The notes beneath the pieces are model-generated. The model worked only from the letters and a program-made list of their open reading frames with translations, was not told the origin of the DNA and searched no databases. A program made the position numbers and the translations under genes. 64,000 nt of DNA from Streptomyces luomodiensis (GTDB lineage: Bacteria; Actinomycetota; Actinomycetes; Streptomycetales; Streptomycetaceae). Shown one piece after another: positions 1 through 64,000 of this stretch. Location: positions 7,750,001 through 7,814,000 of the forward strand of contig NZ_CP117522.1 in the NCBI RefSeq assembly GCF_031679605.1. Reading direction: 5' to 3'. Within the stretch, counting starts at the first letter, position 1. Each line of letters starts with the position of its first letter.

Positions 1-1835
1 CGCAGCGCGAAGATCCACGCGTCCGGGTAGGCGGTGCGGACCTTGCGCAGCAGGCTGGCGTAGGCGGCCTGGAACTGCGCCGAGCCGACCCCGCGGCCCA
101 CGTCGTTGGTGCCGAGGTTGATGACCACCGCGTCCGCCTGGTAGCGGGAGAAGTCCCAGTCGGGGGTGGCGGCGTTCGGGTTCAGCTTGGTGAACTGCTG
201 CTCCAGGCTCATCCGGTCGTCCGCCGTGTCGACGAGTGCGGCGCCGCCCTGGGCGATCTGGGTGTGGTCGGCGCCGAGCCGCTCGCCGATGAGCCAGCCG
301 TAGGCGGTGCGGGCGTTCTGCGAGGTGGTGGTGCCCACCGTGATCGAGTCGCCGACGAATTCGATCAGCTTCTCCGGGGCCGGCGGGGCGAAGGTGGTGG
401 CGCCGCTGTCCAGGGTCAGGCCCTGGAAGACCGCGTCACCGTGGTAGGAGCCCGCGACCACCTGGTAGTTGACCTGGAGGGTGTGGTTTCCGGCCGACAG
501 CGGGGTCGGGGTGAGGTTCACCGTGCCCTTGGCCTCGTCGTAGAAGGTGGCGGGGCCGCCGTCGATGCTGACCCACAGGTCGATCGCGTTCCGCTGTTTG
601 AGCCCCACGGTGCGGCCGGTGAAGCCGGTGCGGAAGTAGGCGCCCGCCCAGTAGGGGGTGTAGGCGGTGGCCGAACTCCGGGTGTCCCAGCGGCCGGTGA
701 ACCTGATGTTGGGGTCGCCCGGCTGGCCGGGGGCGACGGCGGCCGCCTTGGTGGCGGCGGCGCCCACGTCGGCGGCGATGACCGGGGCCAGGCGGTCCGC
801 GAACTTGGTGTGCCCGGCCTCGTTGGGGTGGCCGTTGCCGTCCTCGTAGTCGGTGCCGTCGGTGAGCCAGCCGGTGGTGTCCACGTAGCGCACCCGGGCG
901 TCGCCCGCCGCGTTGCGCGCGCTCACGGCCGCCTTGGTCTCCGTCACATAGCGCTTCTTGAGGGTCTGTACGGCGAAGAGGGCCGCGTTCGGGTACGTCG
1001 CGCGGATGTCGCGCAGCAAAGTGGTGTACGCCGACTGGAACTCGGCGCCCGTGACACCGTGCCCGATGTCATTGGTGCCCAGGTTGATGACGACCGCGCT
1101 CGCCTGGTAGCGGGAGAAGTCCCAGTTCTGATCGCCGGTCGAGGCCGTCTTGAAGAACTGCGTGGCCAGTCCCACGCAGCCGTCCTTGCCCACCAGGCAG
1201 TAGCCCGAGCGGGCGATCTGGGTGTGCCGCATGCCCAGCAGCTCGCCGGTCTTCCAGCCGTACGAGTCCAGCGCGAGCCGGTCGGTGAGGGCGCCCGCGG
1301 TGATGGAGTCGCCCACGAACTCGAGGAGCCCGGACGGCACCCGAGGAGCGACGGTGCCCGCGCCCGCGTCCAGGACCAGGCCCTGGAAGACGGTGTCGCC
1401 GGAGCGGTAGGAGACCCGGAGGGTGTGGGTGCCCTGGGGCAGCGGCTGGGGGGTGAGGGTGACGGTGCCCTTGACGCCCGCGTAGAAGACGTCGGCGCCG
1501 CCGTCGACGCTCGCGTAGAAGTTCACCGCCTCCCGGGCCTTGATCTTCACCGTGGTGCCGGTGAACGCGGTCTGGAGGTAGCCGCCGGTCCAGTTGGGGA
1601 CGGCGGCGGTGGCGGAGCTCAGGTCCCAGCGGCCGGTGTAGACGATGTTGGGGTCGGTGACTGAGCCGTCCCCCAGGGCCGCCGCCGGGGTCGCCGCCGG
1701 GGCCGCCGCCGGAGCCGACGCCCGTGCGGTGGCGCCGAGGCCGACCCCCAGTGCGCAGAGCGACGCGGTCATGACAAGAACGAAGAGCGTGCGTAAGGAA
1801 CGTGAGGCGGGCGAGGCGTGCGGGATCGATGGCAT
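1..1835 (-). CDS. Secreted tandem SGNH/GDSL esterase (CE2-like, two modules), 3' end cut by window edge
   Basis: Reading leftwards from ATG 1835, the protein starts with a signal peptide (hydrophobic core about residues 12-30, Ala-rich cleavage region). Two copies of the same module follow: a beta-rich domain opening with NI[VR][YF]TGRWD and then an SGNH hydrolase domain. Module 1 has GDSIT near residue 173, NLGTND near 250 and an NGHPNEAGH block that supplies the catalytic His. Module 2 has GDSIT near residue 495 and NLGTND near 570, then is cut off. A jelly-roll followed by SGNH is the layout of carbohydrate esterase family 2 deacetylases, so removal of acetyl groups from a polysaccharide outside the cell is the likely role (inference). 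A GAGGGG ribosome site lies just upstream of the ATG. The number of modules past the edge is unknown. Confidence 0.8.
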   Translation of the reverse strand, partial: MPSIPHASPASRSLRTLFVLVMTASLCALGVGLGATARASAPAAAPAATPAAALGDGSVTDPNIVYTGRWDLSSATAAVPNWTGGYLQTAFTGTTVKIKAREAVNFYASVDGGADVFYAGVKGTVTLTPQPLPQGTHTLRVSYRSGDTVFQGLVLDAGAGTVAPRVPSGLLEFVGDSITAGALTDRLALDSYGWKTGELLGMRHTQIARSGYCLVGKDGCVGLATQFFKTASTGDQNWDFSRYQASAVVINLGTNDIGHGVTGAEFQSAYTTLLRDIRATYPNAALFAVQTLKKRYVTETKAAVSARNAAGDARVRYVDTTGWLTDGTDYEDGNGHPNEAGHTKFADRLAPVIAADVGAAATKAAAVAPGQPGDPNIRFTGRWDTRSSATAYTPYWAGAYFRTGFTGRTVGLKQRNAIDLWVSIDGGPATFYDEAKGTVNLTPTPLSAGNHTLQVNYQVVAGSYHGDAVFQGLTLDSGATTFAPPAPEKLIEFVGDSITVGTTTSQNARTAYGWLIGERLGADHTQIAQGGAALVDTADDRMSLEQQFTKLNPNAATPDWDFSRYQADAVVINLGTNDVGRGVGSAQFQAAYASLLRKVRTAYPDAWIFAL

Positions 1836-2000
1836 GAGGGTCCCCTCGAGGAGGTGATGGCTGCTGCCTGGGAGCGCTCCCAGGCGTCCGTGGCTCCACG
1901 ATGGAAGCTCTGAATCGGTTCAACGTCAAGGTGTGCGGCGATGGTCGTCCACGGCGGACGTTCACGGCGTAAGTCCACGGCGGACCCACAGCGAACCTCT

Positions 2001-3551
2001 TCAGGGATGCCGCCGCACGAGCATGTCCGCGCACTTCTCGCCGATCATCATCGTCGTGACGCACGGATTGACGGCGATGAGGAACGGCATGGCGGAGCCG
2101 TCCGCGACCCGCAGCCCCCGCACGCCCTTGACCCTCAGCTGCGGATCGAGCGGCGCGTCCGGGTCCTCGGGCGGGCCCATCCGCACGGTGCACGCCGGGT
2201 GGTAGGCGGTGTTGTGGGTCTCGCGGACATAACCGGCCAGCTCGTCGTCGCTGTGCACATCGGGCCCGGGAGCCAGCTCGGCGCCCGCCCACAGGGCCAG
2301 TGCGGGCCGGGCGGCGATCTTGCGGGCGAGCAGCAGACCGCGGGTCATGATCTCCATGTCGTAGCCGTCGGTGAAGTAGCGCGGGTCCACCCGCGGCTTG
2401 TCGCGGAAGTCCCGGCTGGCCAGCCGCACGGTGCCCCGGGAGCGGGCGCGGGTGACGTTCGGGGTGAGACAGAAGGCGTTCTCCGAGGTGGGATAGGAGC
2501 GGCGGTAGGTGTTCAGGTCGAAGGGCACCGCACCGTAGTGGAACATCAGATCGGGGCGGTCCAGGCCGGACTCGGTGGCGGCGAAGATGCCGATCTCCCA
2601 CCACTGGGTGGAGGTGGTGACCATGGGCTGCTCGGCGTTCCACATGATGACGCCCTCGGGGTGGTCCTGGAGGTTCTGCCCGACACCGGGGGAGTCCACC
2701 AGCACCTCCACCCCCGACTCCCGCAGATGCGCGGCTGGGCCGATGCCGGAGAGCATCAGCAGCTTCGGGGTGTCGATGGCGCCGCACGAGACGATGACCT
2801 CGCGCCGGGCGTGCACCCGCAGGGTGCGGACCAGATCGGGAGGGAGGTAGTCCACCCCGACACAGCGCCGGTCCTCGTCCAGAACCAGCCGTTTGGCCCG
2901 CAGTTCGGTACGCACCCGCAGATTGGGCCGGGAGTCCATGACGGGATGGAGGTAGGCGACCGAGGCGGAGCAGCGGGTGCCGTCCTCGCGGGCGTTGATC
3001 TGGAACCAGTTGGCGCCGCGCAGCACCGTCGTGCCGGTGTTGAACGGGGTGACCGGGATGCCCGCCTCCTCGCAGGCCGTCAGCACCGCCCGGCCGCACG
3101 GGTCCTCCGGCGGCACGGTGCGGATCCTGACCGGGCCGTCGCGGCCGTGGTGGTCGCCGGGCGCGTCGTTGTCCTCCAGGCGCCGGAAGAGCGGGAAGCA
3201 GTCGGCGGCCGACCAGCCGTCCAGTCCCATGGCCGCCCATTCGTCGAGGTCCTCGGCGGGCGCCCAGAAGGCGATGCAGGAGTTGTGCGAGGAGCAGCCG
3301 CCCAGCACCTTGGCGCGGGCGTGGCGCAGAAAGCTGTTGCCCCGCTCCTGCGGTACGACCGGGTAGTCCCAGTCGTAGCCGGACCCCAGCAGCGACATCC
3401 AGCGGTTCAGCCGCAGCACGTTGTCGTCCCCGAGGTCCGACGGGCCCGCCTCCAGCAGGCATACGCTCACCGAGGGGTCCTCGGACAGCCGCGCCGCGAC
3501 CACCGAACCGGCCGTACCGCCGCCGACCACCACATAGTCGAACTCGTCCAC
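2001..3551 (-). CDS. GMC-family FAD-dependent oxidoreductase (choline/alcohol dehydrogenase type)
   Basis: A 516-residue flavoprotein. The N-terminal Rossmann motif GGGTAGS follows a YVVV strand, and the GMC signatures are present: KVLGGCSSHN after the FAD fold, a GAIDTPKLLMLSGIGP block, and a C-terminal segment with HPACTVRMG and NPCVTTMM where the catalytic His region sits. Family members oxidise primary alcohols such as choline to aldehydes with FAD. GTG 3551 is chosen because it follows a GAGAGG ribosome site and places the FAD motif at the usual N-terminal distance. It lies downstream of an aldehyde dehydrogenase gene on the same strand, 145 bp away, so the two could carry out successive alcohol to aldehyde to acid steps. 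The substrate is not readable from sequence; choline is one possibility. Confidence 0.85.
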   Translation of the reverse strand: MDEFDYVVVGGGTAGSVVAARLSEDPSVSVCLLEAGPSDLGDDNVLRLNRWMSLLGSGYDWDYPVVPQERGNSFLRHARAKVLGGCSSHNSCIAFWAPAEDLDEWAAMGLDGWSAADCFPLFRRLEDNDAPGDHHGRDGPVRIRTVPPEDPCGRAVLTACEEAGIPVTPFNTGTTVLRGANWFQINAREDGTRCSASVAYLHPVMDSRPNLRVRTELRAKRLVLDEDRRCVGVDYLPPDLVRTLRVHARREVIVSCGAIDTPKLLMLSGIGPAAHLRESGVEVLVDSPGVGQNLQDHPEGVIMWNAEQPMVTTSTQWWEIGIFAATESGLDRPDLMFHYGAVPFDLNTYRRSYPTSENAFCLTPNVTRARSRGTVRLASRDFRDKPRVDPRYFTDGYDMEIMTRGLLLARKIAARPALALWAGAELAPGPDVHSDDELAGYVRETHNTAYHPACTVRMGPPEDPDAPLDPQLRVKGVRGLRVADGSAMPFLIAVNPCVTTMMIGEKCADMLVRRHP

Positions 3552-3580
3552 GGGCCTCTCGCCTCTTCTCACGGGGGATG

Positions 3581-3694
3581 GTGACGGCGGCGTGCTCGGC
3601 GAGCACACCCGTACCCGTCGTCGTCCGTGCCGTTGTGCGAGGACCCCTCCGGCCGGGGCTCCGACGGAGGTCCGGGAGGTCCGGCCGCCGTCAC
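3581..3694. promoter_or_regulatory. Nested inverted repeats between the aldehyde dehydrogenase and GMC genes
   Basis: The 145-bp gap holds a perfect dyad with arms GTGCTCG (3592-3598) and CGAGCAC (3600-3606) around one base. It is enclosed by a long-range 11-bp inverted repeat, GTGACGGCGGC at 3581-3591 and GCCGCCGTCAC at 3684-3694. This could form an RNA structure in an ALDH-GMC transcript, or the dyad could be an operator for the GMC gene. The function is inferred from symmetry only. Confidence 0.35.
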
Positions 3695-3696
3695 TC

Positions 3697-5166
3697 TCAC
3701 TCGAACCACCGCTGCGGGCGGGGCGCGGTGTTGCGCCAGACGTGCTTGAGCTCCTGGTATTCGTGCAGCCCCGACGGGCCCAGCTCACGGCCGATACCGG
3801 ACTGTTTCATCCCGCCCCACTCGGCCCGCGGGACATACGGATGGAAGTCGTTGATCCAGACGGTCCCGGCCCGCAGCCGGGACGCCACCCGGTGCGCCTT
3901 CTCCGCGTCCTGCGTCCACACCCCGCCCGCCAGGCCGTACACCGTGTCGTTGCCGAGCGCGACCGCCTCGTCCTCGTCCCGGAACCGCTCCACGGTGAGC
4001 ACCGGACCGAAGGACTCCTCCTGCACCACGGACATGTCCGGGGTGCAGTCGTCCAGGACGGTCGGCAGGTAGTAGAAGCCCCTCTCCAGCGCCGGGTCGT
4101 CGGGCGGCGTCCCGCCGCAGCGCAGCACCGCGCCCTCGTCGATCCCCGCCGCCACATAGTCGGCGATCTTCCGGCGGTGCTCGGCGGAGATCAGCGGACC
4201 GGCGCGGGCGTGCTCGTCGAACGGTCCGCCCAGCCGGATGTTCCGGGCCCGGTGCACGATCTCGTCGACGAACGCGTCATGCAGCTGCTGCTGGACCAGC
4301 AGCCGGGCACCGGCCGAGCAGACCTGCCCGGAGTGCAGGAACACCGCCGTGAGCGCGTAGTCGACGGCCGTGTCGAAATCGCAGTCGGTGAAGACGACAT
4401 TGGGGTTCTTGCCGCCCAGCTCCAGGGCGAGCTTCTTCACCGTGGGCGCGACCGCCGCCATGATCCAGCGGCCGGTGGCCGCCCCGCCGGTGAAGGACAC
4501 CATGTCCACCCGATCGTCGGTGACCAGCGGCGCGCCCGCGGTGGCCCCCGAGCCGAGGACCAGATTGGCGGCACCCCCCGGCAGCCCGGCCTCCGCCAGC
4601 AGCCGCATCAGATGGATCGCGGTGTGCGGGGTCAGCTCGCTGGGCTTGAGGACGAAGGTGTTCCCGGCGGCCAGCGCGGGCGCCACCTTCCAGGCCGTCT
4701 GGAGCAGCGGATAGTTCCACGGCGTGATCAGCGCACACACCCCGACCGGTTCGTGCACCACCCTGCTGTCGATCTCCGGACTGCCCACCTCCACCACCCG
4801 CCCGGCGCCGGCGGAGGAGATGAGATCGCCGAACCAGCGGAAGCAGTTCGCGATGTCGTCCAGGTCGTACTCGCTCTCGACCAGCCGTTTCCCGGTGTCC
4901 ATGGACTCGGCGCGGGCGAGCGTCGACTTCTCGCGCACCAGCAGATCGGCCACCCGCAGCAGCAGCCCGCCCCGCTCGGCGGCCGGGGTGCCGGGCCAGG
5001 ACCCGCGGTCGAAGGCGTCCCGGGCGGCCGCCACCGCGGCGGCCGCGTCCTTGGGCCCCGCCTCGTCGACCACGGCGACCAGCGAGCCGTCCGCGGGACA
5101 GCGGACCTCGCGGCTGTGTCCGTCGAGGGCGGTCGTCCAGTGGCCGCCGATGAACAGCTCCGGCAT
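3697..5166 (-). CDS. NAD(P)-dependent aldehyde dehydrogenase (betaine-aldehyde dehydrogenase type)
   Basis: A 489-residue enzyme of standard ALDH length. It contains the NAD-fold segment ITPWNYPLLQ, the general-base motif LELGGKNPN and the catalytic cysteine in SGQVCSAG, plus the late EESFGPVL and GGMKQSGIGRE motifs. Such enzymes oxidise an aldehyde to a carboxylate. The adjacent GMC dehydrogenase, which would generate an aldehyde, suggests the substrate comes from that step; betaine aldehyde or another amino-aldehyde is plausible but unproven. ATG 5166 begins MPELFIGGHW, the normal start of the family. The reading frame stays open for several kb upstream only because the DNA is GC-rich. Confidence 0.9.
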   Translation of the reverse strand: MPELFIGGHWTTALDGHSREVRCPADGSLVAVVDEAGPKDAAAAVAAARDAFDRGSWPGTPAAERGGLLLRVADLLVREKSTLARAESMDTGKRLVESEYDLDDIANCFRWFGDLISSAGAGRVVEVGSPEIDSRVVHEPVGVCALITPWNYPLLQTAWKVAPALAAGNTFVLKPSELTPHTAIHLMRLLAEAGLPGGAANLVLGSGATAGAPLVTDDRVDMVSFTGGAATGRWIMAAVAPTVKKLALELGGKNPNVVFTDCDFDTAVDYALTAVFLHSGQVCSAGARLLVQQQLHDAFVDEIVHRARNIRLGGPFDEHARAGPLISAEHRRKIADYVAAGIDEGAVLRCGGTPPDDPALERGFYYLPTVLDDCTPDMSVVQEESFGPVLTVERFRDEDEAVALGNDTVYGLAGGVWTQDAEKAHRVASRLRAGTVWINDFHPYVPRAEWGGMKQSGIGRELGPSGLHEYQELKHVWRNTAPRPQRWFE

Positions 5167-5419
5167 GGGTGCCTCCGGGCTCGGACGACGGTGGCCGGCC
5201 CCGGGGTGGATCCGTCGACGCACCCGGCCGGCCCACACACCGAGCCTAAGTGGCGCCGGTCCCGCTCGCACGGCGTACGGAAGGCGTCGGGCGGGGGAGG
5301 CTCGGGGCGAGGAAAGCTCCGGGCGAGGCGGGAGGCGATGGCTCCCGGGAACGAGTGCCGCGGGAACGAGTGCCGGGGGAACGGGTGTCCCGGGAAACCA
5401 TCTGCCGACCGTGCTCGGC
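5167..5419. repeat. Gap with a short GGGAACG tandem repeat
   Basis: About 250 bp between two minus-strand genes with no coding potential that I trust. At 5346-5395 three degenerate copies of a 15-bp unit, GGGAACGAGTGCCGC, follow each other. The block lies downstream of the membrane-HTH gene and upstream of the aldehyde dehydrogenase, so it may carry the ALDH promoter, but I see no convincing -35/-10 pair. Confidence 0.4.
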
Positions 5420-7768
5420 TCAGCCGCTCTGGTGCCAGGCCCCGTCGGCGTAGTCGTACCCGTATTCGGGGCGCCCCTTGACACCGCTGGTGCGGAACGG
5501 CGAGCCGTGGTCGTCGATCCGCAGCGTCCCCGAGCGGCCGCCGCTCGTCCAGTCCAGCTCCAGGTACCAGCTGCAGTCGCAGCCGGACGTCCGGGCGTTG
5601 ACCAGCAGCACCTCCGGATCGGAGGCCGAAACCCGGTAGGGGAGGCGAACGGCCGGGATCGGCTCGCCGCCGTCATTGCCGTCGGTGGGGCGGGCCAGCG
5701 GACGGGCGGCGTCCAGGTCGACCGAGAAGGCGCGCGGGGTGAGGGAGCCCCCACAGCCGTTCTCCATGGCGAACGACGACCACGCGAGCGGGGCGCGGCG
5801 GCCCACGACCCGTACGTGCAGGGCCTGGAGGACGACCGCCGACGAGGCGCGGCCCTGCACCGTGACCTCGACATTGGTGGTCCCGCCGTGCACCGCGCCA
5901 TGGGCGGCGGCCCAGGTCGGGGCGTCCTGCTCGGTGGGCGGCGGGGCAACCTCGGAGGGGGGCCGGTCGATGAGATAGCGGTGGTCGCAGCCGTTCTCCC
6001 AGACATGGGAACGGGTGGAGAGGGTGAGCGGGGCCCGGGTGGAACCGCCATCGCCCGGCCCCTTGGCCGAGCCGGTCCCGGGGGAGCCGGAGGGAGCGCC
6101 TCCGGCCTTCCGCTCGTCGTCGCGTTCGCCCTTCGCGCCGTCGCGGGGCGCGCCGGACGCGTCGTCGCCGTTCGTCTCCTGACGGTCCAGCCGCCCACGG
6201 GCGGTCGGCCCGGCGGACGGGGCGGACGAGGGGGCGGTGGCGGTGGGGGGTGAGGCCGCCGTGTCCTGCCGCCCGTCCGCGCCGGGCGGCCGCACCTCGA
6301 CCGCCGTGACGGCGAGCACGACGACGGCGGCGGCCCCGGCCAGCAACGCCCACGGCCGCCGCACCCGTGCCCCGACGACGGCCTCCCCACCGCCCCCCGC
6401 CACCGCCCGCAACCCCCGCCGCCCACCGGCCACGGACCCGGCCTCCGCCTTGACGCCACCCCCGAAGCCGCGCGGCCCCCGCCCGTCGCCGCCCCGCTCG
6501 GTGGTACCCCTGGGGCGGTGTGCGGTCCCGCGTTGGGGTGCGGTCCCGGGCTGGTGTGCGGTCTGGGGCTGGTGCGCGTCCTCGTGCCGGGGTGTGTCCC
6601 CGTGCCGGGGTGTGTCCCCGTGCCGGTCCGTGTTTCCGCGCCGGGGTGGGTTCCCGGGCTGGTGTGCGGTCCCGCGTTGGGGTGCGTCCCCGTGCCGGTC
6701 TGCGTCGGCGTGCTGGGGTGTGTCCTCGTGCCGGTCTGCGTCGGCGTGGTGGCGTGCGGTCCTGGGCCGGTCCGTGTCCTGGTGCCGGTCCGTGTCCGCG
6801 CGCTGGGGTGTGTCGCCGTGCCGGTGTGCGGTCCCGCGCTGGAGTTCGGTCCTGGGCCGGTCCGCGCCGCCGTGCCGGTGTGCATCCCCGGACCCGTATG
6901 CGTCCTCGGGCTGGGGTGCATTGCCGGACCCGTGCGCGTCCTGGGGGTGGGGTGTGTCCTCGTGCCGGTCTGCGTCGCCGCGCTGGGGCGCGTCCTCGTG
7001 CCGGGCCGCGTCCTCGTGTCGGTGTGCATTCCCGGACATGTTCGCGTCCTGGGGCTGGTGTGCGGTCCTGGGCCGGTCCGTGTCCTGGTGCCGGTCCGTG
7101 TCCTCGTGCCGGTCCGTGTCCCCGCGTTGGGATGCGTTCCCGTGGCGGTGTGTGGCGTCACGGCCGGGTGCCGTCTGGTCCGGCTCGGTGCTGACGGCGG
7201 GGTGGCCCGGTGAGGGGGCGGCCGCGATGTCGGTTTGGTGCGCGGGCGGGCGGGTGTCGGTGGCCTTCGCCAGGTTCTCGGTCCCGGTATCCGTGGCCTC
7301 ACTGGGAGGAGGGGCCGGTCGGGCGTCGGGGCTCGCGATGACGGTCCCGGCGGCGTCCGACGGGGCGTCAGGCGCGTCGGACGGGTCGTCGTCGACGCCG
7401 CCTCGTGCGGCGGCCGCTCCCTCGTCGCCGACCGGGCGTACGGCGTCGGCCGCGCCCCCGCGCGGGGCCGACGCCGTGCCCTCACGGTCGGCCTCGCGGT
7501 CCGCCGCGCGGGCGCGGCGTTTGGCGGCGTCCGCGCGGACCCAGCGGCGGTGGAGGGCGAGCAGTTCCTCAGAAGTGGCGCCGCACAGCCGGGCGAAGCG
7601 CTCGACGGGGGCGTAGTCCGCCGGGACCGCGTCGCCATTGCAATAGCGGTGCAGCGTGGACGCGCTGACGTGCAGACGCGTGGCCAGCGAGCCGTAACTG
7701 CGGCCCGAGCGCTCCTTCAGCGCACGCAAGCGTTCGGCGAAGTCCTCGACCTCTTTGGCGTTCCCCAC
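5420..7768 (-). CDS. Membrane-anchored XRE-type HTH protein with long hexapeptide-repeat linker
   Basis: About 782 residues from GTG 7768. Residues 1-75 form a Cro/C1-type helix-turn-helix (RSYGSLATRLHVSASTLHRY), close to a common Streptomyces family of HTH proteins with a C-terminal membrane anchor. A charged linker follows, then about 35 hexapeptide repeats rich in His, Asp, Arg and Gln (residues about 200-420), a single membrane helix (about 470-492), a Ser/Pro/Thr-rich stretch and an outer domain of about 240 residues with paired cysteines (ENGCDHRY, ENGCGG, SGCDCSW). The layout suggests a one-component sensor carrying an outside signal to a cytoplasmic DNA-binding head. Two upstream in-frame GTG codons (7774, 7777) and ATG 7888 are alternative starts. 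GTG 7768 gives the family-like start and sits about 8 bases after a G-run that can act as ribosome site. Confidence 0.75.
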   Translation of the reverse strand: MGNAKEVEDFAERLRALKERSGRSYGSLATRLHVSASTLHRYCNGDAVPADYAPVERFARLCGATSEELLALHRRWVRADAAKRRARAADREADREGTASAPRGGAADAVRPVGDEGAAAARGGVDDDPSDAPDAPSDAAGTVIASPDARPAPPPSEATDTGTENLAKATDTRPPAHQTDIAAAPSPGHPAVSTEPDQTAPGRDATHRHGNASQRGDTDRHEDTDRHQDTDRPRTAHQPQDANMSGNAHRHEDAARHEDAPQRGDADRHEDTPHPQDAHGSGNAPQPEDAYGSGDAHRHGGADRPRTELQRGTAHRHGDTPQRADTDRHQDTDRPRTARHHADADRHEDTPQHADADRHGDAPQRGTAHQPGNPPRRGNTDRHGDTPRHGDTPRHEDAHQPQTAHQPGTAPQRGTAHRPRGTTERGGDGRGPRGFGGGVKAEAGSVAGGRRGLRAVAGGGGEAVVGARVRRPWALLAGAAAVVVLAVTAVEVRPPGADGRQDTAASPPTATAPSSAPSAGPTARGRLDRQETNGDDASGAPRDGAKGERDDERKAGGAPSGSPGTGSAKGPGDGGSTRAPLTLSTRSHVWENGCDHRYLIDRPPSEVAPPPTEQDAPTWAAAHGAVHGGTTNVEVTVQGRASSAVVLQALHVRVVGRRAPLAWSSFAMENGCGGSLTPRAFSVDLDAARPLARPTDGNDGGEPIPAVRLPYRVSASDPEVLLVNARTSGCDCSWYLELDWTSGGRSGTLRIDDHGSPFRTSGVKGRPEYGYDYADGAWHQSG
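6507..7175 (-). repeat. 18-bp tandem repeats encoding about 35 His/Asp/Arg hexapeptides
   Basis: Within the membrane-HTH gene the DNA repeats with an 18-bp period. Typical encoded units are DTDRHQ, DTDRPR, TAHQPQ, DADRHE, DAPQRG and TAHRHG. Phase is kept throughout, position 1 is mostly D/T/N/G, and positions 4-5 are rich in R, H and Q. The array joins the HTH head to the membrane helix. Its length probably varies between strains by slippage (inference). Confidence 0.85.
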
Positions 7769-8024
7769 GCCCACCACCCCCCATATCGGCCCCGGCGCCG
7801 CGGCATCGTCCCGCGGGCGTCCCGCGAGCTCCTCGTGAGCGCGTTCCAGGGTGTTGTCATACCCCCAAGTCAGCGTACGTGCAGGCATTCCAGCGTCCCG
7901 AATGCCACGCCAGCCGTAGCGGCCACGGCCACGTGGCGCACACGCTTGTCCCGCCGTCGCGACCTGCCGGTGCGGCGGCGACATGCTGAGATCCTGAGAT
8001 CGGGAAGAGACGAGGAACCACCTC
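7769..8024. promoter_or_regulatory. Divergent intergenic region between membrane-HTH gene and secreted protein gene
   Basis: This 256-bp stretch separates a minus-strand gene (start 7768) from a plus-strand gene (start 8025), so promoters for both must lie here. On the minus strand around 7845-7870 the relatively AT-rich segment GTATGACAAC could hold a promoter element for the HTH gene. I see no clear dyad. The in-frame extension of the HTH gene into this region is treated as non-coding. Confidence 0.35.
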
Positions 8025-8696
8025 ATGCGCAAGCCCACGCACGCACTTCGCGGCGCCGCGCTCGGCGCGGTGTCCGCGGCCGCCGCCGTGGCCGTGGCCG
8101 TGGCCGGGACCGGACCGGCCCACGCCCAGACCCACACGCCGGCGGCCCGGACCACGGCGCAGGCCGTCCCCCGGAGCACGCCCGCCCACCTCGTGCCGAG
8201 GGAACTCCCGCCGCATCCGAAATCCGACTGGTACGCGAGCGATGTCACCAAGGGCCTGCCCGAGACCGCTCCGTTCTGCGTCGAGAAGACCCTGCCGTCG
8301 GCTGGGGCGACCCACCGCGCCTTCTGGACCGAGTACGACACCGGCGCCACCCAGATCGTGGTCAGGACCGGCACGGTGGAAGCCGCCCGTAAGCTCGCCG
8401 CCGCGGCCGAGCAGAAGATCCGCAACTGCGCCGCCGACTGGCAGCGCGACTACCCGCAGGGCACCGCCTCATGGCGGGACTACGGCGCGCTGACAGCCGA
8501 GGACGGCGCCCACGTCTACGGTGTCCACACCTCGTATCCGGACTCGGAGCCCGGCATCCACCTCTTCGGGGTGGGGCGCGACGGCCGGACCGTCACCGTC
8601 GTGGCCTGGGGGCAGATGGGCGACTACGACCAGGCGCCGCTGGCCGACTTCAAGCGGACCACCGCCACCGCCGTGGTCAAGCTGTACCACCCGTGA
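8025..8696 (+). CDS. Secreted protein of unknown function
   Basis: A 223-residue protein with a clear Sec signal peptide: a basic start (MRKPTH), an Ala/Val-rich core and an AHA-type cleavage site near residue 34. The mature part has a conserved-looking FWTEYDTGATQIVVRTG stretch, one Cys in each half (PFCVEK and IRNCAADW), which could pair, and a terminal beta-rich segment (GRTVTVVAWGQMGD). It resembles lone sensor or PknH-like extracellular domains in general shape, but I do not recognise a named family. A GAGGAA ribosome site precedes the ATG. It is divergent from the membrane-HTH gene, which could sense related ligands (speculative). Confidence 0.75.
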   Translation: MRKPTHALRGAALGAVSAAAAVAVAVAGTGPAHAQTHTPAARTTAQAVPRSTPAHLVPRELPPHPKSDWYASDVTKGLPETAPFCVEKTLPSAGATHRAFWTEYDTGATQIVVRTGTVEAARKLAAAAEQKIRNCAADWQRDYPQGTASWRDYGALTAEDGAHVYGVHTSYPDSEPGIHLFGVGRDGRTVTVVAWGQMGDYDQAPLADFKRTTATAVVKLYHP

Positions 8697-8996
8697 CGGG
8701 GACGGGTCCCAAGAGGGTCCGAGGAAGATGACGGGCCCGAGGGGTCTGACGGGGAGCCGGGCCTGAGGGGGAGCCGGGCCTGAGGGGGAGCCAACGGACA
8801 GCTGATGGGGGATCAGTCGGCGACCCGAGGGGGAGGGCCCGAGAGGGGAGGGCCCGAGGGGAGGGCTCGACGGGGGCTGGAGGGGAGGGCTCGACGGGGG
8901 AGGGGGACCGGTGGCGGCAACGCGGGGGCACGGGGGTGCGCGCGTCGCCGTCACCTCCTCACCTCCCCGGAGCCCGGTGGCTCGCGCGTCCCGCGC
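8697..8996. repeat. G-rich gap with 17-bp direct repeats
   Basis: No gene is seen in this 300-bp stretch. At 8755-8795 a 17-bp unit, AGCCGGGCCTGAGGGGG, occurs twice plus a partial third copy. At 8830-8910 GGGAGGGC[CT]CGA units recur four times. The strand is strongly purine-rich on the plus side. I see no terminator hairpin for the preceding gene. Confidence 0.5.
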
Positions 8997-9099
8997 TCAC
9001 TCCGCCGAATCGGCGTCAAGCCCGACGGGCTGGGCCGCCATCTCCCGCAGGCCGGCATCAAGACTGATCCGCGGTCGATAGCCGAGGTCGGTGCGGGCG
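8997..9099 (-). pseudogene. C-terminal remnant of an NAD-dependent epimerase/dehydratase
   Basis: Read on the minus strand, codons from about 9099 to the stop at 8997 encode SPLAARTDLGYRPRISLD followed by AGLREMAAQ. This is the usual end of NAD-dependent sugar epimerases (A..LGY.P..sl..GL). The Rossmann fold, catalytic Tyr-x3-Lys and everything else upstream are missing. Immediately upstream the sequence changes to a plus-strand regulator fragment, so this is a broken gene with no start of its own. Confidence 0.7.
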
Positions 9100-9369
9100 G
9101 CGAGCGGCGACTTCCGCCGGATGGGGGCCGAGCACGAGGTGGCGGTCAAACGAACGGATCGCAAGACCGTGATCCACCCACGGGTGGGCCGCCTGCTCCT
9201 GGACTGCGAGACGCTCGTCGGACTCGACCGCCAGCAGCGACTGATGGTGCTCACCCCCGCCGACCACGAGAGCCGCGAACGCCTGCGACTGCTCCAGGTG
9301 CTCGGCCTCCAAGAATTTCCCCAGGCGTACGGAACGCCGTCCCCGGACGGTGACGTCGCCGCCTCCTAG
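9091..9369 (+). pseudogene. C-terminal remnant of an MmyB-like XRE regulator
   Basis: The frame reads GDFRRMGAEHEVAVKRTDRK, then IHPRVGRLLLDCETLV, LMVLTPAD and SRERLRLLQVLG. This is the characteristic last third of MmyB-like ligand-binding regulators (FRrLWAeHeV, hp.vG.l.ld, vvltpa). Intact family members have an N-terminal HTH and are about 270-290 residues long; only about 85 recognisable residues remain. The ATG at 9091 is accidental and lies at the junction with the epimerase tail. MmyB-like regulators are often divergent from NAD-dependent dehydrogenase or epimerase genes, so one deletion removing both 5' halves and their shared promoter explains the arrangement. Confidence 0.7.
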
Positions 9370-9449
9370 CGAGGCCGCACACCCGGGCGGGTGGCCGATA
9401 TGGTCGGAAGACGCCGCACCACAGGACGCCCGACCGTCGGAGGTTATCC

Positions 9450-10130
9450 GTGCCGAACGGCTCGCTCTCCCTCGCCGCCTCGCTCTACCTGCTCTCCTAC
9501 GACCCCGAGACCGGCCGCCCCACCGGTGCTCACACCGCCCTCCTGGTCCGCGCCGCCGCCCTCACCGAACTCGTCCAGCGGGGCCTGCTCACCGACAGCG
9601 ACGGCAGCCCCTGTCCGGTGGCCGACGCGCTCACCGGGGACCAGGTGCTCGACGGGCTGCTGGAACTGATCGGTGAATCCCGGCCACGCAGCTGGCAGGT
9701 CTGGGTGGGGCACCACCCGCGGCTCACCGAGCACGCGGTCCGCGACCAGATGGTGGCGGCCGGCTATGTGCGGCAGAAGGGGAGGCGGGTGCTGGGGCTG
9801 TTCCCGGCCAAGGAGTACGTGCTGGAACGGCCCGAGCAGGCGGCCGGGATGCGGGACGACGCGGTGCGCGCGCTGCACGGTGGGCAGCCGGCGGCCGATG
9901 TGTCCGAACGGGACGCGGCGCTGGTCACCCTCGCGGCCGCGGGCGAGCTGCGGACGGTGGTGACGGCCACGGACGCCAAGGTCCGCAAGGACCGGATCCT
10001 CGAACTGGGGGAGCGCTGCGGAGGCATGGGTCCGGTGCTGGAGAAGGCGATCGCGCAGGTGCGGACGGCGCTCGCCGCCGCCGTCGTCACGACCATGCTG
10101 ACGACGACCACGGTCACGACCACGACCTGA
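9450..10130 (+). CDS. GPP34/VPS74-family protein
   Basis: A 226-residue protein starting at GTG 9450, six bases after a GGAGG ribosome site. SLSLAASLYLLSYDPETGRP at residues 5-24 and the basic VRQKGRRVLGLFPAKEYVL hairpin region match Golgi phosphoprotein 3 (GPP34) family members, which bind phosphoinositides in eukaryotes and are common but poorly understood in actinomycetes. Helical repeats follow. The last 13 residues are almost only Thr (TMLTTTTVTTTT), an odd low-complexity tail. It appears monocistronic. Cytoplasmic or peripheral membrane location is inferred from the family. Confidence 0.8.
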   Translation: MPNGSLSLAASLYLLSYDPETGRPTGAHTALLVRAAALTELVQRGLLTDSDGSPCPVADALTGDQVLDGLLELIGESRPRSWQVWVGHHPRLTEHAVRDQMVAAGYVRQKGRRVLGLFPAKEYVLERPEQAAGMRDDAVRALHGGQPAADVSERDAALVTLAAAGELRTVVTATDAKVRKDRILELGERCGGMGPVLEKAIAQVRTALAAAVVTTMLTTTTVTTTT

Positions 10131-10205
10131 CCCCTCACCGTGGCGGCCGCTCAGCCGCCGGTACCGGCCTCAGCCGGCTGTACGGCCTCAGCCGCCGGTA
10201 CCGGC

Positions 10206-10619
10206 TCAGGCGTCGTTCAGCAGCGATGCCAGCCCCCCGTCCAGGTCGAGCTCCCCGGCCTCGTGGCCCTCGGGCACGACGGCGTACGAGCGGCCGAGGA
10301 ATCTGCGGAGGTCGCCGGTGTCGAACTGGACCATGGCCATGCCCTCCGGGGCGTGGAACTCCAGGACCGTCCGCTGCGGTCCGCACGGCCACATCTGCAC
10401 GTCCCCGCTGCCCGCCGGGCCCCGCAGCCCGGCCGCGAGCAGCTCCCGCCCGAACGTCCACTCCACGGCGGAGCCGTCGAGGGACGCCGAGGGCGGAAAG
10501 GAGACATGGACGGCGAACGGGTCGTTCCGCTCATAGTGCAGACACGCCGGGATCGCGCGTGACTCGGGTGTCGACGCGATGAGCTGCGCCTGGACGGCTT
10601 GGTCGATGACTGTGGTCAC
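10206..10619 (-). CDS. SsgA-like sporulation/cell-division protein
   Basis: A 137-residue protein of typical length for SsgA-like proteins (SALPs), found only in sporulating actinomycetes, which help place or remodel septa and spore walls. Matching features are PACLHYERNDPFAVHVSFPP, the VEWTFGRELLAAGL segment, GSGDVQMWPCG and the late RRFLGRSYAVVPEGHE with a terminal acidic LDLD. I cannot say which member (SsgB-SsgG) it is. It is divergent from the sigma-like gene, with a candidate Crp-type site between them. Its own ribosome site upstream of ATG 10619 is AGGGAG. Confidence 0.85.
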   Translation of the reverse strand: MTTVIDQAVQAQLIASTPESRAIPACLHYERNDPFAVHVSFPPSASLDGSAVEWTFGRELLAAGLRGPAGSGDVQMWPCGPQRTVLEFHAPEGMAMVQFDTGDLRRFLGRSYAVVPEGHEAGELDLDGGLASLLNDA

Positions 10620-10724
10620 GTCGGCTCCCTTGCGATGGGTGCGGGGCGCTGTTCCCTTACGACTTACGACTCCCTACGACCGTTAAGACGTCTGGGCGAT
10701 GAGGGCAGTGCACCCGTTTTCGGA

Positions 10725-10738
10725 GTGACGTGCGTCAC
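10725..10738. promoter_or_regulatory. Perfect dyad matching the Streptomyces Crp half-site pattern
   Basis: The 14-bp sequence GTGACGTGCGTCAC is a perfect inverted repeat (arms GTGACG and CGTCAC around TG). It also fits the pattern GTG-N6-GNCAC described for the cAMP receptor protein of Streptomyces. It lies 106 bp upstream of the SsgA-like gene and 126 bp upstream of the sigma-like gene, in their divergent promoter region. Binding is inferred from pattern only. Confidence 0.5.
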
Positions 10739-10863
10739 GACTGATTTTTCGCCGGGACATACGGCATTTAGGGTGGCCAAACCATGCAAGGTCTCGGGCG
10801 CCGTGCGGAGCTGTTACAGAACGTCGGCAGTGTCGAGGCACCCGTCCCAGGGGTTGTTCCACC

Positions 10864-12321
10864 ATGACCGAAGGTCCCGCGGCGCTCGACGCGGCCGCGT
10901 ACACCCGTATCTACGAAGCCGAATATCCGCGTCTGTGCGGATATGCCCGAACTCTTACCGATAACCCCTGGGTTGCGGGGGACCTGGTGGCCGAGGCGCA
11001 CTACAGCGTCTGGCGCCGGCTGCGCGCCGGGCACCCCCTCGGTGCCGACGCCGTCCCGGCCGAGCTGACGGGCGCCGTAAGGGCGCTGTCGGCCGGGGTG
11101 GGGAGCTGGGGTCCGCCGCAGCAGGCGTCGTACCTCGAACCGCTCGTCCAGGTCCTCGACGAGCTGCCGCAGCGATGGGTCAAGGCGCTGTGGCTCACCG
11201 AGGTGGACGGGCTCCCGCCGGAGGAGGTGGCGCGGCGGGCCGGGGCCGGTCCGGACGGCGCGGCGGCCCTGGTGGAGCGCGTCCGGGAGAGCGTGCGCCA
11301 GGAGTTCCTGCGCGCCCAGCCCGGCTATCCGGCGAGCGCCGCGTGCGGTGGGTACTGGGAGCGGCTGCCCGGCCATGTGCGGGGCACGGACTCCCCGCAC
11401 GAGGCCGAGCAGCTCGCGGTGCACGTCGACGGCTGCCGGGACTGCCGGAGCCGGATGGAGCAGCTGGTGGCGGCCGACGGGCGGCTGCCCGCGCTGACCG
11501 GCCCGGCCCTGCTGGCGCTGTACGACCGGGACCAGGCGCGCTTCCTGGCGCCGCTGGTGGCCGCCGGTGCGCTGGGCGCCGTGGGGGCCGCCGGGGCGAG
11601 TGCCATGGCGACCGGCGGTGCGCATGCGGCCCGCTCGGGCGGGCCGCTGGTCACCACCCGCCGGTCCATACGTCACCTCGCTCGCGGGCAGGTGCGCCAG
11701 GCGGGGCCGGTGGCGGTCGCGGCGGCCGGGGCCGGGGTGATACTGGTCGCCGGGGCGGCGATCATGACGGGACTGGCGCTGACGGACGGCGGCGCGGCGG
11801 AGGCGCAGCAGCCCGCGGCGGCGTCGACACCGCCCATATCGAGCACGTCGGACTCTTCTTCCGGTTCCTCTGGTTCTTCTGGTTCCTCCAGCCCGTCCGG
11901 CTCCCCGTCCCCGACCGGTTCCGACGCGTCGGCCACGTCCGGGGCCTCGCGGCATGCGGACGGGGCGCGGTCGGGCGCTCCGGGGGAGGCGTCCCGGAGC
12001 CGGCCGGCCACGTCGAGCGCGCCCACGGGACACTCCCCGACGGATGTGCCCTCAAGCGCCGTATCGCCCTCGCGGAAGGCACCGTCGCCCTCTTCCTCCG
12101 CTTCCTCGTCCTCGTCGGGCGGCCCGTCGCACCGGCCGACCGCCGAACCGACCCAGGAGCCGACCGACGCCGGGACGACGGCCCCGCAGGACACCCCGAG
12201 CGAGCGGCCGACACGGCCCACGGCGAAGCCGACCGACAACGGCTCCGACGACGGCTCCGGCTCCGACTCCGACGGTTCCCGGGACTGCGTCTCGCTGGTG
12301 GTCCGGCTCTGCGTACGCTGA
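10864..12321 (+). CDS. ECF-like sigma factor fused to zinc-finger anti-sigma motif, membrane helix and Ser/Pro/Thr-rich tail
   Basis: A 485-residue fusion. Residues about 10-60 (YTRIYEAEYPRLCGYARTLT) resemble sigma region 2. Residues about 95-155 (VLDELPQRWVKALWLTEVDG then LPPEEVARRAG) resemble region 4. Residues 187-194 form H-x3-C-x2-C (HVDGCRDC), the zinc motif of ZAS anti-sigma proteins. An Ala/Gly-rich helix and a strong membrane segment (about 279-309) follow, then about 165 residues of Ser/Thr/Pro-rich outer tail ending in DCVSLVVRLCVR. ECF proteins with C-terminal ZAS and membrane extensions are known in Actinobacteria, so this is probably a membrane-held sigma factor or a decayed one acting as regulator. 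Region 2 looks short on the acidic and aromatic residues needed for promoter melting, so activity is uncertain. Confidence 0.75.
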   Translation: MTEGPAALDAAAYTRIYEAEYPRLCGYARTLTDNPWVAGDLVAEAHYSVWRRLRAGHPLGADAVPAELTGAVRALSAGVGSWGPPQQASYLEPLVQVLDELPQRWVKALWLTEVDGLPPEEVARRAGAGPDGAAALVERVRESVRQEFLRAQPGYPASAACGGYWERLPGHVRGTDSPHEAEQLAVHVDGCRDCRSRMEQLVAADGRLPALTGPALLALYDRDQARFLAPLVAAGALGAVGAAGASAMATGGAHAARSGGPLVTTRRSIRHLARGQVRQAGPVAVAAAGAGVILVAGAAIMTGLALTDGGAAEAQQPAAASTPPISSTSDSSSGSSGSSGSSSPSGSPSPTGSDASATSGASRHADGARSGAPGEASRSRPATSSAPTGHSPTDVPSSAVSPSRKAPSPSSSASSSSSGGPSHRPTAEPTQEPTDAGTTAPQDTPSERPTRPTAKPTDNGSDDGSGSDSDGSRDCVSLVVRLCVR

Positions 12322-12326
12322 CCTCG

Positions 12327-12354
12327 CCCCGGTGGTCGTACACGGTCACCGGGG
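12327..12354 (+). terminator. Hairpin downstream of the sigma-like gene
   Basis: Arms CCCCGGTG (12327-12334) and CACCGGGG (12347-12354) pair perfectly over a 12-base loop and are followed by TTCAATTCGTTC. The hairpin begins six bases after the sigma-like stop codon, so it probably ends that transcript. Confidence 0.6.
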
Positions 12355-12413
12355 TTCAATTCGTTCAGCCTCAATCACGGACTGTGTCAAGAGCGTTGCC
12401 CTCCGGAGCGTAA

Positions 12414-12427
12414 GCTCGAAAACGAGC
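12414..12427. promoter_or_regulatory. Dyad upstream of the Scr1-type regulator
   Basis: GCTCG-AAAA-CGAGC forms a perfect inverted repeat 43 bases before ATG 12470. It overlaps a possible -10 element (TAAGCT, 12411-12416), a position suited to autoregulation by the XRE protein that follows. Inference from symmetry and position. Confidence 0.4.
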
Positions 12428-12469
12428 CAGCGGTCCCAGCCGGACAGCGGGACCAGGAGGGATGGACCA

Positions 12470-13345
12470 ATGACGTTCCAACCGCGCGAACTCTTCCCTG
12501 ACCGCTCCGCACGCGACCTGTTCGGCGCGGAGGTCCGTCGCCACCGCGAGAAGGCGGACATGTCGCTGCGGCGGCTGTCCGAGGTACTGAACTACAGCAA
12601 GTCCCACTTGGCGCGCATCGAGGCGGCCGAATCGCTGCCGTACGACGACCTACCGGCGAAGCTGGACGCGTGCTTCGGCACGGACGGGTTGTTCGCGAGG
12701 CTGCACGCGCTCGCGAAGAACGAGCCGTTTCCCGGTAAGTACCGTCGGGTGGTGGAGATCGAAAGCCGGGCGGTCGTCATCGAGCAGTACATCAGCGGAA
12801 GTGCTTCCGGACTGCTCCAGACGCCGAAGTACGCGGAGTCATTGATGCGCAGTGTCCATCCGCATGCGCCGCACGCGGAGATCGAAGCGATGGTCAAGGC
12901 TCGTGTCAACCGGCAGGCGTTGTTGGATCGCCCCAAGCCGCCACGCTGCTGGTTCATCCTCGACGAGGCTGTACTGCGCCGCTCCGTTGGCGGGCCAGAG
13001 GTAATGCGTGATCAGTTGGCGTCTCTGATCCAGCGTGGGACAGAGTCACATCTGAGCATCCAGGTGCTTCCCTTCTCGGCGGGAGAGCATTCAGAGATGC
13101 TGGGCGGCGCGCTGACGCTCTACACGATGCCCGAGGGACCACAAGTGGCCTACGAGGAAGGCAGCCGGTCCGGGAGCATCGTCGAGGACCGAGAGGGAGT
13201 CGCAGTGCGCCGAGAGAACTACGATCTGCTCAGGGCCATGGCCCTCTCGCCTCGCGACTCGAAGGCGATGATCCGAGCCGTCATGAAGGACTGGACCCAT
13301 GTCGATCAACCCGGACCTGAGCACTGCCGCGTGGCGCAAGAGTAG
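12470..13345 (+). CDS. XRE-family regulator with DUF5753 (Scr1/WhiJ type)
   Basis: A 291-residue protein. The N-terminal HTH (residues about 17-72, MSLRRLSEVLNYSKSHLARIE) is followed by a DUF5753 ligand-binding-like domain: IEQYISGSASGLLQTPKYAE, RVNRQALLDRP and WFILDEAVLRR. This is the standard architecture of WhiJ/Scr1-like Streptomyces regulators, which pair with a small DUF397 protein to control development or secondary metabolism. Here the DUF397 gene overlaps its 3' end by 47 bases. ATG 12470 follows GGAGGG at good spacing; an earlier ATG at 12462 hits a stop after three codons. Confidence 0.9.
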   Translation: MTFQPRELFPDRSARDLFGAEVRRHREKADMSLRRLSEVLNYSKSHLARIEAAESLPYDDLPAKLDACFGTDGLFARLHALAKNEPFPGKYRRVVEIESRAVVIEQYISGSASGLLQTPKYAESLMRSVHPHAPHAEIEAMVKARVNRQALLDRPKPPRCWFILDEAVLRRSVGGPEVMRDQLASLIQRGTESHLSIQVLPFSAGEHSEMLGGALTLYTMPEGPQVAYEEGSRSGSIVEDREGVAVRRENYDLLRAMALSPRDSKAMIRAVMKDWTHVDQPGPEHCRVAQE

Positions 13346-13496
13346 CTACAGCAATGGTGATGGCGGCGAATGCGTCGAGGTCGCCGACAACCTTCCCGGC
13401 CTCGTCCCTGTCCGCGATTCCAAGAACCCGGACGGCCCCGCCCTCATATTCCCCGCCGGATCGTGGGCCGCGTTCCTGGCCTCCTTCAAGGCATAG
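13299..13496 (+). CDS. DUF397 small protein, partner of the Scr1-type regulator
   Basis: A 65-residue protein with the diagnostic DUF397 pattern: WRKSSYSNGDGGECVEVAD near the start, VRDSKNPDGPALIF in the middle and WAAFLASFK at the end. DUF397 proteins are proposed antagonists or co-factors of the neighbouring XRE-DUF5753 regulator. The start codon lies inside the regulator gene in another frame, so translation is probably coupled. Together they form a self-contained regulatory pair just upstream of the toroid/RiPP region. Confidence 0.92.
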   Translation: MSINPDLSTAAWRKSSYSNGDGGECVEVADNLPGLVPVRDSKNPDGPALIFPAGSWAAFLASFKA

Positions 13497-13630
13497 AAGA
13501 TCGCCGCATGCTGGAACACGAACGGCTTCATGACCACGCACCGTAGCGTCGTGGCGGTGAACAGGCGTCCATAGCAGTCGAGTTGAGCACGGCCGACCGA
13601 GGTCATTCGGATTGGTGGTGGAGGCGAGCC

Positions 13631-15099
13631 ATGAGAAAGGCACGTGCGGGTCTTACGGCGTTCGAGGCCCGTGCGGGAGAGGCCGCGCGGACTCTGCTGC
13701 ACAACCAGGGCTACGACGGCGGGTGGGGTCTCACGCTCACGTCGGTGTCGTCGATCGTCAACACGAGTGAGGTCCTTCCGATCCTGCGGGCTGCCGGCCT
13801 CGCGGGGCAGCCGGTGCGCCAGGCGCTCGACTTTCTGACCGGCGCCATTCCGGGGCACTGCCGACCACGTCACAAGGGCGGTCGTGGCGAGCACACCCGC
13901 TTCGTCGCCTTCGGTCTGACCGGACTGCTGTCGCACCCACGTTTCTTCCACCATGACGGTGTGGTGGAGGCCGCGGCCTGGTGCGTCGGCTGGCTCGACG
14001 ACCATCGCGTCGACCACGGCTGGCCCGAGGTACTCGGTCTCGACGACACCTCGCTGCACCAAACCGCCCTTGCAGTGCACGGGCTCGCCCAGCTCAGGGA
14101 CACCCTCCACGAACTCGGCCCGGGTCTCGTCCTCCCCGGCGGAGTGGACACCACGAGCCTGCTGGGGCGAGTCGAGCCACTGATCGACCACGGCGTCCAC
14201 GGTCTTCTCTACCACCGTCGACCCAGCGGCGCCTGGGGGTGGCGCACCTACGTCGATACGGACCCGAGCCCGAGCAAGACCGCGCTGTGCCTGTTGGCCC
14301 TCTCCGCGGTTGCCTCCGGGGCCGGTCCCGGAGGCGAACCGGCCTACCGGGACGCGCCCCGGGAAACCGGAAGCGCCCACGGCCCGGTGCGGAAGAAGCG
14401 GCTGTCCGAGGCGGTCGTCGAGGCCGGGCAGTGGCTGCTGCGCAACCACCACCGCTGGGAGACCTTCGTCGAGGACGACAAGGACGTACAGGGCACTGCC
14501 TGGGAGCATATGGCGTACGCGCTGTGCACCCAGGCCGCCATCCGGCCGGCGCCAACCCACACGATCCCCGGCTGTCCAAGGCGTGGCGGCTGATGGACGA
14601 CCTGTGGGAGCCCGAGGCCGGGATGTGGAACGAACCCGGCGCATCCGGCAAGCGTTCCACTATCCGCGCGGCGTACTACACCGTCTCGGCCTACCAGGAG
14701 GCCCTCGGCCGTCTCGCCCGGATCGGCCTCGGCGAGGAGGCGGCCGGGTCCGGTGACAGCGACATTGCGGCGGAGATCCCCTTGAGGAGCGCTGAGCTTG
14801 CCGCTGGGTACAGGGTCCTGCTGACCACACCAGACATCGACGGCCCGGTCGTGTGTGAGCTGTCGGAGCGGCTGTTCGACCTGGCGAAGGTCGTGCACGA
14901 CGGCCCCGGCGAGGGCATGTCGACCGAGCAGATCGCCCAGGCGCTATTCGTTGCGCCGTCCTCGGTGCCCAAGTACGTCCAACGCCTGAACCAGGCGGTG
15001 TCCGCCGCCCTCGGCGGCGCCCCGGCCCGGCTGCTGCTGCCCGGCACCGCGAACGGGGTCAGCGGCTACGCTTGGGCGCGCTCGAAGGCGACCGGGTAG
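13631..15099 (+). pseudogene. Alpha-toroid (prenyltransferase/squalene-oxidase-repeat-like) plus winged-helix protein, frameshifted
   Basis: ATG 13631 follows GGAGGCGAGCC. The first frame runs to 14593 and encodes an alpha-helical repeat protein with QGYDGGWGL, RRPSGAWGWRTYVD and EDDKDVQGTAWEHMAYALC motifs, typical of terpene-cyclase-like alpha/alpha toroids but lacking a clear catalytic Asp motif. After CGG at 14543-14545 homology-like sequence jumps to another frame, giving AGANPHDPRLSKAWRLMDDL, TIRAAYYTVSAYQEAL and a final winged helix (MSTEQIAQALFVAPSSVPKY) ending at 15099. One missing G near 14546 explains this. It could be a true mutation, a sequencing error or, less likely, programmed shifting. 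The joined product would be about 490 residues. Its last 34 bases overlap the convergent NUDIX gene. Confidence 0.7.
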
Positions 15100-15599
15100 T
15101 TCAGCAGGGCGAAGCGTGCCAGGGAACGGACCTGCTCGAAGGTCGGCAACTGCTCCAGGTCCTCCAGGCCGAACCACCCGGCCCCGTGCACCTCCTCCAA
15201 CTGTGCCTCCACGGCCTGCTCGCCGGTGCCCGCCTGGCGGCGGACGTAGAAGAACTGGGCCAGGGCGGGGGTGGCGAACCCTTCCCGCTCGATGTCCACG
15301 TAGAACGGTGTCGGCTCGGGGGTGGCGTTGTCGTCGGCCGGATGGATGGCGGGCTGGCTGGAGATCGCCTCCACCAGCAGGCCGGTCTCCTCCTTGAACT
15401 CTCGCACCGCTGTTCCGGCGAAGGACTCCCCGGGCTCGATGTGGCCGCCGGGAGGGACCCACTTGTCGAAACGGTTGTGGTGGACGAGCAGCACTTTGCC
15501 GCGCTCGACGAGGTAGCCCGAGCAGATGTACACCAGGCCGATGTCGCGGGCGGTCCGGCCGTCGTGAATCAGAATCGAGCGAGGCACGCCCGCCACCAT
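15066..15599 (-). CDS. NUDIX hydrolase
   Basis: A 177-residue protein from ATG 15599. The NUDIX box is complete: GGHIEPGESFAGTAVREFKE followed by ETG, giving G-x5-E-x7-RE-x2-EE-x-G, which binds the metal and cleaves nucleoside-diphosphate-X compounds. The substrate is unknown. It is divergent from the radical SAM gene across the operator array at 15651-15706 and convergent with the toroid gene. It may be a housekeeping or nucleotide-signal hydrolase that happens to flank the RiPP locus, or part of it. An in-frame upstream ATG at 15692 would add 31 residues that do not look conserved. Confidence 0.88.
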   Translation of the reverse strand: MVAGVPRSILIHDGRTARDIGLVYICSGYLVERGKVLLVHHNRFDKWVPPGGHIEPGESFAGTAVREFKEETGLLVEAISSQPAIHPADDNATPEPTPFYVDIEREGFATPALAQFFYVRRQAGTGEQAVEAQLEEVHGAGWFGLEDLEQLPTFEQVRSLARFALLNYPVAFERAQA

Positions 15600-15650
15600 A
15601 GCCCACTCGCCCGTTCCCGAACTCGGGAGCACCGCCGAGGACTTGACCCG

Positions 15651-15706
15651 GATGTCATCGGATGCCGGATGACACGTCATCGGCGATGACATCGCAATGT
15701 CATCGC
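15651..15706. promoter_or_regulatory. Dense GATGAC/GTCATC operator array before the RiPP locus
   Basis: Within 56 bp there are GATGTCATCG (15651-15660), a perfect dyad GATGAC-AC-GTCATC (15668-15681) and a longer perfect dyad with 10-bp arms GCGATGACAT (15683-15692) and ATGTCATCGC (15697-15706) around CGCA. Centre-to-centre spacing of the two dyads is about two helical turns. The array sits between the divergent NUDIX and radical SAM genes, about 100 bp from each, so it is a strong candidate operator for a cooperative dimeric regulator. Confidence 0.7.
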
Positions 15707-15802
15707 GTTCGCGTCATGACAGGCCGGAGGGTGGACACGTGTCCGCCGATGCCGATCCGGCAGTGGCGGGCGAAGGCCCCGCTCGGCGAGGGAAGGACCG
15801 TG

Positions 15803-16969
15803 ATGCGCACCCGCACTCGCACCCCAGGCTGGCGTGCCCGTTACGACCAGTGGTTCACGGCCCCGCAGACTGTGGTTGTCCAGCCCACGACCTGGTGCAA
15901 CCTCGACTGCCATTACTGTTACCTGCCTTTCCGCAAGCTTAGGCACCACATGGGCCCGGACGTCGCCGCCGCCCTGGCGATGTCGGTCGCCCAGCTCACA
16001 GCCGGCGGCGGCCCGCCCATCGGGATCGTTTGGCACGGCGGGGAGCCCCTCGCGATCGGCCCGCAGAAGTTCAGCGCGCTGCTCGCCCCCTTCGAGGATC
16101 TGCGCCGCGCAGGCCGCGTCCACCACTACGTGCAGACCAACGCCACCCTGATCACCGACATCTGGTGCGAGCTGTTGACCGCATACGACATTCGCGTGGG
16201 CGTGAGCGTCGACGGCCCGGCCGCCTTGAACACCGAGCGGGTCGACCTGCGCGGCAAGCCTGCCTTCCACCGGATTCTCCACGGCGTCCGGCGACTGCGT
16301 GCGCACGGCATCCCGTTCTCCGTGATTTCGGTCGTGGCCACCGAGTCCATCACCCAGCCCGAAGAGCTGCTGCGATTCCTGGCGGAGCTGGGCTGCCACT
16401 CGGCGGGGTTCAACATCGAGGAGGTTGAGGGTGTCAACACCCACCGGCAGTCGCCCACGCCTGCGCAAGCCGAGGAGTTCTGGTGCCGCACCCTCATCTG
16501 GACCCGCTCCCACGGCGACCGCCTGAAGGTGAGGGAACTTGAACGCCTCGCCGAGTACTTGCACCTGATCCGCTCTGGACAGCGCGCCGCATGGGACGAG
16601 CGGCGCCTCGATCCGATCCCCACCGTCTCCGTCACCGGTGACGTGGTGCTGCTCTCCCCGGAGCTCGCGGGCACCACCGATCCTGCCTACGAAGACTTCC
16701 GTGCCGGCAACATCCTCGACCAGCCCCTGCCCGTGATCTTGAGCGGCGCGCACCGACTCCGCTACGTCCGTGACTTCCTCACCGGCCTCGACCGCTGCCG
16801 GGGCGGGTGCGCCTTTTTCGACTTCTGTCGCGGCGCCCAGGCCGCCAATCGCTACTTCGAGAACGGCAGCCTGAGGTCCACCGAGACCAACTACTGCCGG
16901 GTCTCCCGGCAGGCCCTGGTCACGGCCCTGTCCACCCTCGCAACCAAGGAGAAAGGGCAAGCAACATGA
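15803..16969 (+). CDS. Radical SAM/SPASM peptide maturase (likely cyclophane-forming)
   Basis: A 388-residue enzyme. C32-x3-C36-x2-C39 (CNLDCHYC) binds the radical SAM 4Fe-4S cluster. WHGGEPL and VSVDGPAALNT are later core motifs. The C-terminal SPASM region holds C332-x3-C336-x5-C342 and a final NYCRVS cysteine for auxiliary clusters. The overlapping downstream gene encodes a short peptide rich in aromatic-X-Asn motifs, so the enzyme probably links the aromatic ring to the beta-carbon of the third residue, as described for three-residue cyclophane (triceptide) maturases. ATG 15803 follows GGAAGG at six bases. The stop codon overlaps the precursor start (ATGA), so enzyme and substrate are translationally coupled. 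Homology to AmcB- or FxsB-type maturases is recalled, not checked. Confidence 0.9.
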   Translation: MRTRTRTPGWRARYDQWFTAPQTVVVQPTTWCNLDCHYCYLPFRKLRHHMGPDVAAALAMSVAQLTAGGGPPIGIVWHGGEPLAIGPQKFSALLAPFEDLRRAGRVHHYVQTNATLITDIWCELLTAYDIRVGVSVDGPAALNTERVDLRGKPAFHRILHGVRRLRAHGIPFSVISVVATESITQPEELLRFLAELGCHSAGFNIEEVEGVNTHRQSPTPAQAEEFWCRTLIWTRSHGDRLKVRELERLAEYLHLIRSGQRAAWDERRLDPIPTVSVTGDVVLLSPELAGTTDPAYEDFRAGNILDQPLPVILSGAHRLRYVRDFLTGLDRCRGGCAFFDFCRGAQAANRYFENGSLRSTETNYCRVSRQALVTALSTLATKEKGQAT

Positions 16970-17157
16970 CACTGCTCGACGGATTAACCACTTCCGACGC
17001 CCCGGTCGTGGTGGACTTGATCTCCACCCACATCGCTTCGGTCCCGGTGGCTACTGGGGAGACATGGGACAACCGCCCCACATGGGACAACTGGCGGAAG
17101 AGTCCCGCACCTTTCGATAATAGGCCCACATGGGACAATTGGAATAAGAAGAAGTAG
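16966..17157 (+). CDS. RiPP precursor peptide with six aromatic-X-Asn/Lys cyclophane motifs
   Basis: A 63-residue peptide. Residues 1-31 form a leader (acidic/hydrophobic VVVDLISTHIASVPVATG). The core, residues 32-63, is two imperfect copies of [WF]DNRPTWDNW. Candidate three-residue ring sites are W34-N36, W40-N42, W43-K45, F50-N52, W56-N58 and W59-K61. The peptide ends with three lysines. W-D-N is a known substrate motif for cyclophane-forming radical SAM enzymes, and precursors with several such sites are, as I recall, annotated as multiple-cyclophane RiPPs (AmcA type). AAGGAG precedes the ATG, which overlaps the maturase stop by four bases. No protease or exporter gene is seen next to it. 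The product is expected to be a rigid, basic, Trp-rich peptide. Confidence 0.9.
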   Translation: MTLLDGLTTSDAPVVVDLISTHIASVPVATGETWDNRPTWDNWRKSPAPFDNRPTWDNWNKKK

Positions 17158-17232
17158 CCCGCCGTCGGCGGCACGCCCGTGCGAGGGCGCGCGGCCGGTG
17201 CCGCGTCAGGCCCATCGTTGGAAGGCATCTCA

Positions 17233-17919
17233 ATGGGAACCCGCACGATCCGCCGCACGAGCGTCACCCTGCCCTCGCTGGACGAGTCCGGCCTGTATCT
17301 CTCCCATGTCACCTCGCTCGAAGGCGGTCGTGGCCGGGTCGCGGAGTTCCACTACGGCGACGCGGATCTGCGCGCGCTGGACCTGGCCGACACGCACCTG
17401 ATCGATGGACGGATCTCCGGACTCAAGACCCAGCGCGCCCGGCTGGAGAAGCTCCGCGTCGACTCTGTGGAATTCACCGGGTGCGACCTGTCTTCCCTGC
17501 GCTGGGTCGACAGCAAGGTCACCCGTGCCGTCTTCCGAGACTGCAAGCTGATGGGCGTCATGTTGGAGGACATCACCCTTGATGACGTTTTGTTCGAGAA
17601 CTGCAAGCTCGACTACAGCACCCTCACCCGCGTCCGGGCCGTCGGGCCCGTGATCTTCTCCCAGTGCTCCCTGCGCGAGACCACGTTCGACGCGGCCGAC
17701 CTGAGTACAGCCGCATTCGACGGCTGCGATCTACGACTCGCCGAGTTCGACGGCGGCACGTACCACCACCTGGACCTGCGCGGCAACGACCTTTCCCAGC
17801 TCCGCGGCCTTGCCTCGCTCAAGCAGGTGATCATTGACCACGGACAGACGCTGCAACTGGCCGAGGCCCTCGCCGTGGAGCTCGACGTCACCTATGGCGA
17901 AGACCTCGGCGACAGGTAG
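17233..17919 (+). CDS. Pentapeptide-repeat-like right-handed beta-helix protein in the RiPP locus
   Basis: A 228-residue protein from ATG 17233, seven bases after GGAAGG. The body reads as consecutive turns with a hydrophobic residue at the centre: ADLRALDLADTHLIDGRISG, VEFTGCDLSSLRWVDSKVT, AVFRDCKLMGVMLEDITLDD, VLFENCKLDYSTLTRV and AAFDGCDLRLAEFDGGTYHH. This is the A(D/N)LXX-like pattern of pentapeptide repeats. Such helices can mimic DNA (Qnr, McbG, MfpA, AlbG) or act as scaffolds. It starts 75 bases after the precursor in the same direction, so it is probably cotranscribed. Self-protection against the peptide, or scaffolding, are both possible; neither is shown by the sequence. Confidence 0.85.
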   Translation: MGTRTIRRTSVTLPSLDESGLYLSHVTSLEGGRGRVAEFHYGDADLRALDLADTHLIDGRISGLKTQRARLEKLRVDSVEFTGCDLSSLRWVDSKVTRAVFRDCKLMGVMLEDITLDDVLFENCKLDYSTLTRVRAVGPVIFSQCSLRETTFDAADLSTAAFDGCDLRLAEFDGGTYHHLDLRGNDLSQLRGLASLKQVIIDHGQTLQLAEALAVELDVTYGEDLGDR

Positions 17920-17946
17920 CCCCTCACTCGCCCTCAGGAGGCCGCC

Positions 17947-18105
17947 ATGGGTCCGCGGCTCTTATGCACAGCGTTCGACGACGTATGCGGCCGGTGTGAC
18001 ATCACACCGGTCCGGCTGACCCACGGTGAGCCCGGCTACGACGAGGCGCCATCGGCCCCGGCGGCGACTGGGCGCCCCTCACCGCCGCCGAGGCGGTGTA
18101 CGTGA
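17947..18105 (+). CDS. Small CxxC protein (hypothetical)
   Basis: A 52-residue frame from ATG 17947 with a strong CAGGAGGCC ribosome site 27 bases after the pentapeptide gene stop. It starts MGPRLLCTAFDDVCGRCDIT and continues PVRLTHGEPGYDEA, so it has a C-x2-C knuckle (CGRC) and one further Cys on each side. The last 20 residues are Pro/Arg-rich and may be out of frame with an ancestral end. It could be the last gene of the RiPP operon or a truncated zinc-ribbon protein. I do not recognise a family. Confidence 0.45.
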   Translation: MGPRLLCTAFDDVCGRCDITPVRLTHGEPGYDEAPSAPAATGRPSPPPRRCT

Positions 18106-18148
18106 TCTCCAGTACGAACATGACGAGCAGGCTCGTAACGTGGTCCGC

Positions 18149-18874
18149 ATGATGACCAGTGCTGTCGATCCACGATATGAACTGCCCCGCGACTGGCCCA
18201 CGACCGAGGCCGGGGCGATCGCCCTCCAGGAGCGGACGCGGGCGTCCGTGCTGATCGGCGGGGAGGTGCCCGCGCCGGGCACCGGGACCGGCGCGGTCGT
18301 CGGGGTGGACGTGGCGTACGACGACGAGCGCGACCTGGTCGCGGCCGCCGCCGTCGCCCTGGATGCCCGCGACCTCGCCGTCGTCGCGGAGGCGACCGCG
18401 GTCGGCCGGGTCAGCTTCCCGTACGTCCCCGGGCTGCTGGCGTTCCGTGAGATCCCGGCCGTCCTCGACGCGCTCGGCGACCTCCACCGGCGCCTCGGCA
18501 GCCGTCCCGACCTGGTGGTGTGCGACGGCTACGGGCTCGCCCACCCGCGCCGGTTCGGGCTGGCCAGCCATCTCGGGGTGCTCACCGGGCTGCCCACCAT
18601 AGGCGTCGCCAAGAACCCCTTCGGCTTCCGCCATGCCGATCCGGGGCCGCGCCGCGGCGACTGGGCGCCGTTGCTCGACGGGGACGAGGAGGTGGGCCGG
18701 GCGCTGCGTACCCGCGACGGTGTGAAGCCCCTGTTCGTCTCGGTCGGCCACCGGGTGACCATCGCGGACGCCTGCGCGTACACCCTGCACCTGGCCCGCG
18801 ACTACCGGCAGCCCGAGACGACACGGCGCGCGGACGCGCTGTGCCGCCGGGCCCTCAAGGCCGCCGGGATGTGA
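18149..18874 (+). CDS. nfi: Endonuclease V (deoxyinosine 3'-endonuclease)
   Basis: A 241-residue protein of the usual EndoV length. It contains VVGVDVAYDD with the first catalytic Asp, the FPYVPGLLAFREIP motif that reads the damaged base, DGYGLAHPRRFGLASHLG with further metal ligands, and the late KPLFVSVGHRVT. EndoV nicks DNA or RNA near inosine formed by adenine deamination. Two tandem ATG codons (18149 and 18152) are possible starts, with no strong ribosome site. An in-frame upstream codon at 18026 would add residues that do not look conserved. It probably forms a single-gene unit. Confidence 0.9.
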   Translation: MMTSAVDPRYELPRDWPTTEAGAIALQERTRASVLIGGEVPAPGTGTGAVVGVDVAYDDERDLVAAAAVALDARDLAVVAEATAVGRVSFPYVPGLLAFREIPAVLDALGDLHRRLGSRPDLVVCDGYGLAHPRRFGLASHLGVLTGLPTIGVAKNPFGFRHADPGPRRGDWAPLLDGDEEVGRALRTRDGVKPLFVSVGHRVTIADACAYTLHLARDYRQPETTRRADALCRRALKAAGM

Positions 18875-18937
18875 CGAACCCTCCGGTGCCGGTGCCGCTG
18901 CCGCTGCCGGTGCCGGTGCCGGTGCGTTCCGGGGCCG

Positions 18938-19429
18938 TCAGACCCGTCGCGTCTCGGCCAGGAAGCAGCCGAACTCGACGGCGCGCACATGCACCGCCGC
19001 CACCCGAGGGTCCCGGTACAGCTCGGCCAGCCCCTCCTCGAGCGTCGGTTCGCAGCCGTCCAGCAGCCGGCCGCCGAGGATGCCGCCTTCGGCGGAGTAC
19101 GCCCGCAGCACCCGGCGCGTGCCCCGGATGCCGTCCGGGATACCGGGGCCGGTCCAGCCGTCGCACTCCTCGGGGTGGATGAAGACCGGACCGACCTCGT
19201 CGTACGGGCCGGGTGTGGCGCCCGTCTCCGCGGCCCAGCGGCGCAGCGGGGCGTAGGAGACCAGCGCGATGGTCTCGTGCGGCCGGCTCCGGCCCAGGCA
19301 GCAGCGCATCGGGCTGCCGCCCTCCTCGCCCTCCACCACCGTGCGCGGCGGCTGCCCCGCGTCGTCGGCGGTCCGCAGCAGCTTCAGCGCCTCGGGCGCG
19401 ATGGCCCGCAGCTCGTAGTTCTCGCTCAT
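18938..19429 (-). CDS. DUF1203-domain protein
   Basis: A 163-residue protein from ATG 19429. Recognisable family features are GSPMRCCLGRSRPHETIALV with its Cys pair, PLRRWAAETG, GPYDEVGPVFIHPEEC, IPDGIRGTRRVLRAYS, and the end AVHVRAVEFGCFLAETRRV. DUF1203 proteins are small and cytoplasmic, and their function is unknown. Its end lies about 60 bp from the end of endonuclease V, so the two genes converge; GCCGGT-type trinucleotide-like repeats fill the gap at 18884-18930. Confidence 0.85.
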   Translation of the reverse strand: MSENYELRAIAPEALKLLRTADDAGQPPRTVVEGEEGGSPMRCCLGRSRPHETIALVSYAPLRRWAAETGATPGPYDEVGPVFIHPEECDGWTGPGIPDGIRGTRRVLRAYSAEGGILGGRLLDGCEPTLEEGLAELYRDPRVAAVHVRAVEFGCFLAETRRV

Positions 19430-19502
19430 GCGGTCCAGGGTGGCCGGTGGACCCCCGGCGCGCTGGCGGGATTCGGACCAGGCGCTGAGGTGGGCGAGGT
19501 AC

Positions 19503-19531
19503 TTGACAGGGCGGTGGTGCTCCGTCAGATT
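19503..19531 (+). promoter_or_regulatory. Sigma-70-type promoter for the aldolase-MFS operon
   Basis: A consensus -35, TTGACA (19503-19508), is followed after 17 bp by CAGATT (19526-19531). The predicted transcript would start near 19538 and leave a leader of about 70 bases before ATG 19608. Confidence 0.6.
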
Positions 19532-19543
19532 CGGGCCACCACA

Positions 19544-19558
19544 GGACGTCCGACGTCC
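19544..19558 (+). promoter_or_regulatory. GACGTCC direct repeat/palindrome just after the predicted start site
   Basis: GGACGTCC (19544-19551, a perfect palindrome) is followed directly by GACGTCC. It lies in the leader of the aldolase-MFS operon, a position suited to a repressor. No regulator gene sits next to it. Confidence 0.4.
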
Positions 19559-19607
19559 GTATTGTCCCGCTGCCCAGGTCGTCCCGCTCTCCAGAAAGCT
19601 GGTGTCG

Positions 19608-20546
19608 ATGAGTCTTCCGGCGCCCCTCACCGGTGTCGTGCCACCTCTGTGCACCCCGCTCACCTCCCTGGGCGAGGTCGACACCCGTTCCCTCGCCGCG
19701 CTCGCCGAGCGGCTGATCGACGCGGGGGTGAGCGCGCTGTTCGCGCTCGGCTCCAGCGGAGAGGCCGCCTATCTGGACGACCGCAGCCGCCGTACGGTCC
19801 TCGAGACGGTCATCGGGACCGCGGACGGCCGGGTGCCCGTGCTCGCCGGGGTGATCGACATGACGACCGCGCGGGTGCTGGACCACGCCCGTACGGCGGC
19901 GGAGCTGGGCGCGGACGGGATCGTGGCCACCGCTCCCTTCTACACCCGCACCCACCCCGTGGAGATCGCCGACCACTTCCGGCGGCTGCGCGACGGCGCG
20001 GACCTGCCGCTGTTCGCCTACGACATCCCGGTCTCCGTCCACTCCAAGCTGACGCCCTCGATCCTGCTCCCGCTGGCCGCCGACGCCACGCTGGCCGGGG
20101 TCAAGGACAGCAGCGGGGACGACGGGGCGCTGCGGCGGCTGCTCGTCGAGGTGCGCCGGCGCGGCCTGGGTGACTCCTTCACCGTGCTCACCGGCTCCGA
20201 GCTGTCCGTGGACGGCGCCCTGCTGGCGGGGGCCCATGGCGTCGTTCCGGGCCTGGCCAATGTCGATCCGGCCGGTTTCGTCCGGCTGTACCGGCACGCG
20301 CGCGCGGGACGCTGGGAGCAGGCGGCCGCCGAACAGGACCGGCTGGCCGCGCTCTTCGCCATCACCGACGCCGGGGACCCGGCGCTGATGGGCGGCAGTT
20401 CGTCGGGGCTCGGCGGCTTCAAGACCGCGCTGCGGCTGCTGGGCGTGATCGAGTGCGCGGACACCGCCGCCCCCCAGGTCCCGCTCGGCGAGGCGGCCGT
20501 CAAGACCGTACGTCAGCTGCTGGAGGAGGGAGGGCTGTTGACGTGA
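19608..20546 (+). CDS. DapA/NanA-family class I aldolase
   Basis: A 312-residue TIM-barrel enzyme. Family motifs are GSSGEAAYL near the pyruvate carboxylate site, a Tyr in FAYDIPVSVH and the Schiff-base lysine in LAGVKDSSGD. These enzymes condense or cleave pyruvate with an aldehyde (dihydrodipicolinate synthase, N-acetylneuraminate lyase, keto-deoxy-sugar aldolases). The gene overlaps by four bases an MFS carrier resembling sialate/sugar-acid porters, which favours a catabolic aldolase over lysine biosynthesis. ATG 19608 is used; GTG 19602 is two codons upstream in frame. The exact substrate cannot be read from sequence. Confidence 0.85.
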   Translation: MSLPAPLTGVVPPLCTPLTSLGEVDTRSLAALAERLIDAGVSALFALGSSGEAAYLDDRSRRTVLETVIGTADGRVPVLAGVIDMTTARVLDHARTAAELGADGIVATAPFYTRTHPVEIADHFRRLRDGADLPLFAYDIPVSVHSKLTPSILLPLAADATLAGVKDSSGDDGALRRLLVEVRRRGLGDSFTVLTGSELSVDGALLAGAHGVVPGLANVDPAGFVRLYRHARAGRWEQAAAEQDRLAALFAITDAGDPALMGGSSSGLGGFKTALRLLGVIECADTAAPQVPLGEAAVKTVRQLLEEGGLLT

Positions 20547-22000
20547 CCGCAGCCGCCGAGGTGCCCTGGTACCGCGAGGTCTCCCCTGGCCAGTGGAAGT
20601 CCATGTTCGCCGCCTGGATCGGCTATCTGCTCGACGGTTTCGACTTCGTGCTGATCACGCTCGTCCTGACCGAGATAGCCGACGAGTTCGACCTGAGCAC
20701 GGCCTCGGCGGCGACCCTGGTCTCCGGCGCCTTCATCACCCGCTGGCTCGGCGGGGCGGTGCTGGGCGCGCTGGGCGACCGCTACGGACGCAAGGCCGCG
20801 ATGATCGTCAGCATCCTGCTCTACTCGCTCGGCACCTTCGCGTGCGGCTTCGCCTGGAACTACACCAGCCTGTTCACGGCCCGGCTGGTGATTGGCATGG
20901 GCATGGCCGGTGAGTACACCGCGAGCGCCACCTACGTCCTGGAGAGCTGGCCCGCGCGGCTGCGCAACCGCGCCTCCGGCTTCCTGATCTCGGGCTACTC
21001 CGGCGGCACCATCATCGCCTCCGAGCTCTACAAGTGGGTGGTGCCCCACTGGGGCTGGCGCTGGATGTTCTGGATCGGCGTGCTGCCGGTGCTGGTCGCG
21101 CTGTGGGTGCGGCGGGCCCTTCCGGAGGCCGGGGAGTGGGACGAGGAGGTGGCGACGGCGCGGGCGCGGCCGAACCCCTTCCGGCCGCTGTTCGCCGGGC
21201 GTTCCCGCGCCAGTGCCAACACGGCGCTGGCCGTGGCCGCGAGCACCGCGCTGTTCTGCGTCTTCACCCCGTTGGGCGCGGGCTGGCGCTGGCCGCTGTC
21301 GGTCCTGGCGGCGGGGTGTCTGGTCGCCTTCGCGGCCCAGCTCGGCGGACGCCGCCGCTGGTCGCTGTACATCGCCCTGACGTGCACGGTCTTCTGCGCG
21401 TTCCTCTACAGCTGGCCGATCCAGGCGCTGCTGCCCACCTATCTGAAGGAGCAGCTGGGATACACCCCCTCCGAGGTCACCGATGTGATGTTCTACGCCG
21501 GGTTCGGCACGATGGCCGGGTGCTGGCTCGCGGGATTCGCGGGCGACTGGCTCGGCACCCGGCGCGCCTACGCCTCCACCCTGCTCGCCTCGCTGGCCTT
21601 CGTCTTCCCGGTGTTCGCGGTGCGCGACAGCCTGGTCGGACTCGGCGTGCTGCTGTTCTTCCTGCTCGCGCTGAGCCAGGGGATCTCCGGCCTGCTGCCG
21701 AAGTACACCGCGGGTCACTTCCCGACCGAGAGCCGGGCCGCCTCGCTCGGCTTCGTCTACAACACCGGGGCGCTCGGCGGCGCGGTGGCGCCGGTGCTCG
21801 GCGCCCATCTGGCCGAGGGCATGTCCCTCGGCCGGGCGCTGGCGGTGCTCACCTTCGGGCTGACGCTGCTGGTGATCGTGCTGGTCGGTGCCGACGTGCC
21901 GCGCCGGCTGGGCCGGCTGACCGATCCGGCGGGCGACGAGGACCACCTCGGGCCCGGCCGGCCGCTGCCGGTGGCGGAGCCCGGCGTGGAGCGGACCTGA
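20543..22000 (+). CDS. MFS transporter (sugar-acid/sialate:H+ symporter type)
   Basis: A 485-residue protein with about 12 membrane segments. GYLLDGFDFVLITLVLTEI is the classic TM1 motif of aromatic-acid/sialate-type MFS carriers (DGxD/DGFD). GDRYGRKAAMI between TM2 and TM3 is the MFS signature loop. SWPARLRNRASGF follows TM5. It starts at GTG 20543 inside the aldolase stop (GTGA overlap), so the two proteins are made together. The carrier likely imports the compound the aldolase cleaves. The tail is Pro/Glu-rich and cytoplasmic. Confidence 0.88.
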   Translation: MTAAAEVPWYREVSPGQWKSMFAAWIGYLLDGFDFVLITLVLTEIADEFDLSTASAATLVSGAFITRWLGGAVLGALGDRYGRKAAMIVSILLYSLGTFACGFAWNYTSLFTARLVIGMGMAGEYTASATYVLESWPARLRNRASGFLISGYSGGTIIASELYKWVVPHWGWRWMFWIGVLPVLVALWVRRALPEAGEWDEEVATARARPNPFRPLFAGRSRASANTALAVAASTALFCVFTPLGAGWRWPLSVLAAGCLVAFAAQLGGRRRWSLYIALTCTVFCAFLYSWPIQALLPTYLKEQLGYTPSEVTDVMFYAGFGTMAGCWLAGFAGDWLGTRRAYASTLLASLAFVFPVFAVRDSLVGLGVLLFFLLALSQGISGLLPKYTAGHFPTESRAASLGFVYNTGALGGAVAPVLGAHLAEGMSLGRALAVLTFGLTLLVIVLVGADVPRRLGRLTDPAGDEDHLGPGRPLPVAEPGVERT

Positions 22001-22054
22001 TCCGGGGGCCGGCAGGGGCGGAGCGGCACTGATCCGGGACGCCGGCCGGGGCGG

Positions 22055-22610
22055 CACCCTCGAGGCACGCGGTTCCGCCACCCCGAGGCACTTGGCTTCG
22101 GCGCCACAGGCACGCGGTTCCGCCACCCCGAGGTACGCGGCTTCGGCCCCGAGGCGCGCGGCTCGGCGCCCCGAGGCACTTGGCTTCGGCGCCTACGGCC
22201 ACGAGACTTCGGTGCACCGAGGTACGCGGCTCAGCGCCCCGAGGCGCGCGGCTTCGGTGCCCGAGGCACACGGCTTCGGTGCTCCGAGGTACGCGGCTTC
22301 GGTGCTCCTAGGCACACGGCTTCGGCGCCACAGGCACGCGGTCTCGCCACCCCGAGGTACGCGGCTCGGCGCCCTCGAGGTACGCGGCTTCGGTGCTCCG
22401 AGGCACACGGCTTCGGCGCCTACGGTCACGAGGCTTCGGTGCACCGAGGTACGCGGCTCGGTGCTCCGAGGTACGCGGCTCGGCGCCCTCGAGGCACGCG
22501 GCTTCGGTGCTCCGAGGTACGCGGCTTCGGCATCGGGGCGCGCGGCTTCGGTGCCGGCGAGGCACTTGGCTTCGGCGCCCACAGCCACGCCGCTTCGGCA
22601 CCCCGACGCG
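22055..22610. repeat. Intergenic array of about 24 degenerate 21-24-bp repeats
   Basis: Roughly 24 consecutive units share the core GAGG[TC]ACGCGGCTTCGG[TC]GC, with variants CACTTGG, CACACGG and GCGCGCGG at the centre. Each unit begins CCGAGG and passes through TTCGG, so single units can fold weakly. Units are contiguous with no unique spacers, which excludes CRISPR. Several frames stay open across it because of its composition, but the translations are repetitive and I regard them as non-coding. The array fills the gap between the MFS carrier and the beta-oxidation operon. Confidence 0.85.
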
Positions 22611-22694
22611 CCACACCCGGCCCGCCGTACGGCCGCGGGGCCCAAGCCCCTCGTCCATCAAGGGGTTTGGTTGTCCACAGGCCCAGGAGGGGGC

Positions 22695-22723
22695 TTGTGG
22701 AATGCGGACCGCGTTCTTAGCAT
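22695..22723 (+). promoter_or_regulatory. Promoter of the beta-oxidation operon
   Basis: TTGTGG (22695-22700) and TAGCAT (22718-22723) are separated by exactly 17 bp. The predicted start near 22730 gives a leader of about 35 bases before ATG 22764. Confidence 0.55.
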
Positions 22724-22763
22724 CGGCGGTGTTACAGCGGTGGTGTCACATGATGGGGACGGG

Positions 22764-23912
22764 ATGATGGCGATGGAGGAGGGGGCGACCGCGGCCGGCC
22801 CGCTGGCCGGAGTGCGTGTGGTGGAGCTCGCGGGGATCGGTCCTGGCCCGTTCGCCGCCATGGTCCTCGGCGACCTCGGCGCCGATGTCGTCCGCGTCGA
22901 CCGCCCCGGAGGCCCCGGGGGTCTGCGGATCGACCCGGACTACGACCTGGCGAACCGCAACAAGCGCTCGGTGCTGCTGGACCTGAAGACCGAGGAGGGC
23001 GCGGCCGCCGTGCTCGACCTCGTGGAGCGCGCCGACATCCTCATCGAGGGCTACCGCCCGGGGGTCGCCGAGCGACTGGGCGTCGGGCCGGACGCCTGTC
23101 TGGCCCGTAACCCCAAGCTGGTCTACGGCCGGATGACCGGATGGGGGCAGCAGGGCCCGCTCGCCGGGGTGGCCGGCCATGACCTCGGCTATATCGCCGT
23201 CAGCGGCGCCCTCAGCATGATCGGCGCAGTCGACGGCCCGCCCATCGCCCCCGCCAACCTCCTGGGGGACTACGCGGGGGGTTCGCTCTATCTCGTCATC
23301 GGCGTCCTCGCCGCCCTCCAGCACGCCCGCGCGGGCGGCCCCGGTCAGGTGGTGGACGCCGCGATCGTCGACGGCACCGCCCATCTGACCTCCGTCATCC
23401 ACGGCATGATGGCCGCCGGTGGCTGGCGGGACCAGCGCGGCACCAATCTCCTCGACGGCGGCTGCCCCTTCTACGGCACCTATGAGACCGCCGATGGCGG
23501 CTATATGGCGGTCGCGCCCCTGGAGCGCAAGTTCTACGCGGAGTTCATCGAGCTGCTGGGGATCGCCGACCAGGCCCCCGCCCGCGACGACTTCGACAGC
23601 TGGGCCGAGCTGCGCGCCGCCATCGCCGACCGCTTCAAGCAGCGCACCCGCGAGGAGTGGACCGCCGTCTTCGGCGCCTCGGACGCCTGTGTCGCCCCCG
23701 TGCTGTCGCTGCGGGAGGCCCCGGCCCATCCGCAGCTCGCGGCCCGCTCCACCTTCCTCGACCACGGCGGGATCACCCAGCCCGCGCCCGCCCCGCGCTT
23801 CTCCGCCACCCCGGGCGCGGTGCGCCGCGCGCCCGCCCGGCCCGGGGCGGACACCGCCGAGGTGGCCCGCGACTGGGGTGTCACCTCCCTCGGCGAGGGA
23901 AGTCCGTCATGA
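22764..23912 (+). CDS. CaiB/BaiF family III CoA-transferase, alpha-methylacyl-CoA racemase type
   Basis: A 382-residue protein. GVRVVELAGIGPGPFAAMVL then GDLGADVVRVDRPGG form the start typical of family III CoA-transferases and alpha-methylacyl-CoA racemases. GHDLGYIAVSGALS and GQVVDAAIVDGTAHL are further racemase-like blocks; the Asp in GHDLGY corresponds to the conserved catalytic Asp. With thiolase and FadB genes downstream in the same direction, racemisation of 2-methyl-branched acyl-CoAs for beta-oxidation is a sensible role, useful in an organism rich in branched fatty acids. ATG 22764 and ATG 22767 are both possible. The open frame upstream into the repeat array is not believed to be coding. 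Confidence 0.88.
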   Translation: MMAMEEGATAAGPLAGVRVVELAGIGPGPFAAMVLGDLGADVVRVDRPGGPGGLRIDPDYDLANRNKRSVLLDLKTEEGAAAVLDLVERADILIEGYRPGVAERLGVGPDACLARNPKLVYGRMTGWGQQGPLAGVAGHDLGYIAVSGALSMIGAVDGPPIAPANLLGDYAGGSLYLVIGVLAALQHARAGGPGQVVDAAIVDGTAHLTSVIHGMMAAGGWRDQRGTNLLDGGCPFYGTYETADGGYMAVAPLERKFYAEFIELLGIADQAPARDDFDSWAELRAAIADRFKQRTREEWTAVFGASDACVAPVLSLREAPAHPQLAARSTFLDHGGITQPAPAPRFSATPGAVRRAPARPGADTAEVARDWGVTSLGEGSPS

Positions 23913-23999
23913 GCCCCCGGTCCGTTCCCGGCCGGTCCGCCGAGCCGCCCCCGCCCCGCTGAGCCGTCCCGCCCAAACCCTCCCCGAAAGGCCGCTGAC

Positions 24000-25217
24000 G
24001 TGAGCACCGAAGCGTATGTGTACGACGCCATCCGCACCCCGCGCGGGCGCGGGAAGGCCGACGGCGCCCTGCACGGCACCAAGCCCGTCGACCTGGTGGT
24101 GGGCCTCATCCAGGAGATCCGGCGGCGGTTCCCCGAGCTGGACCCGGCGGCCATCGACGACGTGGTCCTCGGCGTCGTCAGCCCGCTCGGCGACCAGGGC
24201 TCCGACATCGCCAAGATCGCGGCCATCGCGGCCGGGCTCCCGGACACGGTCGCCGGCGTCCAGGAGAACCGCTTCTGTGCCTCGGGCCTGGAGGCCGTCA
24301 ACCTGGCCGCGGCCAAGGTCCGTTCCGGCTGGGAGGACCTGGTGCTCGCGGGCGGCGTCGAGTCGATGTCGCGGGTGAAGATGGGCTCCGACGGCGGGGC
24401 CTGGTTCGCGGACCCGATGACCAACTACGAGACCGGTTTCGTACCGCAGGGCATCGGCGCCGACCTCATCGCCACCATCGGCGGCTACAGCCGCCATGAC
24501 GTGGACAGCTTCGCCGCGCTCTCCCAGGAGCGGGCCGCGCGGGCCTGGAAGGAGGGGCACTTCGACCGCTCCGTGGTCCCGGTCTGCGACCGCAGCGGGC
24601 TGACCGTCCTCGACCGGGACGAGCACATCCGCCCCGGCACCACCCCCGAGACCCTGGCGGGCCTCAAGCCGTCGTTCGCCACCATCGGCGAAGCGGGCGG
24701 CTTCGACGCGGTGGCGCTTCAGAAGTACCACTGGCTCGAGGCCATCGACCACGTCCACCACGCCGGGAACTCCTCGGGCATGGTGGACGGCGCCGCCCTG
24801 GTCGCCATCGGCAACCGCGAGGTCGGTGAGCGCTTCGGGCTGACCCCGCGCGCCCGGATCGTCTCCGCCGCCGTCTCCGGCGCCGACCCCACCATCATGC
24901 TCACCGGCCCGGCTCCCGCCACCCGTAAGGCGCTCGCCAAGGCCGGGCTGACCATCGACGACATCGACCTGGTCGAGATCAACGAGGCGTTCGCGGCGGT
25001 GGTGCTGCGCTTCGTGGACGACATGGGCCTGAGCCTGGACAAGGTCAATGTCAACGGCGGCGCGATCGCGATGGGCCATCCGCTGGGCGCCACCGGCGCG
25101 ATGATCCTCGGCACGCTGATCGACGAGCTGGAGCGGCGCGGCGGGCGGTACGGGCTGGTGACGCTGTGCGTGGGAGGTGGGATGGGCATCGCGACGGTGG
25201 TCGAGCGGCTCCGCTGA
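24000..25217 (+). CDS. fadA: Acetyl-CoA C-acyltransferase (thiolase)
   Basis: A 405-residue thiolase. C93 in [11 protein letters not shown] is the acyl-accepting nucleophile, the EINEAFAA and [15 protein letters not shown] blocks carry the oxyanion Asn and the catalytic His, and C390 in LCVGGGMG is the general acid/base. It cleaves 3-ketoacyl-CoA to acetyl-CoA and a shortened acyl-CoA. GTG 24000 follows AAAGG. The gene sits 87 bp after the racemase and 71 bp before the FadB-type gene, so it forms the beta subunit of a fatty-acid oxidation pair. Confidence 0.93.
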
Positions 25218-25288
25218 CGCCGAGTTCCCTCCCGCCCCTCCCCACCCCCGCCCCCCCGCGCCCGTCCCCTTCGCCCTGGAGACCTCAG

Positions 25289-27505
25289 ATGACCCACCCC
25301 ACCACCGCCTCCACCATCCGCTGGGAGCAGGACGACGAGGGCGTCGTCACCCTGGTGCTCGACGACCCCGGCCAGTCCGCCAACACCATGAACGCCGCGT
25401 TCATCGACTCCCTCGACGCGATCGCCGACCGCGCCGAGGCCGAGCGGGACGCCATCCGCGGCATCATCGTCACCTCCGCCAAGAAGACCTTCTTCGCCGG
25501 CGGCGACCTCAACGACCTCCTCCAGGTCGGGCCCGACCAGGCCCAGGAGGTCTACGAGAAGAACCTCCGCGTCAAGCGCGGGCTGCGCCGGATCGAAACC
25601 CTCGGCAAGCCCGTGGTCGCCGCGATCAACGGCGCGGCGCTCGGCGGCGGGCTGGAGATCGCGCTCGCCTGCCACCACCGCGTCGCCCTCGACGCCCCCG
25701 GCTCGCGCATCGGCTTCCCCGAGGTCACCCTGGGCCTGCTCCCGGGCGGCGGCGGAGTCGCCCGTACGGTCCGGCTGCTCGGCGTCTCCGACGCGCTGCT
25801 CAAGTGGCTGCTCCAGGGGACGCGCTACAACCCCCGGCGCGCCCAGGAGGCGGGGCTGGTGGACGAGGTGGCGGCCACCCCGGAGGAGATGCTCACCCTG
25901 GCGCGGGCGTTCATCGCCGCCCACCCCGAGTCGGCGCAGCCCTGGGACGAGAAGGGCCACCGGATCCCGGGCGGCACTCCGGCGCAGCCGAAGTTCGCCG
26001 TCAACCTGCCCGCCTTCCCCGCCAATCTGCGCAAGCAGCTGAACGGCGCCCCCTACCCGGCGCAGCGCAACATCCTGGCCGCCGCCGTCGAGGGCTCCCA
26101 GGTGGACTTCGAGACCGCGCAGACCATCGAGGCCCGGTACTTCACCGAGCTGGTCATCGGCCAGACCGCCAAGAACATGATCCAGGCGTTCTTCTTCGAT
26201 CTCCAGGCGGTCAATTCCGGTGCCAACCGCCCCCAGGGGATCGAGGCCCGTCAGGTCCGCAAGGTCGCGGTGCTGGGCGCCGGGATGATGGGCGCGGGCA
26301 TCGCGTACTCCTGCGCCAAGGCGGGCATCGAGGTCGTCCTCAAGGACGTGTCCGTGGAGGCCGCCGCCAAGGGCAAGGCGTACTCGGCGGGGCTGCTGGC
26401 CAAGGCGCTCGCCAAGGGCCGTACCACCGAGGCCGAGCGGGACGAGCTGCTGGCCCGGATCACCCCCACCGCCGACCTCCGCGATCTTCAGGGCTGTGAC
26501 GCGGTCATCGAGGCGGTCTTCGAGGACCCGGCGGTCAAGCACAAGGTCTTCCAGGAGATCGAGGGCGTCGTCGCCCCGGACGCCCTGCTGTGCTCCAACA
26601 CCTCCACCCTCCCCATCACCCTGCTCGCGGAGGGGGTGCAGCGCGCCGACGACTTCATCGGGCTCCACTTCTTCTCACCCGTCGACAAGATGCCGCTGGT
26701 CGAGATCATCAAGGGCGAGCGCACCGGCGACAAGGCGCTGGCCCGCGCCTTCGACCTGGTGCGGCAGATCAACAAGACCCCGATCGTGGTCAACGACTCC
26801 CGCGGCTTCTTCACCTCCCGCGTCATCGGCCACTTCCTCAACGAGGGCGTGGCGATGGTGGGCGAGGGCATCGACCCGGCCTCCGTGGAACAGGCCGCGG
26901 CCCAGGCCGGCTATCCGGCCAAGGTGCTCTCCCTGATGGACGAGCTGACCCTGACCCTGCCGCGCAAGATCCGCGAGGAGACGCGCCGGGCGACCGAGGA
27001 GGCGGGCGGCACATGGCGGCCGCATCCGGCCGACGCGGTCATCGACCGCATGGTGGAGGAGTTCGGGCGCCCCGGCCGCAGTGGCGGCGCGGGCTTCTAC
27101 GACTACGACGAGACGACTGGCAAGCGCACCCGGCTGTGGCCCGGACTGCGTGAGCACTTCGGTTCGGGCGGTTCGGGCGGCTCGGGCGGCTCGGACACCG
27201 GGGGCACCGGCATCCCCTTCGAGGACATGAAGGAGCGGATGCTCTTCTGCGAGGCCATCGACACGGTGCGGCTGCTGGAGGAAGGCGTGCTGACCTCCGT
27301 CGCCGACGCCAACATCGGCTCGATCCTCGGCATCGGCTTTCCCGGCTGGACGGGCGGCGTGCTCCAGTACATCAACGGCTACGAGGGCGGTGTGGCCGGT
27401 TTCGTGGCCCGCGCCCGGCAGCTGGAGGCGGCGTACGGGGAGCGGTTCGCCCCGCCCGCGCTGCTGCTGGAGAAGGCGGAGCGCGGAGCGCGCTTCACGG
27501 ACTAG
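25289..27505 (+). CDS. fadB: Fatty-acid oxidation complex alpha subunit (enoyl-CoA hydratase/3-hydroxyacyl-CoA dehydrogenase)
   Basis: A 738-residue multifunctional enzyme. Residues about 1-290 form a crotonase domain ([50 protein letters not shown] with the catalytic Glu). From about 325 an NAD-binding dehydrogenase domain follows ([35 protein letters not shown] with the catalytic His, [11 protein letters not shown]). A Gly/Ser linker ([15 protein letters not shown]) lies near residue 635. It hydrates enoyl-CoA and oxidises the hydroxyacyl-CoA, feeding the thiolase encoded just upstream. ATG 25289 follows GGAG at eight bases. Confidence 0.93.
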
Positions 27506-27519
27506 CGTGCGCACGGGGC

Positions 27520-27620
27520 CGCGTGCGCTGACGGGGGCTCCCGTGCGCTGACGGGGGCTCCCATGCGTTGGCATGGGCTCCATGCGCTGACGGGGCTCCC
27601 GTGCGCTGACGGGACTCCAT
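27520..27620. repeat. Direct repeats of a terminator-arm sequence
   Basis: Five to six copies of GTGCGCTGACGGGGGCTCCC (about 20 bp, with ATGCGCTGACGGG-ACTCC variants) run from the end of fadB up to the hairpin at 27621-27655. Each copy contains the GCGCTGACGGG that forms the left arm of that hairpin, so the array looks like repeated duplication of half a terminator. Confidence 0.7.
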
Positions 27621-27655
27621 GCGCTGACGGGCCGGCCGGTGCGGCCCGTCAGCGC
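27621..27655. terminator. Bidirectional hairpin between fadB and the LysR gene
   Basis: Arms GCGCTGACGGGCCG (27621-27634) and CGGCCCGTCAGCGC (27642-27655) pair perfectly over a 7-base loop. The LysR stop codon (27649-27651) lies within the right arm. There is no T-run, as is usual in Streptomyces. Confidence 0.6.
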
Positions 27656-28587
27656 GGGCCGAGACGGCGTTCGAGCCGCTCGCTCACCTCCGGGCACAAC
27701 TCCCGGGTGATATCCAGGAAGGCCGTCAGGACGGGGGAGCGGTCCTGGGCGCGGAACGACATCACCAGCTCCGGCAGCTCCACCCGCGGACTCACCTCGC
27801 ACACCCGGGTGCCCGGCCGCGCCGCCACCCGCAGACACGCCGGCCCGAGCCCCACCCCCACCCCGCACGACGCCAGCCCGATGATGGTGTGCACATCCCG
27901 CGCCTCGGTGACCCCACCGGTCCGCGCGGGTGCGTCGGCGCCCTCGCCCAGCAGCCCGGCCAGCCAGCCGGCCACCACCGGCTCCTCATCCGCGGGCGCG
28001 ACGATCAGATGCTGCCCCTTGAGCTGGTCGGTGCTCACCTTGCGCTGCCTGGCGAAGGGATGGGCGGCGCCGACGACCGCGACCAGATGGTCCCGGCCGA
28101 CCGTGACCGCCACCAGATCCTCGGCACCCGCGCCCCGAGGCGCCCCGCGCCCGATCGCGACGTCCAGCTCGCCCGCGAGCAGCGCCGCCGTGGACCGGCG
28201 GGTCGACATCTCCTGAAGCCCCAGCCGCACCCCGGGGTGGTCGTGGACGAACCGGCCCAGCACGGACGGCAGCAGCTCCAGCAGCGCCGAACCGATGAAG
28301 CCGAGCCGCAGCCGCCCCGTCTCGCCCCGGGCGGCCCGGCCCGCGTCGGACACGGCTGCCGACATCTCCGCCAGCGCCCGGTGCGCCCTGGCCAGGAACG
28401 CCTCGCCGGCGGCGGTCGGGAACACCCCGCGCGCCGTACGGTCGAAGAGCCGCGCGCCCAGCTCCCGCTCCAGCGCCGCGATCTGCTGGGACAGCGGCGG
28501 CTGGGCGATGCCCAGGGCGGCCGCCGCCCGTCCGAAGTGCTGATGTTCGGCCAGCGCCAGGGCGTACCGCAGATGACGTGCCTCCAT
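27649..28587 (-). CDS. LysR-family transcriptional regulator
   Basis: A 312-residue LTTR. The N-terminal winged HTH is textbook (LRYALALAEHQHFGRAAAAL then GIAQPPLSQQIAALE). The C-terminal effector domain starts near GRLRLGFIGSALLELLP. It is divergent from an alpha/beta-hydrolase gene with 101 bp between them, and a symmetric site (28609-28627) sits in the gap, so it likely controls the hydrolase and itself. The converging fad operon is probably not its target. Confidence 0.92.
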   Translation of the reverse strand: MEARHLRYALALAEHQHFGRAAAALGIAQPPLSQQIAALERELGARLFDRTARGVFPTAAGEAFLARAHRALAEMSAAVSDAGRAARGETGRLRLGFIGSALLELLPSVLGRFVHDHPGVRLGLQEMSTRRSTAALLAGELDVAIGRGAPRGAGAEDLVAVTVGRDHLVAVVGAAHPFARQRKVSTDQLKGQHLIVAPADEEPVVAGWLAGLLGEGADAPARTGGVTEARDVHTIIGLASCGVGVGLGPACLRVAARPGTRVCEVSPRVELPELVMSFRAQDRSPVLTAFLDITRELCPEVSERLERRLGPR

Positions 28588-28608
28588 CGGGCCGAGGATA
28601 CCGCGACG

Positions 28609-28627
28609 CGATATGCGGCGGATATCG
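28609..28627. promoter_or_regulatory. Probable LysR operator
   Basis: CGATAT (28609-28614) and ATATCG (28622-28627) form a perfect inverted repeat with a 7-bp spacer. This fits the T-N11-A core favoured by LysR proteins. A further GATAC half lies just upstream (28596-28601 region) and AGATATA just downstream. The site is 22 bp from the LysR start and 62 bp from the hydrolase start. Confidence 0.6.
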
Positions 28628-28688
28628 GCGGGACGGTTGTCAGATATAGCGGTGGATGACGCCGTGCCGTCCGGGTGGACTGTCCCCC

Positions 28689-29585
28689 ATGAGTTCCACG
28701 AGCGCCACGCATCCCGAGACCCCCGTGAGCGATTCCCGCCCCGGCCCTTCCGACACCGTGTTCGTGCTGGTCCACGGCGCCTGGCACGCCTCCTGGCAGT
28801 GGGCGTCCACCCAGCGCGCCCTGGCCCGGCGCGGCGCGGCGAGCCTCGCCGTCGACCTGCCGGGGCACGGCTTCGACGCCCCGCTCCCCTCGGGCTACCA
28901 CCTCCCCGGCCAGCCGGACCTGGCCACCGAGAAGTCCGCGCTGGCCGGGCTGACCCTGGAGGAGTGCGCCGGGGCCGTCGTCACCGCGCTGCGATCGGTC
29001 CGCCGCCATCGGAAGGTGGTCCTCGTCTCGCACAGCGCCGGGGGCGCCGCCGCCTCCCTGGCCGCGGAGCGGGCGCCCGAGCTCGTCGACGAGCTGGTCC
29101 ACCTGTCGTCCTTCGTCCCCGCCGGACGCCCCCGCTTCGCCGACTACCTGGCGTCCCCCGAGCAGACCGCGACCGTACGGGGGCAGGGGCTGATGCTGGG
29201 CGACCCAGAGGCCCTGGGCGCGTTCCGGATCAACCCGTTCTCCGCCGACCCGGACTACGTGGAGGAGCTGCGGCTGGCCTACTACCACGACGTCCCCGCC
29301 GCGTCCTTCGCCCGCTGGCGCCACGCCCTGAGCCCCGACCTGCCCTTCGCGGTGCCGACCACCCCGATCGCCCTGACCCGGGAGCGGTGGGGCAGCGTCC
29401 CGCGCACCTTCATCCGCTGCGCCGAGGACCGGGCGTGCACCCCCGCGCTCCAGGACCTGATGATCGCGGAGGCCGACGCGGCCATGCCGGACCACCCCTT
29501 CACCGTGGTCACGCTGCCGGGCAGCCATTCGCCGTTCGCCGCCCGCCCCGACGAGCTCGCCGCCGCGCTCACCGGGGGCCGCTGA
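28689..29585 (+). CDS. Alpha/beta-hydrolase
   Basis: A 298-residue hydrolase. FVLVHGAWHASWQW supplies the oxyanion HG motif. VLVSHSAGGAAAS is the nucleophile elbow (S-H-S-A-G). The His near the end lies in LPGSHSPFAARP, and an Asp in CAEDRACTP is a candidate third residue. It resembles plant-MES/salicylate-esterase-like or pyrethroid-hydrolase-like small esterases. ATG 28689 is used; an in-frame GTG lies 13 codons later. Likely regulated by the divergent LysR protein. Confidence 0.88.
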   Translation: MSSTSATHPETPVSDSRPGPSDTVFVLVHGAWHASWQWASTQRALARRGAASLAVDLPGHGFDAPLPSGYHLPGQPDLATEKSALAGLTLEECAGAVVTALRSVRRHRKVVLVSHSAGGAAASLAAERAPELVDELVHLSSFVPAGRPRFADYLASPEQTATVRGQGLMLGDPEALGAFRINPFSADPDYVEELRLAYYHDVPAASFARWRHALSPDLPFAVPTTPIALTRERWGSVPRTFIRCAEDRACTPALQDLMIAEADAAMPDHPFTVVTLPGSHSPFAARPDELAAALTGGR

Positions 29586-29587
29586 AC

Positions 29588-30331
29588 TCAGTCGGCGTCC
29601 TGCCCGTACCAGGCCCGCAGCTCGTGCTTCATCGACCGCTGGAACGCGATCACCAGGGCCTCCACCACCAGCGGCTGCATATGGGCCGACAGCGACTTCT
29701 TCGCCCGCATCCGCTCCGGTCCGCTCCCGGACTCGTGCTCCCGCTCGGGCCCCCACACCTCGTCCCGGAACAGCCGGCTCAGCTCCCGTGCCGCCGAGCG
29801 GGTGTGTTCCGAGACGACCGCGTGGGCCGTGCGTATCGTCTCCAGCTCGATCGGCATGTCCAGCAGCCGCAGCCCCAGGTGGAGCACCTTGGGGTCGATC
29901 CGGAACCGGTCCGGGTCGTCGGTGCGCTCCAGCGCCTCCAGCGCGGCCAGCCGGTCGATGTCCCCCTCCGTGAGCTCCCGTCCGGCCCGCCGGTCCAGCT
30001 GCTCACGGCTCGCCTCCTCGGGGGCGTCCGGACCCCAGGAGGCGACCAGGGCGCGGTGGATCGCCAGATCGTCCTCGCTCAGATCCCGCGGCAATTGGCT
30101 CAGATAGCGTTCGATGGCGGACAGGGTCATGCCGTGGCGCTGCAACTGTTCGATCAGCGCGAGCCGGGAGAGATGCTCGGGGCCGTAGTGGCCGACCCGG
30201 CGCGGGCCGATCACCGGGGGCGGAAGCAGCCCGCGGGTGCCGTAGAAGCGGATGGTGCGCACGGTCACCCCGGCGCGGGCCGCCAGCTCGTCGACGGTGA
30301 GGGTGGGTTCCTCGGTGCCGGGGATGGTCAT
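29588..30331 (-). CDS. MerR-family transcriptional regulator
   Basis: A 247-residue protein. The MerR winged helix (LTVDELAARAGVTVRTIRFY then GTRGLLPPP) is at residues 11-38 and is followed by RVGHYGPEHLSRLALIEQLQ. The C-terminal region is longer than in metal-sensing MerR proteins and lacks their Cys motifs, so it probably senses an organic ligand. It is divergent from an MpaB-family gene. The near-symmetric AGTAT...ACACT element at about 30391-30416 in the gap may be its operator (5 of 6 positions). Confidence 0.88.
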   Translation of the reverse strand: MTIPGTEEPTLTVDELAARAGVTVRTIRFYGTRGLLPPPVIGPRRVGHYGPEHLSRLALIEQLQRHGMTLSAIERYLSQLPRDLSEDDLAIHRALVASWGPDAPEEASREQLDRRAGRELTEGDIDRLAALEALERTDDPDRFRIDPKVLHLGLRLLDMPIELETIRTAHAVVSEHTRSAARELSRLFRDEVWGPEREHESGSGPERMRAKKSLSAHMQPLVVEALVIAFQRSMKHELRAWYGQDAD

Positions 30332-30555
30332 CGGCCGTGCCTCGCTCTCCGCGTCGTCCTGTTCCGCCGTACTGCTGCCCGATCGGGCCCATCAGTATCG
30401 CTGTCGCACCAACACTGTGAAACCTCTCGCCGCGACGGGCTCACCCCCCGGACCGGTCCGCTCACCGGCGGCGCGGGCGCGCACACTGGAACACGAGAGG
30501 AGTGACCGCGTCACCGCGCCACCGCGTCATGCGTCACCGCACACCCGCTGGTCCC

Positions 30556-31470
30556 ATGAGCACGCAGAGCCCCCGCGCCACCACCGAAGGCCACGACCCG
30601 CCGCCTCCCGGCGGCATCCTGTGGGCGATCGCGGGGGAGCTGCGCAGCGTGCTCGCCCTGCCGGCCGCGATGACCATGCAGGTGGCCCATCCGGCCGTCG
30701 GGGCGGGCGTGGACCGGTACTCCGTCTTCCGCACCGACCCCTGGGGGCGCGGCGAGCGCTCGCTGCGGTCGGTGCAGCTGTGGGTGTACGGCGGGGCGGA
30801 GGCCGAGGCGGAGGGCCGCCGGCTGCGCGGGCTGCACGCGTCCATCCAGGGCGTCGACGCGCACGGCCGCCCCTACCGCGCGCTCGACCCGCCCGTCTAC
30901 GCCTGGGTGCACGCCACCGGCTATCCGGTCTATCTGCGGGCCCAGCGCTATCTGGGCATCCGCCCCTTCACCGCGGCCGAGGAGCGGCAGCTGTACGGGG
31001 AATGGCTGCGGATCGGGCGGGTGCTGGGCATCGACGACCGCGCCATGCCGGGGTCCGTCGAGGAGTTCTGGCCCTACTACCGCGCGATGGTGCGGGAACG
31101 GCTGGAGCCGACCGTCGTCGCCCGTGAGCTGACCGCGCCCGACGCGTCCGTGCCGCCGCCGGGTCCGCTGCCGCCGCGGCTGCTGTGGCCGCTGCTGCGC
31201 CCGCTGTTCACCCGGTTCCGCGCGTTCCTCACCGTGGGGCTGATGCCGCCGGACGCGCGGGAGGCGATCGGGCTGGAGTGGACCCCAGGACAGGAGCGGC
31301 GGCTGCGGTGGTTCGGGAGGGGCGTCCGGGTGGTGGTCCCGCTGCTGCCCGAGCGGCTGCGCTACCTCCCCATCGCCCGCGAGGCCCGGCGCCGCGCCCG
31401 TGCCGGACGGCGATGGCACCGTGGACGGCGCGGGTGGCGCATGGGCCCGAAGACCGGTCACCGCGCCTGA
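30556..31470 (+). CDS. MpaB-family oxygenase (DUF2236)
   Basis: A 304-residue protein matching DUF2236. SVLALPAAMTMQVAHPAVGA holds a first conserved His, HATGYPVYLRAQRYLG a second, and EEFWPYYRAMVRE lies between helices. The family includes rubber oxygenase Lcp and fungal MpaB, which bind heme or act on isoprenoid chains. The C-terminus is very basic (RRRARAGRRWHRGRRGW). No strong ribosome site precedes ATG 30556; GTG 30502 lies against AGAGGAG but spacing is too short, so the start is uncertain. The divergent MerR gene is its likely regulator. Confidence 0.8.
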   Translation: MSTQSPRATTEGHDPPPPGGILWAIAGELRSVLALPAAMTMQVAHPAVGAGVDRYSVFRTDPWGRGERSLRSVQLWVYGGAEAEAEGRRLRGLHASIQGVDAHGRPYRALDPPVYAWVHATGYPVYLRAQRYLGIRPFTAAEERQLYGEWLRIGRVLGIDDRAMPGSVEEFWPYYRAMVRERLEPTVVARELTAPDASVPPPGPLPPRLLWPLLRPLFTRFRAFLTVGLMPPDAREAIGLEWTPGQERRLRWFGRGVRVVVPLLPERLRYLPIAREARRRARAGRRWHRGRRGWRMGPKTGHRA

Positions 31471-31539
31471 TCGTCCTCGTCAGGTGCGCCGGCCCGATGG
31501 CGCTCGGCTGTCTCCGCCCGCGGGCGGCCTACTGCCGCG

Positions 31540-31790
31540 ACGTCAGCCGGTGGGTCGTGCGCCAGGCGGCAGACGGTGCAACCGCCGGTAGGCTGTACGT
31601 CACCCGGTAGGCCGTGAGCCAACCGGTAGGCCGTGCGCCAGGCGGTAGACGGTGCAATCAGCCGGTGGGTCGTGCGTCAGCCGGTGGGTCGTGCGTCGGC
31701 CGGTGGGTCGTGCGTCGGCCGGTAGGTCGTGCGCCAGCTGGTAGACGGTGCGCCAGCCGTAGGCTGTGCGCCGACGGTAGACCGTACGAA
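31540..31790. repeat. Intergenic array of about 12 degenerate 20-bp repeats
   Basis: Units of the type GCCGGT[GA]GGTCGTGCG[CT]C, alternating with GGCGGTAGACGGTGCAA, run without unique spacers. The best-kept stretch is 31672-31730, with three near-identical CGGTGGGTCGTGCGTC copies. No coding function is apparent. The gap 31471-31873 otherwise holds only the terminator below. Confidence 0.75.
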
Positions 31791-31813
31791 TGCCACGCGC
31801 CGTGGACGCGCGA

Positions 31814-31850
31814 GGCCCCGGCCGGGGTGGTGGAACACCCGGCCGGGGCC
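31814..31850 (-). terminator. Strong hairpin ending the M1 peptidase transcript
   Basis: Arms GGCCCCGGCCGGG (31814-31826) and CCCGGCCGGGGCC (31838-31850) form a perfect 13-bp stem with an 11-base loop, 24 bases beyond the M1 peptidase stop on the minus strand. Confidence 0.75.
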
Positions 31851-31873
31851 CCGAAGGCTCAGTGGCCGTGGGC

Positions 31874-33379
31874 TCAGTGGCCGTGCGCCCCGTGGCCGTG
31901 GGCGCTGTGCGTGTCCTGGATGCGCTGCCACGACTTCGGCCGCGCCGGAGTCTTGGCCGGGCTCAGCTCCGCCGCCCGCGCCTGCGCCGCGGCCGGCTTG
32001 CCAGGGGTGAACAGCCAGGTGTCGAAGAGCGAGGCCAGCGGCTTGCCCGACACCTTCTCCGCGTAGGTCACGAAGTCCTTGACCGAGGCGTTCCCGTACC
32101 GGTGCTCCGCCGTCCAGCCCTTCAGGATCGCGAAGAAGTCCTGGTCGCCGATGTGGTTCCGCAGCGCCTGGAGGGCCAGCGCGCCCCGGTCGTACACCGC
32201 GTCGTGGAACTGGTTCTCCGCCCCCGGGTCGCCCGGCTCGACCTGCCAGAAGGGGTCGTCGGCCGGGTAGGAGGCGTAGGTGTAGTCCGCCAGCTCCTGC
32301 GCGGTGCCCTCGCCCTCCTTCTCCGACCACAGCCACTGCGCGTAGCTGGCGAAGCCCTCGTTGATCCAGATGTCGCGCCAGTCCTTCAGCGAGACGCTGT
32401 CGCCGAACCACTGATGGGCCAGCTCATGCACCACCAGCGAGGTGTTCGCGCCCTTGGCGAACCCCTTCGGGCTGTAGAACGGCCGGGTCTGGGTCTCCAG
32501 CGCGTAGCTCGTCGGCACGTTGGGCACATAGCCGCCCAGTGCGTCGAAGGGGTACGGGCCGAAGACCGTGGACTCCCAGTCCACGATCTCCGCCGTCCGC
32601 TCCACACTGGCCCGCGCCGCGCCCGCGTTGTCCCCGAGGTCCTTGCTGTAGGCGTTGATCACCGGCAGACCGCCCGCGGTGGTGTCCGTCGTGATGTCGA
32701 ACTTGCCGACCGCCAGCGTGGCCAGATACGTGGCCTGCGGCTTGCTGGAGCGCCAGTTGTAGCGGGTCCAGCCCAGCTTGGAGCTGGTCGACCGCAGGGT
32801 GCCGTTGCTGATCGCCTGTGTCCCGTCCGGCACCGCCACCGACACGTCGTAGGTGGCCTTGTCGAGCGGATGGTCGTTGCTCGGGAACCACCACCAGGCC
32901 GACTCCGGCTCGTTCGCCGCGATCCCGCCGTCCGGGGTGCGCAGCCAGGAGGTGAAGCCGCTCGCCACGACCTTCGAGGGGGTACCGCTGTAGCGCACCA
33001 CCAAGGTGAAGGGGCTGCCGGAGGTCAGCGGCGCGGTCGGGGTGACCTCCAGCTCGTGGTCGCCGGTCGCCTCGAAGGCGGCCTTCTTGCCGCCCACCAG
33101 CACCTCGCTCACATCGAGCGCGAAGTCCAGGTTGAACCGGGACAGATCCTGCTTGGCGTCGGCCACGATCGTCGCCGTGCCCTCCAGCCGGTCCGTCGTC
33201 GGCTGGTACTTCAGCCGGAGGTCGTAGTGGGAGACGTCGTACCCGCCGTTGCCGTACGAGGGGTAGTACGAGTCCCCGATGCCGGGGGCGCCCGGCGTGG
33301 CGTCGGCCGCCGACGCCGGGATCGCCAGCAGCAGGCAGGCCGCGGCCGCGCCCGGGACGAGAAGTCTGTGGTGACGCAC
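31874..33379 (-). CDS. Secreted M1-family zinc aminopeptidase
   Basis: A 501-residue protein. GTG 33379 follows GGAGG and starts a signal peptide (VRHHRLLVPGAAAACLLLAI, cleavage after ASA). The zinc site is complete: H318-E319-x2-H322 (HELAHQWFGD), with the third ligand E341 in NEGFA, spaced HExxH-x18-E. It is shorter than full M1 enzymes (about 850), as is common for secreted Streptomyces members that have only the N-terminal beta and catalytic domains. The C-terminus ends in a His/Gly tail (HSAHGHGAHGH), unusual and possibly metal-binding. It is divergent from another peptidase gene. Confidence 0.92.
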   Translation of the reverse strand: MRHHRLLVPGAAAACLLLAIPASAADATPGAPGIGDSYYPSYGNGGYDVSHYDLRLKYQPTTDRLEGTATIVADAKQDLSRFNLDFALDVSEVLVGGKKAAFEATGDHELEVTPTAPLTSGSPFTLVVRYSGTPSKVVASGFTSWLRTPDGGIAANEPESAWWWFPSNDHPLDKATYDVSVAVPDGTQAISNGTLRSTSSKLGWTRYNWRSSKPQATYLATLAVGKFDITTDTTAGGLPVINAYSKDLGDNAGAARASVERTAEIVDWESTVFGPYPFDALGGYVPNVPTSYALETQTRPFYSPKGFAKGANTSLVVHELAHQWFGDSVSLKDWRDIWINEGFASYAQWLWSEKEGEGTAQELADYTYASYPADDPFWQVEPGDPGAENQFHDAVYDRGALALQALRNHIGDQDFFAILKGWTAEHRYGNASVKDFVTYAEKVSGKPLASLFDTWLFTPGKPAAAQARAAELSPAKTPARPKSWQRIQDTHSAHGHGAHGH

Positions 33380-33563
33380 GAGTCCTCCAACTCGTTGGGG
33401 AGAACGATCACTGGCGACCTTATGTACTCCGCGCATCCACTCCGCGTCCATCACGCCGTCCGACATCCAATCGACATCCGGCCGCAACGCGCACCGATCC
33501 GGACCCGTTCGGACCCGCATCGCCCTCTTCTGCGCGGGAGTTGACTCGCGCTACCGTCCGGCC

Positions 33564-35615
33564 GTGCTGTTACCGAGGCGGACATCCCGCATCCCCTGGA
33601 CCATGCTCGTGCTGTCGGCGGTCACCGCGCTGGTCGCCACCGCCGTATCGCTGCTGCCACCGCTCGGCGCCCCGGCCGCCCACGCCGCTTCCGCCGGACC
33701 GAACGGGCCAAACGGACTGAACGGTCCGGCCGAACCGCAGAGCGAACCCGTCTACTCCTACCAGAACGCCATCCGGGAATCCGTATGGGTGGACACGAGA
33801 GTCGACGGCGACGCGGACGGGCGCACCGACCGGGTCGCCGTCGACATCGTGCGGCCGCGCGAACCCGCTCAGCAGGGCCGCCGCATCCCGGTCATCATGG
33901 ACGCCAGCCCCTACTACTCCTGCTGCGGACGCGGCAACGAGAGCCAGACCAAGACCTATGACGCCGCCGGGAATCCGGTCCTCTTCCCGCTCTTCTACGA
34001 CAACTACTTCGTGCCGCGCGGCTACGCCACCGTCCTGGTCGACCTCGCCGGAACCAACCGCTCCGACGGCTGTGTGGACATCGGCGGCCGCTCCGACATC
34101 CAGTCGGCCAAGGCCGTCGTCGACTGGCTCAACGGCCGCGCGACCGGATACACCACCCGCACCGGCACCCGGACCGCCAGGGCGAGTTGGTCCAACGGGG
34201 CCACCGGCATGATCGGCAAGAGCTACGACGGCACGATCGCAGGCGGCGTCGCCGCCACCGGCGTCAAGGGGCTCAAGACCATCGTGCCGATCGGCGCCAT
34301 CTCCTCCTGGTACGACTACTACTTCGCCAAGGGCGCCCCGCTCTTCGACTCCGGCCCGGACGGACTCTCGGACGCCGTCGAGAGCGATGACGCGCACGCC
34401 CGCTGCGCCGCCGTACAGCGACGCCTGGTCGATGGCGCCCCACGGAACGGCGACTGGACCGGTCTGTGGAGCGCCCGCGACTACGTACCGGCCGCCGGCG
34501 AGGTGCGGGCCAGCGTCTTCGCCGTCCACGGGGCGCAGGACCTCAACGTCCGCACCAAGCACCTCGGACAGTGGTGGGACGCCCTCGCCGACGCGGGCGT
34601 CGAGCGCAAGATCTGGCTCTCGCAGACCGGCCACGTCGACCCGTTCGACTTCCGGCGCGAGGAGTGGGTGCGCACCCTGCACCGCTGGTTCGACCACTAC
34701 CTCCTCGGCATCGACAACGGCATCGAGCGCGAGCCGATGGCCGATGTCGAACGCGCCCCCGACCAGTGGTCAACCGACCGCGTCTGGCCCCCGTCCGGCA
34801 CCCGGCAGACCACCTTGCGCCCGCGCGGCGGCACCACGGCCGGGGTGGGCGTGCTCGGCACCGAGCGGGCCGAACCCGGCGCGACGGAGAGCTTCACCGA
34901 CGACCCCGCGCTGAGCGAGGCCGACTGGGCCGCGGCGATCGACACCTCGACGCCCGGCAAGGCGGGCTTCACCACCGGCCCGCTCAAGCGGGACCTGCGG
35001 CTGTCCGGCTCCGGCACGGTCACCGTCACCGCCACGCCCTCCGCCGGCAGCGCCCATCTCTCCGCGGTCCTGGTCGACCTGGGCCCGGCCACCATCCGGG
35101 ACTACACCGCGGCCGGCGAGGGGATCACCACCCTCGACCGGCGCGACTGCTGGGGCAGCGGTACGGCGGGGGACAGCGGCTGCTTCAAGGAGACCGTCGC
35201 GGACCGGGAGAACGTCGACTACACGGTCTTCAGCCGCGGTTGGGCCGACCTCGGGCACTTCGCGGACGACGGCAAGGGCCGCCCGCTGACCCCGGGTACG
35301 GCGTACACCATCACCCTCGACCTCGCGGCGACCGACCATGTCGTCCCGGCCGGCCACCGCCTCGGCCTGATCATCGCCGGTACCGACGCGGGCCTTCTGG
35401 AACCGCCGTCCACCACCCCGCGGCTGACGCTGGATCTGTTCCGCACCTCGGCCCGCCTTCCGCTGGTCGGCGGTGCCCCGAAGGCCGCGGCCGCCCCCTC
35501 GCACCCGGCGGCCGCACCGCCGCTGAAGGGCGTCCGGGCCCCGCGGCGCCACACCCCGCTCCCGGCCCTGTCCACCGACCACATCACCGCAGGCCGGCCC
35601 GTCAACAGCCGCTGA
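33564..35615 (+). CDS. Secreted S15-family Xaa-Pro dipeptidyl-peptidase
   Basis: A 683-residue protein with an Arg-rich signal peptide (RRTSRIPWTMLVLSAVTALV, cleavage near AHA). The alpha/beta-hydrolase core carries nucleophile S220 in MIGKSYDGT, an Asp in VHGAQDLNVR and a His in LSQTGHVDPFD. The C-terminal part is the jelly-roll domain of X-Pro dipeptidyl-peptidases/CocE. It removes X-Pro dipeptides from peptides outside the cell, complementing the divergent M1 aminopeptidase. GTG 33564 is used; ATG 33603 would shorten the signal peptide. A TTGACT hexamer at 33541 lacks a matching -10. Confidence 0.9.
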   Translation: MLLPRRTSRIPWTMLVLSAVTALVATAVSLLPPLGAPAAHAASAGPNGPNGLNGPAEPQSEPVYSYQNAIRESVWVDTRVDGDADGRTDRVAVDIVRPREPAQQGRRIPVIMDASPYYSCCGRGNESQTKTYDAAGNPVLFPLFYDNYFVPRGYATVLVDLAGTNRSDGCVDIGGRSDIQSAKAVVDWLNGRATGYTTRTGTRTARASWSNGATGMIGKSYDGTIAGGVAATGVKGLKTIVPIGAISSWYDYYFAKGAPLFDSGPDGLSDAVESDDAHARCAAVQRRLVDGAPRNGDWTGLWSARDYVPAAGEVRASVFAVHGAQDLNVRTKHLGQWWDALADAGVERKIWLSQTGHVDPFDFRREEWVRTLHRWFDHYLLGIDNGIEREPMADVERAPDQWSTDRVWPPSGTRQTTLRPRGGTTAGVGVLGTERAEPGATESFTDDPALSEADWAAAIDTSTPGKAGFTTGPLKRDLRLSGSGTVTVTATPSAGSAHLSAVLVDLGPATIRDYTAAGEGITTLDRRDCWGSGTAGDSGCFKETVADRENVDYTVFSRGWADLGHFADDGKGRPLTPGTAYTITLDLAATDHVVPAGHRLGLIIAGTDAGLLEPPSTTPRLTLDLFRTSARLPLVGGAPKAAAAPSHPAAAPPLKGVRAPRRHTPLPALSTDHITAGRPVNSR

Positions 35616-35727
35616 CCGAAGCCCTTTGCGGCACGCGAAAACCCCGGCCGTCGGCCGGTTGGCATGCCTCTCCAGGTCCTGGGTAGCCGCAACTCCACCA
35701 CCTAAACCCAGTGAAAGGTTTTTTTGC

Positions 35728-37539
35728 GTGCCGCAGACAGGATCAACTTCGGGGGACGTCAGCGGCGTTCCTCCCGTCACCGTGGAGCTTCCCGGCCCTG
35801 ACCCCGCCGGGCCCCATCGGACCCCCCGGACGGACCGCGTGGTCTTCGGCGTCTCCGCCGCGCTCACGCTGGCCTTCGTCGTCTGGGGGGCCGTTGCCAC
35901 CGACACCCTGGAGAGCGTCTCGGACAGCATGCTCTCCGGGCTGATCCACAACGGTGGATGGGCCTTCGTCCTCGCCGCCTCGGGCTTTGTGATCTTCGCC
36001 CTCTGGCTGGCCATGAGCCGCTACGGCAAGATCACGCTCGGTAAGGAGGGCGAGGAACCCGAGTTCCGCACCGTCTCATGGGTCGCGATGATGTTCAGCG
36101 CGGGCATGGGCATCGGTTTGATGTTCTACGGGGTCAGCGAGCCGCTGGCCCATTTCATGGACCCGCCGCCCGGGACCGACCCCGGCAGCGCGGCCGAGAA
36201 GATGCAGACCGCGATGTCCACCACGCTCTTCCACTGGACGCTGCACCCCTGGGCCATCTACGCGGTGGTCGGCCTGGCCATCGCGTACAGCACCTTCCGC
36301 CGCGGCCGCAGGCAGACGATCAGCGCGGTCTTCACCCCGCTCATGGGCTCGAAGAACGCCAATGGCTGGGCCGGCCGGGTGATCGACATCCTGGCCATCT
36401 TCGCCACGCTCTTCGGCTCCGCCGCCTCGCTCGGCCTCGGCGCGCTCCAGATAGGCAGCGGTGTGGAGGTGCTCGGCTGGAAGAGCGATGTGGGCACGGG
36501 GCTGCTGGTCGCCGTCATCGCGGTCCTGACGGTCGCCTTCATCGCGTCCGCCGTCTCGGGTGTCGCCAAGGGCATCCAGTGGCTGTCCAACATCAACATG
36601 GTGCTGGCGCTGTTCCTCGCCGTCTTCGTCTTCGTGGCCGGCCCGACGATCATCATCCTCGATCTGCTGCCGACCTCCATCGGCTCGTACCTCGGAGACC
36701 TGCCGCAGCTGGTGGGCCGCACCGAGGCCACCGGCGGCCAGTCGGTCGCGGACTGGCTGAGCAGCTGGACGGTCTTCTACTGGGCCTGGTGGATCTCCTG
36801 GACGCCGTTCGTGGGCATGTTCATCGCCCGGATCAGCCGCGGCCGCACCATCCGGCAGTTCGTGGGCGGTGTGATCCTGGTCCCGAGCACCGTCAGCCTG
36901 ATCTGGTTCGCCATCTTCGGCGGGTCGTCGATGAAGCTCCAGGCCGCGGGGAAGCTGGGGGAGGAGTCCACCCCTGAGGGGCAGCTGTTCGGGGTGCTGG
37001 ACCAGTACCCGGTCGCCGGTGTGATGAGCGTGCTGGTGATGATCCTGGTCGGCATCTTCTTCGTCTCCGGCGCCGACGCGGCGTCCATCGTGATGGGCAC
37101 CCTCTCGCAGAAGGGCGCCTTCGAGCCGACCCGTTTCGTCGTCGTCTTCTGGGGTGTGGTCACGGGCGCGGTGGCGGCCGTCATGCTCCTGATCGGCGGC
37201 GGCGGTGACGACGCCCTCACCGGGTTGCAGAATCTGACGATCCTGGTGGCGGCGCCCTTCACCCTGGTGATGGTGGGCCTGTGTTGGGCCCTGCTGAAGG
37301 ATCTGCGCCGCGATCCGCTGATCGTCCGGGGCGAGAAGGGCGAGGAGGCCGTCGAGATGGCGGTCATCGCCGGCCATGAGAGGTACGACGGCGAGTTCGA
37401 GATCCGTATCGGCCCGGCGACCCCGTCCGACGCCGACACCCCGTCCTCCGACGACCCGTCCGCCTCCGACAGCCCGTCCGAGAACGAGGACGGCGCGGCC
37501 GTACCGGGCGACCGCGACCCCATGGCCAAGGCCCGCTAG
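35728..37539 (+). CDS. BCCT-family betaine/choline/carnitine transporter
   Basis: A 603-residue carrier with 12 predicted helices. Family signatures are GMGIGLMFYGVSEPLAHF, FHWTLHPWAIYA and the Trp-rich WAWWISWTPFVGMFIARISR followed by GRTIR. It imports quaternary ammonium compounds such as glycine betaine or choline, usually for osmoprotection. The C-terminal tail (after about residue 560) is Asp/Ser/Pro-rich, as in osmosensing BCCT proteins. GTG 35728 follows GTGAAAGG and an odd run of seven T. The GMC/ALDH pair at 2-5 kb could process imported choline, although it is 30 kb away. Confidence 0.92.
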   Translation: MPQTGSTSGDVSGVPPVTVELPGPDPAGPHRTPRTDRVVFGVSAALTLAFVVWGAVATDTLESVSDSMLSGLIHNGGWAFVLAASGFVIFALWLAMSRYGKITLGKEGEEPEFRTVSWVAMMFSAGMGIGLMFYGVSEPLAHFMDPPPGTDPGSAAEKMQTAMSTTLFHWTLHPWAIYAVVGLAIAYSTFRRGRRQTISAVFTPLMGSKNANGWAGRVIDILAIFATLFGSAASLGLGALQIGSGVEVLGWKSDVGTGLLVAVIAVLTVAFIASAVSGVAKGIQWLSNINMVLALFLAVFVFVAGPTIIILDLLPTSIGSYLGDLPQLVGRTEATGGQSVADWLSSWTVFYWAWWISWTPFVGMFIARISRGRTIRQFVGGVILVPSTVSLIWFAIFGGSSMKLQAAGKLGEESTPEGQLFGVLDQYPVAGVMSVLVMILVGIFFVSGADAASIVMGTLSQKGAFEPTRFVVVFWGVVTGAVAAVMLLIGGGGDDALTGLQNLTILVAAPFTLVMVGLCWALLKDLRRDPLIVRGEKGEEAVEMAVIAGHERYDGEFEIRIGPATPSDADTPSSDDPSASDSPSENEDGAAVPGDRDPMAKAR

Positions 37540-37725
37540 CCCGCCAGCCGCCTCGGCCGACCCCGCCGTCTCCACCGGGTACGGCCTTCGCCCGCCGCCC
37601 GGACCCCACGGTCCGGGCGGCGCTCCGCGCAGGGGGGAGCGGCGACGTCGGGGAAGCGGCGACCCGGGCCGCCCGGCACACCGCCGTTTCCCCTGATACC
37701 GGCCCGAACCGGGAATACTTGGGCC

Positions 37726-38769
37726 ATGATCTCCGAGTACGTGACCTTCGGGCTGGCGCCGGCGATGCGCGCGGGTGGTGTGCTGGCCGATGGCACGTAC
37801 CAGACGCACCGCGACTTCCTGGACTTCGTGGTGGACGGCCGGCCCCTGCTGGCCCGCCTGGCCGACCTGGACGCGGTCTCGCCGCTCGCCGCCGGCCTCG
37901 GACCCTCCGTCTTCGCCGAGCAGGTGCGCAGGCTGCTGCTGGAGACGGAGTCGCCGCTGGAGGGGAGCCGGTTCGTCATCTACGGCTGCCCGGAGTGCGA
38001 GGGACCGGCGTGCGGGGCCGTCACCGCCGTCGTCGAACGGGACGGTCCGGACGTCGTCTGGCGTGACTTCGGCTGGCAGACCGACGAGACCGCGGACGTC
38101 GAGCGCGACGGCTACCACGGCATCGGCCCCTACCGCTTCCGAGGCGAGGAGTACCGCGCCGCGCTGGAGCGGCTGCTGTCCGCCGACGGCGCACCCGCGC
38201 CCGAGCTCCCGGCCGGACCGCGGGCGCTGCTCATCGGGCAGCGCGCCGCCGTCCTCGCCAAGCTCGCCGCCGCGCTGCGCCGGATCGGCATCGGCGCCGA
38301 GATCACCCTGGACGCGGCCTGCGCCCACGCGGACGAACTGCGCAAATACGGTGCGGTGGTGTTCGGCCGGACGGTGGGTCAGGAGGAGCGCGACGCGGTC
38401 CGGGACGCCTTCGCCGCGGCGCGCTCGGACGCGGTGTGCGTCACCGCGCTCACCCCGCTCGTCCCCGTGCTCGTCGCCCAGGTCGAACAGGCCCTGGACC
38501 GCACCCCCCACGACCGCCGCCGCCTCCTGCGCCTGACGGCGGTGGCGGGCGGCGCCGAGGCGGTGGTCGAGATCGCGTCCGCCTGCCGGGTGCGGCTGGT
38601 GGCCCACCGCCTCGACCGGCTGTCCCGGCACCACGCGCGCGAACTCTTCGACGACGTGCTGCACCCGGGCGCCCACCGCATCCCCCTGGACACCCGCGCC
38701 CTCCGCGGCCGATCCTTCCTGGAGGCCCGCACCAGCGACACGGTGCTGGTCACCCCCGTGAAACGGTAG
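37726..38769 (+). CDS. Conserved hypothetical protein with Cys cluster
   Basis: A 347-residue protein I cannot assign. It begins MISEYVTFGLAPAMRAGGVL. A four-Cys segment (YGCPECEGPACGAV, residues about 87-100) could bind zinc or iron, and is followed by ERDGPDVVWRDFGWQTD. Residues about 165-300 look like a Rossmann-type alpha/beta region (ALLIGQRAAVLAKLAAALRR, then GAVVFGRTVGQEERDAV), suggesting a nucleotide-binding oxidoreductase-like half. It is convergent with tex. Confidence 0.75.
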   Translation: MISEYVTFGLAPAMRAGGVLADGTYQTHRDFLDFVVDGRPLLARLADLDAVSPLAAGLGPSVFAEQVRRLLLETESPLEGSRFVIYGCPECEGPACGAVTAVVERDGPDVVWRDFGWQTDETADVERDGYHGIGPYRFRGEEYRAALERLLSADGAPAPELPAGPRALLIGQRAAVLAKLAAALRRIGIGAEITLDAACAHADELRKYGAVVFGRTVGQEERDAVRDAFAAARSDAVCVTALTPLVPVLVAQVEQALDRTPHDRRRLLRLTAVAGGAEAVVEIASACRVRLVAHRLDRLSRHHARELFDDVLHPGAHRIPLDTRALRGRSFLEARTSDTVLVTPVKR

Positions 38770-38841
38770 GGCAGACGCCGCCCCCAGGTCCCACTGAGCG
38801 GCCCGGGGCCGACCAGGGCGATCATCCCGGGCAGCCCCCGC

Positions 38842-38885
38842 CCCCCCGCCCCCGGCCTCGCCGTGGCAAGGCCGGGGGCGGGGGG
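38842..38885. terminator. 17-bp-stem bidirectional terminator
   Basis: Arms CCCCCCGCCCCCGGCCT (38842-38858) and AGGCCGGGGGCGGGGGG (38869-38885) pair perfectly over a 10-base loop. It lies between two convergent genes, 25 bases beyond the tex stop. Confidence 0.8.
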
Positions 38886-38909
38886 CGAACCGCGTTGCCG
38901 CCTGGAGGG

Positions 38910-41288
<2,379 letters not shown>

Positions 41289-41396
41289 GATCACGCTCCG
41301 CTTCCGGTCTGCACTGCCCCTGCATTGTGGCAGGTGGCACCGACGAAGCGGACGCGGCGGACCCATTCGGCGGGCCGGGAGGGTCGGGGGCGGGAA

Positions 41397-41540
41397 TCAC
41401 ACATGCCTGCGACGGCGCGGCCCGCCCGCCGCGTCCGAGGCACCGCCGAAGAGGCGGGCCAGCGCGCGGAAGGGAAGTGTCACCACGGTCGCGATGGCGG
41501 CACCGATGGCGCGGAGCACGTCGGCGATGGCACGGAACAC
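41397..41540 (-). CDS. Small amphipathic/membrane protein conserved in Streptomyces
   Basis: A 47-residue peptide starting at GTG 41540, five bases after AGGAGG. It reads VFRAIADVLRAIGAAIATVV then TLPFRALARLFGGASDAA and ends in RRRR. The LPFRALARLFGGAS motif recurs, as I recall, in small Streptomyces proteins of unknown function. It has a hydrophobic helix followed by an amphipathic basic part, so it is probably membrane-associated. It lies upstream of tex in the same direction. Confidence 0.65.
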   Translation of the reverse strand: MFRAIADVLRAIGAAIATVVTLPFRALARLFGGASDAAGGPRRRRHV

Positions 41541-41706
41541 GGGGACCTCCTGTCGTCCGGTGGCGGGGTCGGCGGCGGCCGCCGGGCACCGTTCGCTACG
41601 CGGCGCACGGGCAAGCGCCGGCGTGCGCGGCGCGCGTTGTGGGCGCCCGGTTGTCAGACGGCCGATCGCGCACGACAAGCGGGTATCCCGGTGTGCTGCG
41701 GCCAAA

Positions 41707-41726
41707 CCCCGCCCGGCCGGGCGGGG
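41707..41726 (-). terminator. 20-bp perfect palindrome
   Basis: CCCCGCCC (41707-41714) and GGGCGGGG (41719-41726) pair around GGCC, with TTTGG following on the minus strand. It lies about 165 bp beyond the end of the SCO6745-like gene and could terminate it. The rest of the gap 41541-41890 is GC-rich with CCGGTCCGG-type short repeats (41838-41885) and no gene. Confidence 0.5.
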
Positions 41727-41890
41727 CTTGTGCCGGTCCCACCGAGTCGGGGGGCTCGGCGCCGCGGCCCGCCCCGCTCGCGCCGTGCTTCCCCCCGGAG
41801 GCACGGAACGGGCGCGGGGCGGACCCCCTCGACCGGTCCGGTCCGGGCCGACCCGATCCGACCCAGTCCGGCCCGGTCCGGATCAGCGGC

Positions 41891-42754
41891 TCAGCGGTTG
41901 CCCAGCAGGTCCGCCGGGAAGGCGCCGTTCTCGCGGGCGGTCTTGGTGAAGGAGGCGGCCAGCTCGGTCAGCCGGGCCACGCCCGCGGCGCCCAGGTGCT
42001 CGTACGGCGCCGCGTCCAGGCGGTCCGTCTCGTCCTCCAGGGACTGGCGCAGCCGCGCGCCCTCCTCCGTCAACTCGTTGTCGGCGGTGAGCAGTCCGCG
42101 GTCGCGCAGCCGCTGCCGGCCCGCCTCCCACTCCTCGGCGCTGAAACCGCGGGTGAGCAGGACCCACTTGGTGGACATGCCCTTACCGGTCGCGGTGTGG
42201 GAGGCCAGCGCCTCGACCGCGTCGAGCCCGGCGCCGACCAGCGTCATCAGATGGCCGTCGCCGCGGTACTCGCGCAGCAGCGTGGCGGCGTGCCACAGCG
42301 CCAGATGCGGGGCGTCCGGGACGGGCAGATCGGCGTGCGCGGCGTACAGGGGGCGCGCCAGGCGGGAACACGCCTCCGTGGCGCGCAGCGCCAGCTCCGC
42401 GGCCTCGGCCATCTCCTTGGAGGCGATGACCTCCTCGCCCAGCACCCGCCGCAGCACCGAGTCGGCTGCCCGCAGCCGGGCCTCCAGGGCGGCCTCGGGG
42501 GAGACCACGTCCCACGCGGCCGGAAGGTGGCGGGCGACCAGCTCATGGCTGAAGTGGAAGAAGGTCGCGGTGACGGTGCCCGGACCCACCCGTCCCATGG
42601 CCGCCGCGCGGGAGACGAAGTAGGCGGCGGAGCTGTCCTCCAGGCCCAGCTTGGCGAGTTCCTCGCCGCAGTCGGGGGAGAAGTAGATGGTGGAGTGGAT
42701 CGGGTTGACGGCGCTGTAACACTGATACGCGGCGCGCTCGGGAAGTGTGGTCAT
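41891..42754 (-). CDS. SCO6745-like protein
   Basis: A 287-residue helical protein. ERAAYQCYSAVNPIHSTIYF near the start, FFHFSHELVARHLP, APHLALWHAATLLREYRGDG (His-rich) and GFSAEEWEAGRQRLRDRGLL with TEEGARLRQSLEDETD at the end are characteristic of the actinobacterial SCO6745 family. The last part resembles a MarR-like winged helix. Function unknown. ATG 42754 (MTTLPERAAY) is chosen; GTG 42763 is three codons upstream. Confidence 0.8.
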   Translation of the reverse strand: MTTLPERAAYQCYSAVNPIHSTIYFSPDCGEELAKLGLEDSSAAYFVSRAAAMGRVGPGTVTATFFHFSHELVARHLPAAWDVVSPEAALEARLRAADSVLRRVLGEEVIASKEMAEAAELALRATEACSRLARPLYAAHADLPVPDAPHLALWHAATLLREYRGDGHLMTLVGAGLDAVEALASHTATGKGMSTKWVLLTRGFSAEEWEAGRQRLRDRGLLTADNELTEEGARLRQSLEDETDRLDAAPYEHLGAAGVARLTELAASFTKTARENGAFPADLLGNR

Positions 42755-42812
42755 GGACCGCACGTTACCGACAGGTAGTCACATCTGGTAACCCGGAATC
42801 CCTCACAATGCG

Positions 42813-43625
42813 TCAGGTCTCCCCGGCCGCCGCCGGATCGCCGTCGGACCGCGCCGGTTCCCCGGCCGGCGGGGTCCAGCCGAAGCGCGCGGGGCGGCCT
42901 TCCAGGAAGGCCGCGACGCCCTCGGCGGCCTCCTCGCTCAGCCGCGCCTGCTCCTGCCAGTACGCCACCCGGTCCGGCCCGGCGGGCCCGGCCGCGAACT
43001 CCTTGGCCGCCGCCTGGGTGAGCCGCGACCGGGAGGCCAGCGTCCGCGTGAACTCCGCCACCCGCTTGTCGAGCCCGCCCACCGGCAGTACCTCGTCCAC
43101 CAGCCCGGTGCGCAGCGCCCGTTCGGTGTCGATCAGCTCGCCCGAGAACAGCAGGAACTTGGCGGTGGCCGGTCCCACCAGCTCGACCAGCCGGCGGGTC
43201 GAGCCGGGGAAGTAGACGATCCCGAGCTTGGCCGGGGTGATCCCGAAGCGGGCGCCCTCTTCGGCGAACCGCAGATCGCAGGCGGCCGCGAGCTGACAGC
43301 CGCCGCCCACGCAGGAGCCGCGCACCGCCGCCAGGGTCGGCTTGGGGAAGGCGGCCAGCGCCTCCTCGGCGGGCAGCGCGAGCCCGGTGGTCTCCTCGTG
43401 CGCGTCGTACGTGGTGCCCAGCGAGCCGATGTCGGCGCCCGCGCAGAAGGAGTCCCCGTGCCCGGTGAGCACCAGTGCCCGTACGGCGGGGTCGGCGGCC
43501 AGCCGGGCCAGCAGCGGGGGCAGGGCACGCCACATGCCGGGGGTCATCGCGTTGCGCTTGGCGGGGTGGCGGATGACCACGGTCGCTATGCCGTCGGCGA
43601 CCTCGTGCTCCAGACAGGGCTCCAT
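42813..43625 (-). CDS. Enoyl-CoA hydratase/isomerase family protein
   Basis: A 270-residue crotonase. LVLTGHGDSFCAGADIGSLG and LAAVRGSCVGGGCQLAAACD form the two oxyanion-hole segments, and GITPAKLGIVYFPGSTRRL covers the second catalytic region. Substrate unknown. It reads towards the SCO6745-like region but is divergent from the ATPase gene on its other side. Cytoplasmic; likely acyl-CoA catabolism. Confidence 0.9.
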   Translation of the reverse strand: MEPCLEHEVADGIATVVIRHPAKRNAMTPGMWRALPPLLARLAADPAVRALVLTGHGDSFCAGADIGSLGTTYDAHEETTGLALPAEEALAAFPKPTLAAVRGSCVGGGCQLAAACDLRFAEEGARFGITPAKLGIVYFPGSTRRLVELVGPATAKFLLFSGELIDTERALRTGLVDEVLPVGGLDKRVAEFTRTLASRSRLTQAAAKEFAAGPAGPDRVAYWQEQARLSEEAAEGVAAFLEGRPARFGWTPPAGEPARSDGDPAAAGET

Positions 43626-43814
43626 GCGGCGGATCGTATCCGGGCCGCGTCGGAATCCTGGTGAGCAGGAACAGTCGAGCGCGTGACCCCGGCATACGCC
43701 AACGATCAAAAACGTTCGATAAGAGCCAAGTTGTGCTCAGTTCGCCGGTCCGTACCAAAGCTTCCCAACACTCGGTACGAGTGGTCGGGCCGCGGCGAGG
43801 GGTGGGTGTCGGAC

Positions 43815-44336
43815 ATGGAGACCGTCGGAAGAGTCCCCGCCGAACCGGGCCATGCCCCGCCCCCGCCCCCGCGCCCGGCCCCGCCTCCGCCGGTCGCCTA
43901 CGAGGGGGTGTGGCGGTTCACCGCACCCGCCCTCGACTCCTCCGTGCCCCAGGCCCGGCACGCGGTGCGCGAGCTGCTGGCCCACCAGCGGGTTCCGGCC
44001 GACGGCGAACTGGTGGAGAGCCTGCTGCTGATCGTCTCCGAACTGGTCACCAACGCCGTACGGCACGCCGCGCTGCTCTCCCCCGAGATCGCCGTCGAGG
44101 TGGCCCTGAGCCGGGACTGGGTGCGGGTCGCCGTCGAGGACAACCACCCCTACCGGCCCGTCGCCCTGGTGGCGGACCAGGGCCGGACCGGGGGGCGTGG
44201 ACTGCTGCTGGTGACGGCGATCACGGAGGCGGCGGGCGGCGTCTACGACGTCGACCACACGGCGAGCGGCGGCAAGGTGGTCTGGGCCGCCCTGCCGCTG
44301 CCCGGCGCCGCTACCAGCCCGCAGCCGTCCCGGTGA
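43815..44336 (+). CDS. RsbW/SpoIIAB-like ATP-binding regulatory protein (HATPase_c_2)
   Basis: A 173-residue protein. After a Pro-rich start (PPPPPRPAPPPP) the GHKL ATPase fold carries the N box ELVTNAVRHA and the G box GGRGLLLVTAI. Streptomyces has many such small kinases or anti-sigma-like proteins that work with PP2C phosphatases and anti-anti-sigma factors. The partner is not adjacent. The start is uncertain: ATG 43815 or GTG 43806, both near GAGGGG. Its 3' end overlaps the convergent IPP isomerase gene by 26 bases. Confidence 0.88.
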   Translation: METVGRVPAEPGHAPPPPPRPAPPPPVAYEGVWRFTAPALDSSVPQARHAVRELLAHQRVPADGELVESLLLIVSELVTNAVRHAALLSPEIAVEVALSRDWVRVAVEDNHPYRPVALVADQGRTGGRGLLLVTAITEAAGGVYDVDHTASGGKVVWAALPLPGAATSPQPSR

Positions 44337-44922
44337 GCTCCCGGATCGCCGGACGGGCCGCGTCCAGCACGGTCATGAACCACGCCGAGAACGGCCCCTC
44401 GGTGCGCAGCTTCTCCAGCTCGTCGGGGGTGACGAAGGCGACCTCGGCGATCTCCTCGGGATCGGGGCGCGGCGCCACCCGCACCAGCCCCGCGAAGAGG
44501 TGGTTGTACTCCTGCTCCACCAGGCCCGAGGCCGGGTCGGGGTGGTTGTAGCGGACCGTGCCCGCCTCCCGCAGCAGCGTGGGCGCCACGCCCAGCTCCT
44601 CACCGGTGCGCCGGGCGGCGGCCACGAACGGCGGCTCACCGGGGTAGGGGTGGCCGCAGCAGGTATTGGACCAGACCCCGGGGGAGTGGTACTTGCCCAG
44701 TGCGCGGCGCTGGAGCAGCAGGCGTCCTCTGTCGTCGAACAGGAACACGGAGAACGCCCGGTGCAGCCGGCCGGGCGCGAGATGCGCGGAGAGCTTCTCC
44801 GCGGTGCCGATCGTCGTACCGTCCTCGTCGACCAGCTCGAGCATGATCGGTTCCGCGGAACCACTCGGTGCGGAGGGCGCGGCCGTCTCGGCGGAGCCGC
44901 CGTTGGCAGGTGTGATCGGCAT
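44311..44922 (-). CDS. idi: Isopentenyl-diphosphate delta-isomerase, type I
   Basis: A 203-residue NUDIX-fold isomerase. HRAFSVFLFDDRGRLLLQRR, WSNTCCGHPYPGE (with catalytic Cys and metal-binding His) and VEQEYNHLFAG (with the catalytic Glu) are the type I signatures. It interconverts IPP and DMAPP for isoprenoids, including the undecaprenyl carrier needed for wall polymers. The first 25 residues are a Ser/Ala/Pro-rich extension. ATG 44922 follows GAGGA; ATG 44934 is an alternative. Confidence 0.92.
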   Translation of the reverse strand: MPITPANGGSAETAAPSAPSGSAEPIMLELVDEDGTTIGTAEKLSAHLAPGRLHRAFSVFLFDDRGRLLLQRRALGKYHSPGVWSNTCCGHPYPGEPPFVAAARRTGEELGVAPTLLREAGTVRYNHPDPASGLVEQEYNHLFAGLVRVAPRPDPEEIAEVAFVTPDELEKLRTEGPFSAWFMTVLDAARPAIRELTGTAAGW

Positions 44923-45063
44923 GACCATCCTCATAGTTCCGACTCGTGAACGTCCAAGTCTGCCGCAACTGTGCCGCCTGACCGTGTCAGTGGCACAGTT
45001 CGGCTTTGTGACCAGCATGCCCATCCGGTTCCCGCTAAGGTGCGGTGCCCGACGTCGAAACGC

Positions 45064-46050
45064 TCAGCCGCGCCGGGCCTCGGGGTGGTGCCGGCACCAC
45101 CCCGCCCAGGCCGACTCCACCATCGCGCGGACATCGTGCCGGGCGCTCCAGCCCAGCTCCTTGGTGATCAGTTCGGTGGATCCGACGACCCGGGCCGGAT
45201 CGCCCGCCCGGCGCGGACCGGTCACCGGAGTCAGTTCCGGGCGGCCGGTGATCTCACCGATCAGATCGGCCATCTCACGTACCGAGACGCCCTGACCGGT
45301 GCCGATGTTCACCGTGAGATCGCCCGGCGCCCGCTGCGCGGCCAGCCGGCGGGCCACGGCCAGATGGGCCGAGGCCAGGTCCTCGACATGGATGTAGTCG
45401 CGCACACAGGTGCCGTCGGGGGTGTCGTAGTCGTCACCGAAGATCAGGGGCGGCTGCCCCGCGGTGATCCGCTCGAACATCATCGGGATGACATTGGACA
45501 CTCCGGTGTCGGCCAGCTCGGGGCGCGTGGCCCCCGCCACATTGAAGTAGCGCAGACAGGCCGTGGCGAGGGAGTGGGCCGCGCCCGCCGCCCTGACCAG
45601 CCATTCTCCGGCCAGCTTGGTTTCTCCGTAGGGATTGATCGGCCGGCACGGGGTGTCCTCGGTGACACGTTCCACATCGGGCATGCCGTAGACGGCGGCG
45701 GAGGAGGAGAAGAGGAAACGGCTGACCCCGGCCGCGACCGCCGCCTCCAGCAGCACCGTGAGCCCGTGCACATTCTCCCGGTAGTAGCGCAGCGGCTGCT
45801 CCACGGACTCCGCCACCTGCTTCTTCGCCGCGAGATGCACCACACCGGTCACGTTCAGCTCGGCGAAGGCGCGGTCCAGCAGCTCACGGTCGAGGGTGGA
45901 GCCGCATACCAGCGGGACGTCCTCGGGCAGCCGCGTCCGGACGCCGTCGGACAGATCGTCGAGCACGGCCACCGGCTCACCCGCCTCGGCCATGGCCCGC
46001 ACGACATGCGACCCGATATATCCGGCACCACCTGTGATCAGCCATGTCAT
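45064..46050 (-). CDS. galE: UDP-glucose 4-epimerase
   Basis: A 328-residue short-chain-dehydrogenase-fold epimerase. ITGGAGYIGSHVV binds NAD, SSSAAVYG supplies the catalytic Ser, and Y-x3-K occurs in YGETKLAGE. GTCVRDYIHVEDLASAHL is the GalE-specific block. It interconverts UDP-glucose and UDP-galactose. It is divergent from the surface-polymer operon, to which it may supply UDP-galactose. ATG 46050 has only a weak ribosome site. Confidence 0.92.
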   Translation of the reverse strand: MTWLITGGAGYIGSHVVRAMAEAGEPVAVLDDLSDGVRTRLPEDVPLVCGSTLDRELLDRAFAELNVTGVVHLAAKKQVAESVEQPLRYYRENVHGLTVLLEAAVAAGVSRFLFSSSAAVYGMPDVERVTEDTPCRPINPYGETKLAGEWLVRAAGAAHSLATACLRYFNVAGATRPELADTGVSNVIPMMFERITAGQPPLIFGDDYDTPDGTCVRDYIHVEDLASAHLAVARRLAAQRAPGDLTVNIGTGQGVSVREMADLIGEITGRPELTPVTGPRRAGDPARVVGSTELITKELGWSARHDVRAMVESAWAGWCRHHPEARRG

Positions 46051-46318
46051 GCCCCGCACCCTATCCGCGGCGGGGCGGTCGCCGTTTGTGAAGGACAGCC
46101 GCCATCGACCATGATGATCGGCGGCGCGGAAGCGGTCGTTCCCCCGATCGTGTGGTGAATGTGCGGTGAACGGACGCTTCCATCGATCCGATAGCCTCTG
46201 CCGGACGTGCCGCCCGCCCCTCGTGGGGCCAGGGCGTGCGATGCCCGTTGTCCGCAGGGCCCAGGCCGGTGCCGCCAGTGGCGCGGCCACCATGTCAGCT
46301 GCCAAGGAGTGAGTTCGT
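46051..46318. promoter_or_regulatory. Divergent region between galE and the surface-polymer operon
   Basis: This 268-bp gap must hold both promoters. GATAGCCT at about 46187-46194 could serve as a -10 for the rightward operon, without a clear -35. AAGGAG (46304-46309) is the ribosome site for the CTG-initiated gene at 46319. I see no perfect long dyad. Confidence 0.35.
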
Positions 46319-48292
46319 CTGTCGACCGCGATTCTCACCGGTGCGCCGATCGCCGGCTCGTCCCTCGAGGGCGACCTGCGGTCGCTGGGCTTCGACGTGC
46401 GTACGGCGGCCGACGCCGCCGGCGTCACGGCGGCGCTCGCCGCCGTCCCCGCCCGGGAGCGGGTGGCCCTCGTCGACCCCCGCTTCGTCGGCCACGTCCA
46501 CGCCCTGCGGCTGGCCCTCACCGACCCCCGCTTCCCCGCGGCCGCGACGCGCGGAGCACTGAGCGTCCAGCCCGAGGCGCGTACGGCACTGGCCCGCGCG
46601 GCGGCCGCTTCGGCCGCCGGGAACGGCGGTGGGGCGCTCCCCGCCGTCCCGGCATCGGTGCCCGCCACCGTGCCCGGCGGGGCGGGACCGGCCCAGCCGC
46701 CCGTCGGCTCCGCGCCGGACCCCGGCGCCGGGGCGTCCGCCGTCGGCGCGCTCGCCGCCGCGCCCGGTGAGGCCGCGCCCGCGGCCACTCCGGGCGCTGC
46801 CGACGCCCCCTCCTGGGTGGACGACATCGCCGCGCGTCTCGACGCCGACGGCGTCGCCGTCCACCGGCCCGAGCTCGGGGTGCTCGTCGCCGCCGTGCCC
46901 GGCGACGCGCCGGCGCGGGCGAGGGCGCGTGACGCCGTGGACGCGGTGGACGACGAGCGGGTGCGGCTGCGGAGTGCCGTGAAGTCGCGGGACGGCTTCT
47001 TCACGACCTTCTGCATCAGCCCCTACTCCCGCTATATCGCCCGCTGGTGCGCCCGGCGCGGGCTGACCCCCAACCAGGTCACCACCGCCTCCCTCCTCAC
47101 CGCGCTCATCGCGGCGGCCTGCGCCGCCACCGGCACCCGGCCCGGGTTCGTCTCGGCCGGGGTGCTGCTGATCGCCTCGTTCGTGCTCGACTGCACCGAC
47201 GGGCAGCTGGCCCGCTACTCGCTGCAGTACTCCACGCTCGGCGCCTGGCTGGACGCCACGTTCGACCGGGCCAAGGAGTACGCCTACTACGCGGGCCTCG
47301 CCCTCGGCGCCGCCCGCGCCGACGGCGATGACGTATGGGCGCTCGCGCTCGGCGCGATGGTGCTCCAGACCTGCCGCCACGTGGTGGACTTCGCCTTCAA
47401 CGAGGCCAACCACGACGCCACCGGCAACACCAGCCCCACCGCCGCCCTCTCCGGCCGCCTCGACAGCGTCGGCTGGACGGTCTGGCTGCGCCGCATGGTC
47501 GTGCTGCCGATCGGTGAGCGCTGGGCGATGATCGCCGTGCTGACCGCGTTCACCACCCCCCGTATCACCTTCGCGGTGCTGCTCATCGGCTGCGCGCTGG
47601 CCGCCTGCTACACCACCGCCGGCCGGGTGCTGCGCTCGCTCACCCGCCGGGCGGAGCGTACCGACCGGGCGGCCCGCGCCCTCGCGGAGCTGGCGGACTC
47701 CGGTCCGCTCGCCGAGTCGGCCGCCAAGGCGGCCGCCCGTAAGGCGGGTTCCTACCTCGCCCCGCTCTCGGCCGCCCTCGGGGCCGCGGCCGTCCTGGCC
47801 GGCACCGCGGCCGCCGGTTTCGGCTCCTGGGTGCCCGTCGGATGCGCCGTGCTCTACGCGGTCCTCGCGGGGGTCGCCGTCGCCGCGCCCCTCAAGGGCC
47901 CGCTCGACTGGCTGGTGCCGCCGCTCTTCCGCGCCGCCGAATACGGCACCATCCTGATCCTGGCGGCCCGCTCGGAGGTGAACGGCGCCTTGCCGGCGGC
48001 TTTCGGGCTGGTTGCGGCGGTCGCCTACCATCACTACGACACGGTGTACCGCATCCGCGGTGGCACCGGGGCGCCCCCGCGGCGGCTGGTGCGGGCGATC
48101 GGCGGGCACGAGGGGCGGACGGTGGTGGTCACGCTCGCCGCTGCCCTGCTGCACCACCAGAACCAAGGTTTCACCATCGCGTTGACCGCTCTCGCGGCGG
48201 CCCTCGCGCTGACGGTGCTCATCGAGAGCATCCGCTTCTGGGTGTCCTCCAAAGCACCCGCAGTACACGACGAAACAGGAGAACCCGCATGA
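46319..48292 (+). CDS. CDP-alcohol phosphatidyltransferase with N-terminal extension; probable CTG start
   Basis: A 657-residue membrane protein. The frame closes upstream at a TGA (46310-46312), and the conserved-looking start STAILTGAPIAGSSLEGDLR lies directly after CTG 46319, so CTG is the likely start codon; AAGGAG is about ten bases upstream. The first internal candidate, GTG 46397, would remove this block. Residues about 1-200 form a soluble domain with a Pro/Ala-rich insert. The catalytic motif D-x2-DG-x2-AR (DCTDGQLARYS) followed by G-x3-D-x3-D (GAWLDATFD) sits near residue 300 among many membrane helices. It transfers a phosphoalcohol from CDP-alcohol. The stop overlaps the next gene (ATGA). 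Confidence 0.88.
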   Translation: MSTAILTGAPIAGSSLEGDLRSLGFDVRTAADAAGVTAALAAVPARERVALVDPRFVGHVHALRLALTDPRFPAAATRGALSVQPEARTALARAAAASAAGNGGGALPAVPASVPATVPGGAGPAQPPVGSAPDPGAGASAVGALAAAPGEAAPAATPGAADAPSWVDDIAARLDADGVAVHRPELGVLVAAVPGDAPARARARDAVDAVDDERVRLRSAVKSRDGFFTTFCISPYSRYIARWCARRGLTPNQVTTASLLTALIAAACAATGTRPGFVSAGVLLIASFVLDCTDGQLARYSLQYSTLGAWLDATFDRAKEYAYYAGLALGAARADGDDVWALALGAMVLQTCRHVVDFAFNEANHDATGNTSPTAALSGRLDSVGWTVWLRRMVVLPIGERWAMIAVLTAFTTPRITFAVLLIGCALAACYTTAGRVLRSLTRRAERTDRAARALAELADSGPLAESAAKAAARKAGSYLAPLSAALGAAAVLAGTAAAGFGSWVPVGCAVLYAVLAGVAVAAPLKGPLDWLVPPLFRAAEYGTILILAARSEVNGALPAAFGLVAAVAYHHYDTVYRIRGGTGAPPRRLVRAIGGHEGRTVVVTLAAALLHHQNQGFTIALTALAAALALTVLIESIRFWVSSKAPAVHDETGEPA

Positions 48293-49041
48293 TCGGCCTT
48301 GTGCTCGCGGCCGGCGCCGGACGGCGTCTGCGTCCCTACACCGACACGCTCCCCAAGGCCCTGGTGCCCGTAGGACCCGAGGGGAAGGAAGGCGAGACGA
48401 CCGTCCTCGACCTGACCCTCGGCAACTTCGCGGAGGTCGGTCTGACCGAGGTCGCCATCGTCGTCGGCTACCGCAAGGAGGCCGTGTACGAGCGCAAGGA
48501 GGCCCTGGAGCAGCGGTACGGCCTCAAGCTCACGCTGATCGACAACGACAAGGCCGAGGAGTGGAACAACGCCTACTCCCTCTGGTGCGCCCGTGACGCG
48601 ATCAAGCACTCCGTGATCCTCGCCAACGGCGACACCGTGCACCCGGTCTCCGTCGAGAAGACCCTGCTGGCCGCGCGCGGCAACGGCCAGAAGATCATCC
48701 TCGCGCTGGACACGGCCAAGCAGCTCGCCGAGGAGGAGATGAAGGTCGTCGCCGACCCCGACAAGGGCGTGCGGAGGATCACCAAGCTGATGGACCCGGC
48801 CGAGGCGACCGGTGAGTACATCGGCGTCACCCTCATCGAGGGCGAGGCCGCCGCGGACCTCGCGGACGCGCTGAAGGCCACGTACGAGCGCGACCCCCAG
48901 CTGTACTACGAGGACGGCTACCAGGAGCTGGTCAACCGCGGCTTCCAGGTCGACGTGGCCCCGATCGGCGACGTCAAGTGGGTCGAGATCGACAACCATG
49001 ACGACCTGGCGAAGGGCCGTGAGATCGCGTGCCAGTACTGA
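48289..49041 (+). CDS. Sugar/alcohol-phosphate nucleotidyltransferase
   Basis: A 250-residue single-domain nucleotidyltransferase. GLVLAAGAGRRLRPYTDTLP and KALVPVG form the NTP-binding loop, NGDTV carries the metal-binding Asp, and WVEIDNHDDLAKGRE is the conserved end. It resembles inositol-1-phosphate or choline-phosphate cytidylyltransferases more than long glucose-1-phosphate enzymes. Placed between CDP-alcohol phosphotransferase genes, it most likely makes the CDP-activated alcohol they use. It overlaps the previous gene by four bases and the next by 13. Confidence 0.88.
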   Translation: MIGLVLAAGAGRRLRPYTDTLPKALVPVGPEGKEGETTVLDLTLGNFAEVGLTEVAIVVGYRKEAVYERKEALEQRYGLKLTLIDNDKAEEWNNAYSLWCARDAIKHSVILANGDTVHPVSVEKTLLAARGNGQKIILALDTAKQLAEEEMKVVADPDKGVRRITKLMDPAEATGEYIGVTLIEGEAAADLADALKATYERDPQLYYEDGYQELVNRGFQVDVAPIGDVKWVEIDNHDDLAKGREIACQY

Positions 49042-50102
49042 CGAGGCTCATCCCCTCGCCGCTCGTCGTCGACATTCGCGCGGGCGCCCTGGACGATCTC
49101 GCGGGGGTCCTCGCCGACCAGCGGATCTCCGCCTCCGGCAAGCTGGCCATCGCCATCAGCGGCGGCTCCGGCGCCCTGCTGCGCGAGCGGCTGGCGCCGG
49201 CGCTGCCGGGCGCCAGCTGGTACGAGGTCGGCGGCGGCACCCTGGATGACGCGATCAAGCTCGCCGACGCCATGAAGTCGGGCCACTACGACGCGGTCGT
49301 GGGGCTCGGCGGCGGCAAGATCATCGACTGTGCGAAGTTCGCCGCGGCGCGGATCGGCCTGCCGCTGGTCGCCGTCGCCACCAACCTCTCGCACGACGGT
49401 CTGTGCTCCCCGGTCGCGACCCTCGACAACGACGCGGGCCGCGGCTCGTACGGGGTGCCCAACCCGATCGCCGTGGTCATCGACCTCGATGTGATCCGCG
49501 AGGCGCCGGTCCGCTATGTGCGCTCCGGTATCGGCGACGCGCTCTCCAACATCTCCGCGGTCGCCGACTGGGAGCTGTCCAACCGCGAGACCGGCGAGCA
49601 GATCGACGGACTCGCCGCCGCCATGGCACGCCAGGCGGGCGAGGCCGTGCTGCGCCACCCCGGCGGGGTCGGCGACGACGCCTTCCTCCAGGTGCTGGCC
49701 GAGGGACTGGTGCTCACCGGCATCTCCATGTCGGTCGCGGGGGACTCCCGCCCGGCGTCCGGTGCCTGCCACGAGATCAACCACGCCTTCGACCTGCTCT
49801 TCCCCAAGCGCGCCGCCAGCCATGGCGAGCAGTGCGGCCTGGCCGCCGCCTTCGCGATGCGGCTGCGCGGGGCGCACGAGGAGTCGGCGCACATGGCCGA
49901 GGTGCTGCACCGGCACGGTCTGCCCGTGCTGCCCGAGGAGATCGGCTTCACCGTGGACGAGTTCGTCCAGGTCGTGGAGTTCGCTCCGAAGACGCGCCCC
50001 GGCCGCTACACGATCCTCGAGCACCTCGACCTCTCATCCGACGCGATCAGGGACGCATACGCCGACCATGCCAAAGCAGTCAGTCAAGCCATCAGTGGCT
50101 GA
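49029..50102 (+). CDS. Iron/zinc alcohol dehydrogenase, sn-glycerol-1-phosphate dehydrogenase-like
   Basis: A 357-residue protein. AVVGLGGGKIIDCAKFAAAR binds NAD(P), NLSHDGLCSPVATL and GACHEINHAFDLL supply metal ligands (Asp, His), and ASHGEQCGLAAAFAM gives the last His. The pattern is that of the AraM/EgsA glycerol-1-phosphate dehydrogenase group, which reduces dihydroxyacetone phosphate to sn-glycerol-1-phosphate. In this operon it would supply the alcohol phosphate for CDP activation. GTG 49029 lies within the preceding gene, and the last 35 bases overlap the following gene. Confidence 0.85.
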   Translation: MPVLTRLIPSPLVVDIRAGALDDLAGVLADQRISASGKLAIAISGGSGALLRERLAPALPGASWYEVGGGTLDDAIKLADAMKSGHYDAVVGLGGGKIIDCAKFAAARIGLPLVAVATNLSHDGLCSPVATLDNDAGRGSYGVPNPIAVVIDLDVIREAPVRYVRSGIGDALSNISAVADWELSNRETGEQIDGLAAAMARQAGEAVLRHPGGVGDDAFLQVLAEGLVLTGISMSVAGDSRPASGACHEINHAFDLLFPKRAASHGEQCGLAAAFAMRLRGAHEESAHMAEVLHRHGLPVLPEEIGFTVDEFVQVVEFAPKTRPGRYTILEHLDLSSDAIRDAYADHAKAVSQAISG

Positions 50103-50859
50103 ACTCCGCCCGGTCGTCCACCCCGCGGGGGTGAAGGACCGGCGGAGCGGTGAGCACTGGGCCGGGCGCCTCTACATGCGCGAGATCTCGCTGCGCTGCG
50201 ACCGGCACCTGGTGAACACGCGGGTCACGCCCAACCAGCTGACGTATCTGATGACCGTCTTCGGCGTCCTCGCCGCCCCGGCCCTGCTGGTGCCGGGGAT
50301 CGCGGGCGCCGTGCTCGGGGTGCTGATGGTCCAGCTCTACCTGCTGCTGGACTGCGTGGACGGCGAGATAGCCCGCTGGAAGAAGCAGTTCTCGCTGGGC
50401 GGTGTGTATCTGGACCGGGTCGGCGCCTACCTGTGCGACGCCGCGGTGCTCGTCGGCTTCGGTCTGCGCGCGGCCGACCTGTGGGGCTCCGGGCGGATCG
50501 ACTGGCTGTGGGCGTTCCTCGGCACCCTCGCCGCGCTCGGTGCCATCCTGATCAAGGCCGAGACCGACCTGGTCGGGGTCGCCCGGCACCAGGGCGGTCT
50601 GCCACCGGTCAAGGAGGCGGCCTCCGAGCCGCGCTCGTCCGGTATGGCGCTGGCCCGCAGGGCGGCCGCGGCGCTGAAGTTCCACCGGCTGGTCCTCGGG
50701 GTCGAGGCGTCGCTGCTCATCCTCGTGGTGGCGGTCGTGGACCAGGTGCGCGGCGACCTGTTCTTCACCCGGCTGGGCGTTGCCGTACTGGCCGGTATCG
50801 CCCTTCTGCAAACCCTGCTTCACCTCGTGTCCATCCTCGCGTCGAGCAGGCTCAAGTGA
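50068..50859 (+). CDS. Second CDP-alcohol phosphatidyltransferase
   Basis: A 263-residue membrane enzyme. It has the family motif DCVDGEIARWK followed by LGGVYLDRVGAYLCD. TRVTPNQLTYLMTVFG precedes the first membrane helix, parallel to LTPNQVTTASLLTALI in the first enzyme of this operon. A basic/acidic soluble loop follows the catalytic region. Two different CDP-alcohol transferases in one operon suggest two successive phosphodiester-forming steps, for example priming and polymerisation. ATG 50068 overlaps the upstream gene by 35 bases. Confidence 0.88.
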   Translation: MPKQSVKPSVAELRPVVHPAGVKDRRSGEHWAGRLYMREISLRCDRHLVNTRVTPNQLTYLMTVFGVLAAPALLVPGIAGAVLGVLMVQLYLLLDCVDGEIARWKKQFSLGGVYLDRVGAYLCDAAVLVGFGLRAADLWGSGRIDWLWAFLGTLAALGAILIKAETDLVGVARHQGGLPPVKEAASEPRSSGMALARRAAAALKFHRLVLGVEASLLILVVAVVDQVRGDLFFTRLGVAVLAGIALLQTLLHLVSILASSRLK

Positions 50860-51743
50860 ACCCGAGCACCATGAAGGTCGGAGCGATCGTCCTGACGATG
50901 GGCAATCGCCCCGAGGAGCTGCGCGCACTCCTCGACTCGGTCGCCAAGCAGGACGGCGACCCGGTCGAGGTGGTCGTCGTGGGCAACGGATCGCCGCTGC
51001 CCACGCTTCCCGAGGGCGTCCGGACCGTCGAGCTGCCCGAGAACGTGGGCATCCCGGCGGGCCGCAACGTCGGCATCGAGGCGTTCGGACCCGGTGGGTC
51101 GGACGTCGATGTGCTGCTGTTCCTCGACGACGACGGGCTGCTGCCGGGCACCGACACGGCCGAACTGTGCCGGCAGGCGTTCGCCGCCGATCCCGGGCTC
51201 GGCATCATCTCGTTCCGCATCGCCGACCCCGACACCGGTGTCACCCAGCGTCGCCATGTGCCCCGGCTGCGTGCCTCGGACCCCCTGCGGTCCTCCCGGG
51301 TGACCACCTTCCTGGGCGGCGCCAACGCGGTCCGTACCGCGGTGTTCCAGCAGGTCGGAGGGTTGCCGGACGAATTCTTCTACGCGCACGAGGAGACCGA
51401 TCTGGCCTGGCGGGCGCTGGACGCCGGCTGGATGATCGATTACCGGTCGGACATGGTGCTGCACCATCCGACCACCGCGCCGAGCAGGCACGCGGTCTAC
51501 CACCGGATGGTGGCCCGCAACCGGGTCTGGCTGGCCCGGCGTAACCTTCCTGCCCTGCTCGTACCCGTCTACCTGGGCGTCTGGCTGCTGCTCACACTGG
51601 CCAGACGTCCGTCGAAAACCGCACTTCGGGCCTGGTTCGGAGGGTTCAGGGAAGGCTGGAAGACACCGTGTGGTCCACGTCGGCCCATGAAGTGGCGTAC
51701 GGTATGGCGCCTGACCCGACTGGGCCGACCTCCTGTCATCTGA
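50856..51743 (+). CDS. Family 2 glycosyltransferase
   Basis: A 295-residue GT-A enzyme. VGAIVLTMGNRPEELRALLD opens the fold, LFLDDDGLLP carries the metal-binding D-x-D, and GGLPDEFFYAHEETDLAWR holds the acceptor-site ED motif, similar to rhamnosyl/galactofuranosyl transferases. A weak hydrophobic segment near residue 235 may attach it to the membrane. GTG 50856 overlaps the preceding stop (GTGA). It probably adds a sugar to the polymer or its lipid-linked primer. Confidence 0.88.
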   Translation: MNPSTMKVGAIVLTMGNRPEELRALLDSVAKQDGDPVEVVVVGNGSPLPTLPEGVRTVELPENVGIPAGRNVGIEAFGPGGSDVDVLLFLDDDGLLPGTDTAELCRQAFAADPGLGIISFRIADPDTGVTQRRHVPRLRASDPLRSSRVTTFLGGANAVRTAVFQQVGGLPDEFFYAHEETDLAWRALDAGWMIDYRSDMVLHHPTTAPSRHAVYHRMVARNRVWLARRNLPALLVPVYLGVWLLLTLARRPSKTALRAWFGGFREGWKTPCGPRRPMKWRTVWRLTRLGRPPVI

Positions 51744-51813
51744 CAAGCTCGTATCGAAGAGCATCGGGCGCGACCCGGGGCGCGGCCCCGCTCAGCGCAC
51801 CCTGAAGACGAAA

Positions 51814-52758
51814 GTGTCAACTGTGAGCGAGACTACGCACGACGGTGCGGTAGCCGTGAGTGCCCCGCCATCAGCCGACGACGGCCTGTCCCCGGCCGAG
51901 CTGGCGAAGAAGTACGGGCTGTCGGTGAGCGGCGCCCGGGTGGGCCTCGGCGAGTACATCCGCCAGATGTGGGGCAGGCGCCACTTCATCCTGGCCTTTT
52001 CGCAGGCCAAGCTCACCGCCCAGTACAGCCAGGCCAAGCTCGGCCAGCTGTGGCAGGTGGTGACCCCGCTGCTCAACGCCGCGGTGTACTTCTTCATCTT
52101 CGGCCTGCTGCTGGGCGGCCGGGGCGGTATGAAGAACGACATGTACATCCCGTTCCTGGTGACGGGCGTGTTCGTCTTCACCTTCTCGCAGGCCTCCGCG
52201 ATGGCCGGGGTGCGTGCCATCTCGGGGAACCTGGGCCTGGTGCGGGCCCTGCACTTCCCGCGTGCCTCGCTCCCCATCTCGTTCGCGCTCCAGCAGCTCC
52301 AGCAACTGCTCTTCTCGATGATCGTGCTGGTCGTCGTCCTGCTGGGCTTCGGGCACTTCCCGGACTTCGCATGGCTGCTGGTCGTCCCGGCCCTGGCGCT
52401 GCAGTTCGTCTTCAACACCGGTCTGGCGCTCATCCTGGCCCGGATGGGGGCCAAGACCCCGGACCTGGCGCAGCTGCTGCCGTTCCTCCTGCGCACCTGG
52501 ATGTACGCCTCCGGCGTGATGTACCCGCTGGAGCACATGCTCAACAAGGCGGGAGCGCACCCTTGGGTGTCCGATCTCCTGCTGGCCAACCCGGCGGCGG
52601 TCTACATGGACCTGATGCGCTACGCCCTGATCAACGACTACCCCTCGTCGAACCTGCCGCCGCACGTCTGGGCGCTGGCACTGGGGTGGGCGGTGCTGAT
52701 CGGCTTCGGGGGTTTCGTGTACTTCTGGAAGGCAGAGGAGCAGTACGGCCGTGGCTGA
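51814..52758 (+). CDS. TagG-type ABC-2 polysaccharide/teichoic-acid exporter permease
   Basis: A 314-residue permease with six predicted helices after a cytoplasmic start. FSQAKLTAQYSQAKLGQLWQ (the coupling segment before TM1), VTGVFVFTFSQASAMAGVRA and RTWMYASGVMYPLEHM are typical of O-antigen/teichoic-acid ABC-2 exporters. It pairs with the ATPase that follows and overlaps it by eight bases. Starts at GTG 51814 or GTG 51823 are both possible. Confidence 0.9.
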   Translation: MSTVSETTHDGAVAVSAPPSADDGLSPAELAKKYGLSVSGARVGLGEYIRQMWGRRHFILAFSQAKLTAQYSQAKLGQLWQVVTPLLNAAVYFFIFGLLLGGRGGMKNDMYIPFLVTGVFVFTFSQASAMAGVRAISGNLGLVRALHFPRASLPISFALQQLQQLLFSMIVLVVVLLGFGHFPDFAWLLVVPALALQFVFNTGLALILARMGAKTPDLAQLLPFLLRTWMYASGVMYPLEHMLNKAGAHPWVSDLLLANPAAVYMDLMRYALINDYPSSNLPPHVWALALGWAVLIGFGGFVYFWKAEEQYGRG

Positions 52759-53620
52759 GCAAACCCTTGACAAGGCAGATAAAGCCGCCAAGGCGGACAA
52801 GACCGCCGAGGAGGGCCGGGCCGCCAAGGCGGGCGAGGGGGTCCAGGGGGCTCGCGCCGAGGCGCGGGTGCCCACCGTCATCGCCGACGACGTCCACATC
52901 GTCTACCGCGTCAACGGCGGCCCCAAGGGCCGGGGCAGTGCCACCGCCGCCCTCAGCCGCATCCTGGGCCGCAAGGGCGCCCCGGGCATGCGCGAGGTGC
53001 ACGCTGTGCGCGGGGTCACCTTCGTGGCGTACAAGGGTGAGTCGATCGGTCTGATCGGGTCCAACGGCTCCGGCAAGTCGACCCTCCTCAAGGCCGTCGC
53101 GGGGCTGCTGCCCACCGAGCGCGGCAGTGTCTACACCGACGGCCAGCCGTCGCTGCTCGGTGTGAACGCGGCGCTGATGAACGACCTCACCGGTGAGCGG
53201 AACGTCATCCTGGGCGGTCTGGCCATGGGGATGTCGCGGGAGCAGATCCGTGAGCGCTACCAGGACATCGTGGACTTCTCGGGCATCAACGAGAAGGGTG
53301 ACTTCATCACCCTGCCGATGCGGACCTACTCCTCCGGTATGGCGGCCCGGCTGCGCTTCTCCATCGCCGCGGCCAAGGATCACGACGTGCTGATGATCGA
53401 CGAGGCGCTGGCCACCGGTGACCGGAAGTTCCAGAAGCGCTCCGAGGCCCGCATCCGGGAGCTGCGGAAGGACGCCGGAACGGTCTTCCTCGTCAGCCAC
53501 AACAACAAGTCCATCCGGGACACCTGCGACCGGGTGCTGTGGCTGGAGAAGGGCGAGCTGTTGATGGACGGCCCGACCGACGAGGTCATCAAGGCGTACG
53601 AGAAGGAGACCGGCAAGTAG
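52751..53620 (+). CDS. TagH-type ABC exporter ATP-binding protein
   Basis: A 289-residue ATPase. Walker A is GSNGSGKST, the signature is SSGMAARL, Walker B is VLMIDEAL and the switch His is in LVSHNNKS. A charged Ala/Lys-rich N-terminal extension of about 45 residues precedes the nucleotide-binding domain. It powers export of the polymer built by the operon through the adjacent permease. It is the last gene before the terminator at 53654. Confidence 0.92.
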   Translation: MAEQTLDKADKAAKADKTAEEGRAAKAGEGVQGARAEARVPTVIADDVHIVYRVNGGPKGRGSATAALSRILGRKGAPGMREVHAVRGVTFVAYKGESIGLIGSNGSGKSTLLKAVAGLLPTERGSVYTDGQPSLLGVNAALMNDLTGERNVILGGLAMGMSREQIRERYQDIVDFSGINEKGDFITLPMRTYSSGMAARLRFSIAAAKDHDVLMIDEALATGDRKFQKRSEARIRELRKDAGTVFLVSHNNKSIRDTCDRVLWLEKGELLMDGPTDEVIKAYEKETGK

Positions 53621-53653
53621 CCGCACCGCGAACGCCGGCCCTATAGACCATCA

Positions 53654-53687
53654 GGCCCCGCCGGGCAACCCGGCGGGGCCTTGTTGT
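53654..53687 (+). terminator. Intrinsic terminator of the surface-polymer operon
   Basis: Arms GGCCCCGCCGGG (53654-53665) and CCCGGCGGGGCC (53669-53680) form a perfect 12-bp stem with a CAA loop, followed by TTGTTGT. Confidence 0.9.
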
Positions 53688-53781
53688 CCACAAGCGGACC
53701 CCTGCCCCGGTCGGGGAATGCCCGTGCCCGCCTGGTGCGTTGAGCAGGGCGACGGGGGAGTCTGCACAGGGGGCTGACGGG

Positions 53782-54612
53782 GTGTCCAGTAGCGGTGCCG
53801 TGGGGGGAAGCAGCCATGCCGAGAGGGTGTTCCGGGTGCAGCGGGCCTTCACCCGGCTCGGCGGACGGGCCCATGGGCCCGGTGCGTTGGCCAGAGCGGC
53901 CGGTCTGGACGATTCGAGCGTCTACCGGATACTCCAGTCCGGGGTGCACGAGGGCATCTTCGTCCGCGAGGGCAGGGGGCTGTACCGGCTGGGCTCGGGC
54001 GCCCCGCAGCTCGGCCTCAAGGCGCTGGCCCACTCGCCCGCGCCGGAGGCCGCCCACGCCCTTCTGGAGGGGCTGCGCCGGGCCACCGGCGGCGCGCTGA
54101 CCTTCCTCTATCTGCTGGCGCCGTTCGGCGGCGCACACCGGCAGTGCGTCGACATGGCCGTCGGCGACTCCGATCTGACGGAGCTGGGGATGACGCCGCG
54201 TGCGGTGCAGACCGTCGAGCACTCGCTGCGGGTGGGCGCGGCGGGGCGGGCGATCCTGGCGTATCTGCCGGAGGCCATCCAGTCCGAGGTGCTGGAGCGG
54301 CCGGTGCCCGCCGAGGCCGGGCCCGGCGCCTACCGGGACGACGTCCGGCTGGTCGCCTCGCTGCACCGGATCAGGGCGCGGGGCTACGCCCTGGGGCACG
54401 AGGAGTGCGCGGCGGGGTGGAACGAGTGCGCGGCGCCGGTCACCTGGGACGGACTGGTCATGGGCTCGGTGCTGGTGATGAAGCCCAAAAGGGTCATGCC
54501 GCGGTGTCCGGTGACCGTCATCGACGCGGTCGAGCAGACGGCGGCCGGGCTGGCCGATCTGGGGCGCGGCGGTCCCGTCCCCTCGAACGGGAATGATCCG
54601 ACGCCCAAGTAA
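53782..54612 (+). CDS. IclR-family transcriptional regulator
   Basis: A 276-residue protein. The N-terminal winged helix is seen in HAERVFRVQRAFTRLGGRAH and LARAAGLDDSSVYRILQSGV. The effector domain has SLRVGAAGRAILAYLPE and RARGYALGHEECAAGWNECA. GTG 53782 lies about eight bases after AGGGGG; TTG 53740 is an alternative. It sits between the polymer operon and the polyketide-like cluster and may control either or a remote target. Confidence 0.85.
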   Translation: MSSSGAVGGSSHAERVFRVQRAFTRLGGRAHGPGALARAAGLDDSSVYRILQSGVHEGIFVREGRGLYRLGSGAPQLGLKALAHSPAPEAAHALLEGLRRATGGALTFLYLLAPFGGAHRQCVDMAVGDSDLTELGMTPRAVQTVEHSLRVGAAGRAILAYLPEAIQSEVLERPVPAEAGPGAYRDDVRLVASLHRIRARGYALGHEECAAGWNECAAPVTWDGLVMGSVLVMKPKRVMPRCPVTVIDAVEQTAAGLADLGRGGPVPSNGNDPTPK

Positions 54613-54663
54613 ATTTACGGTAACAGGGGTTAACGCGAAGCGCATTCGGAGTGCTTCACCTGC

Positions 54664-54686
54664 CCTTTCTCGCGAGGCGAGAAAGG
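54664..54686 (+). terminator. Hairpin after the IclR gene
   Basis: CCTTTCTCGC (54664-54673) and GCGAGAAAGG (54677-54686) pair perfectly over GAG. It lies between the IclR stop and the promoter of the next gene. With no T-run it could be a terminator or an operator just upstream of the -35 box at 54698. Confidence 0.55.
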
Positions 54687-54697
54687 ACCGGAAATCC

Positions 54698-54728
54698 TTG
54701 ACTCGTACGGGCGTGCGGCCGCAATAAT
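54698..54728 (+). promoter_or_regulatory. Promoter of the LuxR-type gene
   Basis: TTGACT (54698-54703) and AATAAT (54723-54728; CAATAA one base earlier) lie 18-19 bp apart. This is the most AT-rich -10 in the window and implies a leader of about 65 bases before GTG 54800. Confidence 0.65.
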
Positions 54729-54799
54729 CAAGGTGGCAATCCAGTCTGATTCTTGCACGGGCGGCGGCTTGGTGCGCCGCATACAAGGGGGAAATCATC

Positions 54800-55102
54800 G
54801 TGTCCGACAGGGGCGGTCTTGCCGTCGTGTCCGATACTCCCGTGCCCAGCTGGTCACGGGAGCTGGAGCGGGTGTCGCTGTTATCGGCCCGGGAGGCCCA
54901 GACGTTCGCGCTGCTCGGCGCGGGCTGGTCCAACCGCCGTATCGCACTGCGGCTCCAGGTGACCGAGCGCACGGTGAAGGCGCACGTGGCCTCAATACTC
55001 GCGAAACTGCAGGTGGAATCCCGGCTGCAAGCCGGTCTGGTCGCCCTCAGCTACCGGCACCTGTACCAAAGTACAGTTTCCGAGCGGAACGTGGCCGGTT
55101 AG
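54800..55102 (+). CDS. Stand-alone LuxR-type HTH regulator
   Basis: A 100-residue protein that is nearly all HTH: LSAREAQTFALLGAGWSNRR, IALRLQVTERTVKAHVASIL and AKLQVESRLQAGLVAL, the GerE/LuxR DNA-binding domain. There is no receiver or ligand domain, so it belongs to the short orphan type often found at the edge of secondary-metabolite clusters. AAGGGGG precedes GTG 54800. It is the first gene of the polyketide-like cluster and its probable activator. Confidence 0.85.
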   Translation: MSDRGGLAVVSDTPVPSWSRELERVSLLSAREAQTFALLGAGWSNRRIALRLQVTERTVKAHVASILAKLQVESRLQAGLVALSYRHLYQSTVSERNVAG

Positions 55103-55193
55103 CGTTGCCCTGTCTGCCTCATTATCCGTCGGCCGGATATCGCATTGCACCAATCCGTCGCACAGCAATCGCGCCGTCATAGGAAAGGTATTC

Positions 55194-56666
55194 ATGACTG
55201 ACCGTTCCGGCCCGAGCGGAATGAACCCCGTGTGGACGCTGGTGGTGTCCGGACTCACCGTCTTCATGGCCGCCTTGGACAACCTCGTCGTCATCACCGC
55301 GCTGCCCGCCATCCAGCAGGACCTGGGCACCAGCCTCCAGGACCTGGAGTGGACGGTGAACGGCTACACCCTCACCTTCTCGGTCTTCCTGATGGCCGGC
55401 GCGGCCGCCGGGGACCGGTTCGGGCGCCGCCGGGTCTTTCTGGCCGGCCTGGTCGTCTTCACCGGGGCCTCCGCCGCCGCGGCGCTGTCCGGCAGCGCGG
55501 ACGCCCTGATCGCCGCCCGGACCGTACAGGGCCTCGGGGCCGCCGTGGTGATGCCGCTGACGCTGACCCTGCTGACCGTCGCCGTCCCCGAGCGCCGACG
55601 CGGTCTGGCGCTCGGCGTCTGGGGCGCCCTCAGCGGGCTCGCGGTCGCGCTCGGCCCGCTGATCGGCGGGGCCGTGGTGGAGAAGATCTCCTGGGAATGG
55701 ATCTTCTGGGTCAATGTGCCGATCGGTGTGGTGGTGCTGGTGCTCGGCCTGTGGAAGCTGGCCGAGTCCACCCGCCCGGACACCTCGCTCGACCCGGCCG
55801 GCACCGTCCTGGTCAGCCTCGGGGTGTTCGGGGTGGTCTACGCGCTGGTGTCCACCACCGAACACGGCTGGTCCAGCGGCCGGGTGCTCGGGTTCCTGGC
55901 CGGCGGGGCGGTGGTCCTCGCGCTCTTCGTCCTCTGGGAGCTGCGCAGCGCCGAACCCATGCTGCCGATGCGGCTGTTCCGCAATCGCGCGTTCAGCGCG
56001 GTCAACGCCGCCAGTCTGCTGATGTTCGCGGCCATGTTCGGACTGGTCTTCCTGCTCACCCAGTTCATGCAGAACATCCAGGGCTTCTCGCCGCTGGAAG
56101 CGGGCGTGAAGATGCTGCCGTGGACGGCGATGCCGGTCGTGGTCGCCCCGCTGGCGGCGCTGCTGACCGCCCGGCTCGGCAACCGCCTGGTGGTCGCCGC
56201 GGGGCTGCTGTTCGAGGCCGCGGGGCTGGCCTGGCTGGCCTCCGTGGTGAGCGTGGACACCGCGTACGCCGACCAGGTGCCCGGTCTGGTGCTCGGCGGA
56301 ATCGGCCTGGGGCTGTTCTTCTCGCCCGTCGCGGAAATGGCGATGAACATCGTCGCACCCCGCGACCAGGGAATCGCCTCGGGCGCCAACAACACCTTCC
56401 GGGAGCTCGGTGGCGCACTCGGCGTCGCGGTGCTGACCTCCGTATTCACCACGCTGGGCGGATACGGATCGCCCCAGGAATTCGTGGACGGGCTGCGGCC
56501 CGCCTCCTGGATCGGCGCCGGAATCGCCGCCCTCGGCTGTCTGGCCATTCTCACGGCACCGCGCGGGCGCACCGCGCCGGGTGAATCGACGGTGATTTCC
56601 TCGGGCGCCGGCGAGACGGTCGAGGACGCACACCCGGGAAACCTTCCGAGCCGGTCGCGCAACTAG
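55194..56666 (+). CDS. DHA2-type MFS drug exporter (EmrB/QacA family)
   Basis: A 490-residue, 14-helix carrier. LDNLVVITALPAIQQDLG is motif D1 of the DHA2 family, GDRFGRRRVF the MFS loop, and GLALGVWGALSGLAVALGPL then IGG is antiporter motif C. It starts 91 bp after the LuxR gene. Export of, and self-resistance to, the product of the downstream synthase is the natural reading (inference). Confidence 0.9.
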   Translation: MTDRSGPSGMNPVWTLVVSGLTVFMAALDNLVVITALPAIQQDLGTSLQDLEWTVNGYTLTFSVFLMAGAAAGDRFGRRRVFLAGLVVFTGASAAAALSGSADALIAARTVQGLGAAVVMPLTLTLLTVAVPERRRGLALGVWGALSGLAVALGPLIGGAVVEKISWEWIFWVNVPIGVVVLVLGLWKLAESTRPDTSLDPAGTVLVSLGVFGVVYALVSTTEHGWSSGRVLGFLAGGAVVLALFVLWELRSAEPMLPMRLFRNRAFSAVNAASLLMFAAMFGLVFLLTQFMQNIQGFSPLEAGVKMLPWTAMPVVVAPLAALLTARLGNRLVVAAGLLFEAAGLAWLASVVSVDTAYADQVPGLVLGGIGLGLFFSPVAEMAMNIVAPRDQGIASGANNTFRELGGALGVAVLTSVFTTLGGYGSPQEFVDGLRPASWIGAGIAALGCLAILTAPRGRTAPGESTVISSGAGETVEDAHPGNLPSRSRN

Positions 56667-56678
56667 ATTCGACAGGCC

Positions 56679-56752
56679 GAAGACAGCAGATCGAAGACAG
56701 GCCGAAGACAGAGCCAAACCAGAGCGAAGCCAGAACGAAGACAGAGCGAAAA
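56679..56752 (+). repeat. GAAGACAG short repeats
   Basis: Four exact copies of GAAGACAG start at 56679, 56693, 56704 and 56737, with related GCGAAG and GAACGAAG copies between. The block lies between the exporter and the FAD oxidoreductase and is unusually A-rich for this genome. It may be an unstructured ribosome-loading leader or simple slippage. Confidence 0.55.
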
Positions 56753-56805
56753 GATGATCCAACCGGCCCCCGGAACCCGGGTGACCGTTGGGTATGGGGG
56801 TCGCT

Positions 56806-58179
56806 ATGTACGACGTCATTGTGGTGGGAGCGCGCATCAGCGGGGCATCGACGGCGATGCTCCTGGCGCGAGCGGGGTACCGCGTCCTCCTGCTCGACCG
56901 GGCGAAATTCCCCGGCGGAAAGGGGGCCGCGACCAATCTGGTCCACCCCCCGGGAATTCTCCGGCTGAAGCGCTGGGGACTGCTGGACGAGGTGGCCGCC
57001 ACCGGCTGCCCGCCCATTCACTCCTACGGTCTGCAGAGCGGCCCCGTTCACCTCATGGCCAAGCTGCCCGCCGTCGAGGGTGTGGCCGAGGCGTACTCCC
57101 CGGAGCGCCGCAAGCTCGATGAGATCCTGCTCCAGGCCGCCGTCAAGGCCGGGGCGGAACTGCGGGAACAGGTCGCGCTGCGCGAACTGCTGACGGATGA
57201 GCAGGGCACCGTCATCGGCGTCCGGGCCGAGACCGAGGACCGCACCCCCCTCGTGGCGCACGCCCGGCTGGTGGTCGGCGCCGACGGCTCGAACTCCACC
57301 GTCGCCCGGCTGGTGGGCGCGGAGAAGTACGAATCCCATCCGGTGCTCAACAAGAGCCACTGGTCGTACTGGGCCGGTCTGCCGCACGACGGCAAGGTGC
57401 GCACCTACCGCCACCGCCATCGGCACGCCTTCACCTGGCCCACCCACGACGGGCTCACCATCGTCGGCGTGGCCCTGCCGGTCAAGGACTTCAAGGCGGC
57501 GCCCGACGAGGAGCGCGACGCCACGGTCATCGCCGCCTTCGAGGACGTCGACCCCGAGTTCGCGGCGCGGCTGCGGGAGACCCGGCGCGCCGACACATGG
57601 ATGACCGGCGCGGTCCCCAACTTCCTGCGCCACTGTCACGGCCCCGGCTGGGCCCTGGTCGGCGACGCGGGCTACACCCGCGACCCCATCACCGCGGCCG
57701 GTATCACCGACGCCCTGCGCGGCGCCGAACTGCTGGCGGAGGCCGTGGAGCCCGCCCTGTCCGGCGACCGCGACCTCACCGCCGCGCTCACCGACTACGC
57801 CCGGCGCCGCGACGCCCTGGTGAGCGGCCACTTCCGGTACACCCGCGACCATGCCGCGATCGCCGACTACAACCGCGAGGAGCTGGAGTTCATCCGGGCG
57901 ATGGCCCGCAGCCCGCAGCACGGCAGTGGGATGGTCGGGATGTTCGCCACGATCGTCCCGCCGGCCGAGTTCTACTCCCCGGCCAACATCCATGCCCTCT
58001 TCGACCACATCCCCGCAGGCCCCGAGCCGGGCTGGAAGATCCGGATGGTGCGCTGGCTGGTGCGCGGCGCCCCCAGGCATCTGCCCCCGGCGACCCGGCT
58101 CGCCGACCGGCTGATCGCCGCCAACCTCGGGAGCATGGGCGCCTTCCTGCTCGGCTCCCCGGTCGCCCGAGCGGCCTAG
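56806..58179 (+). CDS. FAD-dependent oxidoreductase (geranylgeranyl-reductase/monooxygenase-like)
   Basis: A 457-residue protein. YDVIVVGARISGASTAMLLA is the FAD dinucleotide fold (with Arg in place of the usual third-position Gly neighbour), followed by VLLLDRAKFPG. VGADGSNSTVARLVG and GDAGYTRDPITAAGITDALR complete the para-hydroxybenzoate-hydroxylase-type motifs. The protein belongs to the group containing flavin monooxygenases, halogenases and geranylgeranyl reductases, so it may oxidise, or saturate a double bond in, the cluster product. ATG 56806 follows GGGGG at five bases; two earlier in-frame starts (56788, 56794) are possible. Confidence 0.85.
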   Translation: MYDVIVVGARISGASTAMLLARAGYRVLLLDRAKFPGGKGAATNLVHPPGILRLKRWGLLDEVAATGCPPIHSYGLQSGPVHLMAKLPAVEGVAEAYSPERRKLDEILLQAAVKAGAELREQVALRELLTDEQGTVIGVRAETEDRTPLVAHARLVVGADGSNSTVARLVGAEKYESHPVLNKSHWSYWAGLPHDGKVRTYRHRHRHAFTWPTHDGLTIVGVALPVKDFKAAPDEERDATVIAAFEDVDPEFAARLRETRRADTWMTGAVPNFLRHCHGPGWALVGDAGYTRDPITAAGITDALRGAELLAEAVEPALSGDRDLTAALTDYARRRDALVSGHFRYTRDHAAIADYNREELEFIRAMARSPQHGSGMVGMFATIVPPAEFYSPANIHALFDHIPAGPEPGWKIRMVRWLVRGAPRHLPPATRLADRLIAANLGSMGAFLLGSPVARAA

Positions 58180-58189
58180 CCCCGCCCTT

Positions 58190-58209
58190 CCGGCGCGCCC
58201 ACGCGCCGG
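58190..58209 (+). terminator. Short GC hairpin after the FAD oxidoreductase gene
   Basis: CCGGCGCG and CGCGCCGG pair over CCCA. A second partly symmetric GGCCCGCCCACGCGG segment follows. No T-run; it may attenuate rather than terminate, since the synthase genes lie downstream in the same direction. Confidence 0.4.
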
Positions 58210-58340
58210 GGGCACTTCCGCGGCCCGCCCACGCGGCACGGCCGCGACCTCACAACGGCCATCGGCCGTCCACAGCGCCGCGTCACCCGTGCGGGTGGCG
58301 CACCTCATCCATCGTCACCCCTTCCACCAGGAGGTTCGGC

Positions 58341-59867
58341 ATGTCCACCCACCTGCCCGTCGACGCCATGACGGCCTTTCTCTTCCCCGGTCAGGGCGGC
58401 TTCGACGGCGAGGCGCTCCGCCGCGCCAAGGAGCTCCACCCCCAGATCGGCCGGGTCTTCGAGCGGCTCGACGCCGTGACCGAGGAGCTGTACGCCCGCC
58501 GCCTCTCCGATGTGCTCTTCGGCGAGCGCAAGGCCGATCTGCGCGATCTGCTCGACAGCGACCCGTGGGCCTCCCAGGTCGCCATCTACGGCGCGGGCCT
58601 GGCCGCCTACGAGATCCTCGCCGCCCGGGGCGTCACCCCCGACGTCCTGGCCGGCCACAGCCTCGGCGAGATCACCGCCCTGGTGGCGGCCGGGGCCTTC
58701 TCGGTCGAAGACGGCGTCCGGATCGTCGCCCAGCGCGTCGCCGTGATCGAGCGGCAGGGCGGTGTCGACGGCCGCATGGTGGCCCTGTCCGCGAGCGCCG
58801 AGCGCACCCGCAAGCTGCTGGAGCTGGTGGACGAGCCGCTGCTGGCCGTCGCCACCGAGAACCACGACGAGCAGACCGTCGTCAGCGGCCCCGCCGGAAT
58901 CCTGGACCGGGTCGTGGCGATCGCCGGACAGCTGGGCGTGGGCGCCATCGAGATCGACACCCCCTTCCCCTTCCACACCCCGGCGCTGGCCCCCGCCGCC
59001 CCCGAGTTCGCCGCGTACGTACGGAAGCTGGACCAGCATCCGCTGAACCGCCCCGTCTACTCGCCGATCCTCCAGCGCTACTACGAGCCCGGGGACGTGC
59101 TCGCCGACCTGCTGGCCGAGCACTTCACCCAGCCGGTGCGGTTCGCCGCGGCCGTGCGGCACCTGCGGGAGACCGGCGTCGGGGTGTTCGTGGAGGCGGG
59201 CGGGCGCGCCGCGCTCTCCAAACTGGTCGCCAAGGTGACCACGGGCTCCCCGGTGCGGTCGCTGCCCACGCTGGCCCTGACCGGCGGACGGCTCGCGCTC
59301 GACGGAACCCTCGAAGAGCTGCGCGAGGCCGGTCTCGCCGCGCCCGAGCGCGGCGGGCTCGCCGAACTGCTGGCCCCCTCGGTGCCCGCCGAGGTGTTCG
59401 CGGCGTACTGGAGCGAGCGCGGTCAGATGGTGCTGGAGCTGGTCCGCACCGAACTGGACGCCTTCCGCAAGTCCACCGAGTCCCGGCGCGCCGAGCCCGA
59501 GCCCGCCGCCGAGACCGCCCCGGCCCCGGCTCCGGCCGCCCCGGCTCCGGCCTCGCCCGGGTCCGGGCCGCGGCCGGAGGCGTACGACCGTGAGCGGCTC
59601 TTCGCGGAGCTGCGCACCCTCTACGCCGAAGCGCTCGAATACCCCGAGGACGTCTTCGAGGACGAGGTGCAGCTGGAGGCCGAGCTGGGCGTCGACTCCG
59701 TCAAGCAGGTCGAGCTCCTGTCCAGGGTCTCCAGCCGTTACGGGCTGCCGCCGCGCGAGTCCGGCTTCCGGCTGGCGACCTACAACACCATGGGCAAGAT
59801 CACCGACTTTGTGCTCCAGCAGCTGAACGACCAGGGGGCCCACGCGGCGGCCTCCGCCGCGGGCTGA
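58341..59867 (+). CDS. Acyltransferase-acyl carrier protein fusion (malonyl-type AT plus ACP)
   Basis: A 508-residue protein. Residues about 10-310 form a FabD/PKS acyltransferase: FLFPGQGG, nucleophile S107 in GHSLGE, and H212 in FPFHTPAL at the catalytic/substrate position. After an Ala/Pro/Glu linker (about 395-425) comes an ACP with S453 in LGVDSVKQVEL, the 4'-phosphopantetheine site. The DSVK context resembles ACPs of polyunsaturated-fatty-acid and heterocyst-glycolipid-type synthases. Malonyl specificity is likely but not certain. ATG 58341 follows AGGAGG at seven bases. It should load and carry extender units for the KS-CLF protein encoded 48 bp downstream. Confidence 0.88.
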   Translation: MSTHLPVDAMTAFLFPGQGGFDGEALRRAKELHPQIGRVFERLDAVTEELYARRLSDVLFGERKADLRDLLDSDPWASQVAIYGAGLAAYEILAARGVTPDVLAGHSLGEITALVAAGAFSVEDGVRIVAQRVAVIERQGGVDGRMVALSASAERTRKLLELVDEPLLAVATENHDEQTVVSGPAGILDRVVAIAGQLGVGAIEIDTPFPFHTPALAPAAPEFAAYVRKLDQHPLNRPVYSPILQRYYEPGDVLADLLAEHFTQPVRFAAAVRHLRETGVGVFVEAGGRAALSKLVAKVTTGSPVRSLPTLALTGGRLALDGTLEELREAGLAAPERGGLAELLAPSVPAEVFAAYWSERGQMVLELVRTELDAFRKSTESRRAEPEPAAETAPAPAPAAPAPASPGSGPRPEAYDRERLFAELRTLYAEALEYPEDVFEDEVQLEAELGVDSVKQVELLSRVSSRYGLPPRESGFRLATYNTMGKITDFVLQQLNDQGAHAAASAAG

Positions 59868-59915
59868 ACCGCCCACCCCCTCGTCGCAGAAGTCGCAGAA
59901 GGAGTCAGTCGTTCC

Positions 59916-62900
59916 ATGAAAGACCTCACGGGGAAGGTGGCCCTGGTCACCGGAGGTTCCAAGGGCGTGGGCAAGGCGATCGCGCGGACCCTCGCGGACC
60001 GCGGCGCCGCTGTCGTCCTCAACTACTTCCACTCGCACGACCAGGCCAAGCGCACCAGGGACGAACTGGTGGCACGCGGCGCCCGGGTCGAGCTCGCACG
60101 GGCCTCGGTGGCCCGGCAGGAGCAGGTCGACCGGATGTTCGCCGAGATCGAGGAGCGCCACGGGCGGCTGGACATCCTCGTCAACAGCGCCGCCAACGGG
60201 GCTCTGCTGCCCCTGGCCGAGGTGACCGACGAGGACATCGCCAAGGCCATCGACACCAACTACAAGGGCGGACTGCGCTGCGCCCGCGCCGCGGCCCCGC
60301 TGATGGCGCGCACCGGCGGCGGGTCGATCGTCACCGTCTCGGCGCTCGGCGGCTCGCAGATGGTGATGGCCAACTACTCGGCCTGCGCCCCCGCCAAGGC
60401 GGCCGCCGAGGCGGCGACCCGCTATCTCGCCGTGGAGTTCGCCCCGCTCGGCATCCGGGTGAACACGGCGTCGGCCGCGATGCTCGAAAGCGAGGTCGCG
60501 GACAAGTTCCCCCGGGCCCGGGAGATGCAGGAGGTGATCGCCAAGGCGACCCCCTTCGGACGGCTGGGCACTCCGGAGGAGTTCGCGGACGTCGTGGCCT
60601 TCCTGGCCTCCGACGCCTCGCGGTGGATCACCGGACAGGTGGTGCTCGCCGACGGCGGACTGACCCTGGGCGCGGCCCTCCTGTCCCCACCGACCGCCGC
60701 CCCCGCGGCGGGGGATGCCCGGGTGTCGGGGGTGGCCCCCGCGCCGGGGATGGCTGCCGCATTGGAGGAGACCGCCGCAGCGGGGGGAGTTTTTGCAGCG
60801 GGGGTGGCCGCCGCGCCGGGGGAGGTCCCCGTATCGGGGGCGGCTGTCGCGTCGGGGGTGGCCCCCACAGAGCAGGAGAACGCCGCAGCGGGGGTGGCCG
60901 CCGCGTCGGGGGAGGCCCCCGCGTCGGGGGTGGCTGCCGTATCGGAGGATGCCCGGGTGCCGGGGGTGGCCCCCGCGTCGGGGGTGGCTGCCGTATCGGA
61001 GGATGCCCGGGTGCCGGAGGCGGCTGCCGTGTCGGGGGTGGCTCCCGCAGAGCAGGAGAACGCCGTAGCGGGGGTGGCCGCCGCGTCGGGGGAGGTGCCC
61101 GCGTTGGGGGTGGCCGCCGTAGCGGGGGAAGTCCCCGTATCGGGGGCGGCTGTCGCGTCGGGGGTGGCCCCCACAGAGCAGGAGAACGCCGCAGCGGGGG
61201 TGGCCGCCGCGTCGGGGGAGGCCCCCGCGTCGGGGGTGGCTGCCGTATCGGAGGATGCCCGGGTGCCGGGGGTGGCCCCCGCGTCGGGGGTGGCTGCCGT
61301 ATCGGAGGATGCCCGGGTGCCGGGGGTGGCCCCCGCGCCGGGGGTGGCTGCCGCATCGGAGAAGACCGCCGCGTCGGGGGAAGCCCCCGCGGCTGCCGCG
61401 CCGCAGGCGGTCGCGCCGGAGGGGGCCCCTGCACCGGAGTCCGCGGCCGTCGTGGCGGAGGCCGTACCGGAGTCCGCGCCCGCGCCCGTCGTGCCGTCCG
61501 AGCCCGTGGGGGCCACGGGCCCGGCCGCCGGCGTCGCCGAGGTCCTGGAGGCGCCCGATCCCGCCGGGCTCCCCGGCGTCCCCGGCGGCCCCGATGTCCC
61601 CGATGACGCGATCGCCGTCGTCGGCATGGGCCTGGCCGTTGCCGGGGCGAACAGTCCCGAGGAGTTCTGGAAGCTCCGTACGACCGGTGACGAGCTGTTC
61701 GTCAAGATCCCCCGGGACCGCTGGCGGCACGAGAACTTCCACGCCGTCGACACCGCCGCCGAGGACAAGGCGTACGCCGACCGCTGCGTCTTCATCACGG
61801 ACTTCGAGGCCGTCCCCGGCTCGGTCGACAGCATGGCCGACGGCGCCGACGACCACGAGTTGACCACCATGTGGCTGCGCCACAGCCTGGTCCAGGCCCT
61901 CGGCGGGGTGCGCCGCCGGGACACCGACCGCTGCTCCTTCGTCGTCGGCTACACCCCCGACGGCAGCCAGCACCTCGAAGAGGCCGGGGTGCTGGACAGC
62001 GTCACCCGGATGACCCGCGACATCCTCCGAGACCTGCCGCTGGACGATGCAGAGCGCGCCGCCCTCGGCGGCGACATCGAAGCCGCCCTCGCCCGCCGCT
62101 ACTGGCGCGCCGGACACGACCGTTCGCGGTTCCTGCCGCACCGGGTGGGCGAGTTGGCGATGCGCGGTCTGCTGCCGCCGTCCACCGAGCTGCACATGGT
62201 GGACACCGCCTGCTCCTCGTCGCTGTACGCGATCGACATCGCGGCCAAGGGCCTGCTCATGGGCAAGCAGGACATCGCCGTCTGCGGCGGCGCCTTCGCC
62301 CTCGCACCGCGCGGCACCGTGCTCTTCTCCAAGCTCCAGGGGCTCTCCAAGCGCGGTGAGGTGCACGCGCTGGACGAGGACGCCGATGGGGTGATCTTCG
62401 CCGACGGCGCCGCGCTGGTCGTCCTCAAGCGGCTGAGCCGGGCGCGGGCCGACGGCGACAAGGTGCTCGGGGTGCTCCGGGCGTTCGGCTCGTCCTCCGA
62501 CGGCAAGGGCAAGGCCATCTACGCGCCCAACGCCGCCGGTCAGAGCCTGGCGGTGCGGCGCGCCCTGGAGGCGGGCGAGGTGGAGGGCGGCGCGGTGCAG
62601 TGGGTCAACGCCCACGCCACCGGCACCCCGGCCGGTGACCTCGCGGAGTTCACCACGCTGCGGGAGTACTACGGCACCGCCGGACCGGCCGCCGTGACCT
62701 CCAACAAGTCCCTGATCGGGCACACCGGCTGGGCGGCGGGCGTGGTCTCGCTCATCGAGAACCTGCTGGGCCTGGCCGAGCACACCATCCCCGGGCAGTT
62801 CCGCTTCTCCAGGCCCCGCGAGGACTTCCGGCTCGCCGAGACCGGACTGGAGATCACCCCCGAGCGCAAGGACTGGCCGGGCCGGCCGGACGGGCCGCGG

Positions 62901-64000
62901 CTGGCCGCGGTGTCCGGCTTCGGCTTCGGCGGTACCAACGCCCACCTGATCGTCTCCGAGTACTCCGAGTACCGCAGGCCCGCCGCCTCGCCGAACGCCA
63001 ACGCCAAAACCACCGCCCCCGCCACCGTCACCAAGGTCCCGGACACCGGCAGTCGGGTGGCCATCGTCGGCTGGTCGGCCCATCTGCCAGGACTGGACGG
63101 CCGCGAGGAGGTCACCCGCTGGCTGGGCGGCGGCCCGCGCCCCCGTGACAGCTTCGGCGAGGAGTACCCGGCGCCGCCGTTCAGCAAGGTCCGGCTGCCT
63201 CCCAAGACCATCCGCGCCCTGGACCGCTGCCAGCTGATGATCGTGGAGTGCGCCCATCAGCTGCGCGACCGGATGCCCGAGTTCTGGCAGGAGCGGGCGC
63301 TCAAGACCGGGGTGTTCGTCGGCCACATGGGCCCGACCCGCGCCGCGATGCTCTACGCCAACCGCTGCTACCTCGACGACATCGCCGAGGCGCTCGGCGA
63401 GCTGCGCTCCGAGGCCCTGCCCGGTGTGCTGGAACGGCTCGGCGACCGCGTACGCGGCCTGATCCCGGCCTCCAACGAGGACTCCTTCCCCGGCCAGATG
63501 CCCAACATCATCTCGGCTCGGGTGGCGAACTACTTCGACCTCAACGGCCCGAACATGACGATGGACTCCGGATTCGCCTCCGCCGTCTCCTCGATCACCT
63601 CCGCGGCCCGCTATCTGCGCACCGGGGAGCTGGACTTCGCGCTCGCGGGCGGCATCAACGGCAACAGCCTCCCGGAGTACCGGACGCTGATCGGCGCGCT
63701 GCTGCCGCCGGAGGCCGAGGAACTCGCCGAGGGCGCCTTCCTGTTCGCCCTCACCACCGAGGAGCGGGCCCGCGCCGCGGGGCTCACGGTGCTCGCCTAC
63801 GTGGACGAACCGCTCGGCGCCGTCGAGGCGGGGCGCGGCGAGTCCGCCCCGGACGAGGTCCTGCTGTGCGGTGCGCCCGCGCCCGAGCACGCCCGCTATC
63901 TGGGGGCGGCCGGCGGTCTGGCCGTCCTCAAGGCGCTGCACCGGCCCTCGGGGACCGTGGAGATCGCCACCGACGAGAGCGAGGGCGCCGCCGGGGCCCG
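59916..64000 (+). CDS. SDR enoyl-reductase-like / ketosynthase / chain-length-factor-like megaenzyme, 3' end cut
   Basis: An uninterrupted frame of at least 1361 codons. Residues 1-250 are a short-chain reductase close to FabL: VTGGSKGVGKAIA, then Y154-x6-K161, then ADGGLTLG. Residues 251-562 are a repetitive Ala/Val/Gly/Pro linker. A ketosynthase follows from 563: C766 in DTACSSSL, H900 in HATGTPAGD, K931 and H936 in NKSLIGHTGWAAG. From about 1045 a second KS fold (VAIVGWSAHLPGLDG, PNIISARVANYFDLNGPN) has F1220 where the Cys should be (MDSGFASAV), as in chain-length factors. KS-CLF order recalls PfaC/PUFA-type synthases, but an SDR fused in front is unusual. AGAAGGAG precedes the ATG. A product such as an iterative polyene or reduced acyl chain is inference. 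Confidence 0.85.
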   Translation, partial: MKDLTGKVALVTGGSKGVGKAIARTLADRGAAVVLNYFHSHDQAKRTRDELVARGARVELARASVARQEQVDRMFAEIEERHGRLDILVNSAANGALLPLAEVTDEDIAKAIDTNYKGGLRCARAAAPLMARTGGGSIVTVSALGGSQMVMANYSACAPAKAAAEAATRYLAVEFAPLGIRVNTASAAMLESEVADKFPRAREMQEVIAKATPFGRLGTPEEFADVVAFLASDASRWITGQVVLADGGLTLGAALLSPPTAAPAAGDARVSGVAPAPGMAAALEETAAAGGVFAAGVAAAPGEVPVSGAAVASGVAPTEQENAAAGVAAASGEAPASGVAAVSEDARVPGVAPASGVAAVSEDARVPEAAAVSGVAPAEQENAVAGVAAASGEVPALGVAAVAGEVPVSGAAVASGVAPTEQENAAAGVAAASGEAPASGVAAVSEDARVPGVAPASGVAAVSEDARVPGVAPAPGVAAASEKTAASGEAPAAAAPQAVAPEGAPAPESAAVVAEAVPESAPAPVVPSEPVGATGPAAGVAEVLEAPDPAGLPGVPGGPDVPDDAIAVVGMGLAVAGANSPEEFWKLRTTGDELFVKIPRDRWRHENFHAVDTAAEDKAYADRCVFITDFEAVPGSVDSMADGADDHELTTMWLRHSLVQALGGVRRRDTDRCSFVVGYTPDGSQHLEEAGVLDSVTRMTRDILRDLPLDDAERAALGGDIEAALARRYWRAGHDRSRFLPHRVGELAMRGLLPPSTELHMVDTACSSSLYAIDIAAKGLLMGKQDIAVCGGAFALAPRGTVLFSKLQGLSKRGEVHALDEDADGVIFADGAALVVLKRLSRARADGDKVLGVLRAFGSSSDGKGKAIYAPNAAGQSLAVRRALEAGEVEGGAVQWVNAHATGTPAGDLAEFTTLREYYGTAGPAAVTSNKSLIGHTGWAAGVVSLIENLLGLAEHTIPGQFRFSRPREDFRLAETGLEITPERKDWPGRPDGPRLAAVSGFGFGGTNAHLIVSEYSEYRRPAASPNANAKTTAPATVTKVPDTGSRVAIVGWSAHLPGLDGREEVTRWLGGGPRPRDSFGEEYPAPPFSKVRLPPKTIRALDRCQLMIVECAHQLRDRMPEFWQERALKTGVFVGHMGPTRAAMLYANRCYLDDIAEALGELRSEALPGVLERLGDRVRGLIPASNEDSFPGQMPNIISARVANYFDLNGPNMTMDSGFASAVSSITSAARYLRTGELDFALAGGINGNSLPEYRTLIGALLPPEAEELAEGAFLFALTTEERARAAGLTVLAYVDEPLGAVEAGRGESAPDEVLLCGAPAPEHARYLGAAGGLAVLKALHRPSGTVEIATDESEGAAGA
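60825..61323 (+). repeat. Exact 193-bp duplication inside the synthase linker
   Basis: Bases 60825-61017 and 61131-61323 are identical over 193 bp, offset by 306 bp (102 codons), so the frame is kept. The first mismatch is A at 61018 against G at 61324. Both copies lie in a wider field of shorter repeats (GTGGC[CT]GCCG[CT][GA]TCGG) that encodes the linker between the reductase and ketosynthase domains. Confidence 0.9.

Follow-up and report, generated by a model that had tools for sequence, protein, structure and literature searches.

The window, i.e. the whole 64,000-nucleotide stretch of DNA that was analysed, contains an intact AmcB and AmcA pair of a catalogued cyclophane RiPP family, followed by a gene for a pentapeptide-repeat protein (PRP) and by the remnant of a fourth gene (Table 1). 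Among relatives the PRP is linked to AmcA and has outlived the biosynthetic genes at several loci; it points to self-immunity and suggests a first target to test. On balance, we lean slightly towards the reading that AmcB makes four to six rings in AmcA and that the PRP serves self-immunity, possibly at a type II topoisomerase. The first-pass annotation had the precursor and its maturase right, but it missed the two genes that are most telling on function, the downstream PRP and the fourth gene lost from the window. The PRP linkage gives a testable lead to what AmcA-type peptides do, and the fourth gene is a probable tailoring step that coexpression of two genes would miss.

Table 1. Coordinates of the cassette features in the window
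Feature	Position	Strand	Profile match or remark
AmcB, cyclophane-forming radical SAM peptide maturase, 388 aa	15803..16969	+	NF041718, Pfam Radical_SAM
ATGA overlap, AmcB stop/AmcA start	16966..16969	+	AmcB TGA at 16967-16969
AmcA, 63-aa precursor	16966..17157	+	NF041721, 76 bits (cut-off, 40)
Core block 1, WDNRPTWDNWRK, three candidate rings	17065..17100	+	
Core block 2, FDNRPTWDNWNK, three candidate rings	17113..17148	+	
PRP, 228 aa, pI ~5.0, proposed immunity protein	17233..17919	+	Pfam PF13599, 1.1e-26
Fourth-gene 5' remnant, ~50 codons	17947..18094	+	Rest missing in the window

The AmcB and AmcA genes and their neighbourhood

AmcB scored 502 bits against NF041718 (cut-off, 425 bits; match given from 15785) and 63.6 bits against Pfam Radical_SAM (PF04055). 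Its ATG at 15803 was picked by eye from the upstream GGGAAGGA. The radical SAM CxxxCxxC is present at Cys 32/36/39, and the C-terminal Cys 332/336/342/365, a candidate SPASM-type cluster site, are invariant in 32 aligned AmcB; no Pfam SPASM match is listed for the protein. The AmcA ORF starts with the ATG at 16966 and ends with a TAG stop at 17157. Since both proteins pass curated NCBIfam cut-offs, AmcA/AmcB are known in kind. By these profile scores, the pair is a member of the family already catalogued in NCBIfam as 'multiple cyclophane-containing RiPP', which supports the earlier proposal of a RiPP precursor with its radical SAM maturase. AmcA/AmcB cyclophane RiPPs are reportedly the subject of an article by Phan and Morinaka in ACS Chem Biol in 2022. 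The ATGA coupling of the two genes, also proposed earlier, was found as described, because the AmcB stop codon and the AmcA start codon share these four bases. The same offset of -3 was seen for 27 of the 32 AmcA measured in relatives.

AmcB above the NF041718 cut-off was found in 31 of 297 genomes of the taxonomic family, and the gene order of the cassette is kept beyond this family, elsewhere in the order and the class. The closest AmcB found in named species, with 92-93% identity, were those of Streptomyces rugosispiralis and S. samsunensis; the source genome itself is a single 10.04-Mb contig. S. samsunensis (L033) has intact AmcB and PRP, but the reading frame of its AmcA is disrupted within the core. 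One locus (L088:3894-5207) carries AmcB and an AmcA-like core in a single 437-aa ORF, an apparent natural fusion of enzyme and precursor if not an assembly error. In six other AmcB loci (L058, L063, L085, L086, L050, and L051), different short ORFs take the place of the precursor; they end, for example, with FGWANWAKKK in L058 and with AWNHFENIPTFYNWNNRPR in L085 and L086.

Beyond AmcB, PRP, and the fourth gene, each gene cluster obtained with a crude gene caller was confined to at most 9 of 33 loci, so that a transporter or protease common to the loci was not seen; the cluster present in 9 loci reads as HTH regulators by eye. In the window, the region 13583-14593 (+) gave a weak squalene-cyclase-like match (E 0.018) and 14593-15099 (+) an HTH segment. 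The two lie in different frames here and correspond to a single ORF (489-520 aa) in each of six relatives (L032, L033, L046, L048, L057, and L067), in which this ORF and the Nudix gene (15066-15692 (-) in the window) accompany the cassette.

Candidate rings in the AmcA core

An alignment of 31 AmcA (A2), from which the broken L033 and L034 were dropped, places the leader at approximately residues 1-32 and the core at approximately 33-63. All six aromatic-X-Asn/Lys motifs of the first-pass annotation were read in the window, i.e. WDN (17065-17073), WDN (17083-17091), WRK (17092-17100), FDN (17113-17121), WDN (17131-17139), and WNK (17140-17148), so that 6 of the 6 core aromatics have N or K at +2. 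This 6/6 pattern was reached in 16 of 200,000 shuffles of the 32-residue core, and a chance origin of the motifs was ruled out on that basis. On the other hand, the 'two tandem decapeptide blocks' described earlier were not found: the units are two 12-mers that agree at 26 of 36 bases and follow each other at a spacing of 16 residues, with SPAP between them, and a decapeptide repeat is thus ruled out. The word 'cationic' applies to the core in the window (+3), but net charges of -5 to +3 rule it out as a trait of the AmcA family.

Triceptide links are described, in an excerpt of one paper (PMC11002830), as joining residues i and i+2 at Trp/Phe and Asn, Arg, Asp or Ser. A2 contains 184 W/F beyond residue 23, of which 170 are followed by N/K at +2 and 178 by N/K/D. 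At W34, W40, F50, and W56, every one of the 31 rows has an aromatic residue, and 123 of the 124 cells have N at +2, whereas the WRK site is W/F in just 11 of 31 rows (Y in one) and the last (WNK) site is aromatic in 25 of 31. Because only the former four sites are invariantly aromatic in A2, the safest estimate for AmcA is four rings, with six as the maximum. Distant AmcA loci beyond A2 vary more, with H in L087 and one block in L081. The same site counts would suit the formation of four rings only, in two xDNRPTWDN pairs, with WRK and WNK staying open. However, the W/F at these two sites still have K or N at +2 in 31 of 36 cases (K in 10 of 11 at the WRK site; K or N in 21 of 25 at the last site), and we rate a strictly four-ring product as a serious possibility a little short of an even chance.

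The linked PRP and the fourth gene

Of the 35 loci whose AmcB and AmcA are both intact, 34 have the PRP 3' of AmcA, in three of them (L082-L084) as a shorter and divergent form; the exception is L062, which has no such PRP. The PRP was present at 0 of the 8 AmcB loci that lack an AmcA match. None of these 43 AmcB loci had been retrieved via the PRP, and a random neighbour is ruled out by 34/35 versus 0/8. The counts of PRP linkage and of fourth-gene scraps cover the window and L035-L097 (64 loci; L032-L034 stand outside), and these loci are partly non-independent, L093-L096 being near copies, as are L038/L041/L042, with L094 and L096 in one genome and L044 and L076 in another. PRPs are common in Streptomyces, and the PRP profile gave matches in 221 of 297 genomes. 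The AMC PRP is a distinct subfamily among these, found in 38 places at 243.8 bits or more, with the next match at 125.6. The long-core loci (L035, L036, L039, L049, L053, and L055) form one supported PRP clade. Five lower-scoring PRPs that were read (L098-L102) resemble each other, and the AMC PRP may derive from a chromosomal PRP such as these.

The structure model of the PRP (pLDDT 94.5) has the pentapeptide-repeat beta-helix, and a C-terminal helix (203-216), a candidate for the helix by which gyrase-protecting PRPs (Qnr, MfpA, AlbG, and McbG) dimerize, is predicted in the single-chain model. Its first PDB match by sequence was EfsQnr (3.9e-12), and its nearest solved relatives include gyrase-protecting PRPs, whereas designed solenoids came first for the two other Streptomyces PRPs compared with the PDB (2 of the 5 controls L098-L102). 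The best structural Z was obtained with a Clostridium PRP. The PRP fell far below the curated cut-offs for Qnr (38.3 vs 240 bits) and MfpA (31.2 vs 360 bits). Since PRPs share the fold, structural matches alone are no proof of a gyrase role, and gyrase is not the site of action of every PRP.

A PRP without AmcB was found in nine places, namely 8 of the 38 and L090 from a class-level search. Its frame is intact in 8 of the 9, the exception being L078 with a broken start; degraded PRPs are under-counted here because the search used a full-length PRP model. AmcA scraps lie beside the orphan PRPs of L073, L074, L076, and L077, and fourth-gene scraps beside those of L075, L076, and L077. The PRP alignment (A1) was made without L034, L044, L068, and L070, which are broken, cut or with N. 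On the PRP tree (48 rows), the orphan label requires nine changes, 8 of them forced by supported branches, and is no more clustered than shuffled labels; the tree counts label changes and not their direction, and that orphans arose by AmcB loss is an assumption. Among the 51 loci at which the PRP matched in full or in part, AmcB is incomplete in 6 and missing from 9. In L066-L069, AmcB is broken and AmcA and PRP are there, the PRP of L068 running into N. In L044, AmcA is gone and a shortened PRP begins at the start site of AmcA; a full-length orphan PRP lies elsewhere in this genome (G114; L076).

The nonsynonymous to synonymous changes numbered 103:83 on seven orphan branches (56:65 without L080) and 59:80 on the sister cassette branches; in the absence of selection, 2.2-2.8 to 1 would be expected. 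As a set, the orphan branches, which also span time before the loss, are less constrained than their sisters (103:83 vs 59:80, Fisher p 0.025), and this difference is driven by L080. The L080 PRP has an approximately neutral ratio (47:18), which would mean either decay or a new role. The dN/dS between orphans and their nearest cassettes was 0.26-0.55, and nearest cassette pairs had a median of 0.31.

The fourth gene was present in 29 of 31 loci having AmcB, AmcA, and PRP all intact. The idea that this third gene cluster consisted of out-of-frame PRP readings was ruled out on reading its members, and it is a real fourth gene, although some members (such as L093) are extended out of frame at the front. 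No Pfam or NCBIfam match was obtained in the five members scanned. In the window, 17916-18094 has 75-77% identity to the spacer and the initial ~150 bases of the fourth gene as it stands intact in L046/L057, and the remnant gave a 17-bit profile match over positions 3-41 of 241.

Proposed function and comparison with known systems

In the proposed mechanism, AmcB would bind the AmcA leader and join a ring carbon of Trp/Phe to the C-beta of the Asn/Lys two residues on. Four to six three-residue rings would result, and the product, after leader removal and export, would be a triceptide from which the adjoining PRP shields the producer. In most relatives, the putative oxygenase of the fourth gene would further hydroxylate the peptide, a step that the window would have lost. 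By analogy with McbG, AlbG, and Qnr, the PRP might act at a type II topoisomerase. This is the weakest step, and gyrase as the site of the PRP or the target of the product is only a lead. Rather doubtful is the broader proposal that AmcA-type peptides form a class of type II topoisomerase inhibitors with a dedicated gyrase-protecting PRP and usually a hydroxylating oxygenase, whose PRPs persist as orphan immunity genes after the loss of production.

The strict linkage of the PRP to AmcA, and its co-divergence with the core type as seen in the long-core clade, would be expected of a biosynthetic partner, i.e. a scaffold, carrier or chaperone that holds the unmodified or cross-linked peptide and is needed for the product. 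However, such a partner should not keep an intact frame in so many places without AmcB, and L062 does without it, so that this role appears quite improbable. The peptide might instead be a signal or developmental factor with no antibiotic activity, with the PRP acting downstream of it as a regulator or receptor; that the crude gene calls showed no transporter or protease shared across the 33 loci fits this idea, as does the statement, in an excerpt of a 2025 paper (PMC12257519), that the bioactivities of triceptides are not yet elucidated. On the other hand, a receptor is unlikely to outlive its signal so often, and the gyrase-protecting PRPs among the nearest solved relatives also speak against this account, which we consider unlikely.

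Decay of the cassette in the window, with no mature product, would be consistent with the reduced fourth gene, with the broken AmcA frame in the close relative S. samsunensis, and with the partial or absent AmcB at some of the 51 PRP loci. It too seems unlikely, since AmcB, AmcA, and PRP are all intact both in the window and in L032. In the open literature searched, no paper was found on a PRP with triceptides or radical SAM cyclophanes, nor on radical SAM cyclophanes with topoisomerase; the PRP linkage or the fourth gene may still have been described before, for instance in the 2022 AMC paper.

The gene order and overlap in the window are the same as in the AmcA/AmcB of relatives, but the fourth gene has been lost. 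AmcB is kin to the triceptide maturase GrrM/OscB (254.9 bits) and lies below its cut-off of 310; by curated models, the maturases of the other triceptides (XncB, OscB/GrrM, MscB, and FxsB kinds) belong to different families. The leaders of these triceptides also differ from that of AmcA. The fourth gene probably encodes a 2-oxoglutarate/Fe(II) oxygenase: its profile matches the 2-oxoglutarate oxygenase MicC (as named in PDB entry 9vkm) over 121 positions (E 1.8e-12), and the two have HxD and HDGST in common. The MicC pathway was not found in the open literature searched.

The PRPs McbG and AlbG lie within the gene clusters of microcin B17 and albicidin. Excerpts of two papers describe cognate protection by PRPs against these gyrase-targeting products (PMC7897471) and the use of PRPs to guide mining for topoisomerase inhibitors (PMC9231227). 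In both systems, the PRP has the role that is proposed for the PRP of the window, whereas the chemistry of microcin B17 and albicidin is unrelated to that of AmcA products, for which gyrase is a possible target by analogy.
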